Below are positions 1-64,000 of a stretch of 64,000 nt of DNA, piece by piece. Under the pieces are notes generated by a model. That model was not told the origin of the DNA. It worked only from the letters and a program-made list of their open reading frames with translations, and made no database searches. A program made the position numbers and the translations under genes. The DNA comes from Pelomonas sp. Root1237 (GTDB taxonomy: Bacteria; Pseudomonadota; Gammaproteobacteria; Burkholderiales; Burkholderiaceae_C). Each line of letters opens with the position of its first letter. Position 1 is the stretch's first letter. Where the stretch lies: NCBI RefSeq assembly GCF_001425055.1, contig NZ_LMDK01000001.1:633845-697844 (forward strand). The letters are read 5' to 3'.

Positions 1-19
1 CGTTTTGCAAAATTCATTG

Positions 20-200
20 ACAGGGACTTTCAGTCCGTGGAGACCTTCTGGCCTCTGCCGTAGTCGCTTCCCTCTTCGGGGGCGCGTTCCCCCGGGGCTT
101 GGACGCCCCGGTGTTAACGGGTTGGGTAGCAGGGTGCACTCGCCACGCTTTGCGCATGCACAGCCGTTTGGAGCCTCCAACTGGGAGGCGCTGTGCAGAA
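20..200 (+). ncRNA. candidate retron msr-msd RNA region
   Basis: The leader upstream of the reverse transcriptase is dense in inverted repeats, as expected for a retron template RNA. Seen directly: a 5-bp stem with a TTC loop (24-28 with 32-36), GGGGG/CCCCC (78-82 with 89-93), a 7-bp CCGGGGC/GCCCCGG stem (92-98 with 105-111) and a nested hairpin whose outer 8-bp arm is TGCACAGC/GCTGTGCA (157-164 with 190-197) and whose inner arm is GCCTCC/GGAGGC (173-178 with 184-189). Short msr-type and longer msd-type hairpins upstream of the RT fit the known architecture. I could not identify the a1/a2 pairing arms or the branching guanosine with confidence, and a1 may lie left of the window. The boundaries are therefore approximate. 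Confidence 0.4.
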
Positions 201-211
201 AGGATGCCTTT

Positions 212-340
212 ATGGCAAAGCAGCAACGACGTCCAAGCCGTCGGCGAGCGTTGAAAGACACCCTCTGGGCGAAGCTGGAGCTGGCTTTGAGAGCCACCGC
301 CAGTGTGGTCTGGCTCATCAAGACCTTCTGGGGGGTCTGA
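212..340 (+). CDS. possible 42-aa basic-hydrophobic peptide in retron locus
   Basis: This short frame lies between the structured leader and the reverse transcriptase. It has an AGGA ribosome-binding sequence seven bases before its ATG. The predicted peptide has a strongly basic first third (MAKQQRRPSRRR) followed by an alternating hydrophobic tail ending in VVWLIKTFWGV, a pattern seen in small membrane-active or nucleic-acid-binding peptides. Its stop sits in a small AGACC/GGTCT hairpin (321-338). I know of no retron family with exactly this peptide. It could be an effector, an accessory peptide, or chance coding inside the RNA region. The support is the start signal and composition only. 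Confidence 0.4.
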   Translation: MAKQQRRPSRRRALKDTLWAKLELALRATASVVWLIKTFWGV

Positions 341-377
341 TGGGAATGTCTTCAACACCCCTGTTTTCTCAGCATCA

Positions 378-1385
378 ATGAAGCGTCCTTATCTTTCCAA
401 TCAAAGTCCGCTGTACTGTCTTGAAAGCCGAAAACGGCTGGCTGGCGAAATACTGGGACTGTCGCTGCCGAAGTTGGAAGGCCTTGCGGCGCGGGCGAAC
501 AATTACCGTGAATGCACCCGCGTCACGGGTGGCAAACAGCGAACGGTTCATGTTCCGATGCCGTTGCTTCTCGCGGTCCATCGGCGCCTTGCAGTGCTGC
601 TGAATCGAATAGCCGTGCCGCATTACCTGCAGTCCGGGCAGACACATCGATCGCATCTGACAAACGCGCGTGCGCATGAGACGGCGCGCAACATCGCGAA
701 GCTGGATATTCGCCACTTCTACCCCTCGATCACGAAGGACAGAGTCTGGCACCTCTTCGTCGATGGGATGCTGTGTTCCCGAGATGTGGCATCGCTGCTT
801 GCAAGGCTTTTTACGCATCAAGGCAGCGCTCCCATCGGCAGCCCGGTCAGTCAGGTGCTTGCATTTCACGTGGTTCGGCCAATGCTGGATGAATTGCAGG
901 AACTTGCGTCGCGGCACAGGCTCCGCTTCACGTGCTATGTGGACGATCTGACGTTCTCGGGTGATGGCGCGGATCATGGCTTCCTCGCGCTGGCCGGTGA
1001 TGTCGCGCGGAGGCATGGTTTCCTTCCTCATGCAGAAGCCTGCTACGGACCGGGCGAGGACAAGCTCGTCACGGGCGTGATGTTGACGCGCGACGGGCTG
1101 CGGGTTCCTGCGCCTCAGCTGCGCCGCATCGACGCGGCGCGTCAGGAACTGCTATTGGCCGAGGGAAATGAGTCGCGTCGTGTATTGCTGTCTCGCCTGA
1201 TCGGGCATCTCGCCGCGGCAGCCAGCGTCGACGATAGCTTTCGGCCGGAGTTGAGCAGCCGCTGTTTTGCGGCACGCAAGCTCGCTGCAGCCCTGCCCGC
1301 CCGACCATCGCCGTCAGACAGCAAAGTCGCGAGTGTTGTTCCCCGTTTGCGCCCTATGAGGCTGAGCTACGGCGTCGGGACGTGA
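378..1385 (+). CDS. retron-type reverse transcriptase
   Basis: This 335-aa protein makes the RNA-linked single-stranded DNA of a retron. The retron hallmarks are visible: the NAxxH motif (NARAH, residues 96-100) just before the first catalytic block KLDIRHFYPSI, the GSPVSQ block near residue 155, the catalytic YVDD box (187-190) and the retron region-Y VTG motif (231-233). YVDD replaces the YADD that is usual in retrons. I chose the ATG at 378 because the upstream GTG at 303 would add residues without family resemblance and run through the candidate peptide region; no strong ribosome-binding site is visible. Codons end in A or T more often than in neighbouring genes, which suggests acquisition by transfer. 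No conventional effector gene follows within the window, so one may lie upstream of position 1. Confidence 0.93.
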   Translation: MKRPYLSNQSPLYCLESRKRLAGEILGLSLPKLEGLAARANNYRECTRVTGGKQRTVHVPMPLLLAVHRRLAVLLNRIAVPHYLQSGQTHRSHLTNARAHETARNIAKLDIRHFYPSITKDRVWHLFVDGMLCSRDVASLLARLFTHQGSAPIGSPVSQVLAFHVVRPMLDELQELASRHRLRFTCYVDDLTFSGDGADHGFLALAGDVARRHGFLPHAEACYGPGEDKLVTGVMLTRDGLRVPAPQLRRIDAARQELLLAEGNESRRVLLSRLIGHLAAAASVDDSFRPELSSRCFAARKLAAALPARPSPSDSKVASVVPRLRPMRLSYGVGT

Positions 1386-1423
1386 TGCGGGTGTGTTGCA
1401 AGGCCTGAGATGATGCGCAGACT

Positions 1424-1906
1424 ATGCGCGCATATCCCTTCATCCTCCTTGCCACCGCCCTCGTCCTGACCGCTTGTGCCAGCTCCAACCAGGACAAGGT
1501 CGCCACCGCCGCGACCACGCCACTCAGCGACCTCAATGTCGTTCGCGCCGACATCCCCGAGGTGCTGAAGACCGCGGCCGCGGCGCCCTACGCGACGCCC
1601 GTTGACGCCAGCTGTGGCGGCCTGGCGGCCGGCATCCGTGCGCTAGACGAAGTGCTCGGCCCTGACCTCGATGCCCCTCACACCAGTGGCAATCCCGGCC
1701 TGCTGGATCGGGGCGGAGATGCCGCCACGGGTGCGCTGCAGCGCACCGCCGAGGGGGTCATTCCTTTCCGCGGCTGGGTGCGCAAGCTGAGCGGCGCCGA
1801 GCGCTATGCACACCAGGTCAGTGCGGCCATCACGGCCGGCGGCGTCAGGCGTGGCTATCTTCGTGGGCTTTCGGCCGCCAAGGCCTGCACGGCGAAGCCG
1901 GCTTGA
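1424..1906 (+). CDS. predicted lipoprotein of unknown function
   Basis: This is a 160-aa secreted lipoprotein candidate. A short positive N-terminus and hydrophobic core end in the lipobox LTAC, with the lipidated cysteine at about residue 18. The rest is soluble, alanine-rich and has one pair of further cysteines (in DASCGG and AKACTA). I do not recognise the family. It starts 38 bp after the reverse transcriptase stop on the same strand, but its GC-rich codon use matches the chromosome rather than the retron, so it is probably not part of the retron. It converges with the erythromycin-esterase-like gene, with only 4 bp between stop codons. Confidence 0.7.
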   Translation: MRAYPFILLATALVLTACASSNQDKVATAATTPLSDLNVVRADIPEVLKTAAAAPYATPVDASCGGLAAGIRALDEVLGPDLDAPHTSGNPGLLDRGGDAATGALQRTAEGVIPFRGWVRKLSGAERYAHQVSAAITAGGVRRGYLRGLSAAKACTAKPA

Positions 1907-1910
1907 GCGC

Positions 1911-3113
1911 CTAGCGCTCCATCTTCACCGGCGCCATGTCGCGGATGTAGAAGACGCCGTCCCACTGTGCGCCCAGACCAACGCCCGTGCCCAGCGGCAT
2001 GCCGTAGCCGAACTCCATGCCGCGGGCCGGCAGGCCGATCTTGAGCTTCTTCGGGGCATTGACGAAGGCGAAGCCGGCCGAGTCGCTGGCCAGTGCCGCC
2101 TCAAGGCTGCGCGGGTAGGCCGGCGTCATGGTCTGCACCTCGCCCGACGCGAACTCCATGAAGCGGCCCTGTAGCGCCGTGGTGTTCAGCACGTAGTAGT
2201 CGCGGCCCAGCTTCTGGCCCAGGATGTCGCCGGCATAGCGATGGCTGTCGTCGAACTTCACGCCGCGCGCGACGTGGATGGTGTGGGCCCAGATGACGGC
2301 CTTGCGGCCAGGGTAGAGGCGCTTCAGCTGCCACAGCACGTTGTTGGCCATCTCGTGATCGCGCAGGTAATCGCCGTGCCAGAAGTTGGCGGCCTGGGCC
2401 TGCAGTCCGGCCAGGCTGCGGCACAGCAACTCGTCGCCGCCCGCCTTGCACAGCGTCGCTTTCAGCCGTGCGGCCACGCCATCGAAGATCTTCTCGTCAT
2501 CGCTTGACGGCGGCGTGCGGTCCATCTGCATCAGCTTGTCGGCGAGACGCTCGAACACCGGCCAGTCCGCGGCGTCGCCCCGCAAGCCCGTGCGCAGCCG
2601 CGGTGGCAATTGGCTGCGGCTTAAAGCCCCGCTGAGTTGGCTATCGATGCCCGACAGCAGCATCGGTTTCGGACCGGCCTGTGCCTCATCCAGATAGCGC
2701 AGCAGCGTGCGGCCGGCGTCGCTCTTGGAGTACATGTAGAAGACATTGCCCGGCGCCAGCGCATCGAGCTGCTCACCGCGCTGCATGGCCTGCTGCAGCA
2801 GCGCCACGTCGAAGACGCCGCTCTCCAGCAGCAGCACGTCGAAGCCTTTCTGCTCATGCAGATAGCGCACCAGCCGCGTCTTGAGCTCGAACTCCTGGCG
2901 GCCGCCATGCGTCTGCTCACCCAGGGCCACGACGCGGGCATGGCCGATGGCGTCGCCAAAGGCCTGCAGCTGCGCATCGGTCAGCTCTGCCGGTGAGTTC
3001 GCGGCCATGGGTTTCATCCGGGCGCGCACCCAGTCCATCGAGCCGTCTTCGGCCGCCCGGGCACTCGTCACCATCATCGTCAGCGCGGCCAGCGCCAGCC
3101 ATTTCCTGCTCAT
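1911..3113 (-). CDS. secreted erythromycin esterase family protein
   Basis: This is a member of the Ere/EreA-like hydrolase superfamily (PF05139). Family signatures are present: [16 protein letters not shown] near the N-terminus, LLLESG following it, and [10 protein letters not shown] in the second half, which carry the His and Glu residues used for catalysis in characterised members. The ATG at 3113 is preceded by AAGGAG at good spacing and gives a signal peptide ending in SARA; the longer frame upstream is not needed. A periplasmic location is likely. Many chromosomal members are not macrolide-resistance enzymes, so the substrate is unknown. It lies 54 bp downstream of the amine oxidase gene on the same strand and may be cotranscribed with it. 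Confidence 0.85.
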
Positions 3114-3167
3114 CGCCACTCCTTCTGTGGCGGGCAGGATAGCCACTCGCAACTGGTATCTGGCTCC

Positions 3168-4736
3168 TCAGGACAGGCCCAAGCTGGGCTCCTGGTCGGC
3201 CTCGTCCACGGGCCGCGCTGGTATGGTCGCCAGCGCCAGCTCGGCGCTGTTCAGCGCCCCTTCGATGAAGCCCTGGTAGTCCGAATAGGCCTCGCCGACG
3301 ATGTGCAAGTTGCGCGCGCCGCTGCCGAAATCGAAGGCCTTGAAGGCGTCCATGACCTTCCACGAGCGCACGCCCGGCTGCCAGCCGTGGTTGGCCGCGC
3401 CGTAGGGCGCACGGGCCCAGTCGCGAATGCCATACGTGATGATGCTGTTGCGGATGTACTGGCTGGTCTCGGCCAGGCTCAGGTCGCCAAAGACGCGCCG
3501 TGCGTTGTCGGTCAACTTCAAGGCCGACTCGGCATTCGCATCCGCCGCCCGCTTCACGTCGCGGGCCACGAAGAGGGTGAAGGCATCGACGATGCGCGCG
3601 TTCTGGTCCACCTCGGCGCGGTCGTGGCGGTCGCCGTCGATGACGTAGTGGCGCCAGAACTCGGTGGACGGGCGGTCCATGTAGAGCAGCACCATGCCGT
3701 GGCCGTCGGCGTCGGCCTCGGGGGCGCGGCGGAAGTAGTGGATCTCGCGCGTCGGCATGCAGTTGGCGTATTGCTGCGGCGCCTGGCCGTAGCTCCACCA
3801 CGGCGTGTTGCAGACGAAGAAGACCTTCAGCATCGGGAAGCCATTGACGCAGTCCAGCTGCGAGCCGATGTGCTCGGGCAGGTGGCGCGTCAGCTTGAGC
3901 AGCGGCAGGCGCGGCAGCGCGAGGATCAGCCGCTCGGCGCGCAGCGTGAGGGCGCCGTTCTGCGTCGCCACGTCCAGGGCCAGCGTCGGCTTGCCCAGCT
4001 CCACGGGGCGCACGCCCATCAGCTTGTGGCCGCCGGCCAGCGTCACGTTGGCATGGCCGCGCAGCCGCGTGAGCAGCCCTTCGGTCAACTTGGCAGAGCC
4101 GCCCTCGATGCTGGCGAGCTGCTGGCCCACGGTCTTGAGCGCGCGCAGCCACCAGATGATCCATTCCGCCGCGTTCAGGTTCTCCGGGATCATGTGATAG
4201 AAAGTTCCGGTGTCGCGCAGCTTCACCAGCGCCCGGTGGCTCAGGATGCCCTGCGCCGACAACGCGTTCCAGAAGCCCATGTCCCACAGCGGCTGGCCGT
4301 GCAGCTGGGCGTGCTTGCGCAGCCGCATGTAGTCGCCTTCCGTCAGCGCATCGATCCAGGCCTGGTCATCGGGCGCACGGCCCATGATGAGCATGACCCC
4401 GCGCTTGAGCAGCTGCAGCGAGTTCAGGCCGCGCTCGGCCTCGGGCAGGTCGGTGTCATCGGTGCTGACCTGATCCGATGAAGGGCCGGAGAAATCGAGC
4501 AGGCCCACGCCGAGCTCGGCGCACAGGGCAGCGAAACGCGGCTGCAGCGTCGGCTCGAAGCGCATCGGCCCGTACTCGGCGATGAAGCCGTCCATGTCCT
4601 CGGTCTCGATGCGTCCGCCCCAGCGGTCGGCTGCGGCTTCGAGCACGAGGATGCGGTGGCCCGCGTCGGCCAGGCGCAGCGCGCAATACAGGCCCGACAC
4701 GCCGCCGCCGGCGATGACGATGTCATAGGTCGTCAT
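3168..4736 (-). CDS. FAD-dependent amine oxidase / flavin oxidoreductase
   Basis: This 522-aa protein has the Rossmann FAD-binding motif GGGVSGLYCALRLADAG immediately after the start, followed by VLEA and the GGRIET motif typical of monoamine-oxidase-type flavoproteins. Near the C-terminus NLHIVGEAYSDYQGFIEGA matches the second FAD-contacting segment of the family. The start at 4736 is fixed by the FAD motif, because the longer frame would add 22 residues before it. No export signal is seen, so a cytoplasmic enzyme is likely. The substrate cannot be told from the sequence. It precedes the erythromycin-esterase-like gene on the same strand. Confidence 0.85.
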   Translation of the reverse strand: MTTYDIVIAGGGVSGLYCALRLADAGHRILVLEAAADRWGGRIETEDMDGFIAEYGPMRFEPTLQPRFAALCAELGVGLLDFSGPSSDQVSTDDTDLPEAERGLNSLQLLKRGVMLIMGRAPDDQAWIDALTEGDYMRLRKHAQLHGQPLWDMGFWNALSAQGILSHRALVKLRDTGTFYHMIPENLNAAEWIIWWLRALKTVGQQLASIEGGSAKLTEGLLTRLRGHANVTLAGGHKLMGVRPVELGKPTLALDVATQNGALTLRAERLILALPRLPLLKLTRHLPEHIGSQLDCVNGFPMLKVFFVCNTPWWSYGQAPQQYANCMPTREIHYFRRAPEADADGHGMVLLYMDRPSTEFWRHYVIDGDRHDRAEVDQNARIVDAFTLFVARDVKRAADANAESALKLTDNARRVFGDLSLAETSQYIRNSIITYGIRDWARAPYGAANHGWQPGVRSWKVMDAFKAFDFGSGARNLHIVGEAYSDYQGFIEGALNSAELALATIPARPVDEADQEPSLGLS

Positions 4737-5100
4737 GGGAATGCTCCACTTGTATGTACAACTGGGGCGGGAGCATATCGGAGGCGGCGCCGCGGCTACC
4801 ATCGCGGCCCTTTTGCTGTGAGCGCGATCCCTGGATCCACGAAGGCGACGCGGAGACCCTCATGCCCAGTGCGATGTGACGGTCATCGCGGCCTTCTACG
4901 CCCGTGGCTTCAAGCGCGTCAGGGGCTATGCGATGGCGCCGGTGCCGCTGTGGCGGGCAGTGAGAGCGGCGGAGAGTTCTATTCGGAGCCCCTGATTCAG
5001 GGCCTTCTCCGGGCGCCACTGAGTCCCGCACGCTAGCTGACGGCAAGCGAGACAGAAGGCAACGATTGCCCTGTCGCGCCGCACCATCGAGCCGGATGCG
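4737..5100. other. 364-bp intergenic stretch without a convincing gene
   Basis: Short open stretches occur in several frames, for example a frame around 4860-4990 reading ARGFKRVRGYAMAPVPLW, but none has a start with a ribosome-binding site or a recognisable family. They may be decayed coding sequence. The promoter of the amine oxidase gene should lie at the left end. I see no tRNA, repeat or strong terminator here. Confidence 0.5.
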
Positions 5101-6600
5101 CTACGCCGCCGCGGGCGGCCCGAACCAGGTGGTCAGTGCGTCGACGAGCCCGACCCGAGGTGTGTTTCCGACCCAAGCAACATGGCCGTCGGGTCGAATC
5201 AACACCGCGTCGGGCGCAGTGACCACCCCGACTGCCGGAAGCTCCCACGTACCTATGTACTTTGCGTCGACCAGCCGAACCCGATCTGCCCAGGCAGCGA
5301 TGTCAAAGCTCCCGAGCTCACCGACGTTGAGCAGCACCGGTCGGGCACCATGCAGCAGGGAAAAGACGCGCAGCGGGCCGATCGCGGAGACCAAGTCGAG
5401 ATCGGGCATGCGGCGTCCGAGCAGGGGGTGGCCCTTGCCAAGGTCATAGTGGATGCCCAGGCCGGACATCTCCGCAGCGACTCGCTTGCGCGGCTCCTCC
5501 ATCTTGAGGAGCTCGCCCACGATGTCGCGCACGGCCAGCGTGCGATCGTCCTCGCGGTGCAGCGCAACTTGCGCCATCGTGGTCTTGAGCACGCGAGCGC
5601 CAACCGGGTGGCGCTCGGCGTGATACGTGTCGAGCAGCGTGTCCGGTGACGTGCCCTTGATCACCTGTGCCAGCTTCCACCCGAGGTTCACCGCATCCTG
5701 CAGGCCCGTATTGAGCCCCAGCCCGCCGATCGGCGAGTGAATGTGCGCGGCATCGCCGGCGAGCAACACGCGTCCCCTGCGATACGCCGTAGCCTGCCGC
5801 GTCATGTCCGTGAACCTGGAGATCCAGGTTGGGCTGTGGACGCCGTAGTCGGTGCCGCACGCGGCGATGAGCAGTTCCTTGAGATCGCGCAGCGTCGGTT
5901 CGGTGGCTGCATTCGTGTTCGGTTCGGTCACCATGACGCCGATGGGGCCGACGTCCTTGTATTTGATTTCTCCGCCTTTGATCTCGTATTCCGACCGGCT
6001 GAAGGCGTGCGTGCCCGCGAGCGACCGATGCACGCCGTACGGCGGCTTCTCCGTCATCTCCACTTCCGCGAGGACGTTGCTTGTCGTCGCATCCCAGCCC
6101 GCGAAGTCGATGCCCGCCATCTTGCGTACGAGGCTGCGCCCACCGTCGCACCCGATGAGATATTGCGCCCTCAGTGACCGACCGTCTGCGAGGGCGACGT
6201 CGACAGCCGCGTCGTGCTGCACGAAGCCCGTAAGTTCTCGGCCGTAGAGGATGGGCACCTTGAGCTCGGTGACCCAGTCGGCGAGGATGCGCTCGATGTG
6301 CTTCTGCCGCAGCGCAAGCCCATAGTTGTGGCGGGTCGGGAAGTCGCTGATGTCCAAACGGGTGACGGCGAAGCCCGTGACCTGCGCGATTTGCCCCGCC
6401 GAGAGGAATCGATCTGCGATGCCGCGCTGGTCGAGCACTTCAATGGTGCGCGAGGAGAGTCCTTGGGCACGCGCGCCGGAGAGTTCTTGGTTGGGCCGGC
6501 GTTCGACGACGGCGACGTCCACCCCTGCCAGTGCCAATTCGCCCGCCAACATCAGCCCTGTCGGGCCCGCGCCGGCGATCACCACCGCATGCTCGGTCAT
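5101..6600 (-). CDS. FAD-dependent aromatic/polyketide-type monooxygenase
   Basis: This is a 499-aa class A flavoprotein hydroxylase of the PHBH/phenol-hydroxylase superfamily, using NAD(P)H and oxygen to hydroxylate an aromatic or related ring. Seen: the FAD motif GAGPTGLMLAGELA at residues 8-21, the DG motif GCDGGRSLVRK near 155, and the GD motif LLAGDAAHIHSP followed by GLGLNTGLQDAVNLGWKLA. The C-terminal thioredoxin-like part ends in VLIRPDGHVAWVG, typical of the pentachlorophenol/rifampicin monooxygenase branch. The start at 6600 follows GGAG and places the FAD motif at the N-terminus. It is probably the last gene of the tetR-hydrolase-monooxygenase set. The substrate is unknown. Confidence 0.88.
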   Translation of the reverse strand: MTEHAVVIAGAGPTGLMLAGELALAGVDVAVVERRPNQELSGARAQGLSSRTIEVLDQRGIADRFLSAGQIAQVTGFAVTRLDISDFPTRHNYGLALRQKHIERILADWVTELKVPILYGRELTGFVQHDAAVDVALADGRSLRAQYLIGCDGGRSLVRKMAGIDFAGWDATTSNVLAEVEMTEKPPYGVHRSLAGTHAFSRSEYEIKGGEIKYKDVGPIGVMVTEPNTNAATEPTLRDLKELLIAACGTDYGVHSPTWISRFTDMTRQATAYRRGRVLLAGDAAHIHSPIGGLGLNTGLQDAVNLGWKLAQVIKGTSPDTLLDTYHAERHPVGARVLKTTMAQVALHREDDRTLAVRDIVGELLKMEEPRKRVAAEMSGLGIHYDLGKGHPLLGRRMPDLDLVSAIGPLRVFSLLHGARPVLLNVGELGSFDIAAWADRVRLVDAKYIGTWELPAVGVVTAPDAVLIRPDGHVAWVGNTPRVGLVDALTTWFGPPAAA

Positions 6601-6853
6601 CGCTCGTGTGCTCCAAGATAAAGCATAGGCCGGCTCAGTCGAAAGCAATCCTGGCTGCTGCTTCGCACCGGCCGCATCCTGCCGGATCTCTGCGGGGCTG
6701 GACCTTTGCATCGAAACCGCTTTTCAGCTCGCCGTCGAGACGAGTTCGACAACTCGTCAGCGACCGCCGCCGGAACATAGCTCAGAATTTCCCAGCGCCT
6801 TGACGCTGAAGTGTCTCCATGTCTGCAGGCAACTCCAACGGTCCGGCCCGCCA

Positions 6854-7762
6854 TCACGACGTCAGGAACGAAGCTGAGAGCCTCCCGACTGCATCGGTCG
6901 CAAGGATGTTGTAGTGGCTGGCCCCAGGCACGATGGCCAGTTGGGCAGGCGCGCGCTGCGAGCCATCCAGTCCGGCATCGCGCTGCCCACCGCCGAGCAG
7001 CTTGTAGAACTCGACGATGTGCTCCGGCCGCATGGCGTCTGCGTCGGCAAAGATGAGCATCGTCGGTGCCTTGATGCCGGCGACCGCGGCCGACCAGTCG
7101 TAGTCGTGACTTTCCATCTCGGCGATGCGGCGCATCAGCTGTTCCCAGTCGACCTCCGGGTAGAGCTTGCCCATCGGCGACTGCTTGAGATGGCCGCCGA
7201 TCATGGGCGCATTGGTGGCCATCTGGTCGAAGGCGGCGAGCACTTCGGGGAACCAGGCCGAGCGCTTCATGGCTTGGGAAACGACGACCAGGCGGTCGAC
7301 CAGGGAGGGGTGGCGAATCGCGAGCTGCAGTGCCACGCCCCCGCCGAGCGAATAGCCCATCACCGCAGCCTTCTTCAGGCCGAGGTGCTCGATCAGGGCC
7401 GCAACATCATCGGCAAGCGTCTCGAAGCGCAGCGGCCGGTCAACGTCGCGGGTGTGTCCGTGGCCTTGCATGTGCACGGCGATGACCTGATGCGAGGCGG
7501 CCAGAAGAGGCAGATTGGCGCCGAAGGCCTCGCTGGCGGCAACACCGCCATGCAGCAGCACCAGCGGCTTGCCGTTGCCGTGCACCTCGTAGTACATCTT
7601 CTGGCCGTGGATCGAGGCGTAGGCGGTCTTGGGGCTCTGCGATGTCATGGTCGTTGCTCCTGATGCGAGGGTGGTGGGGGCCGCCGGAGTGACGGCGGAA
7701 AAAGCCCTTGCCGGCAGTGCGGCGGCGGCCAAGGCGGTGAGAAAGCGGCGTCTTTCGAACAT
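6854..7762 (-). CDS. alpha/beta hydrolase with N-terminal export signal
   Basis: This 302-aa alpha/beta-fold hydrolase has the oxyanion-region motif VLLHGG, the nucleophile elbow GYSLGG and a final GASHYN histidine motif, with an acidic residue in FADADAMRP. The start is supported by AAAGGAG eight bases upstream. It gives an N-terminus with arginines and a hydrophobic stretch (RRRFLTALAAAALPARAFSA) resembling a Tat or Sec signal, so the enzyme may be periplasmic. An internal Met at 7648 would give a cytoplasmic form. It lies 90 bp downstream of the TetR gene and upstream of the flavin monooxygenase, so a role in the same pathway, such as ester or ring-product hydrolysis, is inferred. Confidence 0.85.
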   Translation of the reverse strand: MFERRRFLTALAAAALPARAFSAVTPAAPTTLASGATTMTSQSPKTAYASIHGQKMYYEVHGNGKPLVLLHGGVAASEAFGANLPLLAASHQVIAVHMQGHGHTRDVDRPLRFETLADDVAALIEHLGLKKAAVMGYSLGGGVALQLAIRHPSLVDRLVVVSQAMKRSAWFPEVLAAFDQMATNAPMIGGHLKQSPMGKLYPEVDWEQLMRRIAEMESHDYDWSAAVAGIKAPTMLIFADADAMRPEHIVEFYKLLGGGQRDAGLDGSQRAPAQLAIVPGASHYNILATDAVGRLSASFLTS

Positions 7763-7852
7763 GAAGCTCTCCTTTGGGTCGTCGAAGGCGCGAGCCGACC
7801 CCGGCGGCTCACGGAGGCCGCCAGACAGGCAATGCGCGGAAGTGGGGAAGCG

Positions 7853-8509
7853 CTAGGTCTTGCGCCGGGCGCCAACGCGTGAGCCGCGCTGCGCCGGTGC
7901 GGCCTTGGGGGGCGCCTGTGGCTTGTTGAAGGTCAGTTCGAGGTAGCGGCGCAGATGGTCCAGACAATCGGCTGCAACCGCCGGGTCATGCTGCGACTTG
8001 GCCAGCACGAAGGCGCCTTGCACGACGGCCTGGGTGAACATCGCCAGGCTGTGTGCGCTCCACTCGGCGTGCGGTGCGTGAGATGCCTTTGCCGCTTCGA
8101 TGTCCGGCTCCAGAGTCGCGGCGTGCTCCTGGATGTGCTGGCCGCTGGCTTCGCTCAGATGCGGATGCGTCGAGTACGTTTCCTGCGCCAGCATGCCAAG
8201 CAGGCAGGTGAACGCGGCCAGGTCGCCTTGCATCGCGCCACGGCGGAAGTCCACATAGGCCAGCAGCCGCGCCAGCGGGTCGGGTTCGTCTCGGAAGGCC
8301 GCACGCGAGAACATCAGGTCGGCCTTGGCCGAGAAGCGCTCGGCCGCCGCCATGGCGAGGTCTTCCTTGCTCGCGAAGTGGTGGAAGAAGCTGCCCTTCG
8401 TGAGGCCCGTGGCTTCGCAGACGTCTTCCACGCGCATCGCCGCGTAGCCCTTGATGCGGATCAGATTCACCGCCGCATCCAACAAACGCTCTCTCGAAGT
8501 CGTTGCCAT
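7853..8509 (-). CDS. TetR/AcrR family transcriptional regulator
   Basis: This 218-aa protein has an N-terminal HTH domain with the classic TetR pattern (RERLLDAAVNLIRIKGYAAM, then EATGLTKGSFFHHFASKEDLA). The C-terminal ligand domain contains one Cys in the AFTCLLGMLAQE segment, which resembles the AcuR/NemR-type branch. The start ATG at 8509 is the first residue of the conserved domain. A long palindrome 15 bases upstream is the probable operator, so the protein should repress its own transcript and the downstream hydrolase and monooxygenase genes. The inducer is unknown; an electrophilic or aromatic compound is a guess from the neighbours. Confidence 0.92.
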   Translation of the reverse strand: MATTSRERLLDAAVNLIRIKGYAAMRVEDVCEATGLTKGSFFHHFASKEDLAMAAAERFSAKADLMFSRAAFRDEPDPLARLLAYVDFRRGAMQGDLAAFTCLLGMLAQETYSTHPHLSEASGQHIQEHAATLEPDIEAAKASHAPHAEWSAHSLAMFTQAVVQGAFVLAKSQHDPAVAADCLDHLRRYLELTFNKPQAPPKAAPAQRGSRVGARRKT

Positions 8510-8523
8510 CGCACGCCCTCCTG

Positions 8524-8562
8524 CATACCGGTTGGTATGTAATCTACATACCAACCGGTATG
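8524..8562. promoter_or_regulatory. tandem palindromic operator for the TetR regulator
   Basis: Two perfect 17-bp inverted arms, CATACCGGTTGGTATGT (8524-8540) and its complement (8546-8562), are separated by five bases (AATCT). Each arm is itself an imperfect palindrome with CATACC/GGTATG ends, so the site can be read as two adjacent operators. The position directly upstream of the tetR start and the repeated ATACC half-sites fit binding of two TetR dimers. It is a sequence-based assignment. Confidence 0.8.
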
Positions 8563-8619
8563 TAGTCAAGCGGCGATGAAAACCTGTTGTCGTCTGGCTG
8601 ATGACTTGTTCTCCAAGCG

Positions 8620-10806
8620 CTAGAGCAGGTGTTCGAGGCGAATCGGGAGATCGCGCAGGCGGCGGCCGGTCGCATGGAACACCGCGTTCGCAATCGCTGC
8701 GGCGGTGCCCACCGTCCCCAGCATGCCGATGCCCTTGATGCCGCCGGCGAGGTGAGGGTCGTCTTCTTCGACGATGTGAATGTCGAAGCGCGGCATATCG
8801 GCGTGGACGGGCACGAGGTAGTCGCTCAAGCTGGTGTTGACGACGCGACCCGACGCCTGGTCCATCAGCGTGGCCTCGTGCAGCGCCATCCCGATCCCGC
8901 CGACGAGCCCGCCGACGTACTGGCTGCGCGCAAGCATCGGGTTCAATATCCGGCCCGCCGCGTACGCCGCTGTGATCCGGGTGACACGTACGGTGCCCAG
9001 CGTCGCATCGACGTGAACTTCGGCGAAAACCGCGCCGAAGCCATAGGCGCTGTAGGCCGGCCGCTCGGCGGGCGCGGTCCGGGCATGGACCTGCAGTCCT
9101 TGCGCGGCGGGGGTGGCCGCCCAAGCGGCGAGTGTTTGCCGGCGAGTGTCGATGCGGCTGTGCAGCAGCCCTTCCACGAGCGTGACCTGATCGCTCGCAA
9201 GGCCGTACAAGGGCGAATCGGGATCGGCCACCACGTTCGCGAGGATGCGCTTCTTCAGCCCACGGGCCGCCTCTTCCACCGCCGGGGTGAAGCTGGCTGT
9301 CGCGATGGAGCCACCGGAGTACGGGCCTTCGGGCAGATCGGTGTCACCGAGTTCGACTTGCACGGCAGCGAGCGGTACGCCCACCGCTTCCGCGGCAATT
9401 TGCGCGAGCACCGTCAACGTGCCGGTGCCGATGTCCTGCGTGCCGCACCGCACACACACCACGCCTTCGCGGCTCAAGCCGACACTGGCTTCGCACGCCA
9501 TGCGAAACACCGGGTACAGCGCGGACGCCATGCCCCAGCCGACCCACGAATGATTTTGCTGCCACTGCTGCGGCTTGCGCGGGCGACGCGACCACCCGAA
9601 GGCATCGGCTGCGACGCGCAGACATGTCTCCAGGCCGTTGCTGGACCAGGGCAGGTCGGTGTGCATGTCGCGCTCGGCGAGGTTGCGCAAACGCAGTTCG
9701 AGCGGATCGATGTCGAGTCGGTGGGCCAACTCGTCGAGCGCCGATTCGAGCGCAAAGCTTCCAGGGCCTTCTCCCGGGGCGCGCATCGGGTTCGGCTGCG
9801 GTGCATTCACGCGCACCAGGCGCTGCGTGGTCGCCACATGGGCGCAGCCGTACAGCACCCGACTCGGGGTCGCGACTGGATCGAGGTGTTCTGCGAATGT
9901 CGACGTCTGCGCAAGCGCGTCGTGCACGATGGCACGCAGACGGCCATCGGCATCCATGCCGATCTTCAGGTCCTGCACCGTCTCCTGCCGCCTGCCGACT
10001 ACACAGAACATTTGTGCGCGCGTCAGCTCCAACCGAACGGGTCGCTGCACGTGCCGCGCCGCCATGACTCCCAACACCAGCGCCGGAAACCACGCGCGAC
10101 CCTTGGATCCGAAGCCACCCCCGACGTACTGGGCGACGACGCGCACCCGCTCCGGCGGCAAATCAAAACAATGCGCAAGAATGCGTCGCGAGCCGAACAC
10201 CGCCTGGGTGGAGGTGTGCACCGTGAGGCGGCCCTGCTCCCAATGGGTGACGACGGCGTGCGGTTCGAGCGGAAGGTGGTTGTGCGTCGGCGTGGTGTAG
10301 CGCTGCGCGAGGACGTGCGCAGCTTGCGTCAACTCGCGTTCGGGCTCGCCGCGGCGGCTGTCCACAGCCACACCGCCGGCCGCCTCTTTGGGTGAAACCA
10401 CTTCGCCGAGCGCGGCGTTCATCGCGGTGATGGCCGGTGCCGGTTCGATATCGACTTTCACGGCCGCAGCGGCGCGCAGCGCCTGCTGCGGCGACTCAGC
10501 GATCACCAGCGCAACGGGCTGCCCGGCGAAATGAACGGTCGCGTCCTGCAGCAGCGCAAGAAAACCGCCATTGCGGACCCTCGGCGCGTTTGCGTGCCAG
10601 AGCAACGCGACCACCCCCGGCATTGCCAGCGCGGCAGTGGCATCGACGTTGCGCACCACGCCGCTGGGCACATCTGCCTGCACGAGCGCCGCGTGAAGCA
10701 GTCCCTGGACTGTTTGTTCGGCAGCGTAGCGGGCTGCGCCGGTCACCTTCAGTTCGGCTTCCAGCCGCGGCGTGGCACGACCGTTTGGACGCTCAGGTAC
10801 GGTCAT
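8620..10806 (-). CDS. xanthine-dehydrogenase-family molybdopterin-binding subunit
   Basis: This is the large molybdenum-cofactor subunit of a three-part hydroxylase of the xanthine dehydrogenase/aldehyde oxidoreductase family (about 728 aa). Seen: the VGGGFGSKG cofactor motif, MRAPGEGPGSFALESALDELA, GTQDIGTGTLT and a C-terminal GGIKGIGMLGTVGTAAAIANAV segment. In characterised relatives that last segment reads KGxGE, with Glu as the catalytic base; here a Met codon (8722-8724) stands in its place. The start at 10806 overlaps the stop of the FAD-subunit gene as ATGA, so translation is coupled. No Tat signal is seen. The substrate is unknown; N-heterocycles or aldehydes are typical for the family. 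Confidence 0.9.
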   Translation of the reverse strand: MTVPERPNGRATPRLEAELKVTGAARYAAEQTVQGLLHAALVQADVPSGVVRNVDATAALAMPGVVALLWHANAPRVRNGGFLALLQDATVHFAGQPVALVIAESPQQALRAAAAVKVDIEPAPAITAMNAALGEVVSPKEAAGGVAVDSRRGEPERELTQAAHVLAQRYTTPTHNHLPLEPHAVVTHWEQGRLTVHTSTQAVFGSRRILAHCFDLPPERVRVVAQYVGGGFGSKGRAWFPALVLGVMAARHVQRPVRLELTRAQMFCVVGRRQETVQDLKIGMDADGRLRAIVHDALAQTSTFAEHLDPVATPSRVLYGCAHVATTQRLVRVNAPQPNPMRAPGEGPGSFALESALDELAHRLDIDPLELRLRNLAERDMHTDLPWSSNGLETCLRVAADAFGWSRRPRKPQQWQQNHSWVGWGMASALYPVFRMACEASVGLSREGVVCVRCGTQDIGTGTLTVLAQIAAEAVGVPLAAVQVELGDTDLPEGPYSGGSIATASFTPAVEEAARGLKKRILANVVADPDSPLYGLASDQVTLVEGLLHSRIDTRRQTLAAWAATPAAQGLQVHARTAPAERPAYSAYGFGAVFAEVHVDATLGTVRVTRITAAYAAGRILNPMLARSQYVGGLVGGIGMALHEATLMDQASGRVVNTSLSDYLVPVHADMPRFDIHIVEEDDPHLAGGIKGIGMLGTVGTAAAIANAVFHATGRRLRDLPIRLEHLL

Positions 10807-11792
10807 GACCGGTCTCTTGTCTGCAGTAGCGCGCGCAGTACCGCACGGGGCAGCAGATCTACCTTGAATGCGTTGTGACGCAGCGGCGCCGCCCCGACCG
10901 AGGCCAACTCGGCAGCACGTTGCAGACTCTCGTCGTCGCAGCGAGCGCCGAGCAGCGCCTCTTCGCAAGCGGGCAGCCGCCACGGCACCGTGCCGACGCC
11001 CCCGGCCGCGATGCACGCTGCGCGCACGATGCCATCGGCGATTGACAGGCCGGCAGCAACCGAAACGACGGCGAACTCGAACGACTCACGGTCGCGCAGC
11101 TTCAGATAGCTCGATTGCCGCATGCAAGGCGCAAGCCGCAACTCGACGTGGGTGATCAGTTCGCCGGGCTCAAGGTTGGTCTCGCATTCGGGCCGGTCGC
11201 CCGGCAGGCGATACAAGCGCTGCAGCGCAAGGCGCCGCTCGCCGCGCGGCCCGATCAGACGCAACTGGGCGTCGGCCGCAATGAGCGCGACTGCCAGGTC
11301 CGACGCATGCGTCGCGACGCAGTGTGCACTCGCGCCGAATACCGCATGCAGGCGGTTTTCACCGTCGATGGCGCCGCAGCCGCTGGCCGACTGCCGCTTG
11401 TTGCAGAGGGCCAAGCCGTTGCGGAAGTAGCTGCAGCGGGTTCGTTGCAGCAGGTTGCCTCCGACAGTGGCCATGTGCCGCACTTGCGGTGAAGCGCTTG
11501 CGAGCAGCGCCTGCGCGACGGCCGGCGCTTCGCGGCGCACGTCCGCGTTTGCCGCAACGTCGCTCAAGCGTGCCAGCGCGCCGATCGACAACGTGCCATC
11601 GTCAATCGCCACTGTGGCTAGCGGCAACCGACCGATGTCCACGACCCGCGTCAACGAGGCGAGGCCGGCCTTGTGCAAAGGGATCAACTCCGTGCCGCCG
11701 GCAATGAAAGCCGCACCCGGTTCGGCCTGCACCGCGACAAGCGCGGATTGCAGGTCGACCGCCCTCACATACGAGAACGGGTGCAGGGTCAT
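10803..11792 (-). CDS. FAD-binding subunit of molybdenum hydroxylase (CoxM-like)
   Basis: This 329-aa middle subunit carries electrons between the iron-sulfur clusters and the external acceptor through FAD. It starts with the family pattern PFSYVRA and contains the FAD-binding IAGGTEL motif near residue 35 and the ATVGGNLLQRTRCSYF segment of the CO-dehydrogenase-flavoprotein family. The gene starts inside an ATGA overlap with the 2Fe-2S gene and ends in an ATGA overlap with the Mo-subunit gene. The three should therefore be made in fixed ratio from one transcript. Confidence 0.93.
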   Translation of the reverse strand: MTLHPFSYVRAVDLQSALVAVQAEPGAAFIAGGTELIPLHKAGLASLTRVVDIGRLPLATVAIDDGTLSIGALARLSDVAANADVRREAPAVAQALLASASPQVRHMATVGGNLLQRTRCSYFRNGLALCNKRQSASGCGAIDGENRLHAVFGASAHCVATHASDLAVALIAADAQLRLIGPRGERRLALQRLYRLPGDRPECETNLEPGELITHVELRLAPCMRQSSYLKLRDRESFEFAVVSVAAGLSIADGIVRAACIAAGGVGTVPWRLPACEEALLGARCDDESLQRAAELASVGAAPLRHNAFKVDLLPRAVLRALLQTRDRS

Positions 11793-12310
11793 CGTTGGCC
11801 CACCACCTGGAGTATTGCGTCGACGATGTTCGGGTAAGCGCCGCATCGGCACAGGTTGCCGCTCATCGAGGCCTCGACACTGCCGCGATCCGTCACGCCG
11901 TCCTCTTGGAGGAGGCCGAGTGCTGAAACGATCTGCCCCGGCGTGCAGTAGCCGCACTGCAGTGCGTCGCAGTCGATGAAAGCCTGCTGCAGTGGGTGCG
12001 TCAGGCCGTCGCGCGCCACACCTTCAATCGTCGTGATCTCGCGTCCGTCCTGCATGGCCGCCAACGTCAGGCAGGCGTTGATGCGGCGCCCGTCGGCGAG
12101 CACGGTGCAAGCACCGCAGGCGCCCATGCTGCATCCCTTCTTCGTACCCGCCAGCCCCAAGTGGTCGCGCAACAGGTCCAGCAACGTGGTCGAAGCCGGC
12201 ACCGTGAGCGTGTGGGCTCGGCCGTTGATCGACAGGCACACAGACGTGCGGTCATCGGCGTTGCCGGCAACACCTGGATCGACGGCGGGTGGGAAAGATT
12301 CGGTTCGCAT
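11789..12310 (-). CDS. 2Fe-2S subunit of molybdenum hydroxylase
   Basis: This small electron-transfer subunit has two clusters. The plant-type ferredoxin site is seen as GCSMGACGACTV with a later NACLTL cysteine. The second, helical domain shows QCGYCTPGQI and GNLCRCGAYPNI. All eight cluster cysteines appear to be present. Two starts are possible: a GTG at 12337 and the ATG at 12310 used here; neither has a strong ribosome-binding site, and the N-terminal 25 or so residues are not part of the conserved domain. It is the first gene of the coupled three-gene set and lies 89 bp downstream of the XRE-family regulator. Confidence 0.92.
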   Translation of the reverse strand: MRTESFPPAVDPGVAGNADDRTSVCLSINGRAHTLTVPASTTLLDLLRDHLGLAGTKKGCSMGACGACTVLADGRRINACLTLAAMQDGREITTIEGVARDGLTHPLQQAFIDCDALQCGYCTPGQIVSALGLLQEDGVTDRGSVEASMSGNLCRCGAYPNIVDAILQVVGQR

Positions 12311-12399
12311 GCGTCGAGGATATCGACGCTGCGTCACCCAACAAGTGCGGTCGCCATACGGGTATCGCCACTACCCGGCTTGTGGAACTGACCGCGCCG

Positions 12400-13194
12400 T
12401 CACACCACGGGTGGTTCGGGCCTGAAGATGGTGAGCCGCAAGTCGGGAGCTCCGTCGGGCGTGAAGGACGTGATGTTGTAGGGGACCTCGCCATGCACGG
12501 GGTGCCGTAGCGTCTTTCGAACGGTCGATCGATCGGCCACCACGTCGTGATGAGCCCACCAGGCGCGGAACTCGGGGCTTGCCGCCGCGGTGCGCGCGAC
12601 CAAGGTTGCAAAGCCGGGGTCCCCGTTCGAGCGGCCGAAGTCGACACGGAAGCGCGCGAGCACGTCCCGCGCGTCGATCTCCCAGTCCGCCATCCGCTCG
12701 CGGTAGAGCGGGCTCGTGAAGGTGAGCCATAACTGGTTGCGCGCCTCGGCCGGCAGGCTGCTGAAGTCGCCGAAGAGCTGACACAGCGGTTCGTTCCACG
12801 CCAGCAGATCCCAACGTTTCGTCTTCAGGTAGGCCGGCAAGGTCAATGATCCGACCAGCGCTGAAAGGTCGTCCACGACGCGGCCGATGGCGGCTGACTC
12901 GACAGCCGGCGCAGGGTGGCCCGCGAGCGCCAACAGGTGCGCCCGTTCGGTGCTGCCCAGGCGCAACGCGTCGGCCACCCGTTCGAGTGCGCTCGCCGAA
13001 ACGCGAATGGGCCGCGCCTGTTCAAGCCACGTGTACCAGGTGACGCCGATGCCGGCCAGCGCCGCGACCTCCTCGCGGCGAAGCCCGCGAGCGCGACGCC
13101 GCGCGCCGCTCGGCAGTCCCACGTCGGCCGGTCCCAGGCGAGCCCGGCGGCTGGTGAGGAAGACTGCCAGTTCCTTGCGTGCATCGAGGGTCAC
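12400..13194 (-). CDS. XRE-family regulator with MmyB-like ligand domain
   Basis: This 264-aa regulator has an N-terminal HTH (GLRREEVAALAGIGVTWYTWLEQ, near residues 38-60) and the C-terminal MmyB-type sensor domain (KTKRWDLLAWNEPLCQLFGD onwards). Such proteins usually control a nearby dehydrogenase or oxidoreductase. I use the GTG at 13194, which gives the family-typical N-terminus ELAVFLTSRRARLGP; longer frames upstream lack family resemblance. It sits just upstream of the molybdenum hydroxylase genes on the same strand and may regulate them, which is inference from position. Confidence 0.88.
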   Translation of the reverse strand: MTLDARKELAVFLTSRRARLGPADVGLPSGARRRARGLRREEVAALAGIGVTWYTWLEQARPIRVSASALERVADALRLGSTERAHLLALAGHPAPAVESAAIGRVVDDLSALVGSLTLPAYLKTKRWDLLAWNEPLCQLFGDFSSLPAEARNQLWLTFTSPLYRERMADWEIDARDVLARFRVDFGRSNGDPGFATLVARTAAASPEFRAWWAHHDVVADRSTVRKTLRHPVHGEVPYNITSFTPDGAPDLRLTIFRPEPPVV

Positions 13195-13288
13195 GTGAAA
13201 ATTATCAGGCCTCGCAATCGACTGCCAGCGTGTGACAGCTTCTCGGCAATCAAGGCGGAGAAGTGAATGTCGCTGATAGGCGGCGGAT

Positions 13289-15736
13289 TCAACCGGGCAC
13301 AGTCCGCAGCAACAACCAAGCGGGCAACCCCAGATATAGCGCCAGCAACCCGAGTCGTTCCAGCCCCGCGCGCGCCGCTGTCGCCCACCCCGGGAGTACC
13401 AGCCAGCCAGCAAACGCGCCCAACTCGATCACCGCCCGCACCGCAGCCGCGCACAGCACCACGCCGGCAATCCAGGCCGCCCACCACAGCCCGAAGGCGG
13501 TCAGATAGGCCGCCAGCCCGTAGCTGTAGAACTCCCCGAAGGCGCTGCCGTAGGCGATCTTCTGGTGCAGCTGGAAGGCGGGCACGGCCAGCAGGAAAGG
13601 CAGCAGCAGGAACTTGAACGCCGGCTGGGCGAGGCGGCTGGGCGGCAGTTGTGCGCGGCTGCGGGCGTAGGCCCACCAGGCAAGCCAGGCAGGCTGTTCA
13701 TGCATGGGCAGCCCGAGGGCACGGGCCAGGGCCCAGGGGTCGGGCAGGGCGAGGCCGTGGAGCCAGCGCTCGCCTGAGTTCAGACGCAGCGAGGCGCCTG
13801 AGCCAGGCAGGTGCAAGCACCAAGGCTCGATGGCGGCGATGTCGCTCAGTGGGACCTCCAGTCGCCGCGAGCCGCGCGTCAGCACCAGTAAGCCTTCCGC
13901 CAGCGTGACCTGGGCTGTGCAGGCGCGCAACAGGGCCCAGGCCGCTGCCTCGGGGATGAGGCACAGGGCCGTGAACATGCGCAGCAGCGCGAGGGTGTTG
14001 GTCTGCAGCGTGCCATCGCCCCACAGCCAGATTGCACCCATGGCCAGCGCGCCGCCGCGCGAGATCAGCTGCAGCAGGCCCGCCACGGCGCGGGCGGCAG
14101 GGGGCAGCACGACGAGCTGGCTCGCAAGAGTGGCTGGCAACTCGACGGGAGAGATACCCACCCAACGCCGCAGCACCGACCACATCGCCAGTCCGGCAAT
14201 GAAGACCGCCGCCGCGCGCCCGACCCAGTCGCCCCAGCGGACCATCAGCGTGGGCGCCGGGTCGCGCACTGGCAGGTCGCCGATGACGAGGGTGCGTTCG
14301 CCCATGCGCGTGGCGGCGATGACGGTGCCGCGGGCATCGATGACGGCGCTGAAGCCATTGGTCGTGACGCGAAACTGCGGCAGGCGGGTCTCGATGCTGC
14401 GAAAGGCCGCGACGGCCTGGTGCAGGGAGGCGCCCTGCTCGTGGTCAGTGAACCACGAGTCGTTGGACATGGTCAGGATGACTTGCGCGCCCAGGCGTGC
14501 GCCGGCGATGGCGAGGCCGGAGTCGGTGTCGTCAAGGCAGATCAGCGGTAACACGGGCACCTCGCGCCTATCGGCCAGGCGCAGCGGGAAGACGCGCACG
14601 CCGCTGCCAGGCCGCCAGCTGCCGGCGCCGGGCAGCCAGCCCCGGACGGCGGGCGTGTCCAGCCATTCAGGCAGGGCTTCGGTGAAAGGGAAGAGCCGGG
14701 TCTTGCGATACATGCCAGCCAAGCCGCTGCGGGGCAGCACAAACGCGGCCGCGTTGTATTCCCCGTCGGCATCCCGGTCATAGGTGCCAAAGACGAAGGG
14801 CACACCTGCCGCGTCGACGATGGCCTGGATCTCGGCGTCCAGTTCGGCACCGGCCGCGCTCTTGGGCTGGCCGAAGCTGGTGGGGTAGACGGTCTCGGAC
14901 CACAGCACCGCGTCGACATGCTGGCGCTCGACGGCGTCGTAGCTCATGGCGAAGTGCGTATCAAGGACCTCACGCACGACGGCGGCAGCACCCTTGTCGC
15001 GGCGCAGGCGCTCGTAGTCGGTGATGTTGGACTGCACCAGGCCCATGCGCAGTGGCTTGGCTGCTGAGGTTTGCTCAGGTTGCAGCGCGAAGAGGCCATA
15101 GCCGGCCAGCAGCAGTGGGCCGACGGCAGCAAGCACCAGCGGCGCAACCATCGCGCGCAGGCCTTCGCGGCGGCGCGCCAGTGCGGCGGCGACGGCCTCG
15201 TTGGCCAGCAGCAGCACGACGGTCAGCCCGGTGGCGCCGCCCAGCTCGGCGGCCTGGCGCAGCAGCGGCGCGGGGTAGAGGCCGTGGCCCAGCGTGTCGC
15301 CCAGCACATGCGGCAGCGCCCATTCGGTGGCGGCCCAGGCTGCCACGCCGGCCGCGGCAGCGAGGGCCGCGCCGTGATGGCGCCGCACCAGGTGGCGCAC
15401 AACGGCGAAGACGAGGATCTGCGGCTGGAACAGCGGCGCGGCGAGCAGCAGCAGCGCCAGGCCCGCACCCGCGCCGATCTGCGTGTAGGCGCCGAGGGCG
15501 CTGCCGAACCAGAAGAACACGGCGGCCGTGTACGCAACCGACATGGCCCAAGCGCCGAGCAGCGTGCGGTCCAGACGGGCTTCGGCATCCAGCGTGCGCA
15601 GCCAGGGCACCAAAGCGACGAAGCCCAGCACCCACGAGGGGCCGCCGCGGGCGTACAGGCCGCAGAGCAGCGCGGCCACGACGACGCCGGTCCACCGGCT
15701 GCGGGCGAGCCGGCTGGGCAAGGCAGCGAGCGTCAA
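13289..15736 (-). CDS. apolipoprotein N-acyltransferase homologue with long C-terminal extension
   Basis: This 815-aa inner-membrane protein contains a complete Lnt-like core: N-terminal membrane helices to about residue 220, then a nitrilase domain with the expected Glu (WSETVYP, E281), Lys (YRKTRLFPF, K345) and Cys (LICLDD, C400), and the typical NDSWF and TTNGFSA segments. Lnt normally ends near 510-540 residues. Here about 290 more follow: membrane helices, a soluble stretch around 608-680 that resembles a small PH-like beta domain (VPLSDIAAIEPW), and further helices. The start codon is TTG inside a TTGA overlap with the upstream gene stop, so translation is coupled. It may acylate lipoproteins or a special substrate; I cannot say whether it is the only Lnt in the genome. 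Confidence 0.85.
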   Translation of the reverse strand: MTLAALPSRLARSRWTGVVVAALLCGLYARGGPSWVLGFVALVPWLRTLDAEARLDRTLLGAWAMSVAYTAAVFFWFGSALGAYTQIGAGAGLALLLLAAPLFQPQILVFAVVRHLVRRHHGAALAAAAGVAAWAATEWALPHVLGDTLGHGLYPAPLLRQAAELGGATGLTVVLLLANEAVAAALARRREGLRAMVAPLVLAAVGPLLLAGYGLFALQPEQTSAAKPLRMGLVQSNITDYERLRRDKGAAAVVREVLDTHFAMSYDAVERQHVDAVLWSETVYPTSFGQPKSAAGAELDAEIQAIVDAAGVPFVFGTYDRDADGEYNAAAFVLPRSGLAGMYRKTRLFPFTEALPEWLDTPAVRGWLPGAGSWRPGSGVRVFPLRLADRREVPVLPLICLDDTDSGLAIAGARLGAQVILTMSNDSWFTDHEQGASLHQAVAAFRSIETRLPQFRVTTNGFSAVIDARGTVIAATRMGERTLVIGDLPVRDPAPTLMVRWGDWVGRAAAVFIAGLAMWSVLRRWVGISPVELPATLASQLVVLPPAARAVAGLLQLISRGGALAMGAIWLWGDGTLQTNTLALLRMFTALCLIPEAAAWALLRACTAQVTLAEGLLVLTRGSRRLEVPLSDIAAIEPWCLHLPGSGASLRLNSGERWLHGLALPDPWALARALGLPMHEQPAWLAWWAYARSRAQLPPSRLAQPAFKFLLLPFLLAVPAFQLHQKIAYGSAFGEFYSYGLAAYLTAFGLWWAAWIAGVVLCAAAVRAVIELGAFAGWLVLPGWATAARAGLERLGLLALYLGLPAWLLLRTVPG

Positions 15737-16395
15737 CGCGGGCCGTCCACCGGCGCCGGCACGACGATGCGCCGGATCGGCAACCCCGGCGGCGCCAGTT
15801 CAGGCGGCACGACGCGGTCGGCCGGCACGGCGACGCTGCGGCCATTGATGACCAGCGTCTGCGCATCCGGCGAGAACATCAGCATGGGCTCGATGCGCTG
15901 GCCGTCGTCGGTGGCCTGGTGGTGGCGCACATAGCCGGGCGGCAACTCGAAGTTCTCGGGCACGGCCAGGCCGATGATGGGCGGGCGCGTGCCGGGGGGA
16001 TTGAAGGCGCCGAGGCCCGTGCGCACGCCGGCCGCATGCAGGCGCTGGATCACTTCAGCCATGGTGGGGCGTTCGCCTTCGTTGACGTAGTCGGCCAGGT
16101 CGGGCGTCTGGTCGCCGTTGGGGTCGCGCAGACGCGGGATGCGGGCGACCGGCGCAGTGGCCGTCCCGGTCATGACCACGGCGACCGTTGTATCCGGGGC
16201 ACTGGCCCAGGCGGTGGGTGTCTGGGCAGCCACTGATGCCGGCTGAGCCGGTGCCGCAGCAACCGCTGGCGATGCGGGTGCCTCAGCCGCCGGCCACCAC
16301 CAGGCGAGCCCACCAACTACCACGGCGATCGCAACCACCAGCACCCAGGGAGAGGGCCCCCAGGTGGTGTTGTGGCGGTCGTTGGGTCGCGTCAT
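15733..16395 (-). CDS. membrane-anchored periplasmic protein of unknown function
   Basis: This 220-aa protein has one N-terminal membrane segment (WVLVVAIAVVVGGLAWWW, about residues 16-33) followed by an alanine/proline-rich linker and a soluble region. The soluble part contains DPNGDQTPDLADYVNEGERP, an acidic Asp/Asn-rich stretch that might bind calcium, and ends in proline-rich sequence. I do not recognise a family. Its stop overlaps the start of the Lnt-like gene, and the SGNH-hydrolase gene ends upstream at 17 bp distance, so it probably belongs to the same transcript and may act with the envelope enzyme. Confidence 0.7.
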   Translation of the reverse strand: MTRPNDRHNTTWGPSPWVLVVAIAVVVGGLAWWWPAAEAPASPAVAAAPAQPASVAAQTPTAWASAPDTTVAVVMTGTATAPVARIPRLRDPNGDQTPDLADYVNEGERPTMAEVIQRLHAAGVRTGLGAFNPPGTRPPIIGLAVPENFELPPGYVRHHQATDDGQRIEPMLMFSPDAQTLVINGRSVAVPADRVVPPELAPPGLPIRRIVVPAPVDGPR

Positions 16396-16412
16396 GACAG
16401 CCCGCGTTCAGT

Positions 16413-17525
16413 TCATGGCGCCGCCGGGTTGGACGTCGAAATCGCCCAGCCCATGCGCTCATGCCCGTACTGGTTCCAGATGGGGCTCTTGCCGTTCGTG
16501 AATGACGTGTAGCGCGCCGCGCCCGATCCGGTGGTACCGCCGAAGATGCCGGCGGACACAGTGCCGCCGCTGTAGGTCGGGTGGGTGTCGTCGGACTGGA
16601 TGTAGTCGTAGCTGCTGCTGGTGGAGACGAACTTGGCGTTGGCGTCGCGGATGGTCGATTTCAGCGTCGTCGTGATGCGAGTCACGTAGCTGGCCTCGCT
16701 CTCGCCGGCCACATAGCGCAGGGCGTCGGAATCGATGATGCCGTCGCCGTTGCTGTCGTAGTCCGCGCCCATGTACTGCGCGAAGTTGTCGGCGCAATTG
16801 AAGCCCTTCTGGCGCGCGTACTCGCACATCCAGTAGTTCATCGTCGCAATCTTGGGCAGGAAGCGATCGCGCATGTTCACAGTGGCGCCGGTGCTGGCGT
16901 CCTTGCAGCTGCTCTGCGTGTTGTCGGCGTTGTAGCCGGGGTAGTGCAGGTTGGAGATCTGCTTGAGCTTCACGCCGGCATAGGCATTGGCGTTGATGAA
17001 GTCCATGGCGGCAGCCACATAGGTCTTGCAGCTGTTCACGGCGGCGTCCATGCCTGCGTAGTTGCAGGTGCCGGTCTGGCTCTTGAAGGCGGAGCGGGCC
17101 TGCAGGCCGTCGTTGCCGCACATCTCGAAGGTGACGACGCGGGTGGACGCCGCCTGCATGTACGACTTCTCGGCCACGATCTTGTTGCTGTAAACGTCGG
17201 AGGCGACGGCGCCGGACTTGGCGCGGCGCACGCTCTCGATGCTGGCATTCCACTTGGCCGCAAGGTATTCCGCGTCCACCGTGGGCGCCGCGTATTTGGC
17301 GGCATTCAGCACCGAGCCGTTGTAGCCGGCATAGATGGAATCGCCATAGGCGACGACGCGGTATTTGGCGGTCGTGCCCGTGCGGTTGATGGTCCAGGAC
17401 ACGTTCTGCGTCAGCGTGCTGGCGGCGGCGGGTGTGGCGCATATGACCGCCAGCAGCGGTACGCCCAGGCGGCAGGCGGCGCGGCGTGTTGTGCACTGGA
17501 TAGCGGCGCGAAGGGAAGTCCTCAT
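16413..17525 (-). CDS. secreted SGNH/GDSL-family hydrolase
   Basis: This is a 370-aa exported esterase or acyl hydrolase candidate. A signal peptide ends near CATPAAAS. Block I of the SGNH fold is seen as VVAYGDSIYAGYNG, the Asn-containing block as FEMCGNDGLQ and the catalytic Asp-His pair as SDDTHPT near the C-terminus. An acidic DYDSNGDGIIDSD loop resembles an EF-hand calcium site. Six or more cysteines suggest disulfides in the periplasm or outside. It is the first gene of a same-strand set with the unknown anchored protein and the Lnt-like protein, which suggests work on acylated envelope material. The substrate is unknown. Confidence 0.83.
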   Translation of the reverse strand: MRTSLRAAIQCTTRRAACRLGVPLLAVICATPAAASTLTQNVSWTINRTGTTAKYRVVAYGDSIYAGYNGSVLNAAKYAAPTVDAEYLAAKWNASIESVRRAKSGAVASDVYSNKIVAEKSYMQAASTRVVTFEMCGNDGLQARSAFKSQTGTCNYAGMDAAVNSCKTYVAAAMDFINANAYAGVKLKQISNLHYPGYNADNTQSSCKDASTGATVNMRDRFLPKIATMNYWMCEYARQKGFNCADNFAQYMGADYDSNGDGIIDSDALRYVAGESEASYVTRITTTLKSTIRDANAKFVSTSSSYDYIQSDDTHPTYSGGTVSAGIFGGTTGSGAARYTSFTNGKSPIWNQYGHERMGWAISTSNPAAP

Positions 17526-17776
17526 CTGCGTCTCCTAGCTTGGTGTTTGCGACGGGAACCAACAGAGCGCCCGGCCGCCGCGTGGGCAGGCCGGAACCAT
17601 GAACAACACTTCACGCTAGCACCCTGCCTGCGGGGCGAATCGGGGACATTCCCTCTGTGTGCGGTGCAGCAAGAGGGACGGGGGAACCCTGGTAATACGA
17701 CCAAATCGACGTGTCGAAGCCGCGGCGAAGATCGCGCACTTGCAGTTCGAGCCCAACAATCTCTGGCTACCGCTTC

Positions 17777-18973
17777 ATGACTGAATTTGTCGTTTTTCTA
17801 GCAGTCTTGCTGGTTGTGAATGTGCTGGTGTCGCGCCGCGTCATCGCGACGGGGCGGCGGATACACCTGCCGGTGGGCATGCTGCTGGTGGCGATCTGGC
17901 TGTTCCCGTTGGGAGGCGCCTTCATCGCCTTCCTGTCCACACCATGGCGTCGTGTCGTGGACAAGGTCGTCGCGGACGCGGGCTATCGCGATCGCAGCAA
18001 CGGGCAGGGTCCGGCGCCCGAGGAATTGGCTCACGCGGCGGGGGGTGCGAGTTTTTCAGTCATGGACCATTTGCAATGGGGCCACGAACTGCCGGTGCTG
18101 GACTGGCGCGCCCTGAACCGCTGGGCAGCGGGCGACGAGACCAGCCATGCAAGTGACGAGCAGCGCATCGCTGCGCTTGAGGCCGGGCGCCGGGCCTGGC
18201 TGCTGCACCTGGGCGAGGCGCTGGGGCCGCAGATGGGCCTGCTGGAGACGGAGGAGGCCATGGTGCTGTCGCCGTTGAACGAGCGCGAGGAGCGCGCCAC
18301 CGCCGCCTATGTACATACGGCCCGCAGACGCATCGAGCGGCTGCTGGGGCCGCTTGCGAGCTTCCCTGCGGGCCAGCGCAGCCTTGTTCTGGTGCTCAAC
18401 AGCGAGGACGACTACTACCGCTATGTTTCGCTTTACTACCCGGACGGCGAGTTTGCCGTTTCAGGGGGCATGTTCATAGATGCCGGCTGTCCGCACTTCG
18501 TCGTGGTGCGTGCCCATCTCGGCGCTATCGAGCCCGTCATTGCGCACGAGCTGACGCACAGCGCGTTGGCTCACCTGAGGCTGCCGCGCTGGCTGGACGA
18601 GGGCATCGCCGTCAACAGCGAACGCCGTGTGGCCGGTGCGCAGCCCTCGCTGCACACGGCGCCGGAATTGCACGCCCTACTGCGCGACCACTGGAATGCG
18701 GCCAAGGTGCAGCGGCTGTGGTCGGGCGAATCCTTCCTGCGCGCCGACGACGACACGCTGCTGTCCTATGAGCTGGCGCGCATCCTGGTGGAGCAGATGT
18801 CGCGGGACTGGGACGGCTTTGCTGCTTTCGTGCGCGCGGCCGCTCACGCGACCGACGCAGGTGGCAGCGCGGCGCGTGACGCGCTCGGGCTGGACCTGGG
18901 CGCCTGCGCGGCGGCGCTGGTGGAAGCGTCATCAGCCGAGGGCTGGTCGCCGCAACCGGCGCTCTGGCGCTGA
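17777..18973 (+). CDS. membrane-anchored HExxH metallopeptidase-like protein
   Basis: The protein is 398 aa from the ATG at 17777. Two N-terminal hydrophobic segments (about residues 1-18 and 30-52) anchor it. The soluble part contains PVIAHELTHSALAHLRLPRWLDEGIA, a gluzincin-type HExxH motif followed by a downstream Glu in WLDEG, as in the peptidase MA-like family. The earlier in-frame GTG/ATG region adds only a basic, low-complexity head, so I prefer this start, although its ribosome-binding site is weak. It stands alone between the divergent SGNH gene and the convergent TolA-like gene. The substrate is unknown. Confidence 0.75.
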   Translation: MTEFVVFLAVLLVVNVLVSRRVIATGRRIHLPVGMLLVAIWLFPLGGAFIAFLSTPWRRVVDKVVADAGYRDRSNGQGPAPEELAHAAGGASFSVMDHLQWGHELPVLDWRALNRWAAGDETSHASDEQRIAALEAGRRAWLLHLGEALGPQMGLLETEEAMVLSPLNEREERATAAYVHTARRRIERLLGPLASFPAGQRSLVLVLNSEDDYYRYVSLYYPDGEFAVSGGMFIDAGCPHFVVVRAHLGAIEPVIAHELTHSALAHLRLPRWLDEGIAVNSERRVAGAQPSLHTAPELHALLRDHWNAAKVQRLWSGESFLRADDDTLLSYELARILVEQMSRDWDGFAAFVRAAAHATDAGGSAARDALGLDLGACAAALVEASSAEGWSPQPALWR

Positions 18974-19007
18974 GTGACGCCGGCAGACGGCTGCTCCTGG
19001 CGGGCGA

Positions 19008-20528
19008 TCAGTACAGCCGGATCGCCGAATCGAAATGCCAGGTACGGCGGATCTCGATGACGTCGTACTCGCGCGCCAGCGCCGGCGTGAAGGCCGGGTA
19101 GTTGGCCTGGCTCTCAATGACGCGGCGGATGGCCTCGTCCAGCGCCGGCACGCCGCTGGAGCGGTAGAAGCTGACCGACTCCACCGTGCCGTCGGCGCGA
19201 ATGGCAACCGTCACGAGCGGGTCGGTGTAGGGTTGCTTGATCGCGTCGCGGACGAGGTCGAAGGTCTGGTTGAACTGGATCTTGCGCGCCCAGGCCTCGG
19301 CGTAGAGCACCATCTCGGCGTTGGCATCGGTGCGGCCGAAGAGGCGGCCGCGGCGGGCGCTGCTCCAGGACGAGGGCAGGTTGGAGGGGGCCTGGCGTGC
19401 AGCATCCCGTTGGGCATCACGCTTGGCGGCTTCCTCGTTGAGCTGCTGGCCGATGGCGCGCAGCCGGGCTTCGCGCTGCTCCTCGGCGGCCTTGGCCTCG
19501 GCCAGCTTGGCGGCCGCGGCGCGGGCGGCTTCCTGGCGAGCCGCCTCTTGGCGCCCGGCTTCCTGTCGTGCGGCCTCCTGCCTGGCGGACTCGGCGGCCT
19601 GACGGGCGGCTTCGGTGCGTGCTGCCTCCTGGCGAGCCGTTTCCTGGCGCGCGGCCTCTTGCCGGGTTGCTTCCGCGCGCGCGGCCTCGGCGCGGGCGGT
19701 CTCCTGCCGAGCCGCGTCCTGTTGCGCCGCGAGTCGGCGTTCGGCCTCCAGCCGTGCCGCTTCCTGCTTCGCGGCGGCCTGGCGCTGGGCTTCCTGGCGT
19801 TCGGCTTCCAGCCGCGCCGCCTCGGCACGGGCCGCTGCCTCTTGACGTGCAGCCTCCTTGCGAGCGGCCTCCTGTCGGGTCGCCTCCTGTTTCGCAGCCT
19901 CCAGTCGTTCCGCTTCGGCCAGTTTTTCCGTCTGCTGCTGGGCTTGCTGTTGGGTGTCGCGCCTGGCGCGGTCGAGCTGGGCCATTTCGGCGGCGCGCTC
20001 GCGGGCCTCGCGATCCAGTGCGGCGCGTGTGCTGTCGTCGCGCGTCAGCGTGGTCAGGGCGCTGGAGGCGGCCGAGAGGGCCGCGATGACGGGGGCGGAG
20101 GCCGGGGGTTGAGGCGGCACCGTCCAGGTCGTTTCGCTGGGCCGCTCCACGGCGATGACGGCCGGGGCGGGGAGGGGTGGCGGTGCCTCATCGGCCGCCG
20201 GGGCGCGTGGCGCCGGCACAGCCGAGGTTTCGGACGGCGCAAGCGGTTCGGCGGGCAGGGGCGATGGCTCAGCGGCAGGCGCTGGCGGCGGGGTGACCAG
20301 CACGACGCGCAGGTCGGGCACCTCGGCGCGGCGGGCCTGCCAGGGCAAGCTCAGGCCGGGCAGGCCCAGGCCTTCACCGCCAAAGGTCAGGCTCAGCAGC
20401 AGCCCATGGGCCACCAGAGAGATCAGCAGGGCCCGCGCCGGGCCGTGGCGCGATCTCCGCGGCCAGGAGGGGGCGGTTTCAGCGGCGAGCGCCTGCGCGA
20501 GGCTGGGGCCTGAAGACCAGCGGCTCAA
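19008..20528 (-). CDS. TolA/TonB-like energy transducer with long Ala-Arg-Gln-Glu repeat
   Basis: This 506-aa protein has TolA/TonB architecture. It has a single N-terminal membrane helix (ALLISLVAHGLLLSLTF), a proline-rich segment, a long helical domain built of variations on ARQEA (residues about 170-370), and a C-terminal TonB_C-type domain with PLVTVAIRADGTVESVSFYRSSGVPALDEAIRRVI. TolA spans the periplasm and links TolQR to Pal and TolB. No tolQ, tolR, tolB or pal gene is nearby, so this is either a displaced tolA or a paralogue. The start is a TTG with GGGG just upstream; no ATG is available before the membrane segment. The repeat DNA is prone to slippage, so its length may vary between strains. 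Confidence 0.82.
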   Translation of the reverse strand: MSRWSSGPSLAQALAAETAPSWPRRSRHGPARALLISLVAHGLLLSLTFGGEGLGLPGLSLPWQARRAEVPDLRVVLVTPPPAPAAEPSPLPAEPLAPSETSAVPAPRAPAADEAPPPLPAPAVIAVERPSETTWTVPPQPPASAPVIAALSAASSALTTLTRDDSTRAALDREARERAAEMAQLDRARRDTQQQAQQQTEKLAEAERLEAAKQEATRQEAARKEAARQEAAARAEAARLEAERQEAQRQAAAKQEAARLEAERRLAAQQDAARQETARAEAARAEATRQEAARQETARQEAARTEAARQAAESARQEAARQEAGRQEAARQEAARAAAAKLAEAKAAEEQREARLRAIGQQLNEEAAKRDAQRDAARQAPSNLPSSWSSARRGRLFGRTDANAEMVLYAEAWARKIQFNQTFDLVRDAIKQPYTDPLVTVAIRADGTVESVSFYRSSGVPALDEAIRRVIESQANYPAFTPALAREYDVIEIRRTWHFDSAIRLY

Positions 20529-20781
20529 GCCGGCCCCACCAGGCGGGGGCGATTCAGCTCGGGATGATCCTGGCAGCGCATGCGCCCATTGTCGTCAGAC
20601 GTGCGGGCCGATCAGCACCGGGTTGCCATCAGGGGCGCCCGGCCCCGCGGATGCGGGGGGCGTGCTGGACCGGCACGACGCGCGCCAACCGCGGAATTAG
20701 GGAAGGGTTGATGCGGGGGCGTGTCGCTATCGGCGTCGCAATAACGTCTGTTCCACAAGCCTGACATTTTTCGGAGATTCC

Positions 20782-21042
20782 ATGATGGCCTCCCTGCCCG
20801 ATCCCCGCCGCCTGCTGACCCTGGATGCGCTGTTCGCGCGCCGACGTCCGGCGCGGGCGGAGCGCGAAGAGCCGCAGTTGACGCGCATGCCCGAAGACGC
20901 CGACGTGCTGATGATGCAGGAGATGGCCAGCACCCAGATGGGCCGACTGGCGGCAGAGGTGGCGCTTCAGGAGGGCAGCCGCCGCCAGTACGCCGCGCGC
21001 GAAGAGAGCGAAGTCATGGAGGCGCGGCGCGAGCGGCGCTGA
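20782..21042 (+). CDS. small charged protein of unknown function
   Basis: This 86-aa frame has a clear GGAG ribosome-binding sequence before its first ATG (a second ATG follows directly). The product is rich in Arg and Glu (28 or so of 86 residues), with a Met-rich centre (DVLMMQEMASTQMGRL), and is probably helical. No signal peptide or family is recognised. It ends one base before the convergent D-2-hydroxyacid dehydrogenase gene. The 250 bp upstream contain no other gene. Confidence 0.55.
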   Translation: MMASLPDPRRLLTLDALFARRRPARAEREEPQLTRMPEDADVLMMQEMASTQMGRLAAEVALQEGSRRQYAAREESEVMEARRERR

Positions 21043-21043
21043 A

Positions 21044-21976
21044 TCAGATCGGCGTCAGCAACGCCTCGCCGCGCCGCCAGGCGTCGACGTTGGCGATGAA
21101 GTTCTCCACCGTGGCGCGGATGGACTGGGGCGACCAGCCGGCCACATGGGGCGTCAGGATGACGTTGTCCAGGCCCAGCAGCTCCTGCGGCGGGCGGGGC
21201 TCGCTTTCATAGACATCCAATGCCGCACCGGCGATCTGCCCAGCCCGCAGGGCCGCGGCCAGCGCCGCGGTGTCCACGCAGCTGCCTCGCGAGATGTTGA
21301 CGACATGGCCGCCGGCGCCCACGGCAGCCAGCACCTCGGCGTTGATGATGTGGTGCGTGCCTGCACCACCGGGTGTCGCGACGACGAGGTCGTCGGCCCA
21401 GGCAGCCAGGGCCATCACGCTGTCGAAATAGACCGCATCGCCAGCATCCTCCCGCGGGCGGCGGTTGTTGTAGCCAATGACCATGCCGAAAGCGGCGGCA
21501 CGCGTGGCGATCTTGCGGCCGATGCCGCCCAGGCCGATGACCCCCAGGCGCCTACCCTTGAAGTTGGGGAAGAGGGGCAGCGCGTCCCGCCAGACACCGG
21601 CGCGCAGCGCCACGCCCAGCTGGGGCAGTGCCCGCACGCTGGCCAGCAGCAAGGCCAGGGCGTGGTCGGCCACGCAGTCGTCATTGGTGCCGGCGCCGTT
21701 GCAGACGAGCACGCCGCGCGCCTTGGCGGCCGCCACGTCGAGGTTCTCGTAGCCGGCGCCCTGGGCGGCCAGCAGCTTGAGGTTGGGCAGCGCGGCGATC
21801 TCGTCGGCGGAGAAGCCGGTGCCGCCATTCGTCAGCACGAGGTCGATCTCGGCGGCGCGGGCCGCTATTGCCGCGGCCCGGCGGGTGGCGTCGGGGGCGT
21901 CGATGACGCGAAAGCGTTCCAGCAGCAGGACCTTGTGTTCGGCAGCGATCGGGACGAGCAGCAGCAAGGTTTCCAT
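21044..21976 (-). CDS. D-isomer-specific 2-hydroxyacid dehydrogenase
   Basis: This 310-aa NAD(P)-dependent enzyme reduces 2-oxoacids such as glyoxylate or hydroxypyruvate. The nucleotide site is GVIGLGGIGRKIA in the middle. Catalytic residues are visible as Arg in NISRGSCVD, Glu in ALDVYESEP and His in VILTPHVAGWS. I use the ATG at 21976 rather than the TTG two codons earlier. It is divergent from the M13 peptidase gene, with about 160 bp between starts that should hold both promoters. Confidence 0.9.
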   Translation of the reverse strand: METLLLLVPIAAEHKVLLLERFRVIDAPDATRRAAAIAARAAEIDLVLTNGGTGFSADEIAALPNLKLLAAQGAGYENLDVAAAKARGVLVCNGAGTNDDCVADHALALLLASVRALPQLGVALRAGVWRDALPLFPNFKGRRLGVIGLGGIGRKIATRAAAFGMVIGYNNRRPREDAGDAVYFDSVMALAAWADDLVVATPGGAGTHHIINAEVLAAVGAGGHVVNISRGSCVDTAALAAALRAGQIAGAALDVYESEPRPPQELLGLDNVILTPHVAGWSPQSIRATVENFIANVDAWRRGEALLTPI

Positions 21977-22138
21977 GGGCAAATTGCAGCAATCAGAAAG
22001 CGCCCATCATGGCCGAACCTATCTGCTTCTCCTCCCCCGCCGAATTCCGCGACGGGCTGGCCGCTCCCACAGGTCTGACGAATGGCTGCTGGCGCGCCCA
22101 GCGCCCACAATCGCCTCACTTCAAATTCCTCGCCCACC

Positions 22139-24196
22139 ATGAAACGACTGCTGCTCCCCGCCTTGCTGGCGGCGACATTGGCCCACGCGGCCGGCCCCAA
22201 TGCTGCAGAAGGACCGCTGGATGCCCTGCCCTACACGCCCAGCCTGGACGTGACGGCCATGGACCGCAGCGTCGACCCCTGCGACGACCTCTACCGCTAC
22301 GCCTGCGGCGCCTGGACCAAGACCAACCCCATTCCGGCCGACCAGTCGCGCTGGTCGGTCTACGCCAAGATGGCCAACGAGAACCAGCGCTACCTGTGGG
22401 GCGTGCTGAACAAGCTGGGCCAGCCGGGCGCCGAGCGCACCGCGGCCCAGGCCAAGCTGGGCGACTACTTCGCCGCCTGCATGGACGAGAGCGCCGTGCA
22501 GGCCGCCGGGCTCAAGGGCCTGCAGCCGACGCTGGACCGCATTGCCGCGCTGAAGGACAAGAAGGCCCTGCCGGCCCTGCTGGCCGAGTTGCAGCTGGCG
22601 GCCGGCAATGACCGCCTCTTCTTCGGCTTCAGCGCAGGCCAGGACTTCGCCGACGCGACGCGCCAGATCGCGTTCGCCTCGGCCGGCGGCCTGGGCCTGC
22701 CCGACCGCGACTACTACCTCAAGCGTGACGACAAGACGCTGAAGATCCGTACCGCCTACGAGGCCCATGTGGCCCGCATCTTCGAGCTGCTGGGCGACAC
22801 GCCCGAGGCCGCCAAGGCGGGGGCGCGCAGCGTGCTGGCCACCGAGACGGTGCTGGCCAAGGCGTCTCTGAGCAAGGTCGACAAGCGAGATCCCTACAAG
22901 ACCTTCCACGTCGTCGATGCGCGCGGCCTGAAGGCGCTGATGCCCGGCTTCGACTGGGCCAGCTACCAGGCCGCCCTGGGCACCGCGCCCTGGCACGCGC
23001 GCTACAACGTCACCGAGCCGACCTTCTTCAAGGCACTCGGCGCACGGCTCAACACCATGAGCCTGGCCGACCTCAAGACCTATCTGCGCTGGCAGCTGGC
23101 CAGCAGCCTCAGCCCCGCGCTGGACAACGGTTTCGTGCAGGCCAACTTCGACTTCTACGGCCAGACCCTGCACGGTACGCCCCAGCTGAAACCCCGCTGG
23201 AAGCGCTGCGTGCAGCTCGTCGACGTGCAGCTCGGCGAGGCGCTGGGCCAGGAATTCATCGCGCGCAACTTCACGCCCGACCTGAAGGCCGCGGCGGTGC
23301 AGATGACCGACGAGATCGAGGTGGCCATGGGCCGGTCCATCGACAGCCTGGCCTGGATGAGCGCCGAGACCAAGGCCCGCGCCCACGCCAAGCTCAAGGC
23401 CATCGTCAACAAGGTGGGCTACCCGGAGCGCTGGCGCGACTACTCGGCCTTTGCCGTGCAGCCTGGCGATTTCCTGGGCAACGTCATGCGCGGCAATGCC
23501 TTCGAAGCCAAGCGCCGCCTGGCCAAGATCGGCCAGCCGCTGGACCGCGGCGAGTGGGGCATGACGCCGCAGACGGTGAACGCGTATTACGACGCGCAGA
23601 TGAACGACATCAACTTCCCCGCCGGCGTGCTGCAGGCGCCGCTGTACGACGCAGCTCTCGACGAGGCACCCAACTACGGCAACACCGGCGGCACCATCGG
23701 CCACGAGCTGACCCACGGCTTCGACGACGAAGGCCGCCAGTTCGACGCCCAGGGCAACCTGAAGAACTGGTGGACCAAGAAGGACGGCAAGGAATTCGAG
23801 AAGCGCGCCGCCTGCGTGGCCGACCAGTACGCCACCTACACCGTCGTCGATGACATCAAGATCAACTCCAAGCTGACGCTGGGCGAAGACCTTGCCGACC
23901 TCGGCGGCCTGGTGCTGGCCTGGGAGGCCTGGAAGGTGCACATGACCGGCAAGACGCTGGAGAACCGCGACGGCCTGACGCCCGAGCAGCGCTTCTTCGT
24001 CGGCTTCGCGCAGTGGGACTGCGCCGATGCCCGCCCCGAAGCCCTGCGCGTGCAGGCCAAGGTCGACCCGCACTCGCCGGCGCGCTGGCGCATCAACGGC
24101 GTCGTCGTCAACATGCCGGAGTTCGAGAAGGCCTTTGCGTGCAAGCCGGGCGCCAAGCTGGTGAAGCCGGCGGGGCAGCATTGCAAGGTGTGGTGA
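22139..24196 (+). CDS. M13-family zinc metallopeptidase (neprilysin/PepO-like)
   Basis: This 685-aa enzyme starts with a signal peptide (MKRLLLPALLAATLAHAAG) and is probably periplasmic. The M13 N-terminal domain begins with SVDPCDDLYRYACGAW. The zinc site is GHELTHGFDDEGRQFD, with the third ligand Glu in GEDLADLGGL. The NAYYD segment and the C-terminal CKVW ending also match the family. Enzymes of this type cut oligopeptides. The start at 22139 gives the signal peptide; the longer upstream frame is not needed. Confidence 0.95.
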   Translation: MKRLLLPALLAATLAHAAGPNAAEGPLDALPYTPSLDVTAMDRSVDPCDDLYRYACGAWTKTNPIPADQSRWSVYAKMANENQRYLWGVLNKLGQPGAERTAAQAKLGDYFAACMDESAVQAAGLKGLQPTLDRIAALKDKKALPALLAELQLAAGNDRLFFGFSAGQDFADATRQIAFASAGGLGLPDRDYYLKRDDKTLKIRTAYEAHVARIFELLGDTPEAAKAGARSVLATETVLAKASLSKVDKRDPYKTFHVVDARGLKALMPGFDWASYQAALGTAPWHARYNVTEPTFFKALGARLNTMSLADLKTYLRWQLASSLSPALDNGFVQANFDFYGQTLHGTPQLKPRWKRCVQLVDVQLGEALGQEFIARNFTPDLKAAAVQMTDEIEVAMGRSIDSLAWMSAETKARAHAKLKAIVNKVGYPERWRDYSAFAVQPGDFLGNVMRGNAFEAKRRLAKIGQPLDRGEWGMTPQTVNAYYDAQMNDINFPAGVLQAPLYDAALDEAPNYGNTGGTIGHELTHGFDDEGRQFDAQGNLKNWWTKKDGKEFEKRAACVADQYATYTVVDDIKINSKLTLGEDLADLGGLVLAWEAWKVHMTGKTLENRDGLTPEQRFFVGFAQWDCADARPEALRVQAKVDPHSPARWRINGVVVNMPEFEKAFACKPGAKLVKPAGQHCKVW

Positions 24197-24213
24197 TCTA
24201 CACGGGCTGAGGG

Positions 24214-24243
24214 CGCTGCTCATTGCCGCCGCGATGAGCAGCG
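24214..24243 (+). terminator. possible terminator hairpin after the M13 peptidase gene
   Basis: A perfect 10-bp inverted repeat, CGCTGCTCAT with ATGAGCAGCG (24214-24223 with 24234-24243), lies 17 bp after the stop codon. There is no clear run of T after it, so it is either a weak intrinsic terminator or a 3'-end stabilising hairpin. Confidence 0.4.
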
Positions 24244-24372
24244 GCGTTGTCGGCAGCGGCCACTGACCGTGAAGGTAGCATTGCGCACGCAGGATGCGCC
24301 CATTTCCCGGCGTGCCTGGCGCGGGTGCCTTGGTGAAAGCCGGGTGGCACCTCGATTGCCCGCCGGAGTTCC

Positions 24373-25947
24373 ATGACCGCTGCGCTGCATCCACCCTGCG
24401 ACCAGGCCGCCATCCGCCACGGCCCTCCGGCATCGCCCTGCTCGCCGGCCAGGCAGCGGTGGGTGCTGGCGACCGCAATCCTCGCGTCCGGCATGGCCTT
24501 CATCGACGGCACGGTCGTCAACGTGGCGCTGCCGGCAATCCAGAACGAGTTGCATGCCACGCTGCATCAGGTGCAATGGGTCGTGGAGTCGTATGCGCTG
24601 TTGCTGGCCGCGCTGCTCCTGCTTGGCGGCGCGCTGGGCGACCGCTACGGCCGCCGCCGCATCTTCCTGATGGGTGTGGCGATCTTCGGCGTGGCCTCGG
24701 TGTTGTGCGCGCTCTCAAGCGGCGTGAACGCATTGATCGCGGCGCGCGCATTGCAGGGCGTGGGTGCAGCCTTGCTGGTGCCGGGGAGCCTGGCGCTGAT
24801 CAGTGCGGCCTTTCCCGAGCATGAACGGGGCCGGGCCATCGGCACGTGGGCCGGCTTCAGTGGCATCACGGCGGCCGTCGGGCCGGTGATCGGCGGCTGG
24901 CTGATCGACCATTACTCCTGGACTTGGGCCTTCATGGTGAATGCGCCGCTGGCCGCGCTGGTTGCGGCGATGGCGATGCTGCGAGTGCCGGAATCCCGCG
25001 ACCCGCAAGCCACGGGGCGGCTGGACTGGCCGGGGGCGGCGCTCGTCACGGTGGGCCTGGGTGGCATCGTGTTCGCCTTCATCGAAGGGCCAGCCCGCCA
25101 GTGGGATTCGCCCGCCGTGATCGCCGCCCTCGTGATCGGCGTCGTCGCGATCGTGGCCTTCGCGTGGGTGGAGCAACGTACACCGCGGCCCATGCTGCCG
25201 CTGCAATTCTTTCGCGACCCCGTTTTTGCCGGCGCCAATGTGCTGACCTTGCTGGTCTACGCAGCCCTCGGCGGTGGCCTCTTCTTCGTGCCGCTGGCGC
25301 TGATCCAGGTCCATGGCCTGTCGGTCGCCGCCGCCGGAGCGGCGCTGCTGCCCTTCATCCTGATCATGTTTGTGCTGTCGCGCTGGGCCGGCGGCCTGGC
25401 CGATCGGGTCGGGCCGCGCACACCGCTGGCCATCGGCCCCGTGATCGCGGGCGCTGGTTTCGCTGCGCTGGCGCTGCCTTCCATCGAAGCCAATTACTGG
25501 ACCGGGTTCCTGCCGGGCATCGTGGTGCTCGGCGTGGGCATGAGCGTGACGGTCGCGCCATTGACCACGGCCGTCATGAATGCGGCGGGCGCCGACGCGG
25601 CCGGTGTTGCGTCGGGCATCAACAACGCGGTGTCCCGTGCGGCCGGCGTGCTGGCCATCGCCGCGCTGGGGGCACTGATGGCCTGGGCATTCGGCGCTGC
25701 GCTTCGAGGCCTGCTCGACCACCACGGCGTGCCTGCTGCTGTGGCGTCGCTGGTGCTGGAGCAACAGAGCCGGCTCGCGGCCATCGAGCTGCCGCGGGAC
25801 ATCGACGCAGCCACCCGAGCCGCGGCCCAGAGCGCCATCCACGAGGCTTTCATCAGCGGATACCGGTGGGTGATGGGTGTGAGCGCCGCGCTGTGCGTAC
25901 TGGGCGCCGCGGTGGCCGCGGTGTTGATGCGCAAGGTTGAGCGTTAA
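24373..25947 (+). CDS. DHA2-family (EmrB/QacA-like) multidrug MFS transporter
   Basis: This 524-aa inner-membrane protein has about 14 predicted helices. The first helix holds MAFIDGTVVNVALPAI, the DHA2 motif D1 pattern. Motif A is GGALGDRYGRRRIF between helices 2 and 3, and motif C appears as GPVIGGWLIDHYSW in helix 5. Such proton-driven pumps export drugs or metabolites. No membrane-fusion partner gene is adjacent, so a tripartite EmrAB-type pump is not shown. CGGAG precedes the ATG. Confidence 0.92.
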   Translation: MTAALHPPCDQAAIRHGPPASPCSPARQRWVLATAILASGMAFIDGTVVNVALPAIQNELHATLHQVQWVVESYALLLAALLLLGGALGDRYGRRRIFLMGVAIFGVASVLCALSSGVNALIAARALQGVGAALLVPGSLALISAAFPEHERGRAIGTWAGFSGITAAVGPVIGGWLIDHYSWTWAFMVNAPLAALVAAMAMLRVPESRDPQATGRLDWPGAALVTVGLGGIVFAFIEGPARQWDSPAVIAALVIGVVAIVAFAWVEQRTPRPMLPLQFFRDPVFAGANVLTLLVYAALGGGLFFVPLALIQVHGLSVAAAGAALLPFILIMFVLSRWAGGLADRVGPRTPLAIGPVIAGAGFAALALPSIEANYWTGFLPGIVVLGVGMSVTVAPLTTAVMNAAGADAAGVASGINNAVSRAAGVLAIAALGALMAWAFGAALRGLLDHHGVPAAVASLVLEQQSRLAAIELPRDIDAATRAAAQSAIHEAFISGYRWVMGVSAALCVLGAAVAAVLMRKVER

Positions 25948-26121
25948 GACACGCGATGCGCACGGGCCGACTTGGGACGCCTGTGCCAGGACCGACAGCG
26001 ATTTGGAAGGACGCTTCCAGCCTAGTGCCGTCGCCCGCTTGGCAGCGAAAGCGGGCGTAACAGTCCGGCCAGCGCGCCTCCCATACGATCGGCCGGTCCC
26101 CCATCGGCAAAGGCCCAGCCC

Positions 26122-26247
26122 GTGCGACGCCTCGGCATCACGATCATCCTCACCCTTGCGGCCTCCACTCGTGCGGGTGCTCAGGAATGCGAGCGACTCT
26201 GCAACACGCAGGCCCAGCCTTTGCCCGCTCAGGACGGCAAGCCATGA
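26122..26247 (+). CDS. possible 41-aa secreted peptide with CxxxC, coupled to TAXI gene
   Basis: A GTG with AAAGG at suitable distance opens a 41-codon frame whose product has a signal peptide (RRLGITIILTLAASTRAGA) followed by a short mature part, QECERLCNTQAQPLPAQDGKP, with two cysteines spaced as CxxxC. Its stop overlaps the start of the TAXI-type gene as ATGA. The coupling and the clean signal peptide argue that it is real, though it is very short. No family is recognised. It could be a small periplasmic partner of the binding protein or merely a leader that couples translation. Confidence 0.5.
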   Translation: MRRLGITIILTLAASTRAGAQECERLCNTQAQPLPAQDGKP

Positions 26248-27623
26248 CCCCGATTCAGCAATGGCATGCCACCCGCAGCCTGCGCCTGCTGCTGCAGACG
26301 CTGCGCGACTTGATGGTCTCGATGGGGCCGCTGCTGCTGCTCGGCGGAGGCCTGCTGGTAGCTGCCTACTGGTGGCTGGATCCGCAGCCGCCGCGCCAGG
26401 TAAGGCTGGCGACCGGCCCGGCCGGAAGTGCCTACGCCAGCTTCGGCGAGGGCTATGCGAAAGCGCTGGCACGCGAGCGCATCCAGGTGGAGCTGATCGC
26501 CAGCGAAGGCGCGCAGGACGATCTGGCCCATCTGCGCGCGGGCACGGTCGATGTGGGCTTCGTACGCGGCGGCATGGCCGATCCGGTGACCGATACCGAG
26601 GCCGGCATCGTCTCGCTGGGCAGTCTGTTCTACGAGCCGATCTGGATCTTCTACCGCCGCGATCTCGGCATCGCGCGCCGCCAGCCCGGGGGCGAACTGC
26701 AGCGCCTGGACCAGCTGCGCGGCCTGCGAGTCAATGTGGATCAGGACGGCAGCGGTGTACCGCAGATTGTTGAGAAGCTGCTGGCGCTGAACCAACTGAA
26801 GCCGACCGATCTGCGGCTGTCCAATCTGGCGCCCGACGCCGCGGGTGAGGCGCTGCGCCAGGGCCGGCTGGACGCCACGGTGCTGATCTCGGCGCCGCAG
26901 GCCGGCCTGATCCGCGAGCTGCTGCGCGACCCGGCCATTGCGCTGATGGCCTTCGAGCAGAACGAGGCCTATTCGCGCCACCTGCCCTTCCTGTCCACCG
27001 TGAGGCTGCCGCGTGGTGTGGTGGGCCTGGCAGCCGATTTGCCGCCGCACGACGTGCCGCTGCTAGCCACCACCACCGCACTGCTGGCGCGCGAGCAAAC
27101 GCACCCTGCGCTGCGCCAGCTGTTCGCGCAGGCGGCCCTGGGTCAGCACAGCGACGCCGGCTGGTTCAATGGCGCGCGCGACTTCCCCAACACCCGCACC
27201 AGCGAGCTGCCGGTCAGCGCCGAGGGCGATCGCGCGATCAACGGCACGACGCCGGCGTGGGCGCGCTACCTGCCCTTCTGGGCCGGCAATCTGCTGGAAC
27301 GCATGTGGCTGGTGGTCGGCGGCCTGCTGGTGCTGATGCTGCCGCTGTCGCGCGTGGTGCCGCCGCTCTACACGTTCCGCGTGCGCTCGCGCGTGTTCCG
27401 CTGGTATGCGCGGCTGCGCGAGGTGGAAGCAAAGCTTGAAAGCGGCGCAGGCGAGCGCGGCGCTTTACTCGACGAGCTGGATGAGCTGGACCGCGTCACA
27501 CACCGCATTGCGGTGCCGCTGTCCTATGCCGAAGAGCTTTACGCGCTGCGCAACAACATCTATGCGGTGCGCAAGCGCCTGCTGGCGCAGCGGTCCCGGC
27601 CAACAGCCGCACCGACCGACTGA
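26244..27623 (+). CDS. TAXI-family TRAP-type solute receptor with membrane anchors
   Basis: This 459-aa protein has an N-terminal membrane helix (MGPLLLLGGGLLVAAYWWL), a TAXI-type binding domain (VRLATGPAGSAYASFGEGYAKAL; HLRAGTVDVGFVRGG; GLRVNVDQDGSGV) and a second helix near residue 355 (MWLVVGGLLVLMLPLSR) followed by a cytoplasmic, probably coiled-coil tail (LDELDELDRVTHRI). Classical TAXI receptors are free periplasmic proteins paired with a TRAP permease; here the receptor is anchored at both ends and no permease gene is near. It may act as a sensor or scaffold rather than a transporter part, which is inference. The start at 26244 overlaps the stop of the small upstream frame. Confidence 0.85.
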   Translation: MTPIQQWHATRSLRLLLQTLRDLMVSMGPLLLLGGGLLVAAYWWLDPQPPRQVRLATGPAGSAYASFGEGYAKALARERIQVELIASEGAQDDLAHLRAGTVDVGFVRGGMADPVTDTEAGIVSLGSLFYEPIWIFYRRDLGIARRQPGGELQRLDQLRGLRVNVDQDGSGVPQIVEKLLALNQLKPTDLRLSNLAPDAAGEALRQGRLDATVLISAPQAGLIRELLRDPAIALMAFEQNEAYSRHLPFLSTVRLPRGVVGLAADLPPHDVPLLATTTALLAREQTHPALRQLFAQAALGQHSDAGWFNGARDFPNTRTSELPVSAEGDRAINGTTPAWARYLPFWAGNLLERMWLVVGGLLVLMLPLSRVVPPLYTFRVRSRVFRWYARLREVEAKLESGAGERGALLDELDELDRVTHRIAVPLSYAEELYALRNNIYAVRKRLLAQRSRPTAAPTD

Positions 27624-27842
27624 TCAACAAGCGGCGGGGCGGCGTGCTGCCTGTCCGTTCTGCCATCCAGTCCGACCCCGGGATGAGCGGACCGGCTGTG
27701 AGAAAGGCACTGTTGAACGGTGGCAGCTGCCTTGGGTTTCCGAAAGTCCGGTATCCGCCGGCTGAAGCAGCCCAAGCCCAAAACTGCGCGGCGCCCGGCG
27801 TCCCGCAAAGACCGCCTCGCTCTCGCTGCTCAAGCAGCAACG

Positions 27843-28445
27843 CTACGACAGCAACCGGAACAGCATGTTGGGATGGATGGGCAGGTCCATCAGGCCGGCC
27901 ACGCCCATCAGCACGCCGAAGAAGGTTGGCAGCAGGGCCACGAAGTACAGCGGCCAGAGCCGGGTCAGCGCCGTCACGGCCAGAAGGGCGATGGCGATGG
28001 CGAGCAGGGCGTCGGACAGGTCGAACTGGTCGTCGCGGCGGTTCAGCGTCTCGTAAGCGGTCTGGGCTGCCTCGGCCTGGGCCTTGAGTTCGTCGCGCTT
28101 CTTGAGCTGGTCGGCCGCCTTGGCGCGGTAGCCGGCGATGGCCTTGTCGTAGTCCGCGGCTTGCGCGTTGGGTGCTCCGGCCTTGGCCAGCTCGAGCTGG
28201 GTGGCCGCCTGCTCGGCCACGTCGGCGCGAATCGTGCGCGCCTGGAAGTAGGCCCAGTAATCGAGCTTGTCGGCCTGGGCCTGCTGCATGCCTTGCACGA
28301 TGTTGTCGTCCTTGACCTTGCAGATGCCCATGAAGGTGGCCAGGATCGCCACCGTGATGGCGACAGCGGCGTTCAGGCGCGCGGTGCGCGCCTCCTGCGC
28401 GGCTTCGGCGGCCTGGTCGATGAGGTCTTTGGGATCGAGGTCCAT
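27843..28445 (-). CDS. DUF4337 family membrane protein
   Basis: This 200-aa protein has an N-terminal helix with TARLNAAVAITVAILATFMGICKVKDDNI, a central charged helical part (QLKKRDELKAQAEAAQTAYE) and two C-terminal hydrophobic segments (LLAIAIALLAVTALT and YFVALLPTFFGVLMGVAGL). This layout matches DUF4337. The function is unknown. It is convergent with the TAXI gene, with 219 bp between that contain no convincing gene, and divergent from the esterase gene. Confidence 0.85.
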   Translation of the reverse strand: MDLDPKDLIDQAAEAAQEARTARLNAAVAITVAILATFMGICKVKDDNIVQGMQQAQADKLDYWAYFQARTIRADVAEQAATQLELAKAGAPNAQAADYDKAIAGYRAKAADQLKKRDELKAQAEAAQTAYETLNRRDDQFDLSDALLAIAIALLAVTALTRLWPLYFVALLPTFFGVLMGVAGLMDLPIHPNMLFRLLS

Positions 28446-28536
28446 GGAAGGGGTGTGTAGTTGGCAGCGGAACTATGCGCGCAGCACGGGCCTTGTCTGT
28501 GGCAATCTCGCGGCCTTCAGTTCCTGCGCAAGCCGA

Positions 28537-29559
28537 ATGAAAGCCAAGACACTGCTGCTGACATTGCTGTTTGCCGTCACCGCCACGGTGCGCGCTGAGC
28601 CCGTCACTTTCGCGCTGGAGGCGCCGCAGGCGAGCCGGGTCCTCCTCGCCGGCGAAATGACGGGCTGGGACAAGCACAAGCAGGCCATGGCGCGCGGCGC
28701 CGACGGCATCTGGCGCGTGCGCCTGGACCTGGCGCCGGGGCAGTGGCTCTACAAGTTCGTCGTCGACGGCCGCTGGGTGCATGACCCGGCCACGCCAGAC
28801 CACGATGCCGATGGCCAGGGCGGCCAGCATTCCTTCGTCTTCGTTGGCGAAGGTGCATGGACGCCACCGGCCACCGGTCGAGGCCGTGTCGAGACGTACG
28901 AGGTGGCTTCCGCCGCCTTCGGCCGGACCGACAAAGTCAACGTCTATCTGCCGCCGGGCTTCGAGCGCGGCCAGGCCCTGCCGGTGCTGACGCTGCTGCA
29001 TGGCGGCGGCATGGACGCCGACCAGTGGTTTCGCACCGGCCACATCGAGCGCTATGCCGACCGCCTCATCGCCAGCGGCCGCGCACGGCCCTTCGTCATC
29101 GTCATGCCCAGCAGCAACGGCCGGCGCTACGACGGCCCGGCCGAACGCTTCATCGTCGACGAGTTGCCGGCCTGGCTGAAGGAACAGTACGGCCTCTCAC
29201 CCACACGCGCGCAGTCGGCCATCGCCGGTATGTCCCTGGGTGGCTATGGCTCGGTCAAGCTGCCGCTGGCGGCGCCGCAGCGCTGGGGCTATGCGTTCGC
29301 GCTGAGCGGCTGGTATCCGGACGAGCTGATCGCCGAGGTCCAGCGCGCCGGGCGGCTGCCGGTGCCACTGGTGCTGCGCTGCGGCAGCGAGGACGAATTG
29401 GTCACGACGAATCGCGCACTTCAGGCGGCGCTGCGCGCCCAGGGCCAGGCGCCCGACTATCGCGAGGACGCCGGCGCCCATACCTTCCACTACTGGAGCC
29501 ACGTGACGGCGGAGATGCTGGAGGGCGTCGACGCCTACTTCCGTCGCGCCGGTCCCTGA
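28537..29559 (+). CDS. secreted esterase with N-terminal glycogen-binding-like domain
   Basis: This 340-aa protein has a signal peptide ending in VRA, then a CBM48/E-set-like domain (VTFALEAPQASRVLLAGEMTGW; GQWLYKFVVDGRWVHDP) and an esterase domain of the Fes/IroE/antigen-85 type. The catalytic Ser lies in GMSLGGYGS, the acid probably in RCGSEDELV, and the His in AGAHTFHYW. This arrangement is found in periplasmic esterases of siderophores, feruloyl esters or trehalose esters. The start at 28537 gives the signal peptide. Confidence 0.87.
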   Translation: MKAKTLLLTLLFAVTATVRAEPVTFALEAPQASRVLLAGEMTGWDKHKQAMARGADGIWRVRLDLAPGQWLYKFVVDGRWVHDPATPDHDADGQGGQHSFVFVGEGAWTPPATGRGRVETYEVASAAFGRTDKVNVYLPPGFERGQALPVLTLLHGGGMDADQWFRTGHIERYADRLIASGRARPFVIVMPSSNGRRYDGPAERFIVDELPAWLKEQYGLSPTRAQSAIAGMSLGGYGSVKLPLAAPQRWGYAFALSGWYPDELIAEVQRAGRLPVPLVLRCGSEDELVTTNRALQAALRAQGQAPDYREDAGAHTFHYWSHVTAEMLEGVDAYFRRAGP

Positions 29560-29579
29560 AGATTCGCTGATCGCGGCGT

Positions 29580-32309
29580 TCAGGCCAGCGGCGGCGCGGC
29601 GCAGAGTGAGCCGCTGGCGGAGATCGCGGGCGCGAGTGCGGCGATCACTTCGTCCAGCGCGGCATCGACGGCGGCGCCATGGATGCCGGCGATGCACGCC
29701 CGCTCCAGCCGCAGCGCGGCTTCGCGCAGCCCGTCCATGCCAAAGGTGCCGGCCAGGGATTGAAGGTCGTGCGCCAGGCGGCGCCCGGCCGCCGCGTCGC
29801 CGGCGTTGCGCGCGGCATCGAAGTCCTGTTCAAAGCTGCGGTATTTCTCGGCAAAGCCGCCGAGGGCACGTCGCAGCAGGGCGGCGTCGCCGCCGAGGCG
29901 GCCCAGGGCGCCGGCCATGTCGATGCCCGGTGTGGGCAGGGCCGCGGCGGCCGCGGTGCCCTCGCTGACCACCGTACCAACCAGCGGCGCGCGGGGGCGC
30001 ACCCAGCGTGCCAGGGTGGCATACAGGTGCGCCACGTTGATCGGCTTGGCGACGTGGTCGCTCATGCCGGCCGCGAGCGCCTTCTCGCGGTCGCCCAGCA
30101 TCGCGTTGGCGGTCATGGCGATGATGGGCAGGTCCTGCCAGCGCGGCTGCTGGCGCAGCCGCTGCGTGGCCTCGAAGCCGTCCATCTCCGGCATCTGGCA
30201 GTCCATCAGCACGGCGTCGTAGTCGTGCGTGGCCAGCCGCTCCAGGGCCTCGCGGCCATTGCAGGCCATGTCCACCGCGATGCCTATGCGGCCGAGCAAT
30301 TCGGCGGCGAGGTCGCGGTTGATCTCGTTGTCCTCCACGAGCAGCACCCGTGCGCCGTCCAGGCGCACGTCGAGCCGAGGCGGCAGCGGGGTAGCGGCGT
30401 GCTCGCCGCCCAGGCCCGACGCTTGGGCACAGGCGTCCAGCAGCGACCAGGGCGTCACCGGCCTGGCCACCATCACGGTGGCCGCCGCCAGCGCGGTGGG
30501 TGGGTCCTGGCGGCCCGCCTCGGCCAGCAGCACCAGGGCCGGCGAGCCGCCCGTAGCCTGGGCGGCGAGGCGGCGCGCGAAGTTCGCCGGGTCCAGGCCG
30601 GCCAGCGGATGCTCCAGCACGGCCAGGCCGTAGCCTTGCGCCGCGTCCTCTGACAGCCGCGCCAGCGCCTCGGCGCCGCTGGCGACGCAGTCAACCTGCA
30701 GCCCTGCCTGAGTGAGCGTCGCGGCATGCAGTTGGCGTGCCGCGGCATGCGCAACGACCACCAGCGCCCGCCGCCCGTGCAGGCCGGCGGCGGGCTGGGC
30801 GTTTGTCGCCTCGGGCAGTGCCGCCAGGCTCAGCATGAACGAGAAGCGGCTGCCCCCGCCGGCTGGGCTGTCGACCTCGAGTTCACCGCCCATCAGCCGC
30901 ACCAGCTGGCGGCTGATCGCCAGCCCCAGCCCGGTGCCGCCGTGGCGGCGGCTGGTCGCGGCGTCGGCCTGCTCGAAGGGCTCGAACAGACGCTGCCTGA
31001 GCTCGTCGGAAATGCCCATGCCGGTGTCGCAGACCACGAAGCGCAGCACCGCCCGCTCGCGCTCGCGGCTCACCGTCTCGACGCTCACCTGCACCTGGCC
31101 GTGATCGGTGAACTTGACCGCGTTGCCGGTCAGGTTGAGCAGCACCTGGCCCAGGCGCACGGGGTCGCCCAGCAACTGCCGCGGTGGGTCGCCCTGCACC
31201 GAGAACAGCAGCTCCAGCCCCTTGTCCTGCGCCTGCGGGCCCATCATGGAGGCCAGGTTGTCCAGCACCTCGGGCAGGTCGAAGGGCAGGGTCTCGACGA
31301 CCAGCTTGCCGGCTTCGATCTTGGAGAAGTCGAGGATGTCGTTGAGGATGGTCAGCAGCGAGCGCGCCGCGCGGTTGACCTTCTGGATGTGCACGCGCTC
31401 GCGGGGCGGCAGCGCGCCTTCCAGCGCCAGGCCCGACATGCCGATGATCGCGTTCATCGGCGTGCGGATCTCGTGGCTCATGTTGGCGACGAAGGCGCTC
31501 TTGGCGATGCTGGCCGCTTCGGCGGCGTCGCGCGCCTGGCTCAGCTCGGCGGTGCGCTGGCCCACGGTGTCCTCCAGGGCCGTGTGCTGGCGGCGCAGCT
31601 CTGCGTCGCGCGCGTGCAGCGCGCCCATCAGCGCGTTGAAGCCCTCGCCCAGCCGGGCCAGTTCGTCGGCGCCTTCGACCGGCACGCGGCGGTCGTAGTC
31701 GGCGCTGACGCGCACCTCGTCGACCACCGCGGCCAGCGTGGCCAGCGGCCGGCCGATGGAGCGTTGCAGCGCCCACAGCAGGCCCAGCATCACTGCGGCC
31801 CCCAGCAGCACCAGCGCAGCGCCGAAGGCGATCATGGCGGCCAGGTTCTGCCGCTGCAGTTCGGCCAGGCTGGTGACCAGGACCAGGCGCGCATCGCCGT
31901 CCAGCGCCTGCACCCAGCGGGCCGCGCCGAGCCCGGTAGCCAGTGCGAAGCCCGGCTCGCTGCCGCCGCCCGGCGCTGCAGCCGGCCACTCGACGGCCTG
32001 CGGCGCGCGCAACTGCGCGAGCAGCCGCCCGTCGGCCAGGCGCAACTCGGCGGACAGCACCAGCGGGTTGGGGCGCAGCGAGTCCAGGATCTCCTGCGCG
32101 CGCCGCGCGTCACCGAAGGCGACCGCCGCCTCGGCACCGACGGCGATCAATTGCGCCATGGGTTCGACCTGGGCGCGGGCGCGCTGTTCGAGGGTCAGGC
32201 GCTGCACCAGCACCAGGCCGGCCGCGCCCGCGGCGAATACCAGCACCGCCGCTACCAGCAGCGACAGCATCAGCACGCTGCGGATGCGGCGCGGTCGCGC
32301 GGCGTTCAT
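29580..32309 (-). CDS. hybrid sensor histidine kinase (BarA-like) with receiver and HPt
   Basis: This is a 909-aa inner-membrane kinase. In order: a first membrane helix ([16 protein letters not shown] region, residues 12-30), a periplasmic domain, a second helix near 170, HAMP, HisKA with [16 protein letters not shown] (His about 280), HATPase with [11 protein letters not shown] and [13 protein letters not shown], a degenerate receiver lacking the phosphorylatable Asp ([10 protein letters not shown]), a full receiver with LLVEDNEIN and [12 protein letters not shown], and a C-terminal HPt with [15 protein letters not shown]. The gene starts in an ATGA overlap with the YfiR-like gene stop. This multi-step relay would pass phosphate to an unlinked regulator. 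The upstream coupled genes suggest it reads signals from the TonB receptor and the YfiR-like protein. Confidence 0.93.
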
Positions 32310-32881
32310 CTCAGCCTCCGCAGGCTGCCGTGCTCGACCACTTCGCTGGACACTTCGAGCAGCTTGGCCGGAATGCCCAGCGAGGCCCGGCGTGCCTGGT
32401 CGAGATTGATGCTCATCTCGATGTGCTCGCCGGGCAGCAGGCGCACGACGCCGCCCTCGCTGAGGAATTCCGGCGCATTGCCCACGGTCAGGACCGGCAG
32501 GCCGCTCAGCTGCGCCAGTGCCGCACGCCGCGCCGACGAACTGATGGCGCCGACGAAGACGATGTGGCAGCTGGCGAGCGCCTCGGGTGACACGGCGCGC
32601 CGCACGGTGAACGGCCGGCCCTGTTCGAGCCGGCCCTGGAAGGTTTGTTCCAGGGAGGCGTCGAAGTGGTTCTCGTCGACGGTGCAGACGTTCCAGGGCA
32701 TGGTGCCGTCGGCAAAGGCCCGCGACGGCCAGGTGACGTAGCGGGCGAAGTTGCGCATGAACGCGGCCTCGACGCGGGACTGCCGCTCGACCAGCGGCGC
32801 CTGCGCGCCGGCCAGCGGCCCCAGCACGCAGGCCAGGGCCGCCAGCGCGACGGAGCGTCCGAAACTCACGGCGACCCTCAC
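32306..32881 (-). CDS. YfiR-family (DUF4154) periplasmic protein
   Basis: This 191-aa protein has a signal peptide ([18 protein letters not shown]) and the YfiR/DUF4154 pattern: [35 protein letters not shown] and [23 protein letters not shown]. Pseudomonas YfiR is a periplasmic repressor of the diguanylate cyclase YfiN. Here it is coupled to a histidine kinase instead: its GTG start overlaps the TonB-receptor stop (GTGA) and its stop overlaps the kinase start (ATGA). It probably regulates that kinase, or the two diguanylate cyclases nearby, from the periplasm. Confidence 0.88.
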
Positions 32882-35196
32882 CAGGCCGCTTTCAAAGCCA
32901 GCAGCCACTCCCGGGGCCGCGAACGCGTGCTCTGCGAGGGGTGGTAGTGCTGGTCGAGCAGGTTCTTGCCGGACAGCTCGATCGACATGCGGCGCCCGCC
33001 GTCCAGCCACGCGTAGCCCGCCAGGGCGTCGATCAGCGCATAGCTCTGCCGCGCCGCCGCCGGGCCCTCGGGCAACAGCGTCTGGTCCCGCACGACGTGG
33101 GCCCCGCCGGCCAGGTAGAGGCCGCCGGAGAAATCATGCCGCGCCCAGAGGTTGAACAGATGCGGCGCGCTCATCTGCAGCCGCGCGCCGTGCAGCAGTT
33201 GGGCGCTCTTGTAGTTGATGCGCTCGGCGGCATTCAGCGTCGCCGGGTCGCGCGACAGCAGGGCCGCGTCGTTGCCGCTGTACTCCAGGATGCGGGCGGC
33301 GGTGCGGCTGTAGGCCAGGTAGATCTGCCAGCCCGCTGCTGGCAGCAAGGTGGCGTCGAACTCGATGCCGCGCGAGCGCTGCTGGCCGCTCTGGACGTTG
33401 TAGATGACGACGTTGCCCGAGCTGTCGGTCTGCGCAAGGTCGTTGACGGCGTTGCGGTTGCGCAGGTCGAAGGCGGTCAGCGTGGCCGTGGCGCGGCCGT
33501 TCAGCAGCTCCGCCTTGACGCCCAGGTCCCAGCCGCTGCCGCGCGTGGGCAGGGCGGGTGTGCGCGTGCCGTCGGGCCGGTTCAGCACCTGCGCGACGGG
33601 CACGAAGGAGCGCGCGAACGAGGCGAACAGCGACCACTCGGGCGCCAGGCGCAGCAGGGCGCCGTATTGCGGCGTCAGCTCATGCGTGGAGAAGGGTTGG
33701 GATGCAGCGGTGATCCGGTCGTCGACCCGGGCACGCGCGGCTGTGTAGCGCAGGCCGGCCAGCAGCAGCAGGTCGTCGTCCAGCAGCCCGAGCGTGGCGC
33801 CGGCATAGGCCGAGCGGTCCGTCTGATGCAGGCTGCGATCGGTGCGATTCTCGGTCAACGCCGACAGCGGGATGTCCACCTGGCGGTTCCAGGTCGATGG
33901 GTCGCGCAGGTCCCACAGCGGCAGGGGCGAGGCGATGGGGCGGCTGCCCAGGGCCGGGTCGTTGGGCGCCTGCGCCGCCGTGTTGTCGAAGCGCCGCCTG
34001 AGCGACTGCGCGCCGAGCAGCAGCCGCAGGCTGGCACGGTCGAAGCGGTACACGCCGACGCCGTCGGCGGTCAGCGTCTCGGCCTGGTTGGTGTAGGTCT
34101 GGCGACGCAGGCGGCGGCCCTGCAGAAACGTCTGGTTGTCGGACATGCCGAGGTTGCCGGAGAACAGCGCGTCGATGGCGAAGCGCAGGCGCGAGTAGCC
34201 GGCGCGCAGATGCCAGTGGTCGCTCGCCTCGACATCGACCCAGCCGCTGGCGCCCGTGCTGTCGCTGCGGCGGTAGTCGACGTCGGACATGCTGTTCCAG
34301 TCGTCCGGCAACCCGGGCACGTCGACGCCGGCGCGGTTCGGGTCGGCCGCGGTCGGCACGAGGCCGGCCTGCCTGCCGTAGCCGGGCTTTTGCATCAGCT
34401 GCGGGGCTTCGCGCTTGCTGTACTGCTCGGCCTTGAGGGTCACGCTGACGCGGCGGTCCGGTGTCCAGCGCAGCGAAGGTGCCAGGGTGGTGGCATGCGC
34501 GTCGTAGGGCCGCCAGTAGTGGATGTCCTGGTCGAACGAGGCGGCGACGCGCAGCAGCAGGTCGGGCCGCAGCGGCGTGCCCATGTCGGCGTCGAGCCGG
34601 TAGCGGCCGTAGCTGCCGGCGCCCACCTCGACCTCGGCGAAGGGCTGGGGCCGCGGGCTCTTCGTGATCACGTTGACGATGCCACCGGGCGCCACCTGGC
34701 CGTACAGGAAGGAGGATGGGCCCTTGACGATCTCGATGCGCGAGGCGCTGGTGAGGTCGAAGATCGAGGGGCCGACGAAGCCGTCGCGCAGCACCTGGTA
34801 GGCGCCAGGCACCTGGCTCACCGCAAAGCCGCGGATCGCCAGGTTGGCATTGCCCTCATTGAAGTCGTTGCTCCGGTAGGTCACGCCTGGCGAATAGCGG
34901 GCCACGTCGAACAGGCCTTGCGGCTTCTGGTCGCGGATGAATTGCTCGTTGAAGGCCTGGATGGCGAACGGCAGGTCGTGGATCGGCGCGTCGAAGCGCG
35001 AGGCGGACACGGCGTGGGCGGCGCGATAGCCGCGGTCGAGGTTGGCGGCGACGTCGAAGGGCGACAGCCGCACCTGCACGAGTTCGCCGATGTCGAGGTC
35101 GGCGACGCTGGAGGAACTCGCCGCGACCCCGGCGGCAGCCGCCAGGCCGGCGGCCAGCACCAACAGCTGCGCTACGCCCGCGACCCGCAAGCGCAT
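32878..35196 (-). CDS. TonB-dependent outer-membrane receptor (siderophore type)
   Basis: This 772-aa receptor has a signal peptide, a plug domain ([54 protein letters not shown]) and a 22-strand-type barrel ending in LLALKAAW with a C-terminal aromatic residue. This is the FhuA/FpvA-like siderophore class by pattern. The ligand is unknown. The start at 35196 gives the signal peptide. It is the first gene of a coupled three-gene set with the YfiR-like protein and the hybrid kinase, so uptake or ligand occupancy may be linked to signalling. Confidence 0.93.
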
Positions 35197-35306
35197 GGCG
35201 GTTCCCTGTCTCCTGCCCCCGGCTGCTGTCATCGATCACTCGATTCCATTGGGCTTGTTTGCATCGAGTTTATGCCTGTGCGCCGCCGCAAGGGGCGGCC
35301 TGCCGT

Positions 35307-36467
35307 TCAGGCCTGCACGACGTTGCGGCCCTGGCCCTTGGCCCGGTAAAGCGCCGCATCGGCGCGCGCCAGCACCGCGCCGCCACTGGCATCGGCGCGT
35401 TCGGCTTCGGCGATGCCGAAGCTGGCGCTGAGCGACCAGTCCTGCTCCAGCCACCGCAGTGGCGCCATATTGACCAGCCAGCGCATGCGCTCGGCCACCA
35501 GCGCCGCGCCGGCGATGTCGGTGTCGGGCAGCAGCACGCAGAATTCCTCGCCACCCAGGCGGCCGAAGCGGTCCACCTCGCGCACGCAGGGCTGCAGCTC
35601 CTTGACCATCAAGCGCAAGGCCGCGTCGCCGGCGGCGTGGCCCAGTGTGTCGTTGAGCTGCTTGAAGCGGTCCATGTCGATCATGACCAGGGCATAGCCG
35701 CGGCCGCGCGCCAGCCAGGCGTGGGCGCGCTCCAGGGCCCGGTCGAAGGCGCCGCGGTTCAGCGTGTCGGTCAGCGGGTCGCGCTCCAGCAGGCGCTCGA
35801 TGCGCGTGATCAACCGCATCAGCACCAGGAAGGCCAGCGTCGCGTTCTGCAGCAAGGCCAGCACCAGGGCTGTCCACAGAAAGGCGATGTTGAACCCGGT
35901 GGGCATGCGCAGGTCGGGTGTGCGACCGGGGTTGACGAAGGTCTCCAGGCCGCGCGCCGCCATCAGCGCCGCGATGAGGAACAGGGGCAGGGCCAGCGGC
36001 GCGGGCGTGCGCCGGCCGCCGGCCGAGCGCGCCAGGCTGCGCCAGGCGACAACGCCGGCCACCAGCGTCAGCGCGGCGCCGGCACCGTTGACGATGCGGG
36101 CCTGCCATCGCAGGTCGCCTTCATAGGGCAGCGCCAGCAGCAGCAGCGCCGTGGCAGCCACGGCGGCGGCGCCGGGCTTCCAGTTCAGCGCCCGCGTCGT
36201 GATGCCCGGCACCGCCGCGCCGAGCAGCGCGAAGGAGGCGATGGCGAGCACGTCGCCGGGCCAGTAGGTCAGGGCGTCGGGCAGCACACCTCGCAGCACA
36301 TGCAGGGTCAGCGAACCGGCGGCGGCTGCGTTCGCTCCGGCCATCGCCAGAGAGGCCCGCGGCGCGATGCGCGCGACCAGGGCCAGTGCCATCCACACCA
36401 GGGTCGCCGCCGCCGCGACGAAGATGATGCTGGCCAGCAGCGTCTGGGTCTGCGCTGGCGTGATCAT
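35307..36467 (-). CDS. membrane-bound GGDEF diguanylate cyclase
   Basis: This 386-aa protein has about six to seven N-terminal membrane helices and a C-terminal GGDEF domain that makes cyclic di-GMP from two GTP. The active site reads RLGGEEF. The preceding MIDMDRFKQLNDTLGHAAGD and later DAALYRAKGQGRN match active cyclases. No RxxD inhibitory site is visible before the signature, so product inhibition may be absent. Its start overlaps the stop of a second cyclase gene as ATGA. It lies 110 bp upstream of the TonB receptor gene on the same strand, and the neighbours suggest shared control of surface behaviour. Confidence 0.93.
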   Translation of the reverse strand: MITPAQTQTLLASIIFVAAAATLVWMALALVARIAPRASLAMAGANAAAAGSLTLHVLRGVLPDALTYWPGDVLAIASFALLGAAVPGITTRALNWKPGAAAVAATALLLLALPYEGDLRWQARIVNGAGAALTLVAGVVAWRSLARSAGGRRTPAPLALPLFLIAALMAARGLETFVNPGRTPDLRMPTGFNIAFLWTALVLALLQNATLAFLVLMRLITRIERLLERDPLTDTLNRGAFDRALERAHAWLARGRGYALVMIDMDRFKQLNDTLGHAAGDAALRLMVKELQPCVREVDRFGRLGGEEFCVLLPDTDIAGAALVAERMRWLVNMAPLRWLEQDWSLSASFGIAEAERADASGGAVLARADAALYRAKGQGRNVVQA

Positions 36468-37657
36468 GCCGTGGCGATCCCGCCGAGGTGCGTTGCCACG
36501 CAGACGCGGTTGCGGCCCTCGGCCTTGGCGCGGTAGAGCTCGCCGTCGGCGCGCGCCATGCCGACTTCGCCCCGCGGGTCGTCGGCCACCGGCAGGGCCA
36601 CGCCGAAGCTGGCCGACAACGGCAGCTCCACGTCTTTCCAGCGCAGCGGCTGGGCGGCCAGGCTGTGGCGCAGGCGCTCGGCCACGCTGGCGGCGGTGGC
36701 GAGATCGGCCGGGCCGGTCAGCGGCAGCAGCGCGCAGAACTCCTCGCCGCCCAGGCGCCCGAGGCAGTCCACCTCGCGCAGGCAGGCCTGCCACACGCGC
36801 ACGCAATGCTGCAGGGCCGCGTCGCCGGCCTGATGGCCGTGCTGGTCGTTGACGCGCTTGAAGTGGTCGATGTCGATCATGGCCAGCGCGAAGCCGCGGC
36901 CGCGTTGCAGCTGGGCCTGGGCCTCGCCGAGCGCCTGCTCGAAGGCGCGGCGATTGAGGGCGCCGGTCAGCGGGTCGCGGTAGGTCAGGTGCTGAATGCG
37001 CGTGATGAGGCGCCAGATCATCAGCGCGATCAGGCTGAGGGTGATGGCGGCGGTGACGACGAACCACAGCGCCGCGCGCGCCGGCGACGGCAGTTCGCCA
37101 TTGAGGATGTGGTCATCCCAGCCCGGCACGAGCAGCAGCTCCGCGGCGTGCGTCAGCGTCACGGCTGCCATTGCGGCGAAGGGCAGGGTGGTGCAGGCGG
37201 TGACGACGCGCGACAGCTGGTTGCCGATGCCACGCACGACCTCGCGCACGGACAGCAGGGCCAGCAGCGCCACGCTGAAAGTGCTGGCCACCTGCGGCGC
37301 CAGGCCCGAGCCGCTGGCCAGGCCCAGTGCGATGCCGATGGCACCGAGGCCGCCTATCCAGCTGATGTCGCGCGGGCGCTGGCGGCTGCGCAGCATGCGG
37401 CGCAGCGCCATCAGCAGCAGCACGGCGCAGGCCAGCAGGCCGAACTCGGGAATCGCCTGGCGCAGCAGGCCGGGCCAGCCGGCCATGCAGTCGCCGCAGC
37501 CCTGGGAGGCGATGCGCACCAGATGAGCCGCCGCCATCAGCCGGCCGGCGCGCGGCGCGATGCGAAAGGTCTGCGCGAGCGTCAGCCAGGCCAGGGCCGC
37601 CATCAGATTGAAGAGGGCGCTGACCTTGAGGACCGTCGGGACGTCGAGGAATTCCAT
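36464..37657 (-). CDS. membrane-bound GGDEF diguanylate cyclase, paralogue
   Basis: This 397-aa paralogue has the same layout: membrane helices in the first 220 residues, then a GGDEF domain with DPLTGALNRRAFEQAL, IDIDHFKRVNDQHGHQAGD and the RLGGEEF active site. The start at 37657 gives MEFLDVPTVLKVSALFNLMAAL, a good first helix; the longer upstream frame reads into the structured repeat and is not used. The gene is the first of the coupled cyclase pair. Only 14 bp separate its start from the repeat element, so its promoter and leader must lie within that element. Confidence 0.92.
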   Translation of the reverse strand: MEFLDVPTVLKVSALFNLMAALAWLTLAQTFRIAPRAGRLMAAAHLVRIASQGCGDCMAGWPGLLRQAIPEFGLLACAVLLLMALRRMLRSRQRPRDISWIGGLGAIGIALGLASGSGLAPQVASTFSVALLALLSVREVVRGIGNQLSRVVTACTTLPFAAMAAVTLTHAAELLLVPGWDDHILNGELPSPARAALWFVVTAAITLSLIALMIWRLITRIQHLTYRDPLTGALNRRAFEQALGEAQAQLQRGRGFALAMIDIDHFKRVNDQHGHQAGDAALQHCVRVWQACLREVDCLGRLGGEEFCALLPLTGPADLATAASVAERLRHSLAAQPLRWKDVELPLSASFGVALPVADDPRGEVGMARADGELYRAKAEGRNRVCVATHLGGIATA

Positions 37658-37671
37658 GCAGCGAGGTGGGC

Positions 37672-37928
37672 CTGTGAACGCTACGGCAATGGGCTGAGAA
37701 GGCTCGCCGCCAGGGGCCAAGCAAGGCGCAGCACGCCGCCCGCACTCATGTGCGGGCAAGTGGTGCAACGCCGAGTGGCCCCTGGCGGCGAGCCTTCCCG
37801 CAGGGTTGTGACCAGAAAGGCCGCGCGCCGCGTTGCAAATCCTCGCCGGGTACCCCACCCCGCTCCGGTTTGCGCCTTGCTCGCAGCCTTTCTGGTCACA
37901 ACTCAGCCTATTGCCGTAGCGTTCACAG
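37672..37928. repeat. structured three-arm repeat element, copy A
   Basis: An outer inverted repeat of 27 bp (37672-37698 with 37902-37928, one G-T pair) encloses two hairpin arms. The first arm pairs 37699-37719 with 37776-37796 perfectly over 21 bp and has an inner GCCCGCAC/GTGCGGGC hairpin (37738-37757). The second pairs GTTGTGACCAGAAAGGC (37805-37821) perfectly with 37886-37902. A second copy lies at 55985-56251 in opposite orientation. The element fills nearly all of the space between the divergent starts of a diguanylate cyclase and an SDR gene. It has no coding capacity of its own. A non-autonomous mobile element with a folded RNA or DNA is one explanation. Confidence 0.85.
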
Positions 37929-37962
37929 TCCCCGGACGCGCATCTTCTCCGACAACGCCACA

Positions 37963-38712
37963 ATGCCGGCCATGTCGGCTTGGGTACTGATCACCGGAGG
38001 CTCGCGTGGCATTGGAAGCGCGACGGCGCTGCGTTGCGCCGAGGCCGGCTGGGACGTGGCCATCAACTATGCCCAGGATAGCCTCGCTGCGGACAAGCTC
38101 GCGGCCAGATTGCACGGACTCGGCCGGCGCGCGCTGACCCTGCAGGCCGACGTGGCCGACGAAGTTCAGGTGGCGGCCATGTTCGAGCAACTGGACACGG
38201 CTGGTGGCCGGCTGGCAGGCCTGGTCAACAACGCCGGCATCGTGGCGCCGGCGGCGCGGCTGGAGGCGATGACGACCGAGCGCTGGCGCCGCCTCTTCGA
38301 CGTCAACGTGATCGGCACGCTGCTGTGCTGCCAGCAGGCCGCGCGGCGCATGAGCACCCGGCAGGGCGGCGCAGGCGGGGCGATCGTCAACCTCAGCTCG
38401 CGCGCGGCCGAGTTCGGTTCGGCGGGCATCTATGTGGACTACGCCGCAACCAAGGGCGCCATCGACACCCTGACCAAAGGCCTGGGGCGCGAACTGATCA
38501 GCGAGGGCATCCGCGTCAATGGCGTGCGGCCCGGCATCATCGAGACCGACATCCATGCGGCCAGCGGCATGGACGCGAGTAGCGCTGTGTCGACCATTCC
38601 GATCCAGCGCCTGGGCCGGCCCGAGGAGATCGCCGAGGCCATCGTCTGGCTGCTGAGCGACGCGGCCAGCTACACGGTCGGCACCTTGCTGGATGTGGCT
38701 GGAGGCCGCTAG
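37963..38712 (+). CDS. short-chain dehydrogenase/reductase (SDR)
   Basis: This 249-aa NAD(P)-dependent oxidoreductase has the classic SDR layout: cofactor motif TGGSRGIG at residues 11-18, LVNNAGIV near 90, catalytic Ser in NLSSRAAE, the YxxxK-type site YAATKGA, and the VRPGIIETDIH segment. Two nearby starts, ATG at 37963 or 37972, are both possible; the second gives 246 aa. It starts 35 bp after the structured repeat. Its stop codon overlaps that of the convergent rlpA gene. The substrate is not predictable from the sequence. Confidence 0.9.
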   Translation: MPAMSAWVLITGGSRGIGSATALRCAEAGWDVAINYAQDSLAADKLAARLHGLGRRALTLQADVADEVQVAAMFEQLDTAGGRLAGLVNNAGIVAPAARLEAMTTERWRRLFDVNVIGTLLCCQQAARRMSTRQGGAGGAIVNLSSRAAEFGSAGIYVDYAATKGAIDTLTKGLGRELISEGIRVNGVRPGIIETDIHAASGMDASSAVSTIPIQRLGRPEEIAEAIVWLLSDAASYTVGTLLDVAGGR

Positions 38713-39584
38713 CGCTTCTCGACCAGCGTCGATTCAACGCCACTCTCGTCGCGCAGCCGAACGGCGGTGGCACGCGCCTCGTCGGCGCTCGGGAAGGGCC
38801 CGGCGCGCAGCCGGTGCACGCCGCCCTCGCGGACGATGGTCAGCAGCGGCAGCAGCGTCAGGTCGGCCTCGGCAATGCGCTGGCGTAGGCTTTCAGCGCC
38901 GTCCAGCTTGGCGAAGGCGCCGAACTGCAACCAGGCGCTCGGGCCGGTGCCCGCCACGGTGCTGGTTGTCTCGCGCTGCGGCGCGCCGGGCGGCGTGTCG
39001 GGCACAAAGACTGGCTCGCCCGCCGGCTTCTGGAAGGTGCCGGCGCGGATCTCGGCATAGGTGATGCGCCGCACCTCCACCGGCGCCACGCCACGCAGCA
39101 GGTCGAGCTTGAGGGCGGCCGTGTAGCTGAGGTCGACGATGCGGCCCTTGTGGAAGGGGCCGCGGTCGTTGATGCGCACGATGACCTCGCGGCCGTTGGC
39201 CGGGTTGCGCACGCGGGCATAGCTGGGGATGGGCAGCGTCGGATGAGCCGCCGTCATCGCATACATGTTGTAGACCTCGCCGCTGGCGGTGGGCCGGCCG
39301 TGGAACTTGCGGCCGTACCAGGAGGCCAGGCCGCGGTCGGCATAAGGGCTGTCGCCGGTGATGGGCTCGTAGCGCTCGCCCTGCACCTCATAGGGCTTGT
39401 TGGGCCCGCCGCTGCGCACGGGCTCGATGCGCGGCGCGGCGTCGGGTACTTTGGCGAGGTCGGACGGCGGATTGGGTAGCGGGCCGTCACGCTCGATGCC
39501 GACCGGCGCCACGGCCGAGCGGGTCGCGCAGCCGGTCATCAGTGCGAGCAGCAGCAGTGCGATGGGCAGGCCAGTATGCTGCAC
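38709..39584 (-). CDS. rlpA: septal ring lytic transglycosylase RlpA with SPOR domain
   Basis: This 291-aa lipoprotein has a lipobox LMTGC. A double-psi beta-barrel domain carries GLASWYGRKFHGRPTASGE and VRINDRGPFHKGRIVDLSYTAA, the RlpA signature with catalytic Asp and conserved His. A C-terminal SPOR domain (SAWLQFGAFAKLDGAESL; HRLRAGPF) binds denuded peptidoglycan at the septum. I choose the GTG at 39584, preceded by AGGA, over the ATG at 39614, because the latter would overlap the FAH-family start on the other strand. Confidence 0.92.
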   Translation of the reverse strand: MQHTGLPIALLLLALMTGCATRSAVAPVGIERDGPLPNPPSDLAKVPDAAPRIEPVRSGGPNKPYEVQGERYEPITGDSPYADRGLASWYGRKFHGRPTASGEVYNMYAMTAAHPTLPIPSYARVRNPANGREVIVRINDRGPFHKGRIVDLSYTAALKLDLLRGVAPVEVRRITYAEIRAGTFQKPAGEPVFVPDTPPGAPQRETTSTVAGTGPSAWLQFGAFAKLDGAESLRQRIAEADLTLLPLLTIVREGGVHRLRAGPFPSADEARATAVRLRDESGVESTLVEKR

Positions 39585-39612
39585 GCTGTTCCTGCAATGT
39601 CGAAGCCATGCC

Positions 39613-40311
39613 ATGAGCAATTTCGTCTTTCCTCCAGCCGAGATCCCCAGCGCCGCGGTGCGCGGCACGGATGCCCGTTACGCGGTCAGCCGCATCTTCT
39701 GCGTCGGCCGCAACTATGCCGATCATGCCCGCGAGATGGGTGCCGACCCGACGCGCGAGCCGCCGTTCTACTTCACCAAGCCGGCCACGGCACTGACGCC
39801 CTCGGGCTCGACGGTGCCCTATCCGACCGAGACCAGGAACTACCACTACGAGATGGAACTGGTGCTGGCCATCGGCGCGCCGGTGTTCAAGGTCACGCCC
39901 GAAGCGGCCGTCGCCGCCATCTGGGGCTATGCCGCGGGTCTGGACATGACGCGCCGCGACCTGCAGGCGGTGGCCAAGGCGGCGGGCAGGCCTTGGGACA
40001 CCGCCAAGGGCTTCGACCAGTCGGCCATCCTCGGCGACATCGTGCGCAAGAGCGAGCTGGGCGCGCTCGACAAGGGCGCCATCACGCTGGCTGTCAATAG
40101 CGTCGAGAAGCAGCGCGGCGACCTGGCCGAGATGATCTGGAACCAGGCGGAGATCGTCTCCAACCTGAGCCACCTCTACCACCTGCATCCGGGCGACCTG
40201 ATCTACACCGGCACGCCGGCCGGCGTGGGCGCCGTGGTGGCGGGTGACGTCATCGTCGGGCGCATCGAAGGCCTGGGCGAGATCACGCTGACCATCGGCC
40301 CGGCGGAGTAA
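39613..40311 (+). CDS. fumarylacetoacetate hydrolase family protein (fumarylpyruvate-type)
   Basis: This 232-aa protein of the FAH fold cleaves C-C bonds of acylpyruvates. Seen: IFCVGRNYADHAREMG, YEMELVLAIG with metal-binding Glu residues, the Asp in GYAAGLDMTRRD, and TGTPAGVGAV near the C-terminus. The short length and this motif set resemble fumarylpyruvate hydrolase (NagK) and YcgM-like oxaloacetate tautomerase/decarboxylases. It is followed by nadC after 2 bp, so the two are probably cotranscribed. The ribosome-binding site is weak. Confidence 0.9.
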   Translation: MSNFVFPPAEIPSAAVRGTDARYAVSRIFCVGRNYADHAREMGADPTREPPFYFTKPATALTPSGSTVPYPTETRNYHYEMELVLAIGAPVFKVTPEAAVAAIWGYAAGLDMTRRDLQAVAKAAGRPWDTAKGFDQSAILGDIVRKSELGALDKGAITLAVNSVEKQRGDLAEMIWNQAEIVSNLSHLYHLHPGDLIYTGTPAGVGAVVAGDVIVGRIEGLGEITLTIGPAE

Positions 40312-40313
40312 CG

Positions 40314-41189
40314 ATGTTCTCCGCCGAAGAGACTTTGGCGCAGGCGCGCTCACGCAATATCCACGAGGCCTTGGCCGAGGACATCGGCAAATGCGACTGG
40401 ACGGCGCTGCTCGTGCCCTTGGCCAAGCGCGTGGCCGCCCAGGTGCGCGTGCGCGAGGCCGCGGTGCTGTGTGGCCGCGACTGGTTCGACGGTGTGTTTG
40501 CCGCACTGGATGCAACGGCGCGCATTGAATGGCTGTACGAGGAAGGCGCCGTGATGGTGGCGGACAGCATCGCCTGCCGCATCGAGGCCGATGGCCGTGC
40601 GCTGCTCAGTGCCGAGCGGCCGGCGCTGAATTTCCTGCAGCTGCTGTCGGGCACGGCGACGATCACGCGTGCCCATGTCGACGCGGTAGCCGGCGCCAGT
40701 CCCAACGCCCAGGGCTGCGCCATCCTGGACACACGCAAGACCATCCCCGGCCTGCGCCTGGCGCAGAAGTACGCGGTGCGCGTCGGCGGCGGGCAGAACC
40801 AGCGGCTGGCGCTTTATGCCGGCATCCTTATCAAGGAAAACCACATCGCCGCAGCGGGTGGCGTGGGCGCTGCCTTGCGTGCAGCGCAGGGGCTGAATGC
40901 GGGTGTGGACATCCAGATCGAAGTCGAGACGATCGCGCAGCTGCGCGAGGCACTGGACGCCGGCGCCGTCAGCGTGCTGCTGGACAACTTCAGCGAAGCG
41001 CAGATGCGCGAGGCCGTGGCGGTGAATGCCGCGTATTCGGCTCAAGCGCTGCTGGAGGTCTCGGGCGGTGTCGCATTGGATCAGCTGCGCTGGATTGCCG
41101 CGACCGGCGTGGACCGCATCTCCATCGGCCGCCTAACCAAGGATGTCAGGGCGGTCGACTACTCGATGCGGGTGCTCGGTCCGGTCTAG
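40314..41189 (+). CDS. nadC: quinolinate phosphoribosyltransferase (decarboxylating)
   Basis: This 291-aa enzyme converts quinolinate and PRPP to nicotinate mononucleotide in NAD synthesis. Seen: EDIGKCDWTALLV near the N-terminus, NFLQLLSGTAT, the DTRKTIPGLRLAQKYAVRVGG active-site block, LIKENHIAAAGG, EVETIAQLREAL, LLDNFSEAQM and EVSGGVALDQLRWIAATGVD. All PRPP- and quinolinate-binding blocks are present. It follows the FAH-family gene at 2 bp. Its stop overlaps that of the convergent PEP-CTERM gene by 4 bp. Confidence 0.96.
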   Translation: MFSAEETLAQARSRNIHEALAEDIGKCDWTALLVPLAKRVAAQVRVREAAVLCGRDWFDGVFAALDATARIEWLYEEGAVMVADSIACRIEADGRALLSAERPALNFLQLLSGTATITRAHVDAVAGASPNAQGCAILDTRKTIPGLRLAQKYAVRVGGGQNQRLALYAGILIKENHIAAAGGVGAALRAAQGLNAGVDIQIEVETIAQLREALDAGAVSVLLDNFSEAQMREAVAVNAAYSAQALLEVSGGVALDQLRWIAATGVDRISIGRLTKDVRAVDYSMRVLGPV

Positions 41190-42280
41190 CGACGACGCTT
41201 CAGCAGGCCAAGCAGGGCCAGGCCGGTGAGGCCCAGGGTGCCGGGCTCGGGCAGGCGGCCCGGCAATTCAGCGCCGGCCAGCAGGAAGATGTCGCCAAAG
41301 CCACCGGTGTCGCAGGGGCCGACGGATCCGCCGTTCTCCAAGGCCGGGCCCGAGCCCCTGACCCCGGTGTTGAAGCAGCCCATCCAGACCTGGACCGACA
41401 TCGTGTCGTAACCCTGGTTCTCCAGGCCCCGCAGATCCAGCGTTGGCAGGTAGTTGATGAATTCGACCTCGTTGGAGGCGCGATTGGTCTTGACGAGGTC
41501 GCCGCCGTTCGGGCAGTTGCTGCCATCCGGCGAGGGGTAGGAGACCGTGGCGTTGACGACGCAGATCGCGCCAACGGTCAGCGCGAAGTCGGCGGCGCCG
41601 GGCGTCGTGATGGCGCTGCCGTCGAAGGTCTTGTCCGACGAATACAGCGATGGATCCTTGAAGATGTTGTTGGGGTCCAGCGCCTGGGTCTCGAAGTATT
41701 TGTTGCCCAGGTTACCGTCGGTGTCGCGCACCGTGACCAACGCCCAGATGGGAATGCTGGAGGTGTCGTTCTGCGGGTTGTTGAAGTCGAAGGCGATGGC
41801 CATCTCGTGATAGGCCCCGCCGAAGGTCAACTTCTGGTTGAGGGTGCTCAGGCCGGTGTCCCAGCTGAAGGGCGTATCGCCCGCCAGGCCGCCGTTGTTC
41901 GCCGGGTCGTTGCCGTCGCCGGTGAAGAAATACTTCTTGGTGCCGCCGTTGTTCGTGGAGAAGCCATCCTCCGACGGCATGAGTTGGTCGCCGTTGTTCA
42001 GGATGTTGCCGTTGTTGGCGGTGACGACGATGGTGTCGATCAGTGCGCCCTGGCTGGCGGCAAAGCTGTAGGGGCCGTTGAAGCCCGCGTAGCCCTTGGC
42101 GGCCAGGTGGTCCAGCACCGTCGTCGAACAGGAGACGACGTTGCCATAGGTGGCACAGGCGGAGTTGGGAGAGGGGTAGGTCGGCGAGTAGACCGGCAGC
42201 GGCGCTGCGGCGGCCAGGCCGGCAGGGAAGAGCAGGGCGAGAAGCCACTGCGGTTGGATGCCCCAGGAAGTCTTCTTCAT
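41186..42280 (-). CDS. PEP-CTERM sorting-domain protein
   Basis: This 364-aa exported protein has an N-terminal signal peptide (LLALLFPAGLAAAA) and a C-terminal LPEPGTLGLTGLALLGLLKRRR-type tail: a PEP motif, a hydrophobic helix and a basic end. Such tails are processed by exosortase in bacteria that make exopolysaccharide. The mature part is rich in Asn, Gly, Thr and Asp, with several paired cysteines, and has no recognised enzyme domain. No exosortase gene lies in the window. About 190 bp upstream contain its promoter and no other gene. Confidence 0.9.
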   Translation of the reverse strand: MKKTSWGIQPQWLLALLFPAGLAAAAPLPVYSPTYPSPNSACATYGNVVSCSTTVLDHLAAKGYAGFNGPYSFAASQGALIDTIVVTANNGNILNNGDQLMPSEDGFSTNNGGTKKYFFTGDGNDPANNGGLAGDTPFSWDTGLSTLNQKLTFGGAYHEMAIAFDFNNPQNDTSSIPIWALVTVRDTDGNLGNKYFETQALDPNNIFKDPSLYSSDKTFDGSAITTPGAADFALTVGAICVVNATVSYPSPDGSNCPNGGDLVKTNRASNEVEFINYLPTLDLRGLENQGYDTMSVQVWMGCFNTGVRGSGPALENGGSVGPCDTGGFGDIFLLAGAELPGRLPEPGTLGLTGLALLGLLKRRR

Positions 42281-42473
42281 ATGTCACCTCTCACGCGAAG
42301 CGTTGGCTTCGCGATGAGAAATGAGCATTTATCGGGCCAGGCCCCCTAAGTTGTTGAATTGGCTGCGTTTGACTTTTTCCCCGTCGCCGCGCTGTCAAAG
42401 GACTCGACAGCCGCGAATGAGTGGGACACCGTTGTCAACCTTCGCGCGCCGAGATGGCTGGCGCGACGAGTTC

Positions 42474-43211
42474 TCAGCCGTCGAACCAGGGCTCGTTGGG
42501 CAGGTCGTCAAAGACTTTCCTGAGCCCGGCGCTCCAGCCCGTGCGCAGGGCCTGGAAATAAGGATCGTCGCGGCCGATGCGGTTGGGCGGCTTCATGGCC
42601 TGCTCGAACTGGTTGGCGCGCAGCATGATCATGTCGATGGGCAGGCCGACCGACAGATTGGACTGGATGGTCGAGTCGAAGCTGACGAGGGTGCACTTGG
42701 CGGCTTCGTCCAGCGCCGTCGTGTCGTAGCGGATGACGCGGTCGATGATGGGCTTGCCGTATTTGCTCTCGCCGATCTGGAAGTAGGGCGTGTCCTCGGT
42801 GGCCTCGATGAAGTTGCCCTGCGGGTAGACATGGAAGAGGCGCGGGCCTTCACCTTTGATCTGGCCGCCCAGCAGCATGTTGGCGCCGAAGTCGACGCCG
42901 TTGTGCTGGTTGTCGCTGTCGCGGTTGACGATCTCCTTGAGCGTGCGGCCCAGCAGCACGGCGGCGTCGTACAGGGTGGGCACGTTGAGCAGGTGTTCGC
43001 CGTCGCCATGCAGGCGCTGGTTCAGCACGGAGATGACGGATTGCGTCGTCGCCAGGTTGCCTGCGGTCAGGATGACGATCTCGCGCTGGTGCGGGATCTG
43101 GAACTGGTACATCTTGCGAAAGCTGGCGATGTGATCCACGCCCGCATTGGTGCGGGTGTCGGACGCGAACAGCAGGCCCGCACGCAGGCGCATGGCGACG
43201 CAATAGGTCAT
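42474..43211 (-). CDS. Anbu-type proteasome-like peptidase
   Basis: This 245-aa protein is an N-terminal-nucleophile hydrolase of the 20S-proteasome/HslV fold, ancestral-beta-subunit (Anbu) branch. It begins MTYCVAMRLRAGLLFASDTRTNAGVD, which matches Anbu; Thr2 should become the nucleophile after Met removal. Anbu genes are usually next to genes for an alpha-E protein, a circularly permuted ATP-grasp and a transglutaminase-like protein, thought to act in peptide ligation. None of these partners is adjacent here. It lies 33 bp downstream of an NAD-dependent epimerase gene on the same strand. Confidence 0.88.
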   Translation of the reverse strand: MTYCVAMRLRAGLLFASDTRTNAGVDHIASFRKMYQFQIPHQREIVILTAGNLATTQSVISVLNQRLHGDGEHLLNVPTLYDAAVLLGRTLKEIVNRDSDNQHNGVDFGANMLLGGQIKGEGPRLFHVYPQGNFIEATEDTPYFQIGESKYGKPIIDRVIRYDTTALDEAAKCTLVSFDSTIQSNLSVGLPIDMIMLRANQFEQAMKPPNRIGRDDPYFQALRTGWSAGLRKVFDDLPNEPWFDG

Positions 43212-43244
43212 GGTGAGGTCCCGGCGAATGAGCTGGAGGGCATG

Positions 43245-44249
43245 TTACGGCTGGCCTGTGCCCTTGCTGGTGCAATGGGCAGGCAGGCAGCCCAGGCCGC
43301 GCAGCGACGCCTCGACGGCTTCATCCAGCGGCGTGTGGGGCTCGCGGCCCAGGGCGGCGACGAGGCGGCTGTTGTCCATGCGCACCGGCTGGCGCCACAG
43401 ATAGCGCATCTCGCGCATCTCCTTGAAGGTCGTGACGAAGGGCGAAGCGAGAGTCAGCAGCCACCAGGGGAAGGCGGAGATACGCGGCGGCTTGCCGCCC
43501 TGGGCGACGACGACGCGCTGGATGGCCTCGGCCAGCTCGCGGCCGCTGGCGTCCCAGTGGCCGCTCATGTGGAAGTTGGCGAAGGCGGGCAGTGTCGCGC
43601 GCCGCTCCAGCAACTCCACCATCGTGCGGGCGACATCCGGCAGATAGGCCCATTGGTGGCCAGCACCGGCGGCGGCCGGGTTGCTGATGGACGTCACCGG
43701 CTTGTCGGGCTTCACCAGGCCTTGCGAGAACCAGTTGTTGCCGACCCGCGGACCGAAGAAGTCGCCGGCGCGCAGCACGATGACGCGCAGCCCCGTCTCG
43801 CTGGCCGCTCGCAGCCGCGCCTCCATCTCGGCGCGGATGGCGCCCTTGCGGGTCACCGGCCGCTGCGGCGCGTCCTCGTGCAGCAGCGGGAAAGCATCGG
43901 GGCCGTAGTTGTAGACCGTGCCAGGCAGCAGCAGCGTCGCACCCAGGGCGCGGGCGGCGGCGATGCTGTGCTCCAGCATCGGCAGCACGAGGCGGTCCCA
44001 GTCGCGGTAGCCCGGCGGGTTGACGGCATGAACGATGACGTCGCAGCCCTGGGCGGCAGCGAGCACGTCGGCCGCGTTCAGCGCATCGCCGCGCAGCCAT
44101 TGGATGCCGTCACTCTGCGCGTGCGCCGTCGGGAGGTCACGCTTGAGCCCCCTGACCACCCAGCCCGTGTCGCGCAACTGGCGTGCCACCTCGCCGCCAA
44201 TGCCGCCACTCGCGCCGAGCACCAGGACCGTCTTGCTGCTTGTTTCCAT
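43245..44249 (-). CDS. NAD-dependent epimerase/dehydratase family protein
   Basis: This 334-aa extended SDR protein has the N-terminal cofactor motif VLVLGASGGIGGEVARQL (residues 8-25), a central VYNYGP that provides the YxxxK-like region, and a C-terminal substrate domain. The start at 44249 has GGAG seven bases upstream. It resembles nucleoside-diphosphate-sugar or NmrA-like epimerases, but the substrate is unclear. It is divergent from a LysR gene 73 bp away, a usual arrangement for regulator and target. Confidence 0.87.
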   Translation of the reverse strand: METSSKTVLVLGASGGIGGEVARQLRDTGWVVRGLKRDLPTAHAQSDGIQWLRGDALNAADVLAAAQGCDVIVHAVNPPGYRDWDRLVLPMLEHSIAAARALGATLLLPGTVYNYGPDAFPLLHEDAPQRPVTRKGAIRAEMEARLRAASETGLRVIVLRAGDFFGPRVGNNWFSQGLVKPDKPVTSISNPAAAGAGHQWAYLPDVARTMVELLERRATLPAFANFHMSGHWDASGRELAEAIQRVVVAQGGKPPRISAFPWWLLTLASPFVTTFKEMREMRYLWRQPVRMDNSRLVAALGREPHTPLDEAVEASLRGLGCLPAHCTSKGTGQP

Positions 44250-44322
44250 GTCGTTCTCCAGAAGTTGATGGAACGGATTCTGGGAAGTGACGGCTTGATT
44301 GGGAATTGCTGAAGGTAGTGTC

Positions 44323-45231
44323 ATGGATATACATTTATGCATGGCTTCGACACTGCCCTGGGACCTGCTGCACACCTTTCTCGGCGTGCTGCGCGAGGGT
44401 TCGCTGTCGGGCGCGGCGCGGGCGCTGGGGTTGACGCAGCCCACCGTCGGGCGCCATGTCGCCGCGCTGGAGCAGGCGCTTGGCCAGCCCCTCTTCACCC
44501 GCTCGCCCACCGGCCTGCTGGCCACCGAAGCGGCGCTGGCCCTGCGCGGCCACGCCGAGCAGATGGAAGCCGCGGCGGCCGCGCTGCAACGGGCGGCGAC
44601 GGCGCGCGGTAGCGAAGTGAGGGGCACGGTGCGGGTGACGGCCAGCGAGATCATCGGGGCCGAGGTGCTGGCAGGCGTGTTTGCTGCGCTGCGCGAGGCT
44701 CATCCCGGGCTGGTCCTGGAACTGGCCCTGAGCAACCAGCTGCAGGACCTGTTGCGCCGCGAAGCCGACATCGCCGTGCGCATGACGCCGCCCGAACAGG
44801 GCCAGCTGATCGCGCGCCGCATCGGCAGCATTGAGCTGGGCCTGCATGCGCGCACCGACTACCTCGACCGCCACGGCCGGCCGGCGACGCTGGCAGAACT
44901 GCAGGGCCACACGCTGATCGGCTTCGACACCGTGACGCCCTTCATCCGCGCCGGGTCCAAGCGCCTGGGCGGCATCAGCCGCGACAGCTTTGCGCTGCGC
45001 AGCGATTCCGATCTCGCCCAGCTCGCACTGGTTCGCGCTGGCGCCGGCATCGGCACGTGTCAGGTCGCACTGGCGCGGCGTGCGCCCGTGCTGGAGCGCG
45101 TGCTGGCCGACCAGTTCGCCTGGCCGCTGGAGACCTGGGTCGCCATGCACGAGGACCTGCGCCAGAACACGCCCTGCCGAGTCGTCTTCGAGGCGCTGGT
45201 GGACGGGCTCACGCGCCACATCGCCATCTGA
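44323..45231 (+). CDS. LysR-family transcriptional regulator
   Basis: This 302-aa regulator has an N-terminal winged HTH (LLHTFLGVLREGSLSGAARALGLTQPTVGRHVAALEQ pattern, residues about 14-50) and a C-terminal substrate-binding domain with VRGTVRVTAS. GAAGG precedes the ATG at 44323; an internal ATG at 44341 is a less likely start. It is divergent from the epimerase gene, which it probably regulates together with its own expression. Confidence 0.93.
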   Translation: MDIHLCMASTLPWDLLHTFLGVLREGSLSGAARALGLTQPTVGRHVAALEQALGQPLFTRSPTGLLATEAALALRGHAEQMEAAAAALQRAATARGSEVRGTVRVTASEIIGAEVLAGVFAALREAHPGLVLELALSNQLQDLLRREADIAVRMTPPEQGQLIARRIGSIELGLHARTDYLDRHGRPATLAELQGHTLIGFDTVTPFIRAGSKRLGGISRDSFALRSDSDLAQLALVRAGAGIGTCQVALARRAPVLERVLADQFAWPLETWVAMHEDLRQNTPCRVVFEALVDGLTRHIAI

Positions 45232-45234
45232 GGC

Positions 45235-45474
45235 TCAGCGCACGGGATTCGATGCCGGTGCGGACGCCGGTCCTGAGGCTGGCGGGAAGGATGGCGGCGA
45301 GGAGGAGGCGGGCGAAGACGGTGGCGGCAGCGGCGGCGGCGCAGCCTGCGAGGTGGTGGCGTTGGCCGACGGCAGCGGCTGCTGCTCGGAGCGGCAGGCC
45401 GCCAGCGGCGCCATGGTGACCACGGCCGCGAGCGTCAATGCGCATCGACAGGATGTCAAAGCAGGGAGTGGCAT
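45235..45474 (-). CDS. small proline-rich lipoprotein
   Basis: This 79-aa predicted lipoprotein has a signal sequence ending in the lipobox LAAC at residue 27 or so, followed by a low-complexity mature part made of Pro, Ala and Ser. GAGG precedes the ATG at good spacing. The same strand holds the DUF4142 gene 33 bp upstream, so the two may be cotranscribed. It may be a flexible envelope linker; no family is recognised. Confidence 0.6.
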   Translation of the reverse strand: MPLPALTSCRCALTLAAVVTMAPLAACRSEQQPLPSANATTSQAAPPPLPPPSSPASSSPPSFPPASGPASAPASNPVR

Positions 45475-45507
45475 GGGCACCTCACTCAGCAGCGGCAAAT
45501 GGACGCG

Positions 45508-46017
45508 TTACTTCTTGGGCGCAACGCTGAGCGCCTGGGCCATCTCCAGGTGGTGCCTCAGGCCGGGCAGGGTCCTTTCGGCCCAGGCCTTGATCTCGGG
45601 GTCCTTGGCATTCTGGGCGGCGTCCTGGAAGAGCTTGATCGTGTTCTGATGGGCCTTCACGCCGAAGGTCTTGGCGTAGCGTTCGTCGAACTTGTCGTTG
45701 TCGCCGGCATCGATGAGCTTGATCTCGGCCTTCTGCTTGACGGAAGGGCCGTCGGGCAGCGTGACGTTCTTGCTGGCAGCCAGGGCCTTGAGCTCATCGG
45801 CCACCTTGGCGTGGTCGGTGATCATCGAATCGGCGAAGGACTTCACATCGGCATTCTTGGCCTTGGACTGTGCGAGCTTGCTGGCCTCGATCTCGGCCGC
45901 GCCGGCGTGAGCTGCCTCCTTCATGAAGGCCTTGTCCGAGCGGGCGTGGGCCTGGCCGGCAAAGGCGGCACTGGCAAGCATCAGGGTGACGCTCATGAAT
46001 TTCTGGGCGGTGCGCAT
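45508..46017 (-). CDS. DUF4142 domain periplasmic protein
   Basis: This 169-aa secreted protein starts after AGGAG with a signal peptide ending in QAHA. The mature helical part matches DUF4142 (ferritin-like fold): FMKEAAHAGAAEIEASKLAQSKAKNADVKSFADSMITDHAK, with HxxxE/H residues, and a C-terminal LPGLRHHLEMAQAL. Members are common stress-related envelope proteins of unknown biochemistry. The start at 46017 fits the signal peptide. Confidence 0.9.
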   Translation of the reverse strand: MRTAQKFMSVTLMLASAAFAGQAHARSDKAFMKEAAHAGAAEIEASKLAQSKAKNADVKSFADSMITDHAKVADELKALAASKNVTLPDGPSVKQKAEIKLIDAGDNDKFDERYAKTFGVKAHQNTIKLFQDAAQNAKDPEIKAWAERTLPGLRHHLEMAQALSVAPKK

Positions 46018-46249
46018 GGGGGCTCCTTGACGGGTTGAGGCGGACGGCTGAAGCCGGCATGCGCAACGGCACCACCGGACTAACGCCCAATCTAGGCGGC
46101 GGTACATGCCGACAGCGTCAGCCGAGGACGAAGCTGCTGTAGGAGAACCGGCGGCCGGCAGCTTCCGACAGCGGCGCGTGGCGCCGGCCGACAACCCGCC
46201 AGCCTCCTGCTGTCTAGGCTGCAGGATCAGTCAATGCCAAGGAGCCGAC

Positions 46250-46801
46250 ATGCACGACGACGACAGCCGCAGCTATCCATCGGACAATGACGTGAGCACC
46301 GAAGAAGACCTCAGTGGCCCGGCCGCCGCGAAGAAGATCACCGATCTCGTCAAGGCCGGCAACAGCTGCTTCTTCTGCACCCTCGGCATGGGCACGCGGC
46401 AACTGCATGCCCGACCGATGACCGTCATCGAGGTCGACGACAGCGGCGCCCTGTGGTTCTTCAGCGAGATCGACAGCCTGAAGAACATCGAACTCGACCG
46501 CGATCCGCGCGTCACGCTGTTCTTCAAGGAGGGGGACAACGGCGGCCACCTCAAGCTCGACGGCAGCGTCGAGCAGGTCACTGACAAGGCCACCATCCAC
46601 CGGCTCTGGAGTCCCAAGCTGCGGGCCTGGTTCACGCAAGGCGAGGACGATCCCCGCATCTGCTTACTGCGCGTCGACGCGCTCAGCGGCGAATACTGGG
46701 ACAACCGCCACGGCAGCGCCATCGCCGGCCTCAAGCTGTTGTTCGGCGCCATCACGGCCCAGCGCGTTGACGAGGGTGTGCATGGGCATCTGAAGCTCTG
46801 A
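46250..46801 (+). CDS. pyridoxamine-5'-phosphate-oxidase-fold general stress protein
   Basis: This 183-aa protein has a split-barrel flavin-binding fold: ITDLVKAGNSCFFCTLGMGTRQLHARPM, LWFFSEIDSLKNIELDRDPRV and FFKEG. It resembles general stress protein 26 and related FMN-binding proteins. AAGGAG lies five bases before the ATG. It stands alone between the divergent DUF4142 gene and the tRNA on the other strand. The ligand (FMN, F420 or heme) is uncertain. Confidence 0.88.
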   Translation: MHDDDSRSYPSDNDVSTEEDLSGPAAAKKITDLVKAGNSCFFCTLGMGTRQLHARPMTVIEVDDSGALWFFSEIDSLKNIELDRDPRVTLFFKEGDNGGHLKLDGSVEQVTDKATIHRLWSPKLRAWFTQGEDDPRICLLRVDALSGEYWDNRHGSAIAGLKLLFGAITAQRVDEGVHGHLKL

Positions 46802-46824
46802 GGCACCTCCCCATTCGTCGCCCA

Positions 46825-46858
46825 ACAAAAAAGCACCTGGCATTACTGCAAGGTGCTT
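46825..46858 (-). terminator. Rho-independent terminator after tRNA-Arg
   Basis: On the minus strand an 8-bp stem AAGCACCT/AGGTGCTT (46858-46851 with 46838-46831) with a 12-base loop is followed by a run of six T (to about 46826). It lies nine bases after the end of the tRNA, so it should end the tRNA transcript. Confidence 0.88.
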
Positions 46859-46866
46859 GAGACTTT

Positions 46867-46942
46867 TGGTGCGCCCGGTTGGGATCGAACCAACAACCCC
46901 TGCCTTCGGAGGGCAGTACTCTATCCATTGAGCTACGGGCGC
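46867..46942 (-). tRNA. tRNA-Arg (anticodon CCG)
   Basis: The minus strand folds as a standard 76-nt tRNA. The acceptor stem is GCGCCCG/CGGGCGC followed by A and an encoded CCA. The D arm contains TAGCTCAATGGATAGAG, the anticodon stem is CTGCC/GGCAG around the loop CTCCGAA with anticodon CCG, and the T arm contains GGTTCGATCC. It reads CGG arginine codons. A TAGAAT sequence at 46953-46958 (minus strand) is a candidate -10 box. Confidence 0.97.
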
Positions 46943-47000
46943 GAAGCCGTGCATTCTAGCAGCGGGGTACCAAGGCCCCGGGGCAGCGTCGGGGCCTGCC

Positions 47001-47006
47001 TATAAT
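47001..47006 (+). promoter_or_regulatory. candidate -10 box for cytochrome c gene
   Basis: A perfect TATAAT lies 77 bp upstream of the cytochrome c5 start. No good -35 hexamer is visible at 17 bp distance, so the promoter may depend on an activator. It lies between the divergently transcribed tRNA and the cytochrome gene. Confidence 0.45.
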
Positions 47007-47082
47007 TCGGCGGTTTTTCGTGTCGCGCACCCAGCCCGGCATGAAGCGAGACCCGACCGACGAAGATCGACAAGAGGAATTC

Positions 47083-47622
47083 ATGAGCGCCAGCCACGAT
47101 CACGACCACGACGACGCCCACACCGGGCCGATCAAGACCCCCAAGCAACTCGCCTGGGCCGTGCTGTTCGCCTTCGTGGTGCCGGTCATCGTCATCATCC
47201 TGCTGGCCAATTACGTCACCACCGACACCAAGCCGGCGGCCGGCACGGCTGCCTTCGAGGCCCAGGCCATTGCCGCGCGCATTGCGCCGGTCGCTCACGT
47301 CGAGGTCAAGGACGTCAACGACGCCGCCACCATGAAGACGGGCGAGCAGGTCTTCCAGGCCCAGTGCTCGGCCTGCCACGCCACCGGCGCCGCCGGCGCA
47401 CCCAAGCTGGGCGACGCGTCGGCCTGGGGCCCGCGCATCAAGAGTGGCTTCGACACGCTGGTGCATTCGGCGCTCAAGGGCAAGGGCAATATGGGCCCGC
47501 AGGGCGGCGGCGACTTCAGCGACTTCGAAGTCTCCCGTGCCGTCGTCTACATGGCCAACCAGGGTGGCGCCAAGTTCGACGAGCCCAAGATGGCCGCGCC
47601 GGCTGCTTCGGCCGCGCAGTAA
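47083..47622 (+). CDS. membrane-anchored cytochrome c5 family protein
   Basis: This 179-aa protein has a cytoplasmic, His/Asp-rich N-terminus, one membrane helix (LAWAVLFAFVVPVIVIILLANYV) and a periplasmic heme domain with CSACH and a later Met in GKGNMGPQGG as the likely sixth ligand. It matches the CycB/cytochrome c5 family of betaproteobacteria, which carries electrons between quinol and oxidases. The ATG at 47083 follows GAGGAA at good spacing. Confidence 0.93.
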   Translation: MSASHDHDHDDAHTGPIKTPKQLAWAVLFAFVVPVIVIILLANYVTTDTKPAAGTAAFEAQAIAARIAPVAHVEVKDVNDAATMKTGEQVFQAQCSACHATGAAGAPKLGDASAWGPRIKSGFDTLVHSALKGKGNMGPQGGGDFSDFEVSRAVVYMANQGGAKFDEPKMAAPAASAAQ

Positions 47623-47677
47623 AGCTTCGGCTTGAATCCCGCCAAGGGCTGCTTCGGCAGCCCTCGTCGTTTCCGGC

Positions 47678-48193
47678 TCAGGCGCCAGGGCGGCGCACGA
47701 AGCCGAAGCGCTCCGGCAGCTCGCCCGACAGGAACTCCTGTGGCGTCCAGCGGCCCTGCTCGACGGCGTCGGCCGCCGGACCCATGTCGGCCGTGTGTAC
47801 CAGGCCCAGACCGAGGTCGGTGAGCAGGTAGAGGCGCCCTTCCTCGTCCAGCCAGCTGGATTGCACGATGGCCTCGGCGCCGGTGTGGCTCAGCACCCGG
47901 CCATCGGGCTGCAGCCGCCAGATCCACGGCGTTGACTCCAGCTCCACATAGACCCGCTGCGGCCCGTTCTGGAAGAACCAGCAGCCAGCCGCGTCGGCCG
48001 CGTAGTTGCGCTCGATGAAGGCGCGCAGCTTGTCGTGGTTGATGCGGCTGCCTTTGACCTCGGGGAAGGGGCCGGCGTGCTGGATGCGTTCGTCGCGCAT
48101 ATACCAATCACCACGGGCGTCCAGCGCCAGCCAGCCGTAGCAGTGCGGGACGTTGGGCCACTTCTTGAGGGCCGCTTCGACGATGGGGTCCAT
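47678..48193 (-). CDS. conserved betaproteobacterial protein (DUF2946-like)
   Basis: This 171-aa cytoplasmic protein begins MDPIVEAALKKWPNVPHCYGWLALDARGDWYMRDE and continues with FIERNYAADAAGCWFFQNGPQRVYVELE. I recall this pattern from a conserved family of betaproteobacteria that carries a DUF name (DUF2946 is my best memory and may be wrong). No catalytic motif is evident. The gene follows the YheT-like hydrolase gene by 12 bp on the same strand, so cotranscription is likely. Confidence 0.8.
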   Translation of the reverse strand: MDPIVEAALKKWPNVPHCYGWLALDARGDWYMRDERIQHAGPFPEVKGSRINHDKLRAFIERNYAADAAGCWFFQNGPQRVYVELESTPWIWRLQPDGRVLSHTGAEAIVQSSWLDEEGRLYLLTDLGLGLVHTADMGPAADAVEQGRWTPQEFLSGELPERFGFVRRPGA

Positions 48194-48205
48194 GCAAGAC
48201 CTCCT

Positions 48206-49255
48206 TCAGCGTTGCTTCCAGAGCCAGTCGCAGACCTGCTCCGGCATGGTCAGCAGATGCCCCGGCAGGCGGCCGGCGGGGAAGCCGACATGGCCGCCGT
48301 GGCCGGGCTGCCAGAGTGTCACATGGGCACCCACCTCGGCGGCGTGTGGCAGGCTGCCCCCGGGCACGAAAGGGTCGTTGCGGGCGTTCAGCACCAGGGC
48401 CGGGATGCGGATGCGGTGCAGGTGCGGTTTGGCGGCCGCGCGGGTCCAGTAGTCCTCGGTGTTCCTGAAGCCGTGCAGCGGCGCGGTGAACAGGTTGTCG
48501 AACTCGTAGATGGTCGACGCGCGCTTGAGCCGCTCGCCATCGAACAGGCCCGGATGCTGCTGCAGCTTGCGCAGGGCCTTGGGAATCATGGTGCGCAGGA
48601 AGCGGCGCGCATAGACCTGCCTGTTGAAGCCGCGGTCGATGGCCGCGCCAGCGGCGGCGAGGTCGATGGGCGAGCAGATCGAGCAGACCGCCTGGGCGAC
48701 CTGGGCGGCGCTGTGGCCGGCTTCCTCCGCCCAGCGCATCAGTGCATTGCCGCCCAGGGACACGCCCGCGACGAGGAGCTTGCTGCCATGGCGCTCGCGC
48801 AGGCGCTGCAATATCCAGCCGACCTCCTCGAAGTCGCCCGAGTGGTAGGCGCGCGGGCCGCGGTTCAGTTCACCCGAGCAGCCGCGGAAGTGGGGCAGGG
48901 CCATGGCCCAACCGCGTGCGCGGGCGACGCTGGCGAAGGCGACGCTGGAGTGGCTGGTGCGGTCGCCCTCCAGGCCGTGGAACAACACCAGCAGCGGCGT
49001 CTCCGGCGGGCGCCCAAGTCGGTCGCCGGGCCGCTCCCAAGACCGACTTGGCCCCCCCGGGGGGGCGGACGCGTACTCGCGTGCGGGCGGCTCACCACCA
49101 GCCAGGAAGTCGACATCAATGAAGTCGCCGTCCGGTGTGTCCCAGCGCTCGCGCGTCCAGTTCGGCGGCGGGCCGTCGTGTTGGCGGCTGAAGAGGGCGG
49201 GCCAGATGGTCTGGGCGTGGCCGCCGGGCAGCCAGCGGGGCGCGCGGTACTGCAT
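48206..49255 (-). CDS. YheT-family alpha/beta hydrolase carrying an in-frame REP-like insertion
   Basis: This 349-aa hydrolase starts with MQYRAPRWLPGGHAQTIWPALF, the family N-terminus. The oxyanion motif is LLVLFHGLEG, the nucleophile lies in GVSLGG, the acid in LNARNDPFV, and the His in GHGGHVGFP. Between residues about 55 and 85 the protein carries a Pro/Arg/Ser-rich insert (SAPPGGPSRSWERPGDRLGRPP), encoded by an inverted-repeat DNA element. The insert precedes the fold's first core strand, so it probably forms a loop. YheT-like enzymes hydrolyse medium-chain esters. The gene sits between the SnoaL-like gene (10 bp) and the conserved small protein gene (12 bp). Confidence 0.88.
   Translation of the reverse strand: MQYRAPRWLPGGHAQTIWPALFSRQHDGPPPNWTRERWDTPDGDFIDVDFLAGGEPPAREYASAPPGGPSRSWERPGDRLGRPPETPLLVLFHGLEGDRTSHSSVAFASVARARGWAMALPHFRGCSGELNRGPRAYHSGDFEEVGWILQRLRERHGSKLLVAGVSLGGNALMRWAEEAGHSAAQVAQAVCSICSPIDLAAAGAAIDRGFNRQVYARRFLRTMIPKALRKLQQHPGLFDGERLKRASTIYEFDNLFTAPLHGFRNTEDYWTRAAAKPHLHRIRIPALVLNARNDPFVPGGSLPHAAEVGAHVTLWQPGHGGHVGFPAGRLPGHLLTMPEQVCDWLWKQR
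49011..49085. repeat. REP-like palindromic element inside a coding sequence
   Basis: Three adjoining palindromes are seen: CCAAGTCGGTC (49014-49024) with GACCGACTTGG (49041-49051), a perfect 16-bp GCCCCCCCGGGGGGGC (49051-49066), and ACGCG/CGCGT with a TACT loop (49069-49082). The reading frame of the YheT-like gene stays open across them. Similar G/C-rich palindromes are common between genes in Burkholderiales, but I cannot test family membership here. Confidence 0.7.
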
Positions 49256-49265
49256 GCGCCGACTC

Positions 49266-49709
49266 CTAGTGAAGCGTGCCGGCGTCGGCGACGAGCTCCT
49301 GGACATCGCCCGCATTGCCGGGGCTGGCGTGGTGCAGCACCAGGCGCCAGCCGAGCGCCGTCTTCAGATAGACATTGGTCGCGATGACCCAAGCCTGCTG
49401 GGCCTCGCCATGCAACTGCACGCGCTCCAGCACATGGTGGATGGCGCAATCGCCGCTGTGCAGTCGGCGCACGCGCTCGGGGTGGACGCTGACCGCGCCG
49501 CGCTGGAACACCGCTTCGAAGGCGGCGCGAATGGCAGGCAGGCCGACGATGCGCGGGCCGCCCGGGTGGACGCAGGCCACTTCCTCGTCATCGGCCCACA
49601 GGGCCATCAGGTGATCCAGGTCGGCGTGCTGCAGCGCCTCGTAGAACTGGGCCTCGGTGTCGTCGGGCGAGGCAAGCAGGGCGGCGGTCTGGGCGGCGGA
49701 GCGGGGCAT
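49266..49709 (-). CDS. SnoaL-like / nuclear-transport-factor-2-fold protein
   Basis: This 147-aa protein has the cone-shaped NTF2 fold pattern: EAQFYEALQHADLDHLMALWADDEEVACVHPGGPRIVG, then AIRAAFEAVFQRG and WVIATNVYLKTALGWRLVLHHAS. Such DUF4440/SnoaL-like proteins may be small enzymes or binding proteins; the ligand is unknown. It is followed by the YheT-like gene after 10 bp and then by a conserved small protein, forming a probable three-gene transcript. Confidence 0.87.
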   Translation of the reverse strand: MPRSAAQTAALLASPDDTEAQFYEALQHADLDHLMALWADDEEVACVHPGGPRIVGLPAIRAAFEAVFQRGAVSVHPERVRRLHSGDCAIHHVLERVQLHGEAQQAWVIATNVYLKTALGWRLVLHHASPGNAGDVQELVADAGTLH

Positions 49710-49776
49710 GGCGCGATTGTAGGAAGTCGGACGGCGCTACATTGACCCCGCCCCAACCGCTGCCTGATCCCAACCG

Positions 49777-51732
49777 ATGTTTTCGCTGAAAGCCGTTGCG
49801 TCCCTGTTCCTTTGTCTGTTGCTGGTGGCCTGCGGTGGCGGTGGCGGTGATGCCGCGCCAGCGCCCGGGCCGGTCACCGTGCCACCCCTCGGGGCCCAAT
49901 GCCTGAGCGGCTCCGTCGCGCGCCTGGCTCTGCCCGCCGCAGCCGGTGCGGGGCACAACCAGGAGCTGGCGGTGCTTGCCTGCCCCGGCTCGCGGCTGGA
50001 CACGGTGCAGTGGCGCCAGACCGATGGCGCCGCGCAGGCCCTCGGTTCGGCGCGTTCGCAGGCCCTCAGCGTCGCACCGGCTGCGGCGGGCCGTTTCACG
50101 TTCAGTGTGGACTTCACCGACGCCAAGGGGGCGAGCTACAGCGGCCAAGCCGAGCTCAACGCCACGGCACCCGACGCGACGCCGATGGTGATCCGCGGCG
50201 AACCGTCGGTGTGGGCGGGCGGCCAGACGTCGTTGCGCGCCTGGGTCGAGGGGCTGGCCGTGGCCGACTACCCGCTGGCGCGCGTGCGCTGGAGCCGCGT
50301 CGACGGCCCGGACGTGAACCTGGGCGATGCAAGCCAATGGCGCGTCATCTTTACCGCGCCTGCGGTGGCCGAAGACAGCCTGCTGCGCCTGCGCGCCGAG
50401 GCCACGCTGGCCGATGGGCGCAGCCTCAGCCAGGATTTCAGCCTGCTCGTGCAGGCCTCACCGCCCGCCGTGGCGTCGCCGCTTTTCGGCGCTGGCAACC
50501 TGTCCTCGCGCGCCTACCCCTATGTGGCAGGCGGCGCACACGCGGCCGAATTGCGCGACTGCATCTACACGCCCGCCCTGACCAATGCCACGCTCTGCAC
50601 GCTGGGCCGCCTGCCGCTGCTCGGCACCGAGACGCGCGGCGAGCTGCCCACCGTGGAGCAGGTGATGGCCCGCGTGCTGGTGTCCAACGACTGGATGGGC
50701 CAGCGTTTCGAGGCCTTCCTGCGCGAGCAGGACGTGAATGGCGACTTCCGCCGCTTGCTCAACGCCACCACGGCCATCGTCATCGGCGGCCGGGTGCGGC
50801 CGGCCTTCTACTGGAGCGCCACCGGCGCCATCTATCTCGATGCCGACTACCTCTGGCAGACGCCTGCCGAGCGCGACAGCGTCAGCGAAGCGCCCGACCC
50901 GCGCAGTGACTATGGGCTAGACCTCGCCTACGCGATGCTGTGGCGCTATGTGCAGGGCAATCAGTCGGCCGGTGGGCGCCCGTCCGTGCTGGCACGCGGC
51001 TCACGCGACAGCGCCGCGTTGATTCCGGCACTCGGCCGCCTGCTGTACCACGAGCTGACGCACGCCAACGACTTCCTGCCGCCCCGCGTGCACCTGCTGC
51101 TCAACAGCGGCTTGCGCGTCTACGAGGCCATTCCCGCCAACACTGCGTCCGAACAGCTGCGCACGCAACTGCCGTTCTATTCACAGGAGATGGTCGACCT
51201 GGGCCGCGTGCAGTTTTTCGGCGTGGCGTCCACGGCGGTGCAGCGCGCCTACCAGCCGGCCGACATCGTGCGTTTCTTCAGCAGCGACCGCGTCACCGAC
51301 GACTACAGCTATTCCTGGCCCAGCGGCCAGAGCGTGCCGCGCGAGGATGCGGCGATGCTGGCCGAGGAGGCGCTGATGCAGCTGCGCCACGGCGTGCTGC
51401 GCGATGTCGCGGTGACGCCGCAATTCCTGAGCGGAGCGAGCGCAGACCAGGTCGTGACCTGGGGCCAGCGCGGCCGCGTGGGTGATGCCGCCATCAAGTC
51501 GCGCGTGGCGCTGGTGCTGTCCCAAACCATGCCCTGGCTGCCCGCCGGTTTCACCGACGGCCTGGCCGCACCAGTGCCACTGCGGGCCGGCCTGACCTGG
51601 GGTCAGAACCTCGACCAGGGTGCGCTGGCTCTTGGGGTCGTGAAGCCGCTGTCGGCGACGGAGCGCGCGCTGGAGGCTGATCTGGACACCCAGCGGCGCG
51701 GCAGCCGCAGGGCGGCCGCGTTGGCGCGTTAG
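49777..51732 (+). CDS. large lipoprotein with HExxH metallopeptidase-like motif
   Basis: This 651-aa lipoprotein has the lipobox LLVAC followed by a Gly run (CGGGGG). Residues about 30-230 look like two immunoglobulin-like beta domains (VQWRQTDGAAQ; VRWSRVDGPDVNL). The C-terminal half contains LGRLLYHELTHANDFLPPR, an HExxH motif in a region predicted to be helical, and a second acidic segment EDAAMLAEEALMQLRHG that could supply a third zinc ligand. I do not recognise a peptidase family with this arrangement. The envelope location follows from the lipobox. It converges with the zinc-finger gene, with stops overlapping by 4 bp. Confidence 0.8.
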   Translation: MFSLKAVASLFLCLLLVACGGGGGDAAPAPGPVTVPPLGAQCLSGSVARLALPAAAGAGHNQELAVLACPGSRLDTVQWRQTDGAAQALGSARSQALSVAPAAAGRFTFSVDFTDAKGASYSGQAELNATAPDATPMVIRGEPSVWAGGQTSLRAWVEGLAVADYPLARVRWSRVDGPDVNLGDASQWRVIFTAPAVAEDSLLRLRAEATLADGRSLSQDFSLLVQASPPAVASPLFGAGNLSSRAYPYVAGGAHAAELRDCIYTPALTNATLCTLGRLPLLGTETRGELPTVEQVMARVLVSNDWMGQRFEAFLREQDVNGDFRRLLNATTAIVIGGRVRPAFYWSATGAIYLDADYLWQTPAERDSVSEAPDPRSDYGLDLAYAMLWRYVQGNQSAGGRPSVLARGSRDSAALIPALGRLLYHELTHANDFLPPRVHLLLNSGLRVYEAIPANTASEQLRTQLPFYSQEMVDLGRVQFFGVASTAVQRAYQPADIVRFFSSDRVTDDYSYSWPSGQSVPREDAAMLAEEALMQLRHGVLRDVAVTPQFLSGASADQVVTWGQRGRVGDAAIKSRVALVLSQTMPWLPAGFTDGLAAPVPLRAGLTWGQNLDQGALALGVVKPLSATERALEADLDTQRRGSRRAAALAR

Positions 51733-51944
51733 TGTCCGCTGGAGAGGACCTCGCCGGCCTTGAGCTTGTAGGCCGTGCCGCAGTAAGGGCACTGGCCCTG
51801 GCCGCCATGGGTCAGGTCGATGAAGACCTTGGGATGCGCGCTCCACAGCGGCATCTTGGGGTTGGGGCAGAAGACCGTGCCGTTGTCGTTGCAGTCCTTG
51901 GCGGTCACTTCGACAGTGGCGGCGGGCGTGGTGGTGGTGCTCAT
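51729..51944 (-). CDS. small CHCC-type zinc-finger protein
   Basis: This 71-aa protein carries the zf-CHCC pattern: CNDNGTVFCPNPKMPLWSAHPKVFIDL and QCPYCGTAY, with Cys, His, Cys, Cys as likely zinc ligands. The family includes the NDUFS6 subunit of mitochondrial complex I and small bacterial proteins of unknown role. It lies 11 bp downstream of ilvE on the same strand. The start at 51944 is preferred to the longer frame. Confidence 0.88.
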   Translation of the reverse strand: MSTTTTPAATVEVTAKDCNDNGTVFCPNPKMPLWSAHPKVFIDLTHGGQGQCPYCGTAYKLKAGEVLSSGH

Positions 51945-51955
51945 GTTGTTTGCTC

Positions 51956-52888
51956 TCAGACCGCGGTCAGCCACTCGGCGTACTTGGGGTTGCGGCCGTT
52001 GACGATGTCGAAGAAGGCCGACTGGATCTTTTCGGTGATGGGACCCCGCGACCCCGAACCAATCTCGACACGGTCCAGCTCACGGATGGGCGTCACTTCA
52101 GCGGCGGTGCCGGTGAAGAAGGCCTCGTCGCAGATATAGACCTCGTCGCGGGTGATGCGCTTCTCGACCAGCTTGAGGCCCAGGTCCTGGCAGATCGCGA
52201 AGATGGTGTTGCGGGTGATGCCGTTGAGCGCGCCGGCCGACAGGTCGGGCGTGTAGACGACGCCGCCCTTGATGACGAACAGGTTCTCGCCGGCGCCTTC
52301 GGACACGAAGCCGGAGGCGTCCAGCAGCAGGGCCTCGTCGTAGCCGTCGTCGGTGGCTTCCATGTTGGCCAGGATGGAGTTGGTGTAGTTGGACACCGTC
52401 TTGGCCTGCGTCATCGTGATGTTGACGTGGTGGCGTGTGTAGGAGCTGGTCTTGACGCGGATGCCGCGCTTCATGCCTTCCTCGCCGAGGTAGGCGCCCC
52501 AGCTCCAGGCGGCCACCATCAGGTGCACCTGGTTGCCCTTGGGGCTGACGCCCAGCTTCTCGGAGCCGATCCAGATCAGCGGGCGGATGTAGGCGCTCTT
52601 CAGGCCGTTGGCCTTGACCACCTCGCGCTGGGCCTCGTTGACCTGCTCCACCGAGAAGGGGATCTTCATGCGCAGGATCTTGCCGCTGTTGAACAGGCGC
52701 TGGGTGTGCTCCTGCAGGCGGAAGATGGCGGTGCCGTTGACCGTGTCATAGGCGCGCACGCCCTCGAAGGCGCCGCAGCCGTAATGCAGGGTGTGGGTCA
52801 GCACGTGGATCTTGGCGTCGCGCCAGTCGACGAGCTCGCCGTCCATCCAGATCTTGCCGTCGCGGTCATGCAGGGGGGCGGGAACCAT
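51956..52888 (-). CDS. ilvE: branched-chain amino acid aminotransferase
   Basis: This 310-aa PLP enzyme of fold type IV catalyses the last step of valine, leucine and isoleucine synthesis and the first step of their breakdown. Seen: WMDGELVDWRDAKIHVLTHTLHYGCGAFEGVRAY at the N-terminus, the PLP lysine in TQAKTVSNYTNS, DEALLLDASGFVSEGAGENLFVIKGG and GITRNTIFAICQDLG. The length is standard. A zinc-finger protein gene follows. Confidence 0.96.
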   Translation of the reverse strand: MVPAPLHDRDGKIWMDGELVDWRDAKIHVLTHTLHYGCGAFEGVRAYDTVNGTAIFRLQEHTQRLFNSGKILRMKIPFSVEQVNEAQREVVKANGLKSAYIRPLIWIGSEKLGVSPKGNQVHLMVAAWSWGAYLGEEGMKRGIRVKTSSYTRHHVNITMTQAKTVSNYTNSILANMEATDDGYDEALLLDASGFVSEGAGENLFVIKGGVVYTPDLSAGALNGITRNTIFAICQDLGLKLVEKRITRDEVYICDEAFFTGTAAEVTPIRELDRVEIGSGSRGPITEKIQSAFFDIVNGRNPKYAEWLTAV

Positions 52889-52925
52889 CGTTACTCCAGT
52901 GCGTGCGGGGTGAAAGCGGGCGATT

Positions 52926-53303
52926 TTACGAAGCTTGGGCTGCGCGGATCAGCCGCCACTCGACGAGCTTGCCTTTCACCAGCTTGACTTCGACGGCGTC
53001 GCCGCCGGCGTCGCGCCAGACAAAGGTCTCCGGCGCCTGCTTTTGCCCCAAGCTGCCGGCCAGGCCGATCAGGTCCACCAGCTTCATGCCGGCGTGCAGT
53101 TTGCTGTTCAGCATGACCGCATTGGCCACCGAGCCCAGCGGGGCCGCGCCGGCCACCTTCATGACCCGCATCAGCCGCGAGATCTGCAACAGCAGCCAGA
53201 AGACGATGCCCGTCGTCGCGAAGATGACGCCCTGCCAGCCGAGCAGCGCCCCGCCACCAATGAGAGCCACCAGCGCCAGGCCAACACCGATCCACGGATT
53301 CAT
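52926..53303 (-). CDS. small membrane protein of unknown function
   Basis: This 125-aa protein has two N-terminal membrane helices (WIGVGLALVALIGGGALLGW and GVIFATTGIVFWLLLQI) and a cytoplasmic C-terminal domain ending in VEVKLVKGKLVEWRLIRAAQ. It occurs as a conserved hypothetical in related bacteria by memory only. Its start overlaps the stop of the ABM-domain gene as ATGA. No function can be given. Confidence 0.78.
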   Translation of the reverse strand: MNPWIGVGLALVALIGGGALLGWQGVIFATTGIVFWLLLQISRLMRVMKVAGAAPLGSVANAVMLNSKLHAGMKLVDLIGLAGSLGQKQAPETFVWRDAGGDAVEVKLVKGKLVEWRLIRAAQAS

Positions 53304-53647
53304 GCTTGCGGGTCCTTCAGCCCATCGTCGCGTTGCCAGGCATAGGCGCGCTCGACCTTGGCCACGCGCAGCGTGTAGTGCTGGTACCAATCGCTGCGGC
53401 CGGTGTCGCGGGCGATCTTGTGCTCGGCGTTGCGGCGCCAGGCGGCAATGTCCTCGGGGCTGCGCCAGTAGGAGACCGTGATGCCCAGGCCATCCTCGCC
53501 GCGGGTGCTCTCCACGCCCAGATAACCCGGCTGCTCGGAAGCCAGGGCCACCATGCGGTCAGCCATGTCGCCATAGCCGCCGTCAACGGGCGTGCGCTGG
53601 CTGGTGAAGATGACGGCGTAGTAGGGGGGCTCGGGCAGTGCGCTCAT
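53300..53647 (-). CDS. antibiotic biosynthesis monooxygenase (ABM) domain protein
   Basis: This 115-aa dimeric alpha/beta-barrel protein shows YYAVIFTSQRTPVDGGYGDMADRMVALASEQPGYLGVESTRG and TVSYWRSPEDIAAWRRNAEHKIAR, the ABM pattern shared with heme-degrading and quinone-forming enzymes. I use the ATG at 53647, 9 bases after AGGA. It couples to the small membrane protein gene by an ATGA overlap. Confidence 0.88.
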   Translation of the reverse strand: MSALPEPPYYAVIFTSQRTPVDGGYGDMADRMVALASEQPGYLGVESTRGEDGLGITVSYWRSPEDIAAWRRNAEHKIARDTGRSDWYQHYTLRVAKVERAYAWQRDDGLKDPQA

Positions 53648-53668
53648 GGCGCACATCCTGCCACGCCG

Positions 53669-54085
53669 TCAGGCCGCTAGCGGCAGGCGGGTCACCTCGA
53701 CGCTGTCGGCCGAGCGTTGCGTCGGCCCATGGTAGACAGCCTCGATGTTGTTGCCGTCGGGGTCCAGCACGAAGGCGGCGTAATAGCCCGGGTGGTAATG
53801 GCGCGGCCCCGGGGTGCCGTGATCGCGGCCGCCGGCGGACAGCGTCATCGCATGGAAGCGCCGGACCTCATCCTCGCTGTGGGCCTGGAAGGCCAGATGC
53901 ACATGTGACACGCGGCCATCGGCCTTGTCGACGTAGAACTCGTCGGCGTAGAAGCAGCCCTCTGCTTCGCCGAAGGCCTCGAGCCGCCCGATGGCGTCCA
54001 GCGCCGCACGGTAGAAGCGCCGGCTGGCCGCCAGGTCGCTCACGCGCAGATGCACGTGGTCGAGCAGGCGGCCGCAGTGCTCCAT
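53669..54085 (-). CDS. VOC-family (glyoxalase-like) protein
   Basis: This 138-aa protein of the vicinal oxygen chelate fold has LLDHVHLRVSDLAASRRFYRAAL, HVHLAFQAHSEDEVRRFH and AAFVLDPDGNNIEAVYHG. His and Glu residues at the expected metal positions are present. Members include lyases, dioxygenases and resistance proteins; the substrate is unknown. It follows the PilZ-like gene by 7 bp and lies 21 bp upstream of the ABM gene. Confidence 0.92.
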   Translation of the reverse strand: MEHCGRLLDHVHLRVSDLAASRRFYRAALDAIGRLEAFGEAEGCFYADEFYVDKADGRVSHVHLAFQAHSEDEVRRFHAMTLSAGGRDHGTPGPRHYHPGYYAAFVLDPDGNNIEAVYHGPTQRSADSVEVTRLPLAA

Positions 54086-54092
54086 ATCCGTC

Positions 54093-54524
54093 CTACTTGG
54101 TTACTTTGAGCAGCACGCAGCGCACCCATTGCCCCGATTCGAGCGCGTCCTTGTGGCCGTTCAGGAACTGTTCGGCCGTCGAGTTGCGCGCGGTGAAGCA
54201 CATGCCGTGCAGGATGCCCATGCGTGGCACGGGCCGCGACCATTTGCGCTCGACGACGCCGTTGAACCAGGACACCTGCTCATCGTCGCTGTCCACGTCG
54301 GCGCGGCCCAGCAGCAGCACGACCTCGTATTTGTCCTCGGTCAGCGGCTCGGCCGCGCTGGTCAGCACCTGCAGGCCGCCGTCGCTCATGTTCAGCACCA
54401 GGCCGGCCGGCCCCTGGCTGAACTGCACCGGCTTGAAGACCCAACCGGGCAGGGAGTCGGCATCGTGCTGGGCGGCCAGGAAATCGGTGCGGGCGTGCTG
54501 CCTGAGATTGGCGGGATCTGACAT
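54093..54524 (-). CDS. small cytoplasmic protein, possibly PilZ-like
   Basis: This 143-aa protein has a central beta-rich segment, GLVLNMSDGGLQVLTSAAEPLTEDKYEVVLLLG, that resembles the DxSxxG core of PilZ c-di-GMP-binding domains, though the upstream RxxxR is not evident (RQHARTDF is a weak candidate). No membrane segment or signal is seen. It is the first gene of a likely transcript with VOC, ABM and membrane-protein genes. The PilZ assignment is tentative. Confidence 0.6.
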   Translation of the reverse strand: MSDPANLRQHARTDFLAAQHDADSLPGWVFKPVQFSQGPAGLVLNMSDGGLQVLTSAAEPLTEDKYEVVLLLGRADVDSDDEQVSWFNGVVERKWSRPVPRMGILHGMCFTARNSTAEQFLNGHKDALESGQWVRCVLLKVTK

Positions 54525-54605
54525 GAACGGGGTCCTCCGGTGCGAGGCCCCGATCCTAAGCAGACTTTGGCGTGGCGTGCACCATGGAAACCTGTTGTCT
54601 CAGTT

Positions 54606-55970
54606 TCAAATGAGCCCGCGCAAGACCTCGATGGCTTGCTCCACCCGCTCGACGGCATGGATGGTCAGCCCCTCGATGGCCTTCTTGGGCGCATTCGCCT
54701 TGGGCACGACGGCGACGCTGAAGCCCAGCTTGGCGGCCTCCTTGAGGCGCTCCTGGCCGCGCGGCGCGGGGCGAACCTCGCCGGCCAGGCCGACCTCGCC
54801 AAAGGCGATGAAGCCACGCGGCAGGGCCTTGCCGCGCAGCGAACTCTGGATGGCCAGCAGCACGGCCAGGTCGGCCGCCGGCTCGCTGATGCGCACGCCG
54901 CCGACGGCGTTGACGAACACGTCCTGGTCGCCGGTGGCCACGCCCGCATGCCGGTGCAGCACGGCCAGCAGCATCGCGAGGCGGTCACGGTCCAGGCCCA
55001 CCGACAACCGCCGCGGGCTGACACCGCCGCTGTCCACCAGTGCCTGCAGCTCGACCAGCAGCGGCCGCGTGCCTTCCAGCGTCACCAGCACGCAGCTGCC
55101 CGGCACGGGCTCGGCGTGGGTGGACAGGAAGATGGCGCTCGGGTTGGTGACGCCCTTGAGCCCCTTCTCCGTCATCGCGAACACGCCGATCTCGTTGACC
55201 GCGCCGAAGCGGTTCTTGATGGCGCGCACCAGGCGGAAGCTGCTGTGCGTGTCGCCCTCGAAATACAGCACCGTGTCGACGATGTGCTCCAGCACACGCG
55301 GGCCGGCCAGCGCACCTTCCTTGGTCACATGACCCACCAGCACGATGGCACAGCCGCGCGCCTTGGCCGTGCGTGTGAGCTGGGCCGCGCATTCGCGCAC
55401 CTGGGCGACGGAGCCGGGCGCTGAAGAGAGCTGCTCGGAGTACAGCGTCTGGATGGAGTCGATGACGCAGAAGTCGGGCTCCTCGACGTCGATGGTGGCG
55501 AGGATGCGCTCCAGGCTGATCTCGGCCAGCACGCGCACCTTGGCGCCCGACAGGCCCAGGCGCCGCGAGCGCATCGCGACCTGGGCGCCGCTTTCCTCGC
55601 CGGTCACGTACAGGACTTTCACGGTTTGCGACAACGACTCAACCGCCTGCAGCAGCAGCGTCGACTTGCCGATGCCCGGATCGCCGCCGATCAGCACGAC
55701 GCCGCCGGCGACGATGCCTCCGCCCAGCACCCGGTCCAGCTCTTCCTGGCCCGTGGGCGTGCGCTCGAAGTCGCTGGCCTCGATCTCGGAGAGCGTGGCC
55801 ACCGGCTGGCTCTTGGCCAGCGACTGGTAGCGGTTCTTGACGCCGCCGGTGGGCTCGGCGATGCCCTCGGTCAGCGTGTTCCAGGCGCCGCAGTGCGGGC
55901 ATTTGCCCAGCCATTTGGCGTTGGTGCCGCCGCATTCGGTGCAGGTGTAGATGCTCTTGCTTGTCGCCAT
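54606..55970 (-). CDS. radA: DNA repair protein RadA (Sms)
   Basis: This 454-aa RecA-like ATPase promotes branch migration in recombination. The N-terminal zinc finger is CTECGGTNAKWLGKCPHCG (residues 10-28). Walker A is GGDPGIGKSTLLLQ near 95, Walker B is the FCVIDSIQTL segment, and the RadA-specific KNRFG motif is IKNRFGAVNEIG. A C-terminal Lon-protease-like domain follows. Its start is 15 bp from the structured repeat, copy B, so the leader of radA must include part of that element or start within it. Confidence 0.96.
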   Translation of the reverse strand: MATSKSIYTCTECGGTNAKWLGKCPHCGAWNTLTEGIAEPTGGVKNRYQSLAKSQPVATLSEIEASDFERTPTGQEELDRVLGGGIVAGGVVLIGGDPGIGKSTLLLQAVESLSQTVKVLYVTGEESGAQVAMRSRRLGLSGAKVRVLAEISLERILATIDVEEPDFCVIDSIQTLYSEQLSSAPGSVAQVRECAAQLTRTAKARGCAIVLVGHVTKEGALAGPRVLEHIVDTVLYFEGDTHSSFRLVRAIKNRFGAVNEIGVFAMTEKGLKGVTNPSAIFLSTHAEPVPGSCVLVTLEGTRPLLVELQALVDSGGVSPRRLSVGLDRDRLAMLLAVLHRHAGVATGDQDVFVNAVGGVRISEPAADLAVLLAIQSSLRGKALPRGFIAFGEVGLAGEVRPAPRGQERLKEAAKLGFSVAVVPKANAPKKAIEGLTIHAVERVEQAIEVLRGLI

Positions 55971-55984
55971 CAGCGCATTGTCTT

Positions 55985-56251
55985 AGGGTCTGCTGACACG
56001 GTGGCAATGGGCCGCGTTGTGACCAGAAGGGTCGCGAGCAAGGCGCAAAGCGGAGCCGGGTTGGGCACCCGGCGAGCATTTGCAACGCCGCGCGCGGCCT
56101 TTCTGGTCACAACCCTTCGGGAAGACCGGCAGCCAGGGGCCACTCGGCGTTGCACCGCTTGCCCGCACATGAGTGCGGGCGGCTCGTTGCGCCTTGATTG
56201 GCCCCTGGCTGCCGGCCTTCGCGGCCCATTGCCGCCGTGTCAGCAGACCCT
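55985..56251. repeat. structured three-arm repeat element, copy B
   Basis: The outer inverted repeat pairs 55986-56013 with 56223-56250 (28 bp, one T-G pair). It encloses an arm with GTTGTGACCAGAA (56016-56028) paired to 56102-56114, which has an inner GCCGGGT/ACCCGGC hairpin. A second arm pairs 56123-56143 with 56199-56219, with one A-C mismatch and an inner CCCGCAC/GTGCGGG hairpin. The order of arms is the reverse of copy A (37672-37928). The arm ends GTTGTGACCAGAA and CAGGGGCC are conserved between copies while other stem positions change on both strands together. The element spans the gap between an MFS gene and radA, and its end overlaps the last codons of the MFS gene. Confidence 0.85.
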
Positions 56252-57409
56252 GGGGCGCACCCAGGCTGTCAGCAGCAGTGCGGCGGCCAGCGCGCAGCCA
56301 GCCGAGAAGCCGAAGGCGACGGTCGCCGACAGGCCCTCCCACAGCCAGCCGAACAGCAGCGAGGCCGGCAGCAGCATGGCGCCCATGACGAGGTTGAGCC
56401 AGCCGAAGGCGGTGCCGCGCTGTTCGGCCGGCGCCAGGTCGGCCAGCAACGCGCGCTCGACGCCCTCCGTCGCGGCCATGAAGATGCCGTAGAGGCCGAA
56501 CAGCAGGTACAGCCGCCAGCCCGGCGCGGCCCACGCCGCCATGCCGATGTAGAAGGCGGCATAGGCGACATAGCCGGCCACCAGCAGGTGAACGCGGCCG
56601 ACGCGGTCCGACAACCCGCCCAGCGGCACCGCGAACAGCGCCGCGACGCCCGACACCGCGGCCCACAGCAACGGCACCTGCGCCTCGGCGACGCCGAGCT
56701 CCTTGGCGCGCAGCAGCAGGAACATGTTGCTGGAGTTGCCCAGCGTGAACAGCGCAACGACGACGAGGTAGCGCCGCAGCGGCTGGGGCAGGCCAGCCAG
56801 CGTCCAGCTGAAGCGCGGTGGCGCGGTGGCCGGTGGCGGGGCTTCCCGCACCGCCAGCGTCAGCCCCAGGCAGAGCAGGCCGGGAATGATGGCCCACAGG
56901 AAAACCTGGCCCAGCGGCACGCCCGCACCCAGCAGCGCCCAGGCCAGCAGCGGCCCGATGACGGCGCCGGCGTTGTCCATGGCGCGGTGCAGGCCGAAGG
57001 CCAGGCCGCGCTGGCCCGGCCCGATGTTGGCAGCCAGCAGCGCGTCACGCGGCGCGGCACGCACGGCCTTGGCGATACGGTCGGTCAGGCGCAGGGCCAG
57101 CAGCATGGGCCAGCCGGTCACGAAGGCGATCAGCGGCCGTGCGATGCCGGCCAGGCCGTAGCCGGCGATGACCCAGGGTTTGCTGCGCCCGCTGCGGTCC
57201 ACCATGACGCCGGCCCAGAGCTTGAGCAGGCTGGCCAGAGCCTCGGCCAGGCCCTCGATGAGGCCCAGCACCCGCGGGCCGGCCATCAGCACGCCGCTCA
57301 GATACAAGGGCACGAGGGGGTAGATCAGCTCGCTGGCGCTGTCGTTGACGAGGCTGATCAGGCCGAGCAGCCAGACGCTGCGCGGCAGCGAGAAAAGGGC
57401 CCTGAGCAT
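56240..57409 (-). CDS. MFS transporter
   Basis: This 389-aa inner-membrane protein has 12 predicted helices. It starts MLRALFSLPRSVWLLGLISLVNDSASELIYPLVPLYLSG and carries motif A variants WAGVMVDRSGRSKP and GGLSDRVGRVHLL. The N-terminal SLVNDSASEMIYP-type signature is shared with a group of uncharacterised MFS permeases. The substrate is unknown. Its stop and last four codons lie within the end of structured repeat copy B, so the repeat may have joined or changed the C-terminus. Confidence 0.9.
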   Translation of the reverse strand: MLRALFSLPRSVWLLGLISLVNDSASELIYPLVPLYLSGVLMAGPRVLGLIEGLAEALASLLKLWAGVMVDRSGRSKPWVIAGYGLAGIARPLIAFVTGWPMLLALRLTDRIAKAVRAAPRDALLAANIGPGQRGLAFGLHRAMDNAGAVIGPLLAWALLGAGVPLGQVFLWAIIPGLLCLGLTLAVREAPPPATAPPRFSWTLAGLPQPLRRYLVVVALFTLGNSSNMFLLLRAKELGVAEAQVPLLWAAVSGVAALFAVPLGGLSDRVGRVHLLVAGYVAYAAFYIGMAAWAAPGWRLYLLFGLYGIFMAATEGVERALLADLAPAEQRGTAFGWLNLVMGAMLLPASLLFGWLWEGLSATVAFGFSAGCALAAALLLTAWVRPRVC

Positions 57410-57524
57410 CGGGGCATGTTATGTCCTGGGTGCCAGACCGCCCGAGCGCAGCGAGTAGCTCTGGCATCCACTGAGCAGGGGCGTGGGACACTCGGCGCCT
57501 TGCAGTTTCTCGATGGAGCCGGTC

Positions 57525-58154
57525 ATGGAGTTTTCGGTCTGGTTGGCCTTTTTTGCCGCATCCTGGGCGATCAGCCTGTCCCCCGGCGCAGGTGCTGTCG
57601 CGGCGATGAGCGCGGGCCTGAGCCATGGCTTCAGGCGCGGCTATTTCATGACCTTCGGCCTCATCCTGGGCATCCTGACCCAGGTCGTCCTCGTCGGCGC
57701 CGGCCTGGGCGCGCTGATCGCGGCCTCGTCGCTGGGTTTTGCCCTCGTCAAATGGGCTGGCGTGGCCTACCTGGTCTGGCTGGGTGTGCAGCAATGGCGT
57801 GCACCGGCCAAGCCCATGGTGGCGGCGGATGACGGCGCCGTGCTGGCCACGCGCCGCCAGCTGGTGCTGCGCGGCTGGGGCATCAATGCCGTCAACCCCA
57901 AGGGCACGGTCTTCCTGCTGGCCGTCGTGCCGCAGTTCCTCGACCTGCATGCCGCGTTGGCGCCGCAATACCTCGTCATCGGCTGCACGCTGGCCTTCAC
58001 CGACCTGGTCGTCATGGCCGGCTACACCGTGCTGGCCGCGCGGGTGCTGGCGGCGCTGAAGAGCGAGCACCACATCAAGGTGCTGAACCGCGTCTTCGGC
58101 TCGCTGTTCGTCGCGGCCGGTGCGTTGCTGGCGACCTTCAAGCGCGCGGCCTGA
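57525..58154 (+). CDS. LysE/RhtB-family amino acid exporter
   Basis: This 209-aa protein has five to six membrane helices with the family N-terminus FFAASWAISLSPGAGAVAAMSAGLSHGFRRG and the NPKGTVFLLAVVPQF motif. LysE/RhtB proteins export amino acids or related small molecules. GGAG lies seven bases before the ATG at 57525. Its TGA overlaps the start of the EamA gene by one base (TGATG), so translation is coupled. Confidence 0.9.
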   Translation: MEFSVWLAFFAASWAISLSPGAGAVAAMSAGLSHGFRRGYFMTFGLILGILTQVVLVGAGLGALIAASSLGFALVKWAGVAYLVWLGVQQWRAPAKPMVAADDGAVLATRRQLVLRGWGINAVNPKGTVFLLAVVPQFLDLHAALAPQYLVIGCTLAFTDLVVMAGYTVLAARVLAALKSEHHIKVLNRVFGSLFVAAGALLATFKRAA

Positions 58155-59056
58155 TGGCGGCGGGAGACAAGCCCGGCCGCCTGCCCACCTGGTTCCTCTT
58201 CCTGGCCCCGGTCGCGATCTGGGCCAGCACCTGGCACGTCATCCTGTACCAGCTCGCGTCGACAGTGCCGGCGCTGACGTCGGTGGGCTGGCGCTTCGCG
58301 CTGTCGGCGCTGATGCTCGCCGGGCTGGCGCGCTGGCAGGGCGTGTCGCTGAAGCTGCCGCGCTATGCCCACGGCTACATGCTGGGCACCGGCGTCATCC
58401 AGTACGCCGGCAACTATTGGGCGGTCTACGAAGCTGAGCGCCTGGTGCCCAGCGGCCTCGTCGCCGTGCTTTTCTGCCTGATGGTGTTCATGAACGCGCT
58501 GGTGGCCTGGCTGCTGTGGCGCCAGCCGGTGAGCCGACGCTTCCTCATTGCATCCAGCGGCGCCGTGCTGGGCGTGGCGCTGATCTTCTGGCCCGAACTC
58601 GCGTCTACCGGCGCGCGGCCGAATGCGGCCCTGGGGCTGGGCCTGAGCTTCTTCGCCGTCGTGGTGGCGGTCATCGGTGGCTTCTTCACCTTGGTGTTGA
58701 CGCGCCGCGGCCTGCCGCTGGTGCCGGTGCTGGCCTGGAGCATGGGCTATGGCGCGGCCTTCCTGCTGGGGATGTCGCTGGCGCTGGGCCACGGCCTGCC
58801 CTTCGACGGCGCCTGGACCTATGTCGGCAGCCTCGTCTACCTGGCCGCCTTTGGCTCGGTCATCGCCTTCACGCTGTACTACAAGCTCGCCGAGCGCCGC
58901 GGCCCGGCGCAGGCGGCGCTCATCGGCGTGCTGGTGCCCGTCATCGCGCTGATCGTGTCGGCCGTGCTGGAGGGCTGGCAGGCGACGCCGCTGGCGGTGG
59001 GCGGCATGGTGCTGTGCCTGGCCAGCCTGTTCGTCGCGACGCGGCCGCAGCGCTAA
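58154..59056 (+). CDS. EamA/DMT-family permease
   Basis: This 300-aa protein has ten predicted helices in two EamA repeats. It opens with FLAPVAIWASTWHVILYQLASTVPALTSVGWRFALSALML and its second half has WSMGYGAAFLLGMSLALGHG and AFTLYYKLAERRGPAQAALIGVLVPVIALI. Such carriers export amino acids, nucleobases or other metabolites. It is coupled to the LysE-type gene. Its stop overlaps that of the convergent azoreductase gene. Confidence 0.92.
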   Translation: MAAGDKPGRLPTWFLFLAPVAIWASTWHVILYQLASTVPALTSVGWRFALSALMLAGLARWQGVSLKLPRYAHGYMLGTGVIQYAGNYWAVYEAERLVPSGLVAVLFCLMVFMNALVAWLLWRQPVSRRFLIASSGAVLGVALIFWPELASTGARPNAALGLGLSFFAVVVAVIGGFFTLVLTRRGLPLVPVLAWSMGYGAAFLLGMSLALGHGLPFDGAWTYVGSLVYLAAFGSVIAFTLYYKLAERRGPAQAALIGVLVPVIALIVSAVLEGWQATPLAVGGMVLCLASLFVATRPQR

Positions 59057-59685
59057 ATGCGCTCGGCCGCCGCTTCGGCCTGGGCGCGCCGTGCCTGCTT
59101 CAGCGCGGCCAGCGAGGTGGGGTCGGTCAGCGTGGGTGCGATGACGATCTCCTGCGCCACCTTGATGCCCAGGAAGCCGAGCCAGGCGCGCATCGCGGCC
59201 TTTTGCGTGTCCAGGTGACCCTGGGCCGAGTGGCCCTCGCTGCCATAGTCGCTCGCGCTGCTGTAGACCAGCACGGCGCGCTTGCCCGACAGCAACGGCC
59301 GGTAGCCGGTGTCACGCTGCCAGGCCCAGTTCTGGCCCGGCAGCGTGACCACGTCGATGTAGTGCTTGAGGCGGTAGGGCAGGCCCAGGTTCCACATCGG
59401 CAGGTTGATGACGTAGTGGTCGGCCCGGTTGAAGGCTTCGGCCAGCGCGACGGCGCGCGCCCAGTGGCGGCGCTGGTCGTGGGTCGCCTGCTGGCTGCGC
59501 AGCACGGCGAACTTGGCCGCGATCATGTCGGCGTCGAATTCGGGCAGCGCGAGCTGCCAGACGTCGGCAACCTCGACCTGGGCGTCGGCACGGACGGCGC
59601 GGTAGCGGGCGACGAAGGCCTCGGCGATCTCGCGCGATGTGGAGGCCGGATTCGGCGAGCCCTGGATGTGCAGCAGCCGGCTCAT
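59053..59685 (-). CDS. FMN-dependent NADH:quinone/azo reductase (AzoR-like)
   Basis: This 210-aa flavodoxin-fold enzyme has LLHIQGSPNPASTSREIAEAF near the N-terminus, which binds FMN phosphate, then PMWNLGLPYRLKHYIDVV and VLVYSSASDYG, typical of AzoR. It reduces quinones and azo dyes with NADH, protecting against electrophiles. Its start follows the SMR gene stop by 2 bp, so the two should be cotranscribed under the divergent HxlR regulator. Confidence 0.92.
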   Translation of the reverse strand: MSRLLHIQGSPNPASTSREIAEAFVARYRAVRADAQVEVADVWQLALPEFDADMIAAKFAVLRSQQATHDQRRHWARAVALAEAFNRADHYVINLPMWNLGLPYRLKHYIDVVTLPGQNWAWQRDTGYRPLLSGKRAVLVYSSASDYGSEGHSAQGHLDTQKAAMRAWLGFLGIKVAQEIVIAPTLTDPTSLAALKQARRAQAEAAAERI

Positions 59686-59687
59686 CT

Positions 59688-60005
59688 TCAGCCCTCCAGC
59701 CAGCGCAGGCCGGCGATGCCGGCCACGATGAGGGCCATGCAGCCCAGCCGTGCGGGCGAGGCGCTGTCGCCGTGCACCCAGACGCCCAGCAGCGCCACGC
59801 CAACGGCGCCGATGCCGGTCCAGACCGCATAGGCCGTGCCGGTCGGCAGGCTTTTGAGCGACTGCGTCAGCAGCACGATGGACAGCAGCGCGGCGAGCAC
59901 GCCGGCCGCGCCTGGCAGCGGCCGGCGCCAGCCGTCGGACGCCTTCAACGCCGCGGCCATGGCGATCTCGACCAGACCGGCACTCACCAACAGAAACCAA
60001 GCCAT
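59688..60005 (-). CDS. SMR-family small multidrug transporter
   Basis: This 105-aa protein has four membrane helices with the SMR pattern: WFLLVSAGLVEIAMAAALKASDGW (with the essential Glu in the first helix) and LPTGTAYAVWTGIGAVGVALLG. It resembles SugE/Gdx-type proteins, some of which export guanidinium or quaternary cations. It is the first gene of the transcript that includes azoR and faces hxlR across about 90 bp. Confidence 0.93.
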   Translation of the reverse strand: MAWFLLVSAGLVEIAMAAALKASDGWRRPLPGAAGVLAALLSIVLLTQSLKSLPTGTAYAVWTGIGAVGVALLGVWVHGDSASPARLGCMALIVAGIAGLRWLEG

Positions 60006-60061
60006 GGGGTCTCTCCAAGTTGCAATGGGCTCACTGTGGGAGGCCAGGCACAGAATCGGAA

Positions 60062-60081
60062 GTACGCACCTTTTGGTAACC
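60062..60081. promoter_or_regulatory. possible HxlR-type operator
   Basis: The sequence GTACGCACCTTTTGGTAAC lies in the 91-bp divergent region between the SMR and HxlR-family genes. GTAC/GTAAC ends around a T-rich centre resemble sites bound by HxlR-family regulators of quinone and azoreductase genes. The dyad symmetry is imperfect, so this is a position-supported guess. Confidence 0.35.
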
Positions 60082-60096
60082 AGGGAAATCCAGACG

Positions 60097-60465
60097 ATGG
60101 CCGACACATCAACCGGCAATGTGCTCAGCGCCAACTGCCCCTCGCGTGCCGCACTTGAGGTGGTGGGCAGCAAATGGGCGCTGCTGATCGTGCCGCTGCT
60201 GGCCCGGCAGCCGCTGCGCAACAACGAGCTGCTGCGCCAGGTGGGCGGCATCTCGCAGAAGATGATGACGCAGACGTTGCGCGAACTGGAGCGCCACGGC
60301 CTGGTGCAGCGCACCGACCATCAGACCGTGCCGCCGCACGTCGACTACCAGTTGACCGAACTGGGCCGGTCGCTGAGCGAGGCGCTGGTGGTGGTGGACC
60401 GCTGGGCCGAACGGCACTACCCCGCCGTAGCATCGGCGCGCATGGCGTTCGACCGCCGGCGCTAG
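60097..60465 (+). CDS. HxlR-family transcriptional regulator
   Basis: This 122-aa winged-HTH regulator has the family pattern CPSRAALEVVGSKWALLIVPLLARQPLRNNELLRQVGGISQKMMTQTLRELERHGLVQR, with the conserved Cys near the N-terminus that senses electrophiles in related proteins. It is divergent from the SMR-azoreductase genes and is the likely repressor of both. Its stop overlaps the stop of the convergent tetR-like gene by 4 bp. Confidence 0.93.
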   Translation: MADTSTGNVLSANCPSRAALEVVGSKWALLIVPLLARQPLRNNELLRQVGGISQKMMTQTLRELERHGLVQRTDHQTVPPHVDYQLTELGRSLSEALVVVDRWAERHYPAVASARMAFDRRR

Positions 60466-61100
60466 CCCTTCAGCTGCGCCTGTGCGCCGTCGATCAGCAG
60501 GCGCAAGGCGCGGTCGAACAGGCTGTCGGGGTCGCCGCCCAGCGTCTGCGCCCAGCCGGCGGCCAGCAGCGGGTATTGCACCGCGTCGGGCCCGCTCAGC
60601 ATCGACGAGGGCGGCGCATCGGGCGCTTGCGCGGACTGCTCCTCCAGCACCCAGCCGACGACGAAGCGCCCCACCGACATCATCAGCCGGGTGGCCTGCC
60701 CCGGCTCGAAGCCGGCATCGCACAGCAGGCGCAGGCGGGCCTCGATGGAATCGAAGTGCAAGGGGCTCGGCCGTGTGCCGGCATGCAGGCGCGCGCCGTC
60801 GCGGTAGGCCAGCAGCGCGCGGCGAAAGCTGTGGCCGTTGGCCATCAGCCAGTCCTGCCAGTGCTGGCCGAGCGTTGGCTCGGCCTGGGGGTGGTTCTCC
60901 AGCACGACGGCCTCGGACATTGCGTCCAGCAGCGCCGCCTTGCTCTTGAAGTGCCAGTACAGCGTCGGCGACTGCACGCCCAGGCGTTCGGCCAGCTTGC
61001 GGGTGCTCAAGGCGTCGATGCCGACTTCGTTGAGCAGCGCGAGCGCGGCGCGCAGCACGTCGTCGCGATTCAGTCGGCTGGAGCGTTCGGTGGCATTCAT
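60462..61100 (-). CDS. tetR: tetracycline-repressor-type TetR regulator
   Basis: This 212-aa protein is a true TetR-class repressor, not only a family member. The HTH matches Tn10 TetR (LNEVGIDALSTRKLAERLGVQSPTLYWHFKSK) and the ligand domain keeps residues that bind tetracycline-Mg in TetR: His near position 64 (VLENHP), Asn82 and Phe86 equivalents (ANGHSFRRALL) and His100 (RDGARLHAGTRP). The gene is divergent from a tetA-like MFS gene across two tet operators, one overlapping its own start codon. The native inducer may be tetracycline or another ligand. Confidence 0.92.
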   Translation of the reverse strand: MNATERSSRLNRDDVLRAALALLNEVGIDALSTRKLAERLGVQSPTLYWHFKSKAALLDAMSEAVVLENHPQAEPTLGQHWQDWLMANGHSFRRALLAYRDGARLHAGTRPSPLHFDSIEARLRLLCDAGFEPGQATRLMMSVGRFVVGWVLEEQSAQAPDAPPSSMLSGPDAVQYPLLAAGWAQTLGGDPDSLFDRALRLLIDGAQAQLKG

Positions 61101-61118
61101 CCCTATCAATGATAGAGA
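61100..61118. promoter_or_regulatory. tet operator, proximal to tetR
   Basis: TCCCTATCAATGATAGAGA differs from the classical Tn10 tetO2 (as I remember it) only at the centre base. It overlaps the first base of the tetR start codon. Binding by the neighbouring TetR should block transcription or translation start of tetR. Confidence 0.9.
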
Positions 61119-61134
61119 AGTTCGTGCAAAATGT

Positions 61135-61153
61135 TCTCTATCGACGATAGAGA
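61135..61153. promoter_or_regulatory. tet operator, proximal to tetA
   Basis: TCTCTATCGACGATAGAGA is a perfect 19-bp palindrome around a central A, eight bases before the tetA-like GTG start. It shares the CTATC/GATAG half-sites of the neighbouring operator, and the two are separated by 16 bp as in tetR-tetA systems. Confidence 0.9.
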
Positions 61154-61160
61154 GGCATTC

Positions 61161-62336
61161 GTGAATCGAGCCCTGACCGTCATCCTGATGACGCTGCTGC
61201 TGGACGCCGTGGGCATGAGCCTGGTGTTCCCCATCCTGCCCGGCCTGCTGCGCGAGCTGGCCGGCGCCGAGGCCACGACCCACCACTACGGCGCCCTGCT
61301 GGCCGTCTACGCGGCGATGCAGTTCCTGTTTTCCCCGGTGCTGGGTGCGCTGAGCGACCGTTTCGGTCGCCGGCCGGTGTTGCTGGCCTCGCTGGGCGGC
61401 GCCGCGGCGGACTATGTGCTGATGGCGTTGGCGCCCAACCTGGCCTGGCTCTATGTCGGGCGGGTGCTGTCCGGCATCACCGGCGCCAGCATGGCCGTGG
61501 GCACGGCCTACATCACCGATGTGACGCCCGAGGCCGACCGCGCCAGGCGCTACGGCCAGATGGGCGCGGCCATGGGCCTGGGCTTTGTCGTCGGGCCGCT
61601 GATCGGTGGTGCTTTAGGCGAGTGGTCGCTGCGAGCGCCCTTCGTCGCCGCGGCCGTCATGAATGCCTTGAACCTGGGGATGGCCTGGTTCGCCCTGCCC
61701 GAATCCAACCAGAACCGCACGGCCCGGCTGGACGCCAGCAAGTTCAACGCCTTCTCGGCACTGCATCGCCTGGAGGGCAAGCGGCCCTTGCTGCCGCTGG
61801 TGGGGGTCTTTGCCGTCGTCGCGCTGGTGTCGCAGGTGCCGGCGGCGCTGTGGATCCTGTACGGCCAGGACCGCTACGGCTGGACTGCCTGGGTGGCGGG
61901 CCTGTCGTTGGCCTGCTATGGCGGCCTGCATGCCATCTCGCAGGCCTTTGTCACCGGGCCGATGGTGGCCAGGCTCGGCGAGAAGCGCGCGCTGCTGGCC
62001 GGCATGGCGGCGGACGGCCTGGGTTTTGTCGGCATGGGTGTGGCGGTGGCGGGCTGGATGCCGTTTGCGCTGCTGCCGCTGTTCGCCATCGGCGGGCTGG
62101 CCCTGCCGGCGCTGCAGGCCATGCTGGCGCGGCAGGTGGACGAGCAGCGCCAGGGCGGGTTGCAGGGCACGCTGGCCAGCCTGACCAGCCTGATCGGCAT
62201 CGGCGGGCCGCTGGTGGTCACGGCCGGCTTTGCGGCGACGCAGGGCGCCTGGCCGGGCTGCGTCTGGGTGATCGCCGCGGTGCTGTATCTGATCGCGCTG
62301 CCCATGCTGTTCAGTCGCCGCGCTCGCACCGCGTAA
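61161..62336 (+). CDS. tetA: TetA-like tetracycline/drug MFS efflux protein
   Basis: This 391-aa inner-membrane antiporter has 12 predicted helices and the Tet(A) group pattern: NRALTVILMTLLLDAVGMSLVFPILPGLL, motif A GALSDRFGRRPVLL, GRVLSGITGASMAVGTAYI and GFVVGPLIGGALG. I use the GTG at 61161, next to the tet operator, because the earlier ATG at 61131 would place the operator inside the coding region. It is codirectional with no mobile-element gene nearby, so it appears to be a chromosomal efflux gene. The substrate may be tetracycline or another drug. Confidence 0.92.
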   Translation: MNRALTVILMTLLLDAVGMSLVFPILPGLLRELAGAEATTHHYGALLAVYAAMQFLFSPVLGALSDRFGRRPVLLASLGGAAADYVLMALAPNLAWLYVGRVLSGITGASMAVGTAYITDVTPEADRARRYGQMGAAMGLGFVVGPLIGGALGEWSLRAPFVAAAVMNALNLGMAWFALPESNQNRTARLDASKFNAFSALHRLEGKRPLLPLVGVFAVVALVSQVPAALWILYGQDRYGWTAWVAGLSLACYGGLHAISQAFVTGPMVARLGEKRALLAGMAADGLGFVGMGVAVAGWMPFALLPLFAIGGLALPALQAMLARQVDEQRQGGLQGTLASLTSLIGIGGPLVVTAGFAATQGAWPGCVWVIAAVLYLIALPMLFSRRARTA

Positions 62337-62401
62337 CAACCAGCCGTTCCCCACCACTCGGCAAGGGCGTTACGCTGGCGCGCTCTTCACGGGGAGAACA
62401 G

Positions 62402-64000
62402 ATGGCCTGGCAATTCGCTCTGACGCGCCTGTGCGGCGCTTTTGCCCTCGCGGGTGCCGCGCTGCTGGCCCATGCCGCCGACCCGGGCGCGCCGCCGACG
62501 CCGGTGACGCCGGTCACCGACCGCTACGGCGACGTCAGCGTCAGGGACCCCTACCGCTGGCTGGAGAAAGCCAGCGACCCCAAGGTGAAGCAGTGGAGCG
62601 CTGCGCAAGACAAGCGCACGCGCGCCTATTTCGGCAAGCTGCCGGCGCGCCAGCCGATGTTCGACTGGCTGATGAAGCAGGCCACGGCCAGCTCCAGCGC
62701 CTATTACGACCTGCACGCCACGCCGGGCCAGCTGTTCGCGCTATACAACCAGCCGCCCAGGCAGCAGCCCATGCTGGCCGTGCTGGGCCAGGACGCCGAC
62801 CCCGCCAAGGCCCGCGTGGTGCTGGACCCGAACACGCTCAACCCCAAAGGCACGACGGCCATCGACTGGTATGTGCCGTCGCCCACGGGCAAGCTGGTGG
62901 CGGTGTCGATGTCGGAGAACGGCAGCGAGGACGGCTCGCTGCACATCGTCGACGTGGCCACGGGCAAGGATGTCGACAAGGTCATTCCCAACGTCCAGTA
63001 CCCCACCGGCGGCGGCAGCCTGGCCTGGCGCGAGGATGGCTCCGGCTTCTGGTACACGCGCTACCCCGGCGCCAAGGAACCGGCCGAGCGCCAGCACTTC
63101 TACCAGCAGATCTACTACCACCGCGTCGGCGACGATCCGGCCAAGGACGTCTATGTGCTGGGCAAGGACTTCCCGCGCGTCGCCGAAATCGCACTGGACG
63201 CCCGGCCCGGCGCGCCTGGCGTCATCGCCTCGGTCGCCAATGGCGATGGCGGCGAGTTCGCCCACTACCTGATCGCCAGGGATGGAGGCATCCGCCAGGT
63301 CACACGCTTCGAGGACAAGGTCGTCGCCGCAGCCCTAGGACCGGACGGGCTCTATCTCATCTCCCGCCAGGACGCGCCGCGCGGCAAGCTGCTCAAGCTG
63401 GCGCTGGACGACCTGACGTTAGCCAAGGCGCAGACCATCGTGCCCGAGTCCGATGCCGCGCTGGAGCCCGGCGGCGAGTTCGGCGCGGGCAACATCACCC
63501 TCACCAGGAACGCCATCTACCTGCGTGAGATCGTCGGCGGGCCGTCGCGCGTGGCCATCTACGGCCTGGACGGCAAGCCTCGCGGGCAGCTGCAGCTGCC
63601 CGAGGTGGCGACCGTGGACGAGATGACCGTGATGGACGACGGCAGCCTGCTCGTCGCGGTGAAGACCTATCTCGAGCCGCCGCAGTTCATGCGCGTCGAC
63701 GCCGACAGCGGCAGGAGCAAGCCCACGGCGCTGCGCCAGACCAGCCCGGTGTCCTTCGGCGACGTGGAGGTCGTGCGTGAGTTCGCGACAAGCAAGGACG
63801 GCACCCGCATCCCCCTCAACATCGTGCGCAGGAAGGGGCTGAAGCTGGATGGCAGCGCGCCGCTGCTGCTCAACGGCTATGGTGGCTACAACGTCAGCCT
63901 GGTGCCGCGCTTCCTGGGTGCGGCGACAAGGCTGTGGCTGGACGCCGGCGGCGTCTACGTCATCGCCAACCTGCGCGGCGGCGGTGAGTTCGGCGAGACC
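62402..64000 (+). CDS. prolyl oligopeptidase family protein, truncated by window edge
   Basis: This gene runs off the right edge; 533 residues are seen. GGGGAG precedes the ATG. A signal peptide (LAGAALLAHA) places it in the periplasm. The S9A pattern begins with VTDRYGDVSVRDPYRWLEKASD and continues through a seven-bladed beta-propeller. The hydrolase domain starts near SAPLLLNGYGGYNVSLVPRF and VIANLRGGGEFGET, which matches the segment ahead of the catalytic Ser. The Ser, Asp and His themselves lie beyond the window. Confidence 0.93.
   Translation, partial: MAWQFALTRLCGAFALAGAALLAHAADPGAPPTPVTPVTDRYGDVSVRDPYRWLEKASDPKVKQWSAAQDKRTRAYFGKLPARQPMFDWLMKQATASSSAYYDLHATPGQLFALYNQPPRQQPMLAVLGQDADPAKARVVLDPNTLNPKGTTAIDWYVPSPTGKLVAVSMSENGSEDGSLHIVDVATGKDVDKVIPNVQYPTGGGSLAWREDGSGFWYTRYPGAKEPAERQHFYQQIYYHRVGDDPAKDVYVLGKDFPRVAEIALDARPGAPGVIASVANGDGGEFAHYLIARDGGIRQVTRFEDKVVAAALGPDGLYLISRQDAPRGKLLKLALDDLTLAKAQTIVPESDAALEPGGEFGAGNITLTRNAIYLREIVGGPSRVAIYGLDGKPRGQLQLPEVATVDEMTVMDDGSLLVAVKTYLEPPQFMRVDADSGRSKPTALRQTSPVSFGDVEVVREFATSKDGTRIPLNIVRRKGLKLDGSAPLLLNGYGGYNVSLVPRFLGAATRLWLDAGGVYVIANLRGGGEFGET

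Follow-up and report, generated by a model that had tools for sequence, protein, structure and literature searches.

The window, a 64,000-nt stretch of Pelomonas sp. Root1237 DNA, contains two copies of a strongly structured repeat, and one of them (copy B) occupies nearly the entire gap in front of radA (start at 55970), while its other end reaches into an MFS transporter gene. The question raised by this locus, and left by its preliminary description, is whether the compensatory differences between the two copies reflect selection on a folded RNA, or the repeat is mobile and depends on the pairing of its ends. Our analysis supports the mobile element. Copy B is best explained, with a probability of about 0.8, as a non-autonomous MITE of the IS5 type with an unusual Y-shaped anatomy, this account jointly including mobilization in trans, targeting of CTAG and template switching between the arms.

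The element proper of copy B starts with GGG and ends with CCC, directly flanked by A (55985) and T (56251), which agrees with its initial delimitation at 55985-56251. Copies A and B share the same layout in opposite orientations and are 84% complementary over 265 nt (Table 1). Moreover, the arm ends are conserved, while the outer stems differ and still are paired in each copy, as first described; the complementarity of the end stems is 97% in B (32 nt) and 94% in A (31 nt). Both strands of copy B fold into a Y composed of an outer stem of ~31-36 bp and two hairpin arms, with the folding energy of -218.7 kcal/mol (z -18.1) on the plus strand and -206.8 kcal/mol (z -15.3) on the other one. The list of open reading frames contains, within copy B, only the tail of the MFS gene and overlapping frames that look like chance. 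A length of 267 bp, terminal inverted repeats of 31-32 nt and the absence of its own transposase are all typical of a MITE. At the gathering threshold, Rfam models do not match the element, the sole match in the window being a tRNA at 46870-46942. No promoter-like site was found at the copy B locus, and an intrinsic terminator, considered there as well, was rejected, as none was found.

Table 1. Positions of copy B, its structural parts, the adjoining genes and copy A in the window.
Feature	Coordinates	Strand	Evidence
Y-shaped MITE-like element, copy B	55986..56250	+	sequence, own-genome search, fold; missing beside radA in 17/17 other genomes having a long match to radA
Outer stem, left half / terminal inverted repeat (GGGTCTGCTGACACGG...)	55985..56015	+	helix 1: two-sided changes in 25/31 pairs
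Arm 1 hairpin (GTTGTGACCAGAA...TTCTGGTCACAAC)	56016..56113	+	fold, covariation (helices 2-4)
Hairpin core 1 (CAAGGCGCAAAGCGGAGCC...GGCGAGCATTTGCAACGC)	56039..56088	+	core-string searches
Junction linker CCTTCGG	56114..56120	+	fold, alignment of copies
Arm 2 hairpin (AAGACCGGCAGCCAGGGGCC...)	56121..56220	+	fold, covariation (helices 5-6)
Hairpin core 2, diverged, reversed relative to core 1	56147..56196	-	by eye from sequence
Outer stem, right half / terminal inverted repeat	56221..56251	+	end complementarity, covariation
radA-like gene downstream of copy B	54606..55970	-	Zn-ribbon, AAA/KaiC-type ATPase and Lon-C-like Pfam matches
MFS transporter gene, last codons and stop inside copy B	56240..57409	-	ORF calling, Pfam MFS_1
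Copy A, same family	37668..37932	-	84% complementary to B; own-genome search

A DNA search of the same genome with copy B yielded 48 matching rows, of which 18 represent copies of near-full length, with 232 to 267 of the 267 query bases matched. Among the relatives drawn, 30 of 60 genomes, the own genome counted, have a match, and the exact core string is present in 16 stretches of named records, which come from strains of Pelomonas, from Roseateles saccharophilus and from two Burkholderiaceae/Comamonadaceae MAGs. Location of the whole element on plasmids was considered and rejected, no match being found in plasmid records; a single core, taken from L276, matches seven such records. Literature searches on intergenic repeats of Burkholderiales, IS5 MITEs, repeats of Pelomonas and Roseateles, and the end strings yielded no description of the element (the end-string match examined was a PCR primer); in these searches and in Rfam nothing identified the family as a REP or MITE that has been described and assigned a function, an outcome envisaged beforehand as one that would settle the matter differently. 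Two further groups of related repeats have been observed: another Y-like sub-family, whose arm stems differ (GTTGCCACTCAAAAGCC...), represented by L020, L021, L024-L027, L029 and L030, and minimal palindromes consisting of the Y outer stem only, with the arms absent (L177, about 204-250, and L281). A separate repeat of 96 nt is present in the window at 19484-19918 as ten overlapping copies, spaced mostly in a 15-base register.

The insertions are polymorphic. In the sister species G002, compared at 17 of the 18 own-genome sites (L015 was left out, its flanks having no match among those listed), 15 sites are empty, one (L005) is occupied, and one (L010) holds an internally deleted remnant; thus, the family is multi-copy with variable sites, as expected of MITEs. 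Near radA, no element is present in any of the 17 other genomes of the genus with a long radA match; by eye, radA still adjoins the MFS gene in about nine of them and has a different neighbor in the others. At the L018 site, the empty allele of G002 (L118) retains GCGCCTGT between two TA, resembling an excision footprint. L017 and its counterpart in G009 (L150) are the same insertion in two species, absent from G002; as G002 is nearer than G009 to the own genome at radA, this suggests loss or lateral exchange.

The preliminary description also proposed looking for target-site duplications, and these have been seen in part. An exact CTAG duplication flanks copy L151 of G010, compared with empty alleles in two other species; L154 of the same genome fits a CTAG duplication, with the last 10-14 bases of its left flank diverged, and L153 is too diverged to read. 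Orthologous sites were few in the family-wide draw around G010. In the own genome, on the other hand, TA is present on both sides of just one of the 18 copies. Over the 65 copies analyzed below, TA is found on the left in 38, on the right in 38, and on both sides in 24 (two left ends were not scored), with TA constituting 1.0% of the window. The 15 empty sites of G002 show 3-10 unaligned target bases in 12 cases, none in one, and 16 and 20 in two, and comparison with further genomes is similarly untidy; clean DDE transposition does not predict such junctions, which count against the IS5-type account.

Copies of the family frequently touch gene ends. As had been noticed at the outset, copy B supplies the last codons of the MFS gene, the protein ending in ...VRPRVC* with the stop codon (56240-56242) within the element. 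The C-terminus is ...AWVRPRVC* here, compared with ...AWVRPAATMR* in G002, where the MFS stop overlaps the radA start by one base, which implies that the insertion parted the two genes by about 270 bp of hairpin. A codon-usage ORF script identified 18 gene 3' ends directed at the 18 copies of the own genome; in eight of these the stop TAG is made of the adjoining TA and the first G of the element, and in three the stop lies at element positions 9-11. The arrangement of the flanking genes is 5'/5' in five cases, 3'/3' in five, and mixed in eight. In the window, CTAG occurs 21 times, whereas base composition predicts 184 occurrences.

With the end pattern AGGGYCTGTTNACRC, an IS of about 825 bp was located at a contig end of the own genome (L173); three more contig ends carry partial copies. 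The search for a transposase with matching ends was thus successful: the IS ends GGGCCTGTTAACACTA are identical to the element consensus ends over 16 nt, and the terminal repeats are therefore common with an autonomous element of the same genome. Its two overlapping frames match DUF4096 (1.5e-21), DDE_Tnp_1 (2.3e-12) and the NCBIfam IS5 family model; we take it to belong to the IS427-like group of this family. In the region L173 564-1550 the IS is accompanied by a truncated copy, and the contig ends L174, L175 and L176 break within further copies. Each of five IS copies examined with their flanks has CTAG on the left; on the right, CTAG is present in four, and in the fifth the contig ends after CTA. 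Relatives of the IS (75-79%) are found on plasmids of Variovorax, Polaromonas and Pseudomonas, and the three examined have similar ends beside CTAG.

The distribution of the IS does not follow that of the element. A DNA search of 12 genomes found the full IS in two, weak short matches in two more and none in eight, with 100% identity in G002; the transposase model gave no match over the cut-off in six of eight genomes holding Y copies, so the partner elsewhere is either lost or different. In particular, G026 holds Y copies with no detected IS partner, as it has no NF033580 match and no end pair at the IS distance among the matches listed (up to one mismatch).

Three observations, the ends shared with the IS, the empty sites in relatives and the CTAG duplication, assign the element to MITEs of the IS5 type. 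The likely scenario is that an IS5-family transposase recognizes terminal inverted repeats of the 5'-GGGCCTGTTAACACTA type in trans and inserts the element at TA within CTAG-like sites. The copies would collect at gene ends because CTAG is rare in GC-rich DNA and can coincide with TAG stops; copy B would thereby have landed in the last MFS codons, providing the gene with another stop and moving it away from radA. Of the two options offered initially, the mobile element is thus retained, being consistent with the terminal repeats, empty sites and CTAG/TA flanks, while its proposed need for pairing ends is superfluous, as the paired ends resemble transposase terminal repeats. Pairing of the inner arms is not explained by transposition alone.

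The pairing was analyzed in 65 of 68 copies extracted from 15 genomes (L134, L171 and L172, truncated or tandem, were left out). When the structure of copy B is applied to them, standard pairs occupy 95.8% of 6889 cells. Two-sided changes are observed in 71 of 110 pairs, compared with a mean of 35.2 in shuffles, none of 500 shuffles reaching 71, and with 19-33 in slid controls; relatedness of the copies is kept by the slid control and lost in the shuffle control, and identical rows were merged for this count (63 distinct of 65). The pair counts exclude two pairs occupied by G-T in almost every copy, and the counts of double changes and covariation also omit two linker pairs. Furthermore, 5.9% of pairs are not Watson-Crick within one copy, compared with 18.0% if the sides are drawn from different copies. 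Both the covariation counts and this within- versus between-copy difference demonstrate that the compensatory changes first seen between A and B are genuine and family-wide; genome-wide copies covary strongly, contrary to the refuting outcome named in the preliminary description.

The types of changes were considered in nearest-neighbor copies (40 pairs, not independent, with divergence up to 12%; L161 and L168 were left out). Here, 103 Watson-Crick double changes were observed, compared with 6.0 expected under independence, and 41 of them are of the transversion type, unable to pass via G.U. Transversion types make up a larger share of double changes than of single ones (62:41 vs 185:52, Fisher p 0.0009). 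In three pairs of copies occupying the same site in two species, with orthology defined by flank similarity only, 16 stem pairs are altered, four of them by Watson-Crick double changes, of which three are of the transversion type. Inverted arm tips are present in two of the 65 copies, L161 (arm 1) and L168 (arm 2), and in none of the other 63.

Our preferred, though unproven, cause of the maintained pairing is DNA template switching between the arms: at replication forks, one arm may template the other, which would yield both the double changes and the arm-tip inversions. In PMC8604942, homogenized arms and inverted spacers mark template switching between inverted repeats, and the case made in PMC8794818 is that RNA stems can be maintained in this way. 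We do not claim this cause as demonstrated, since transversion-rich double changes (p 0.0009) fit selection for pairing as well and the lean of G.T over A.C in the nearest-neighbor subset (111 vs 74) also counts against it, and some additional selection for pairing may act beside template switching.

The rival that survives best, a possible but doubtful one, indeed assumes selection on structure at the DNA level: the folded Y, or its cores, would be bound by a protein for transposition or for tolerance of a long palindrome, template switching being unnecessary. The excess of transversions among double changes agrees with it. Selection for mobility cannot explain the double changes at orthologous sites, though, since those copies stay put (insofar as flank similarity defines orthology); moreover, arm-tip inversions are tolerated in two of 65 copies, and the candidate binding protein is putative.

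Further arguments for this rival come from the hairpin core. The arm tip carries CAAGGCGCAAASCGNAGCC-hairpin-GGCGAGSATTTGCAACGC, in arm 2 in a diverged and reversed form (by eye). Among 250 genomes of the order, nine (the own one counted) have an exact match to the 3' half of the core, compared with none for the backward control pattern, and the 5' half also fits 28 of the 30 loci fetched by the 3' half, or 21 of 23 outside the own genome (the search itself determining the 3' letters). The own genome also has single palindromes with other ends that are tipped by the core. In G073, from another family, three of seven scanned loci hold a 270-bp element with the same layout, two cores, the AACCC-NNN-GGG linker and different ends, AGAGCCTGTTCAC; its identity to copy B is 63-66% over 192-210 aligned columns. 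The free fold of one of the core-bearing loci (L303) prefers another shape by 3.5 kcal/mol, with the Y close. In Rfam, five other core-bearing loci gave one chance-level match only, with E up to 5 allowed (E 2.8, 18.8 bits vs 70), and a literature search with six core strings found nothing among the papers covered. In a scan of viral contigs the core string was seen in 11 stretches, with scripted boundaries mostly uninformative; on one of the contigs (L327), two core-bearing repeats of 138 nt, 93% identical (4724-4861 and 7157-7294), lie 2.4 kb apart around a large ORF. We tentatively suggest that the Y layout (repeats of ~32 nt, two inverted bulged cores, the AACCC-NNN-GGG linker, 265-270 bp) might be an old order-wide module that swaps terminal repeats according to the IS5-type transposase, with the core as a putative protein ligand or palindrome-survival device selected as structure.

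A functional structured RNA, leader or regulatory, with stems kept by selection on the transcript, is improbable. It would agree with the very strong covariation, the stable fold and the leader position of copy B, and single changes in the nearest-neighbor subset lean to G.T (111 vs 74 A.C, p 0.008, the pairs being not independent), which leaves room for a mild lean of G.T over A.C. However, in columns that are at least 60% Watson-Crick, the mismatches of the 65 copies are 136 G.T vs 113 A.C (binomial p 0.16), or 137 vs 140 if column 24/244 is kept; hence, the initial remark that several positions are G-T, as tolerated by RNA, is right in that such positions are present and incomplete in that A.C is about as common. 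Also against an RNA are the copies in every arrangement relative to flanking genes, the sites empty in relatives, the lack of an Rfam match over the element and the 41 of 103 double changes not passing via G.U. The RNA half of the initial alternative is thus disfavored. The pairing looks like a DNA-level property and not like the signature of a new RNA gene: covariation in this family is genuine, yet it is weak evidence of RNA function.

There is very little chance that the family represents REP/BIME-type repeats, mobilized by a RAYT (Y1) transposase in the form of single-stranded DNA, with the inverted cores as a REP pair. The two inverted hairpins, whose bulges are conserved, the three Y1_Tnp genes of the genome and the clean duplication missing at most own-genome junctions speak for it, but this origin was rejected, as the RAYT of L092 is bordered by its own unrelated REP with a GTAG motif (by eye), no Y match lies inside the three RAYT loci among the matches listed, and the Y terminal repeats are common with the IS5 element and have TA/CTAG flanks. 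The L092 locus itself (C12:137712-138044 of the own genome) is a Y1/RAYT-type transposase gene flanked by GTAGGTTGGGGTGAG..., a REP unrelated to the Y element.

The family thus shares features with several known systems. IS5-family IS (NCBIfam NF033580 type) and derived MITEs have in common with the Y element the ends and CTAG/TA flanks; the IS has its transposase in two overlapping frames, while the 267-bp Y element has none, and differs in the interior not seen in the IS, in two long arms and in its occurrence in genomes without a detected partner. REP/BIME with RAYT also consist of paired inverted hairpins and are intergenic, whereas in the Y element no GTAG-type motif and no linkage to RAYT were seen, and the ends are of the IS5 type. 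Prokaryotic MITEs include Correia/NEMIS and RUP. Another example is QMITE2 of Coxiella, and MITEs of this type, as presented in PMC10969869, are short, coding-free and intergenic, with terminal repeats and a predicted stable stem-loop, like the Y element; compared with them, two internal arms with a common core, near-complete pairing and strong arm covariation distinguish the Y element. Template-switch (quasipalindrome) correction resembles the Y family in arm homogenization and spacer inversion, though PMC8794818 and PMC8604942 treat RNA genes and yeast coding DNA, and the Y family is a bacterial MITE.

Covariation of the textbook kind, usually read as strong evidence of functional RNA, is therefore observed in a mobile DNA palindrome without a clear RNA asymmetry. 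This makes the Y family a test bed for template switching versus selection, and RNA discovery based on covariation should take it as a warning. The hairpin core is shared, across several families of the order, by palindromes whose ends differ. As for the genes, the insertion of copy B suggests that a target at gene ends (CTAG/TAG) may let a MITE part overlapping genes with neither of them broken.
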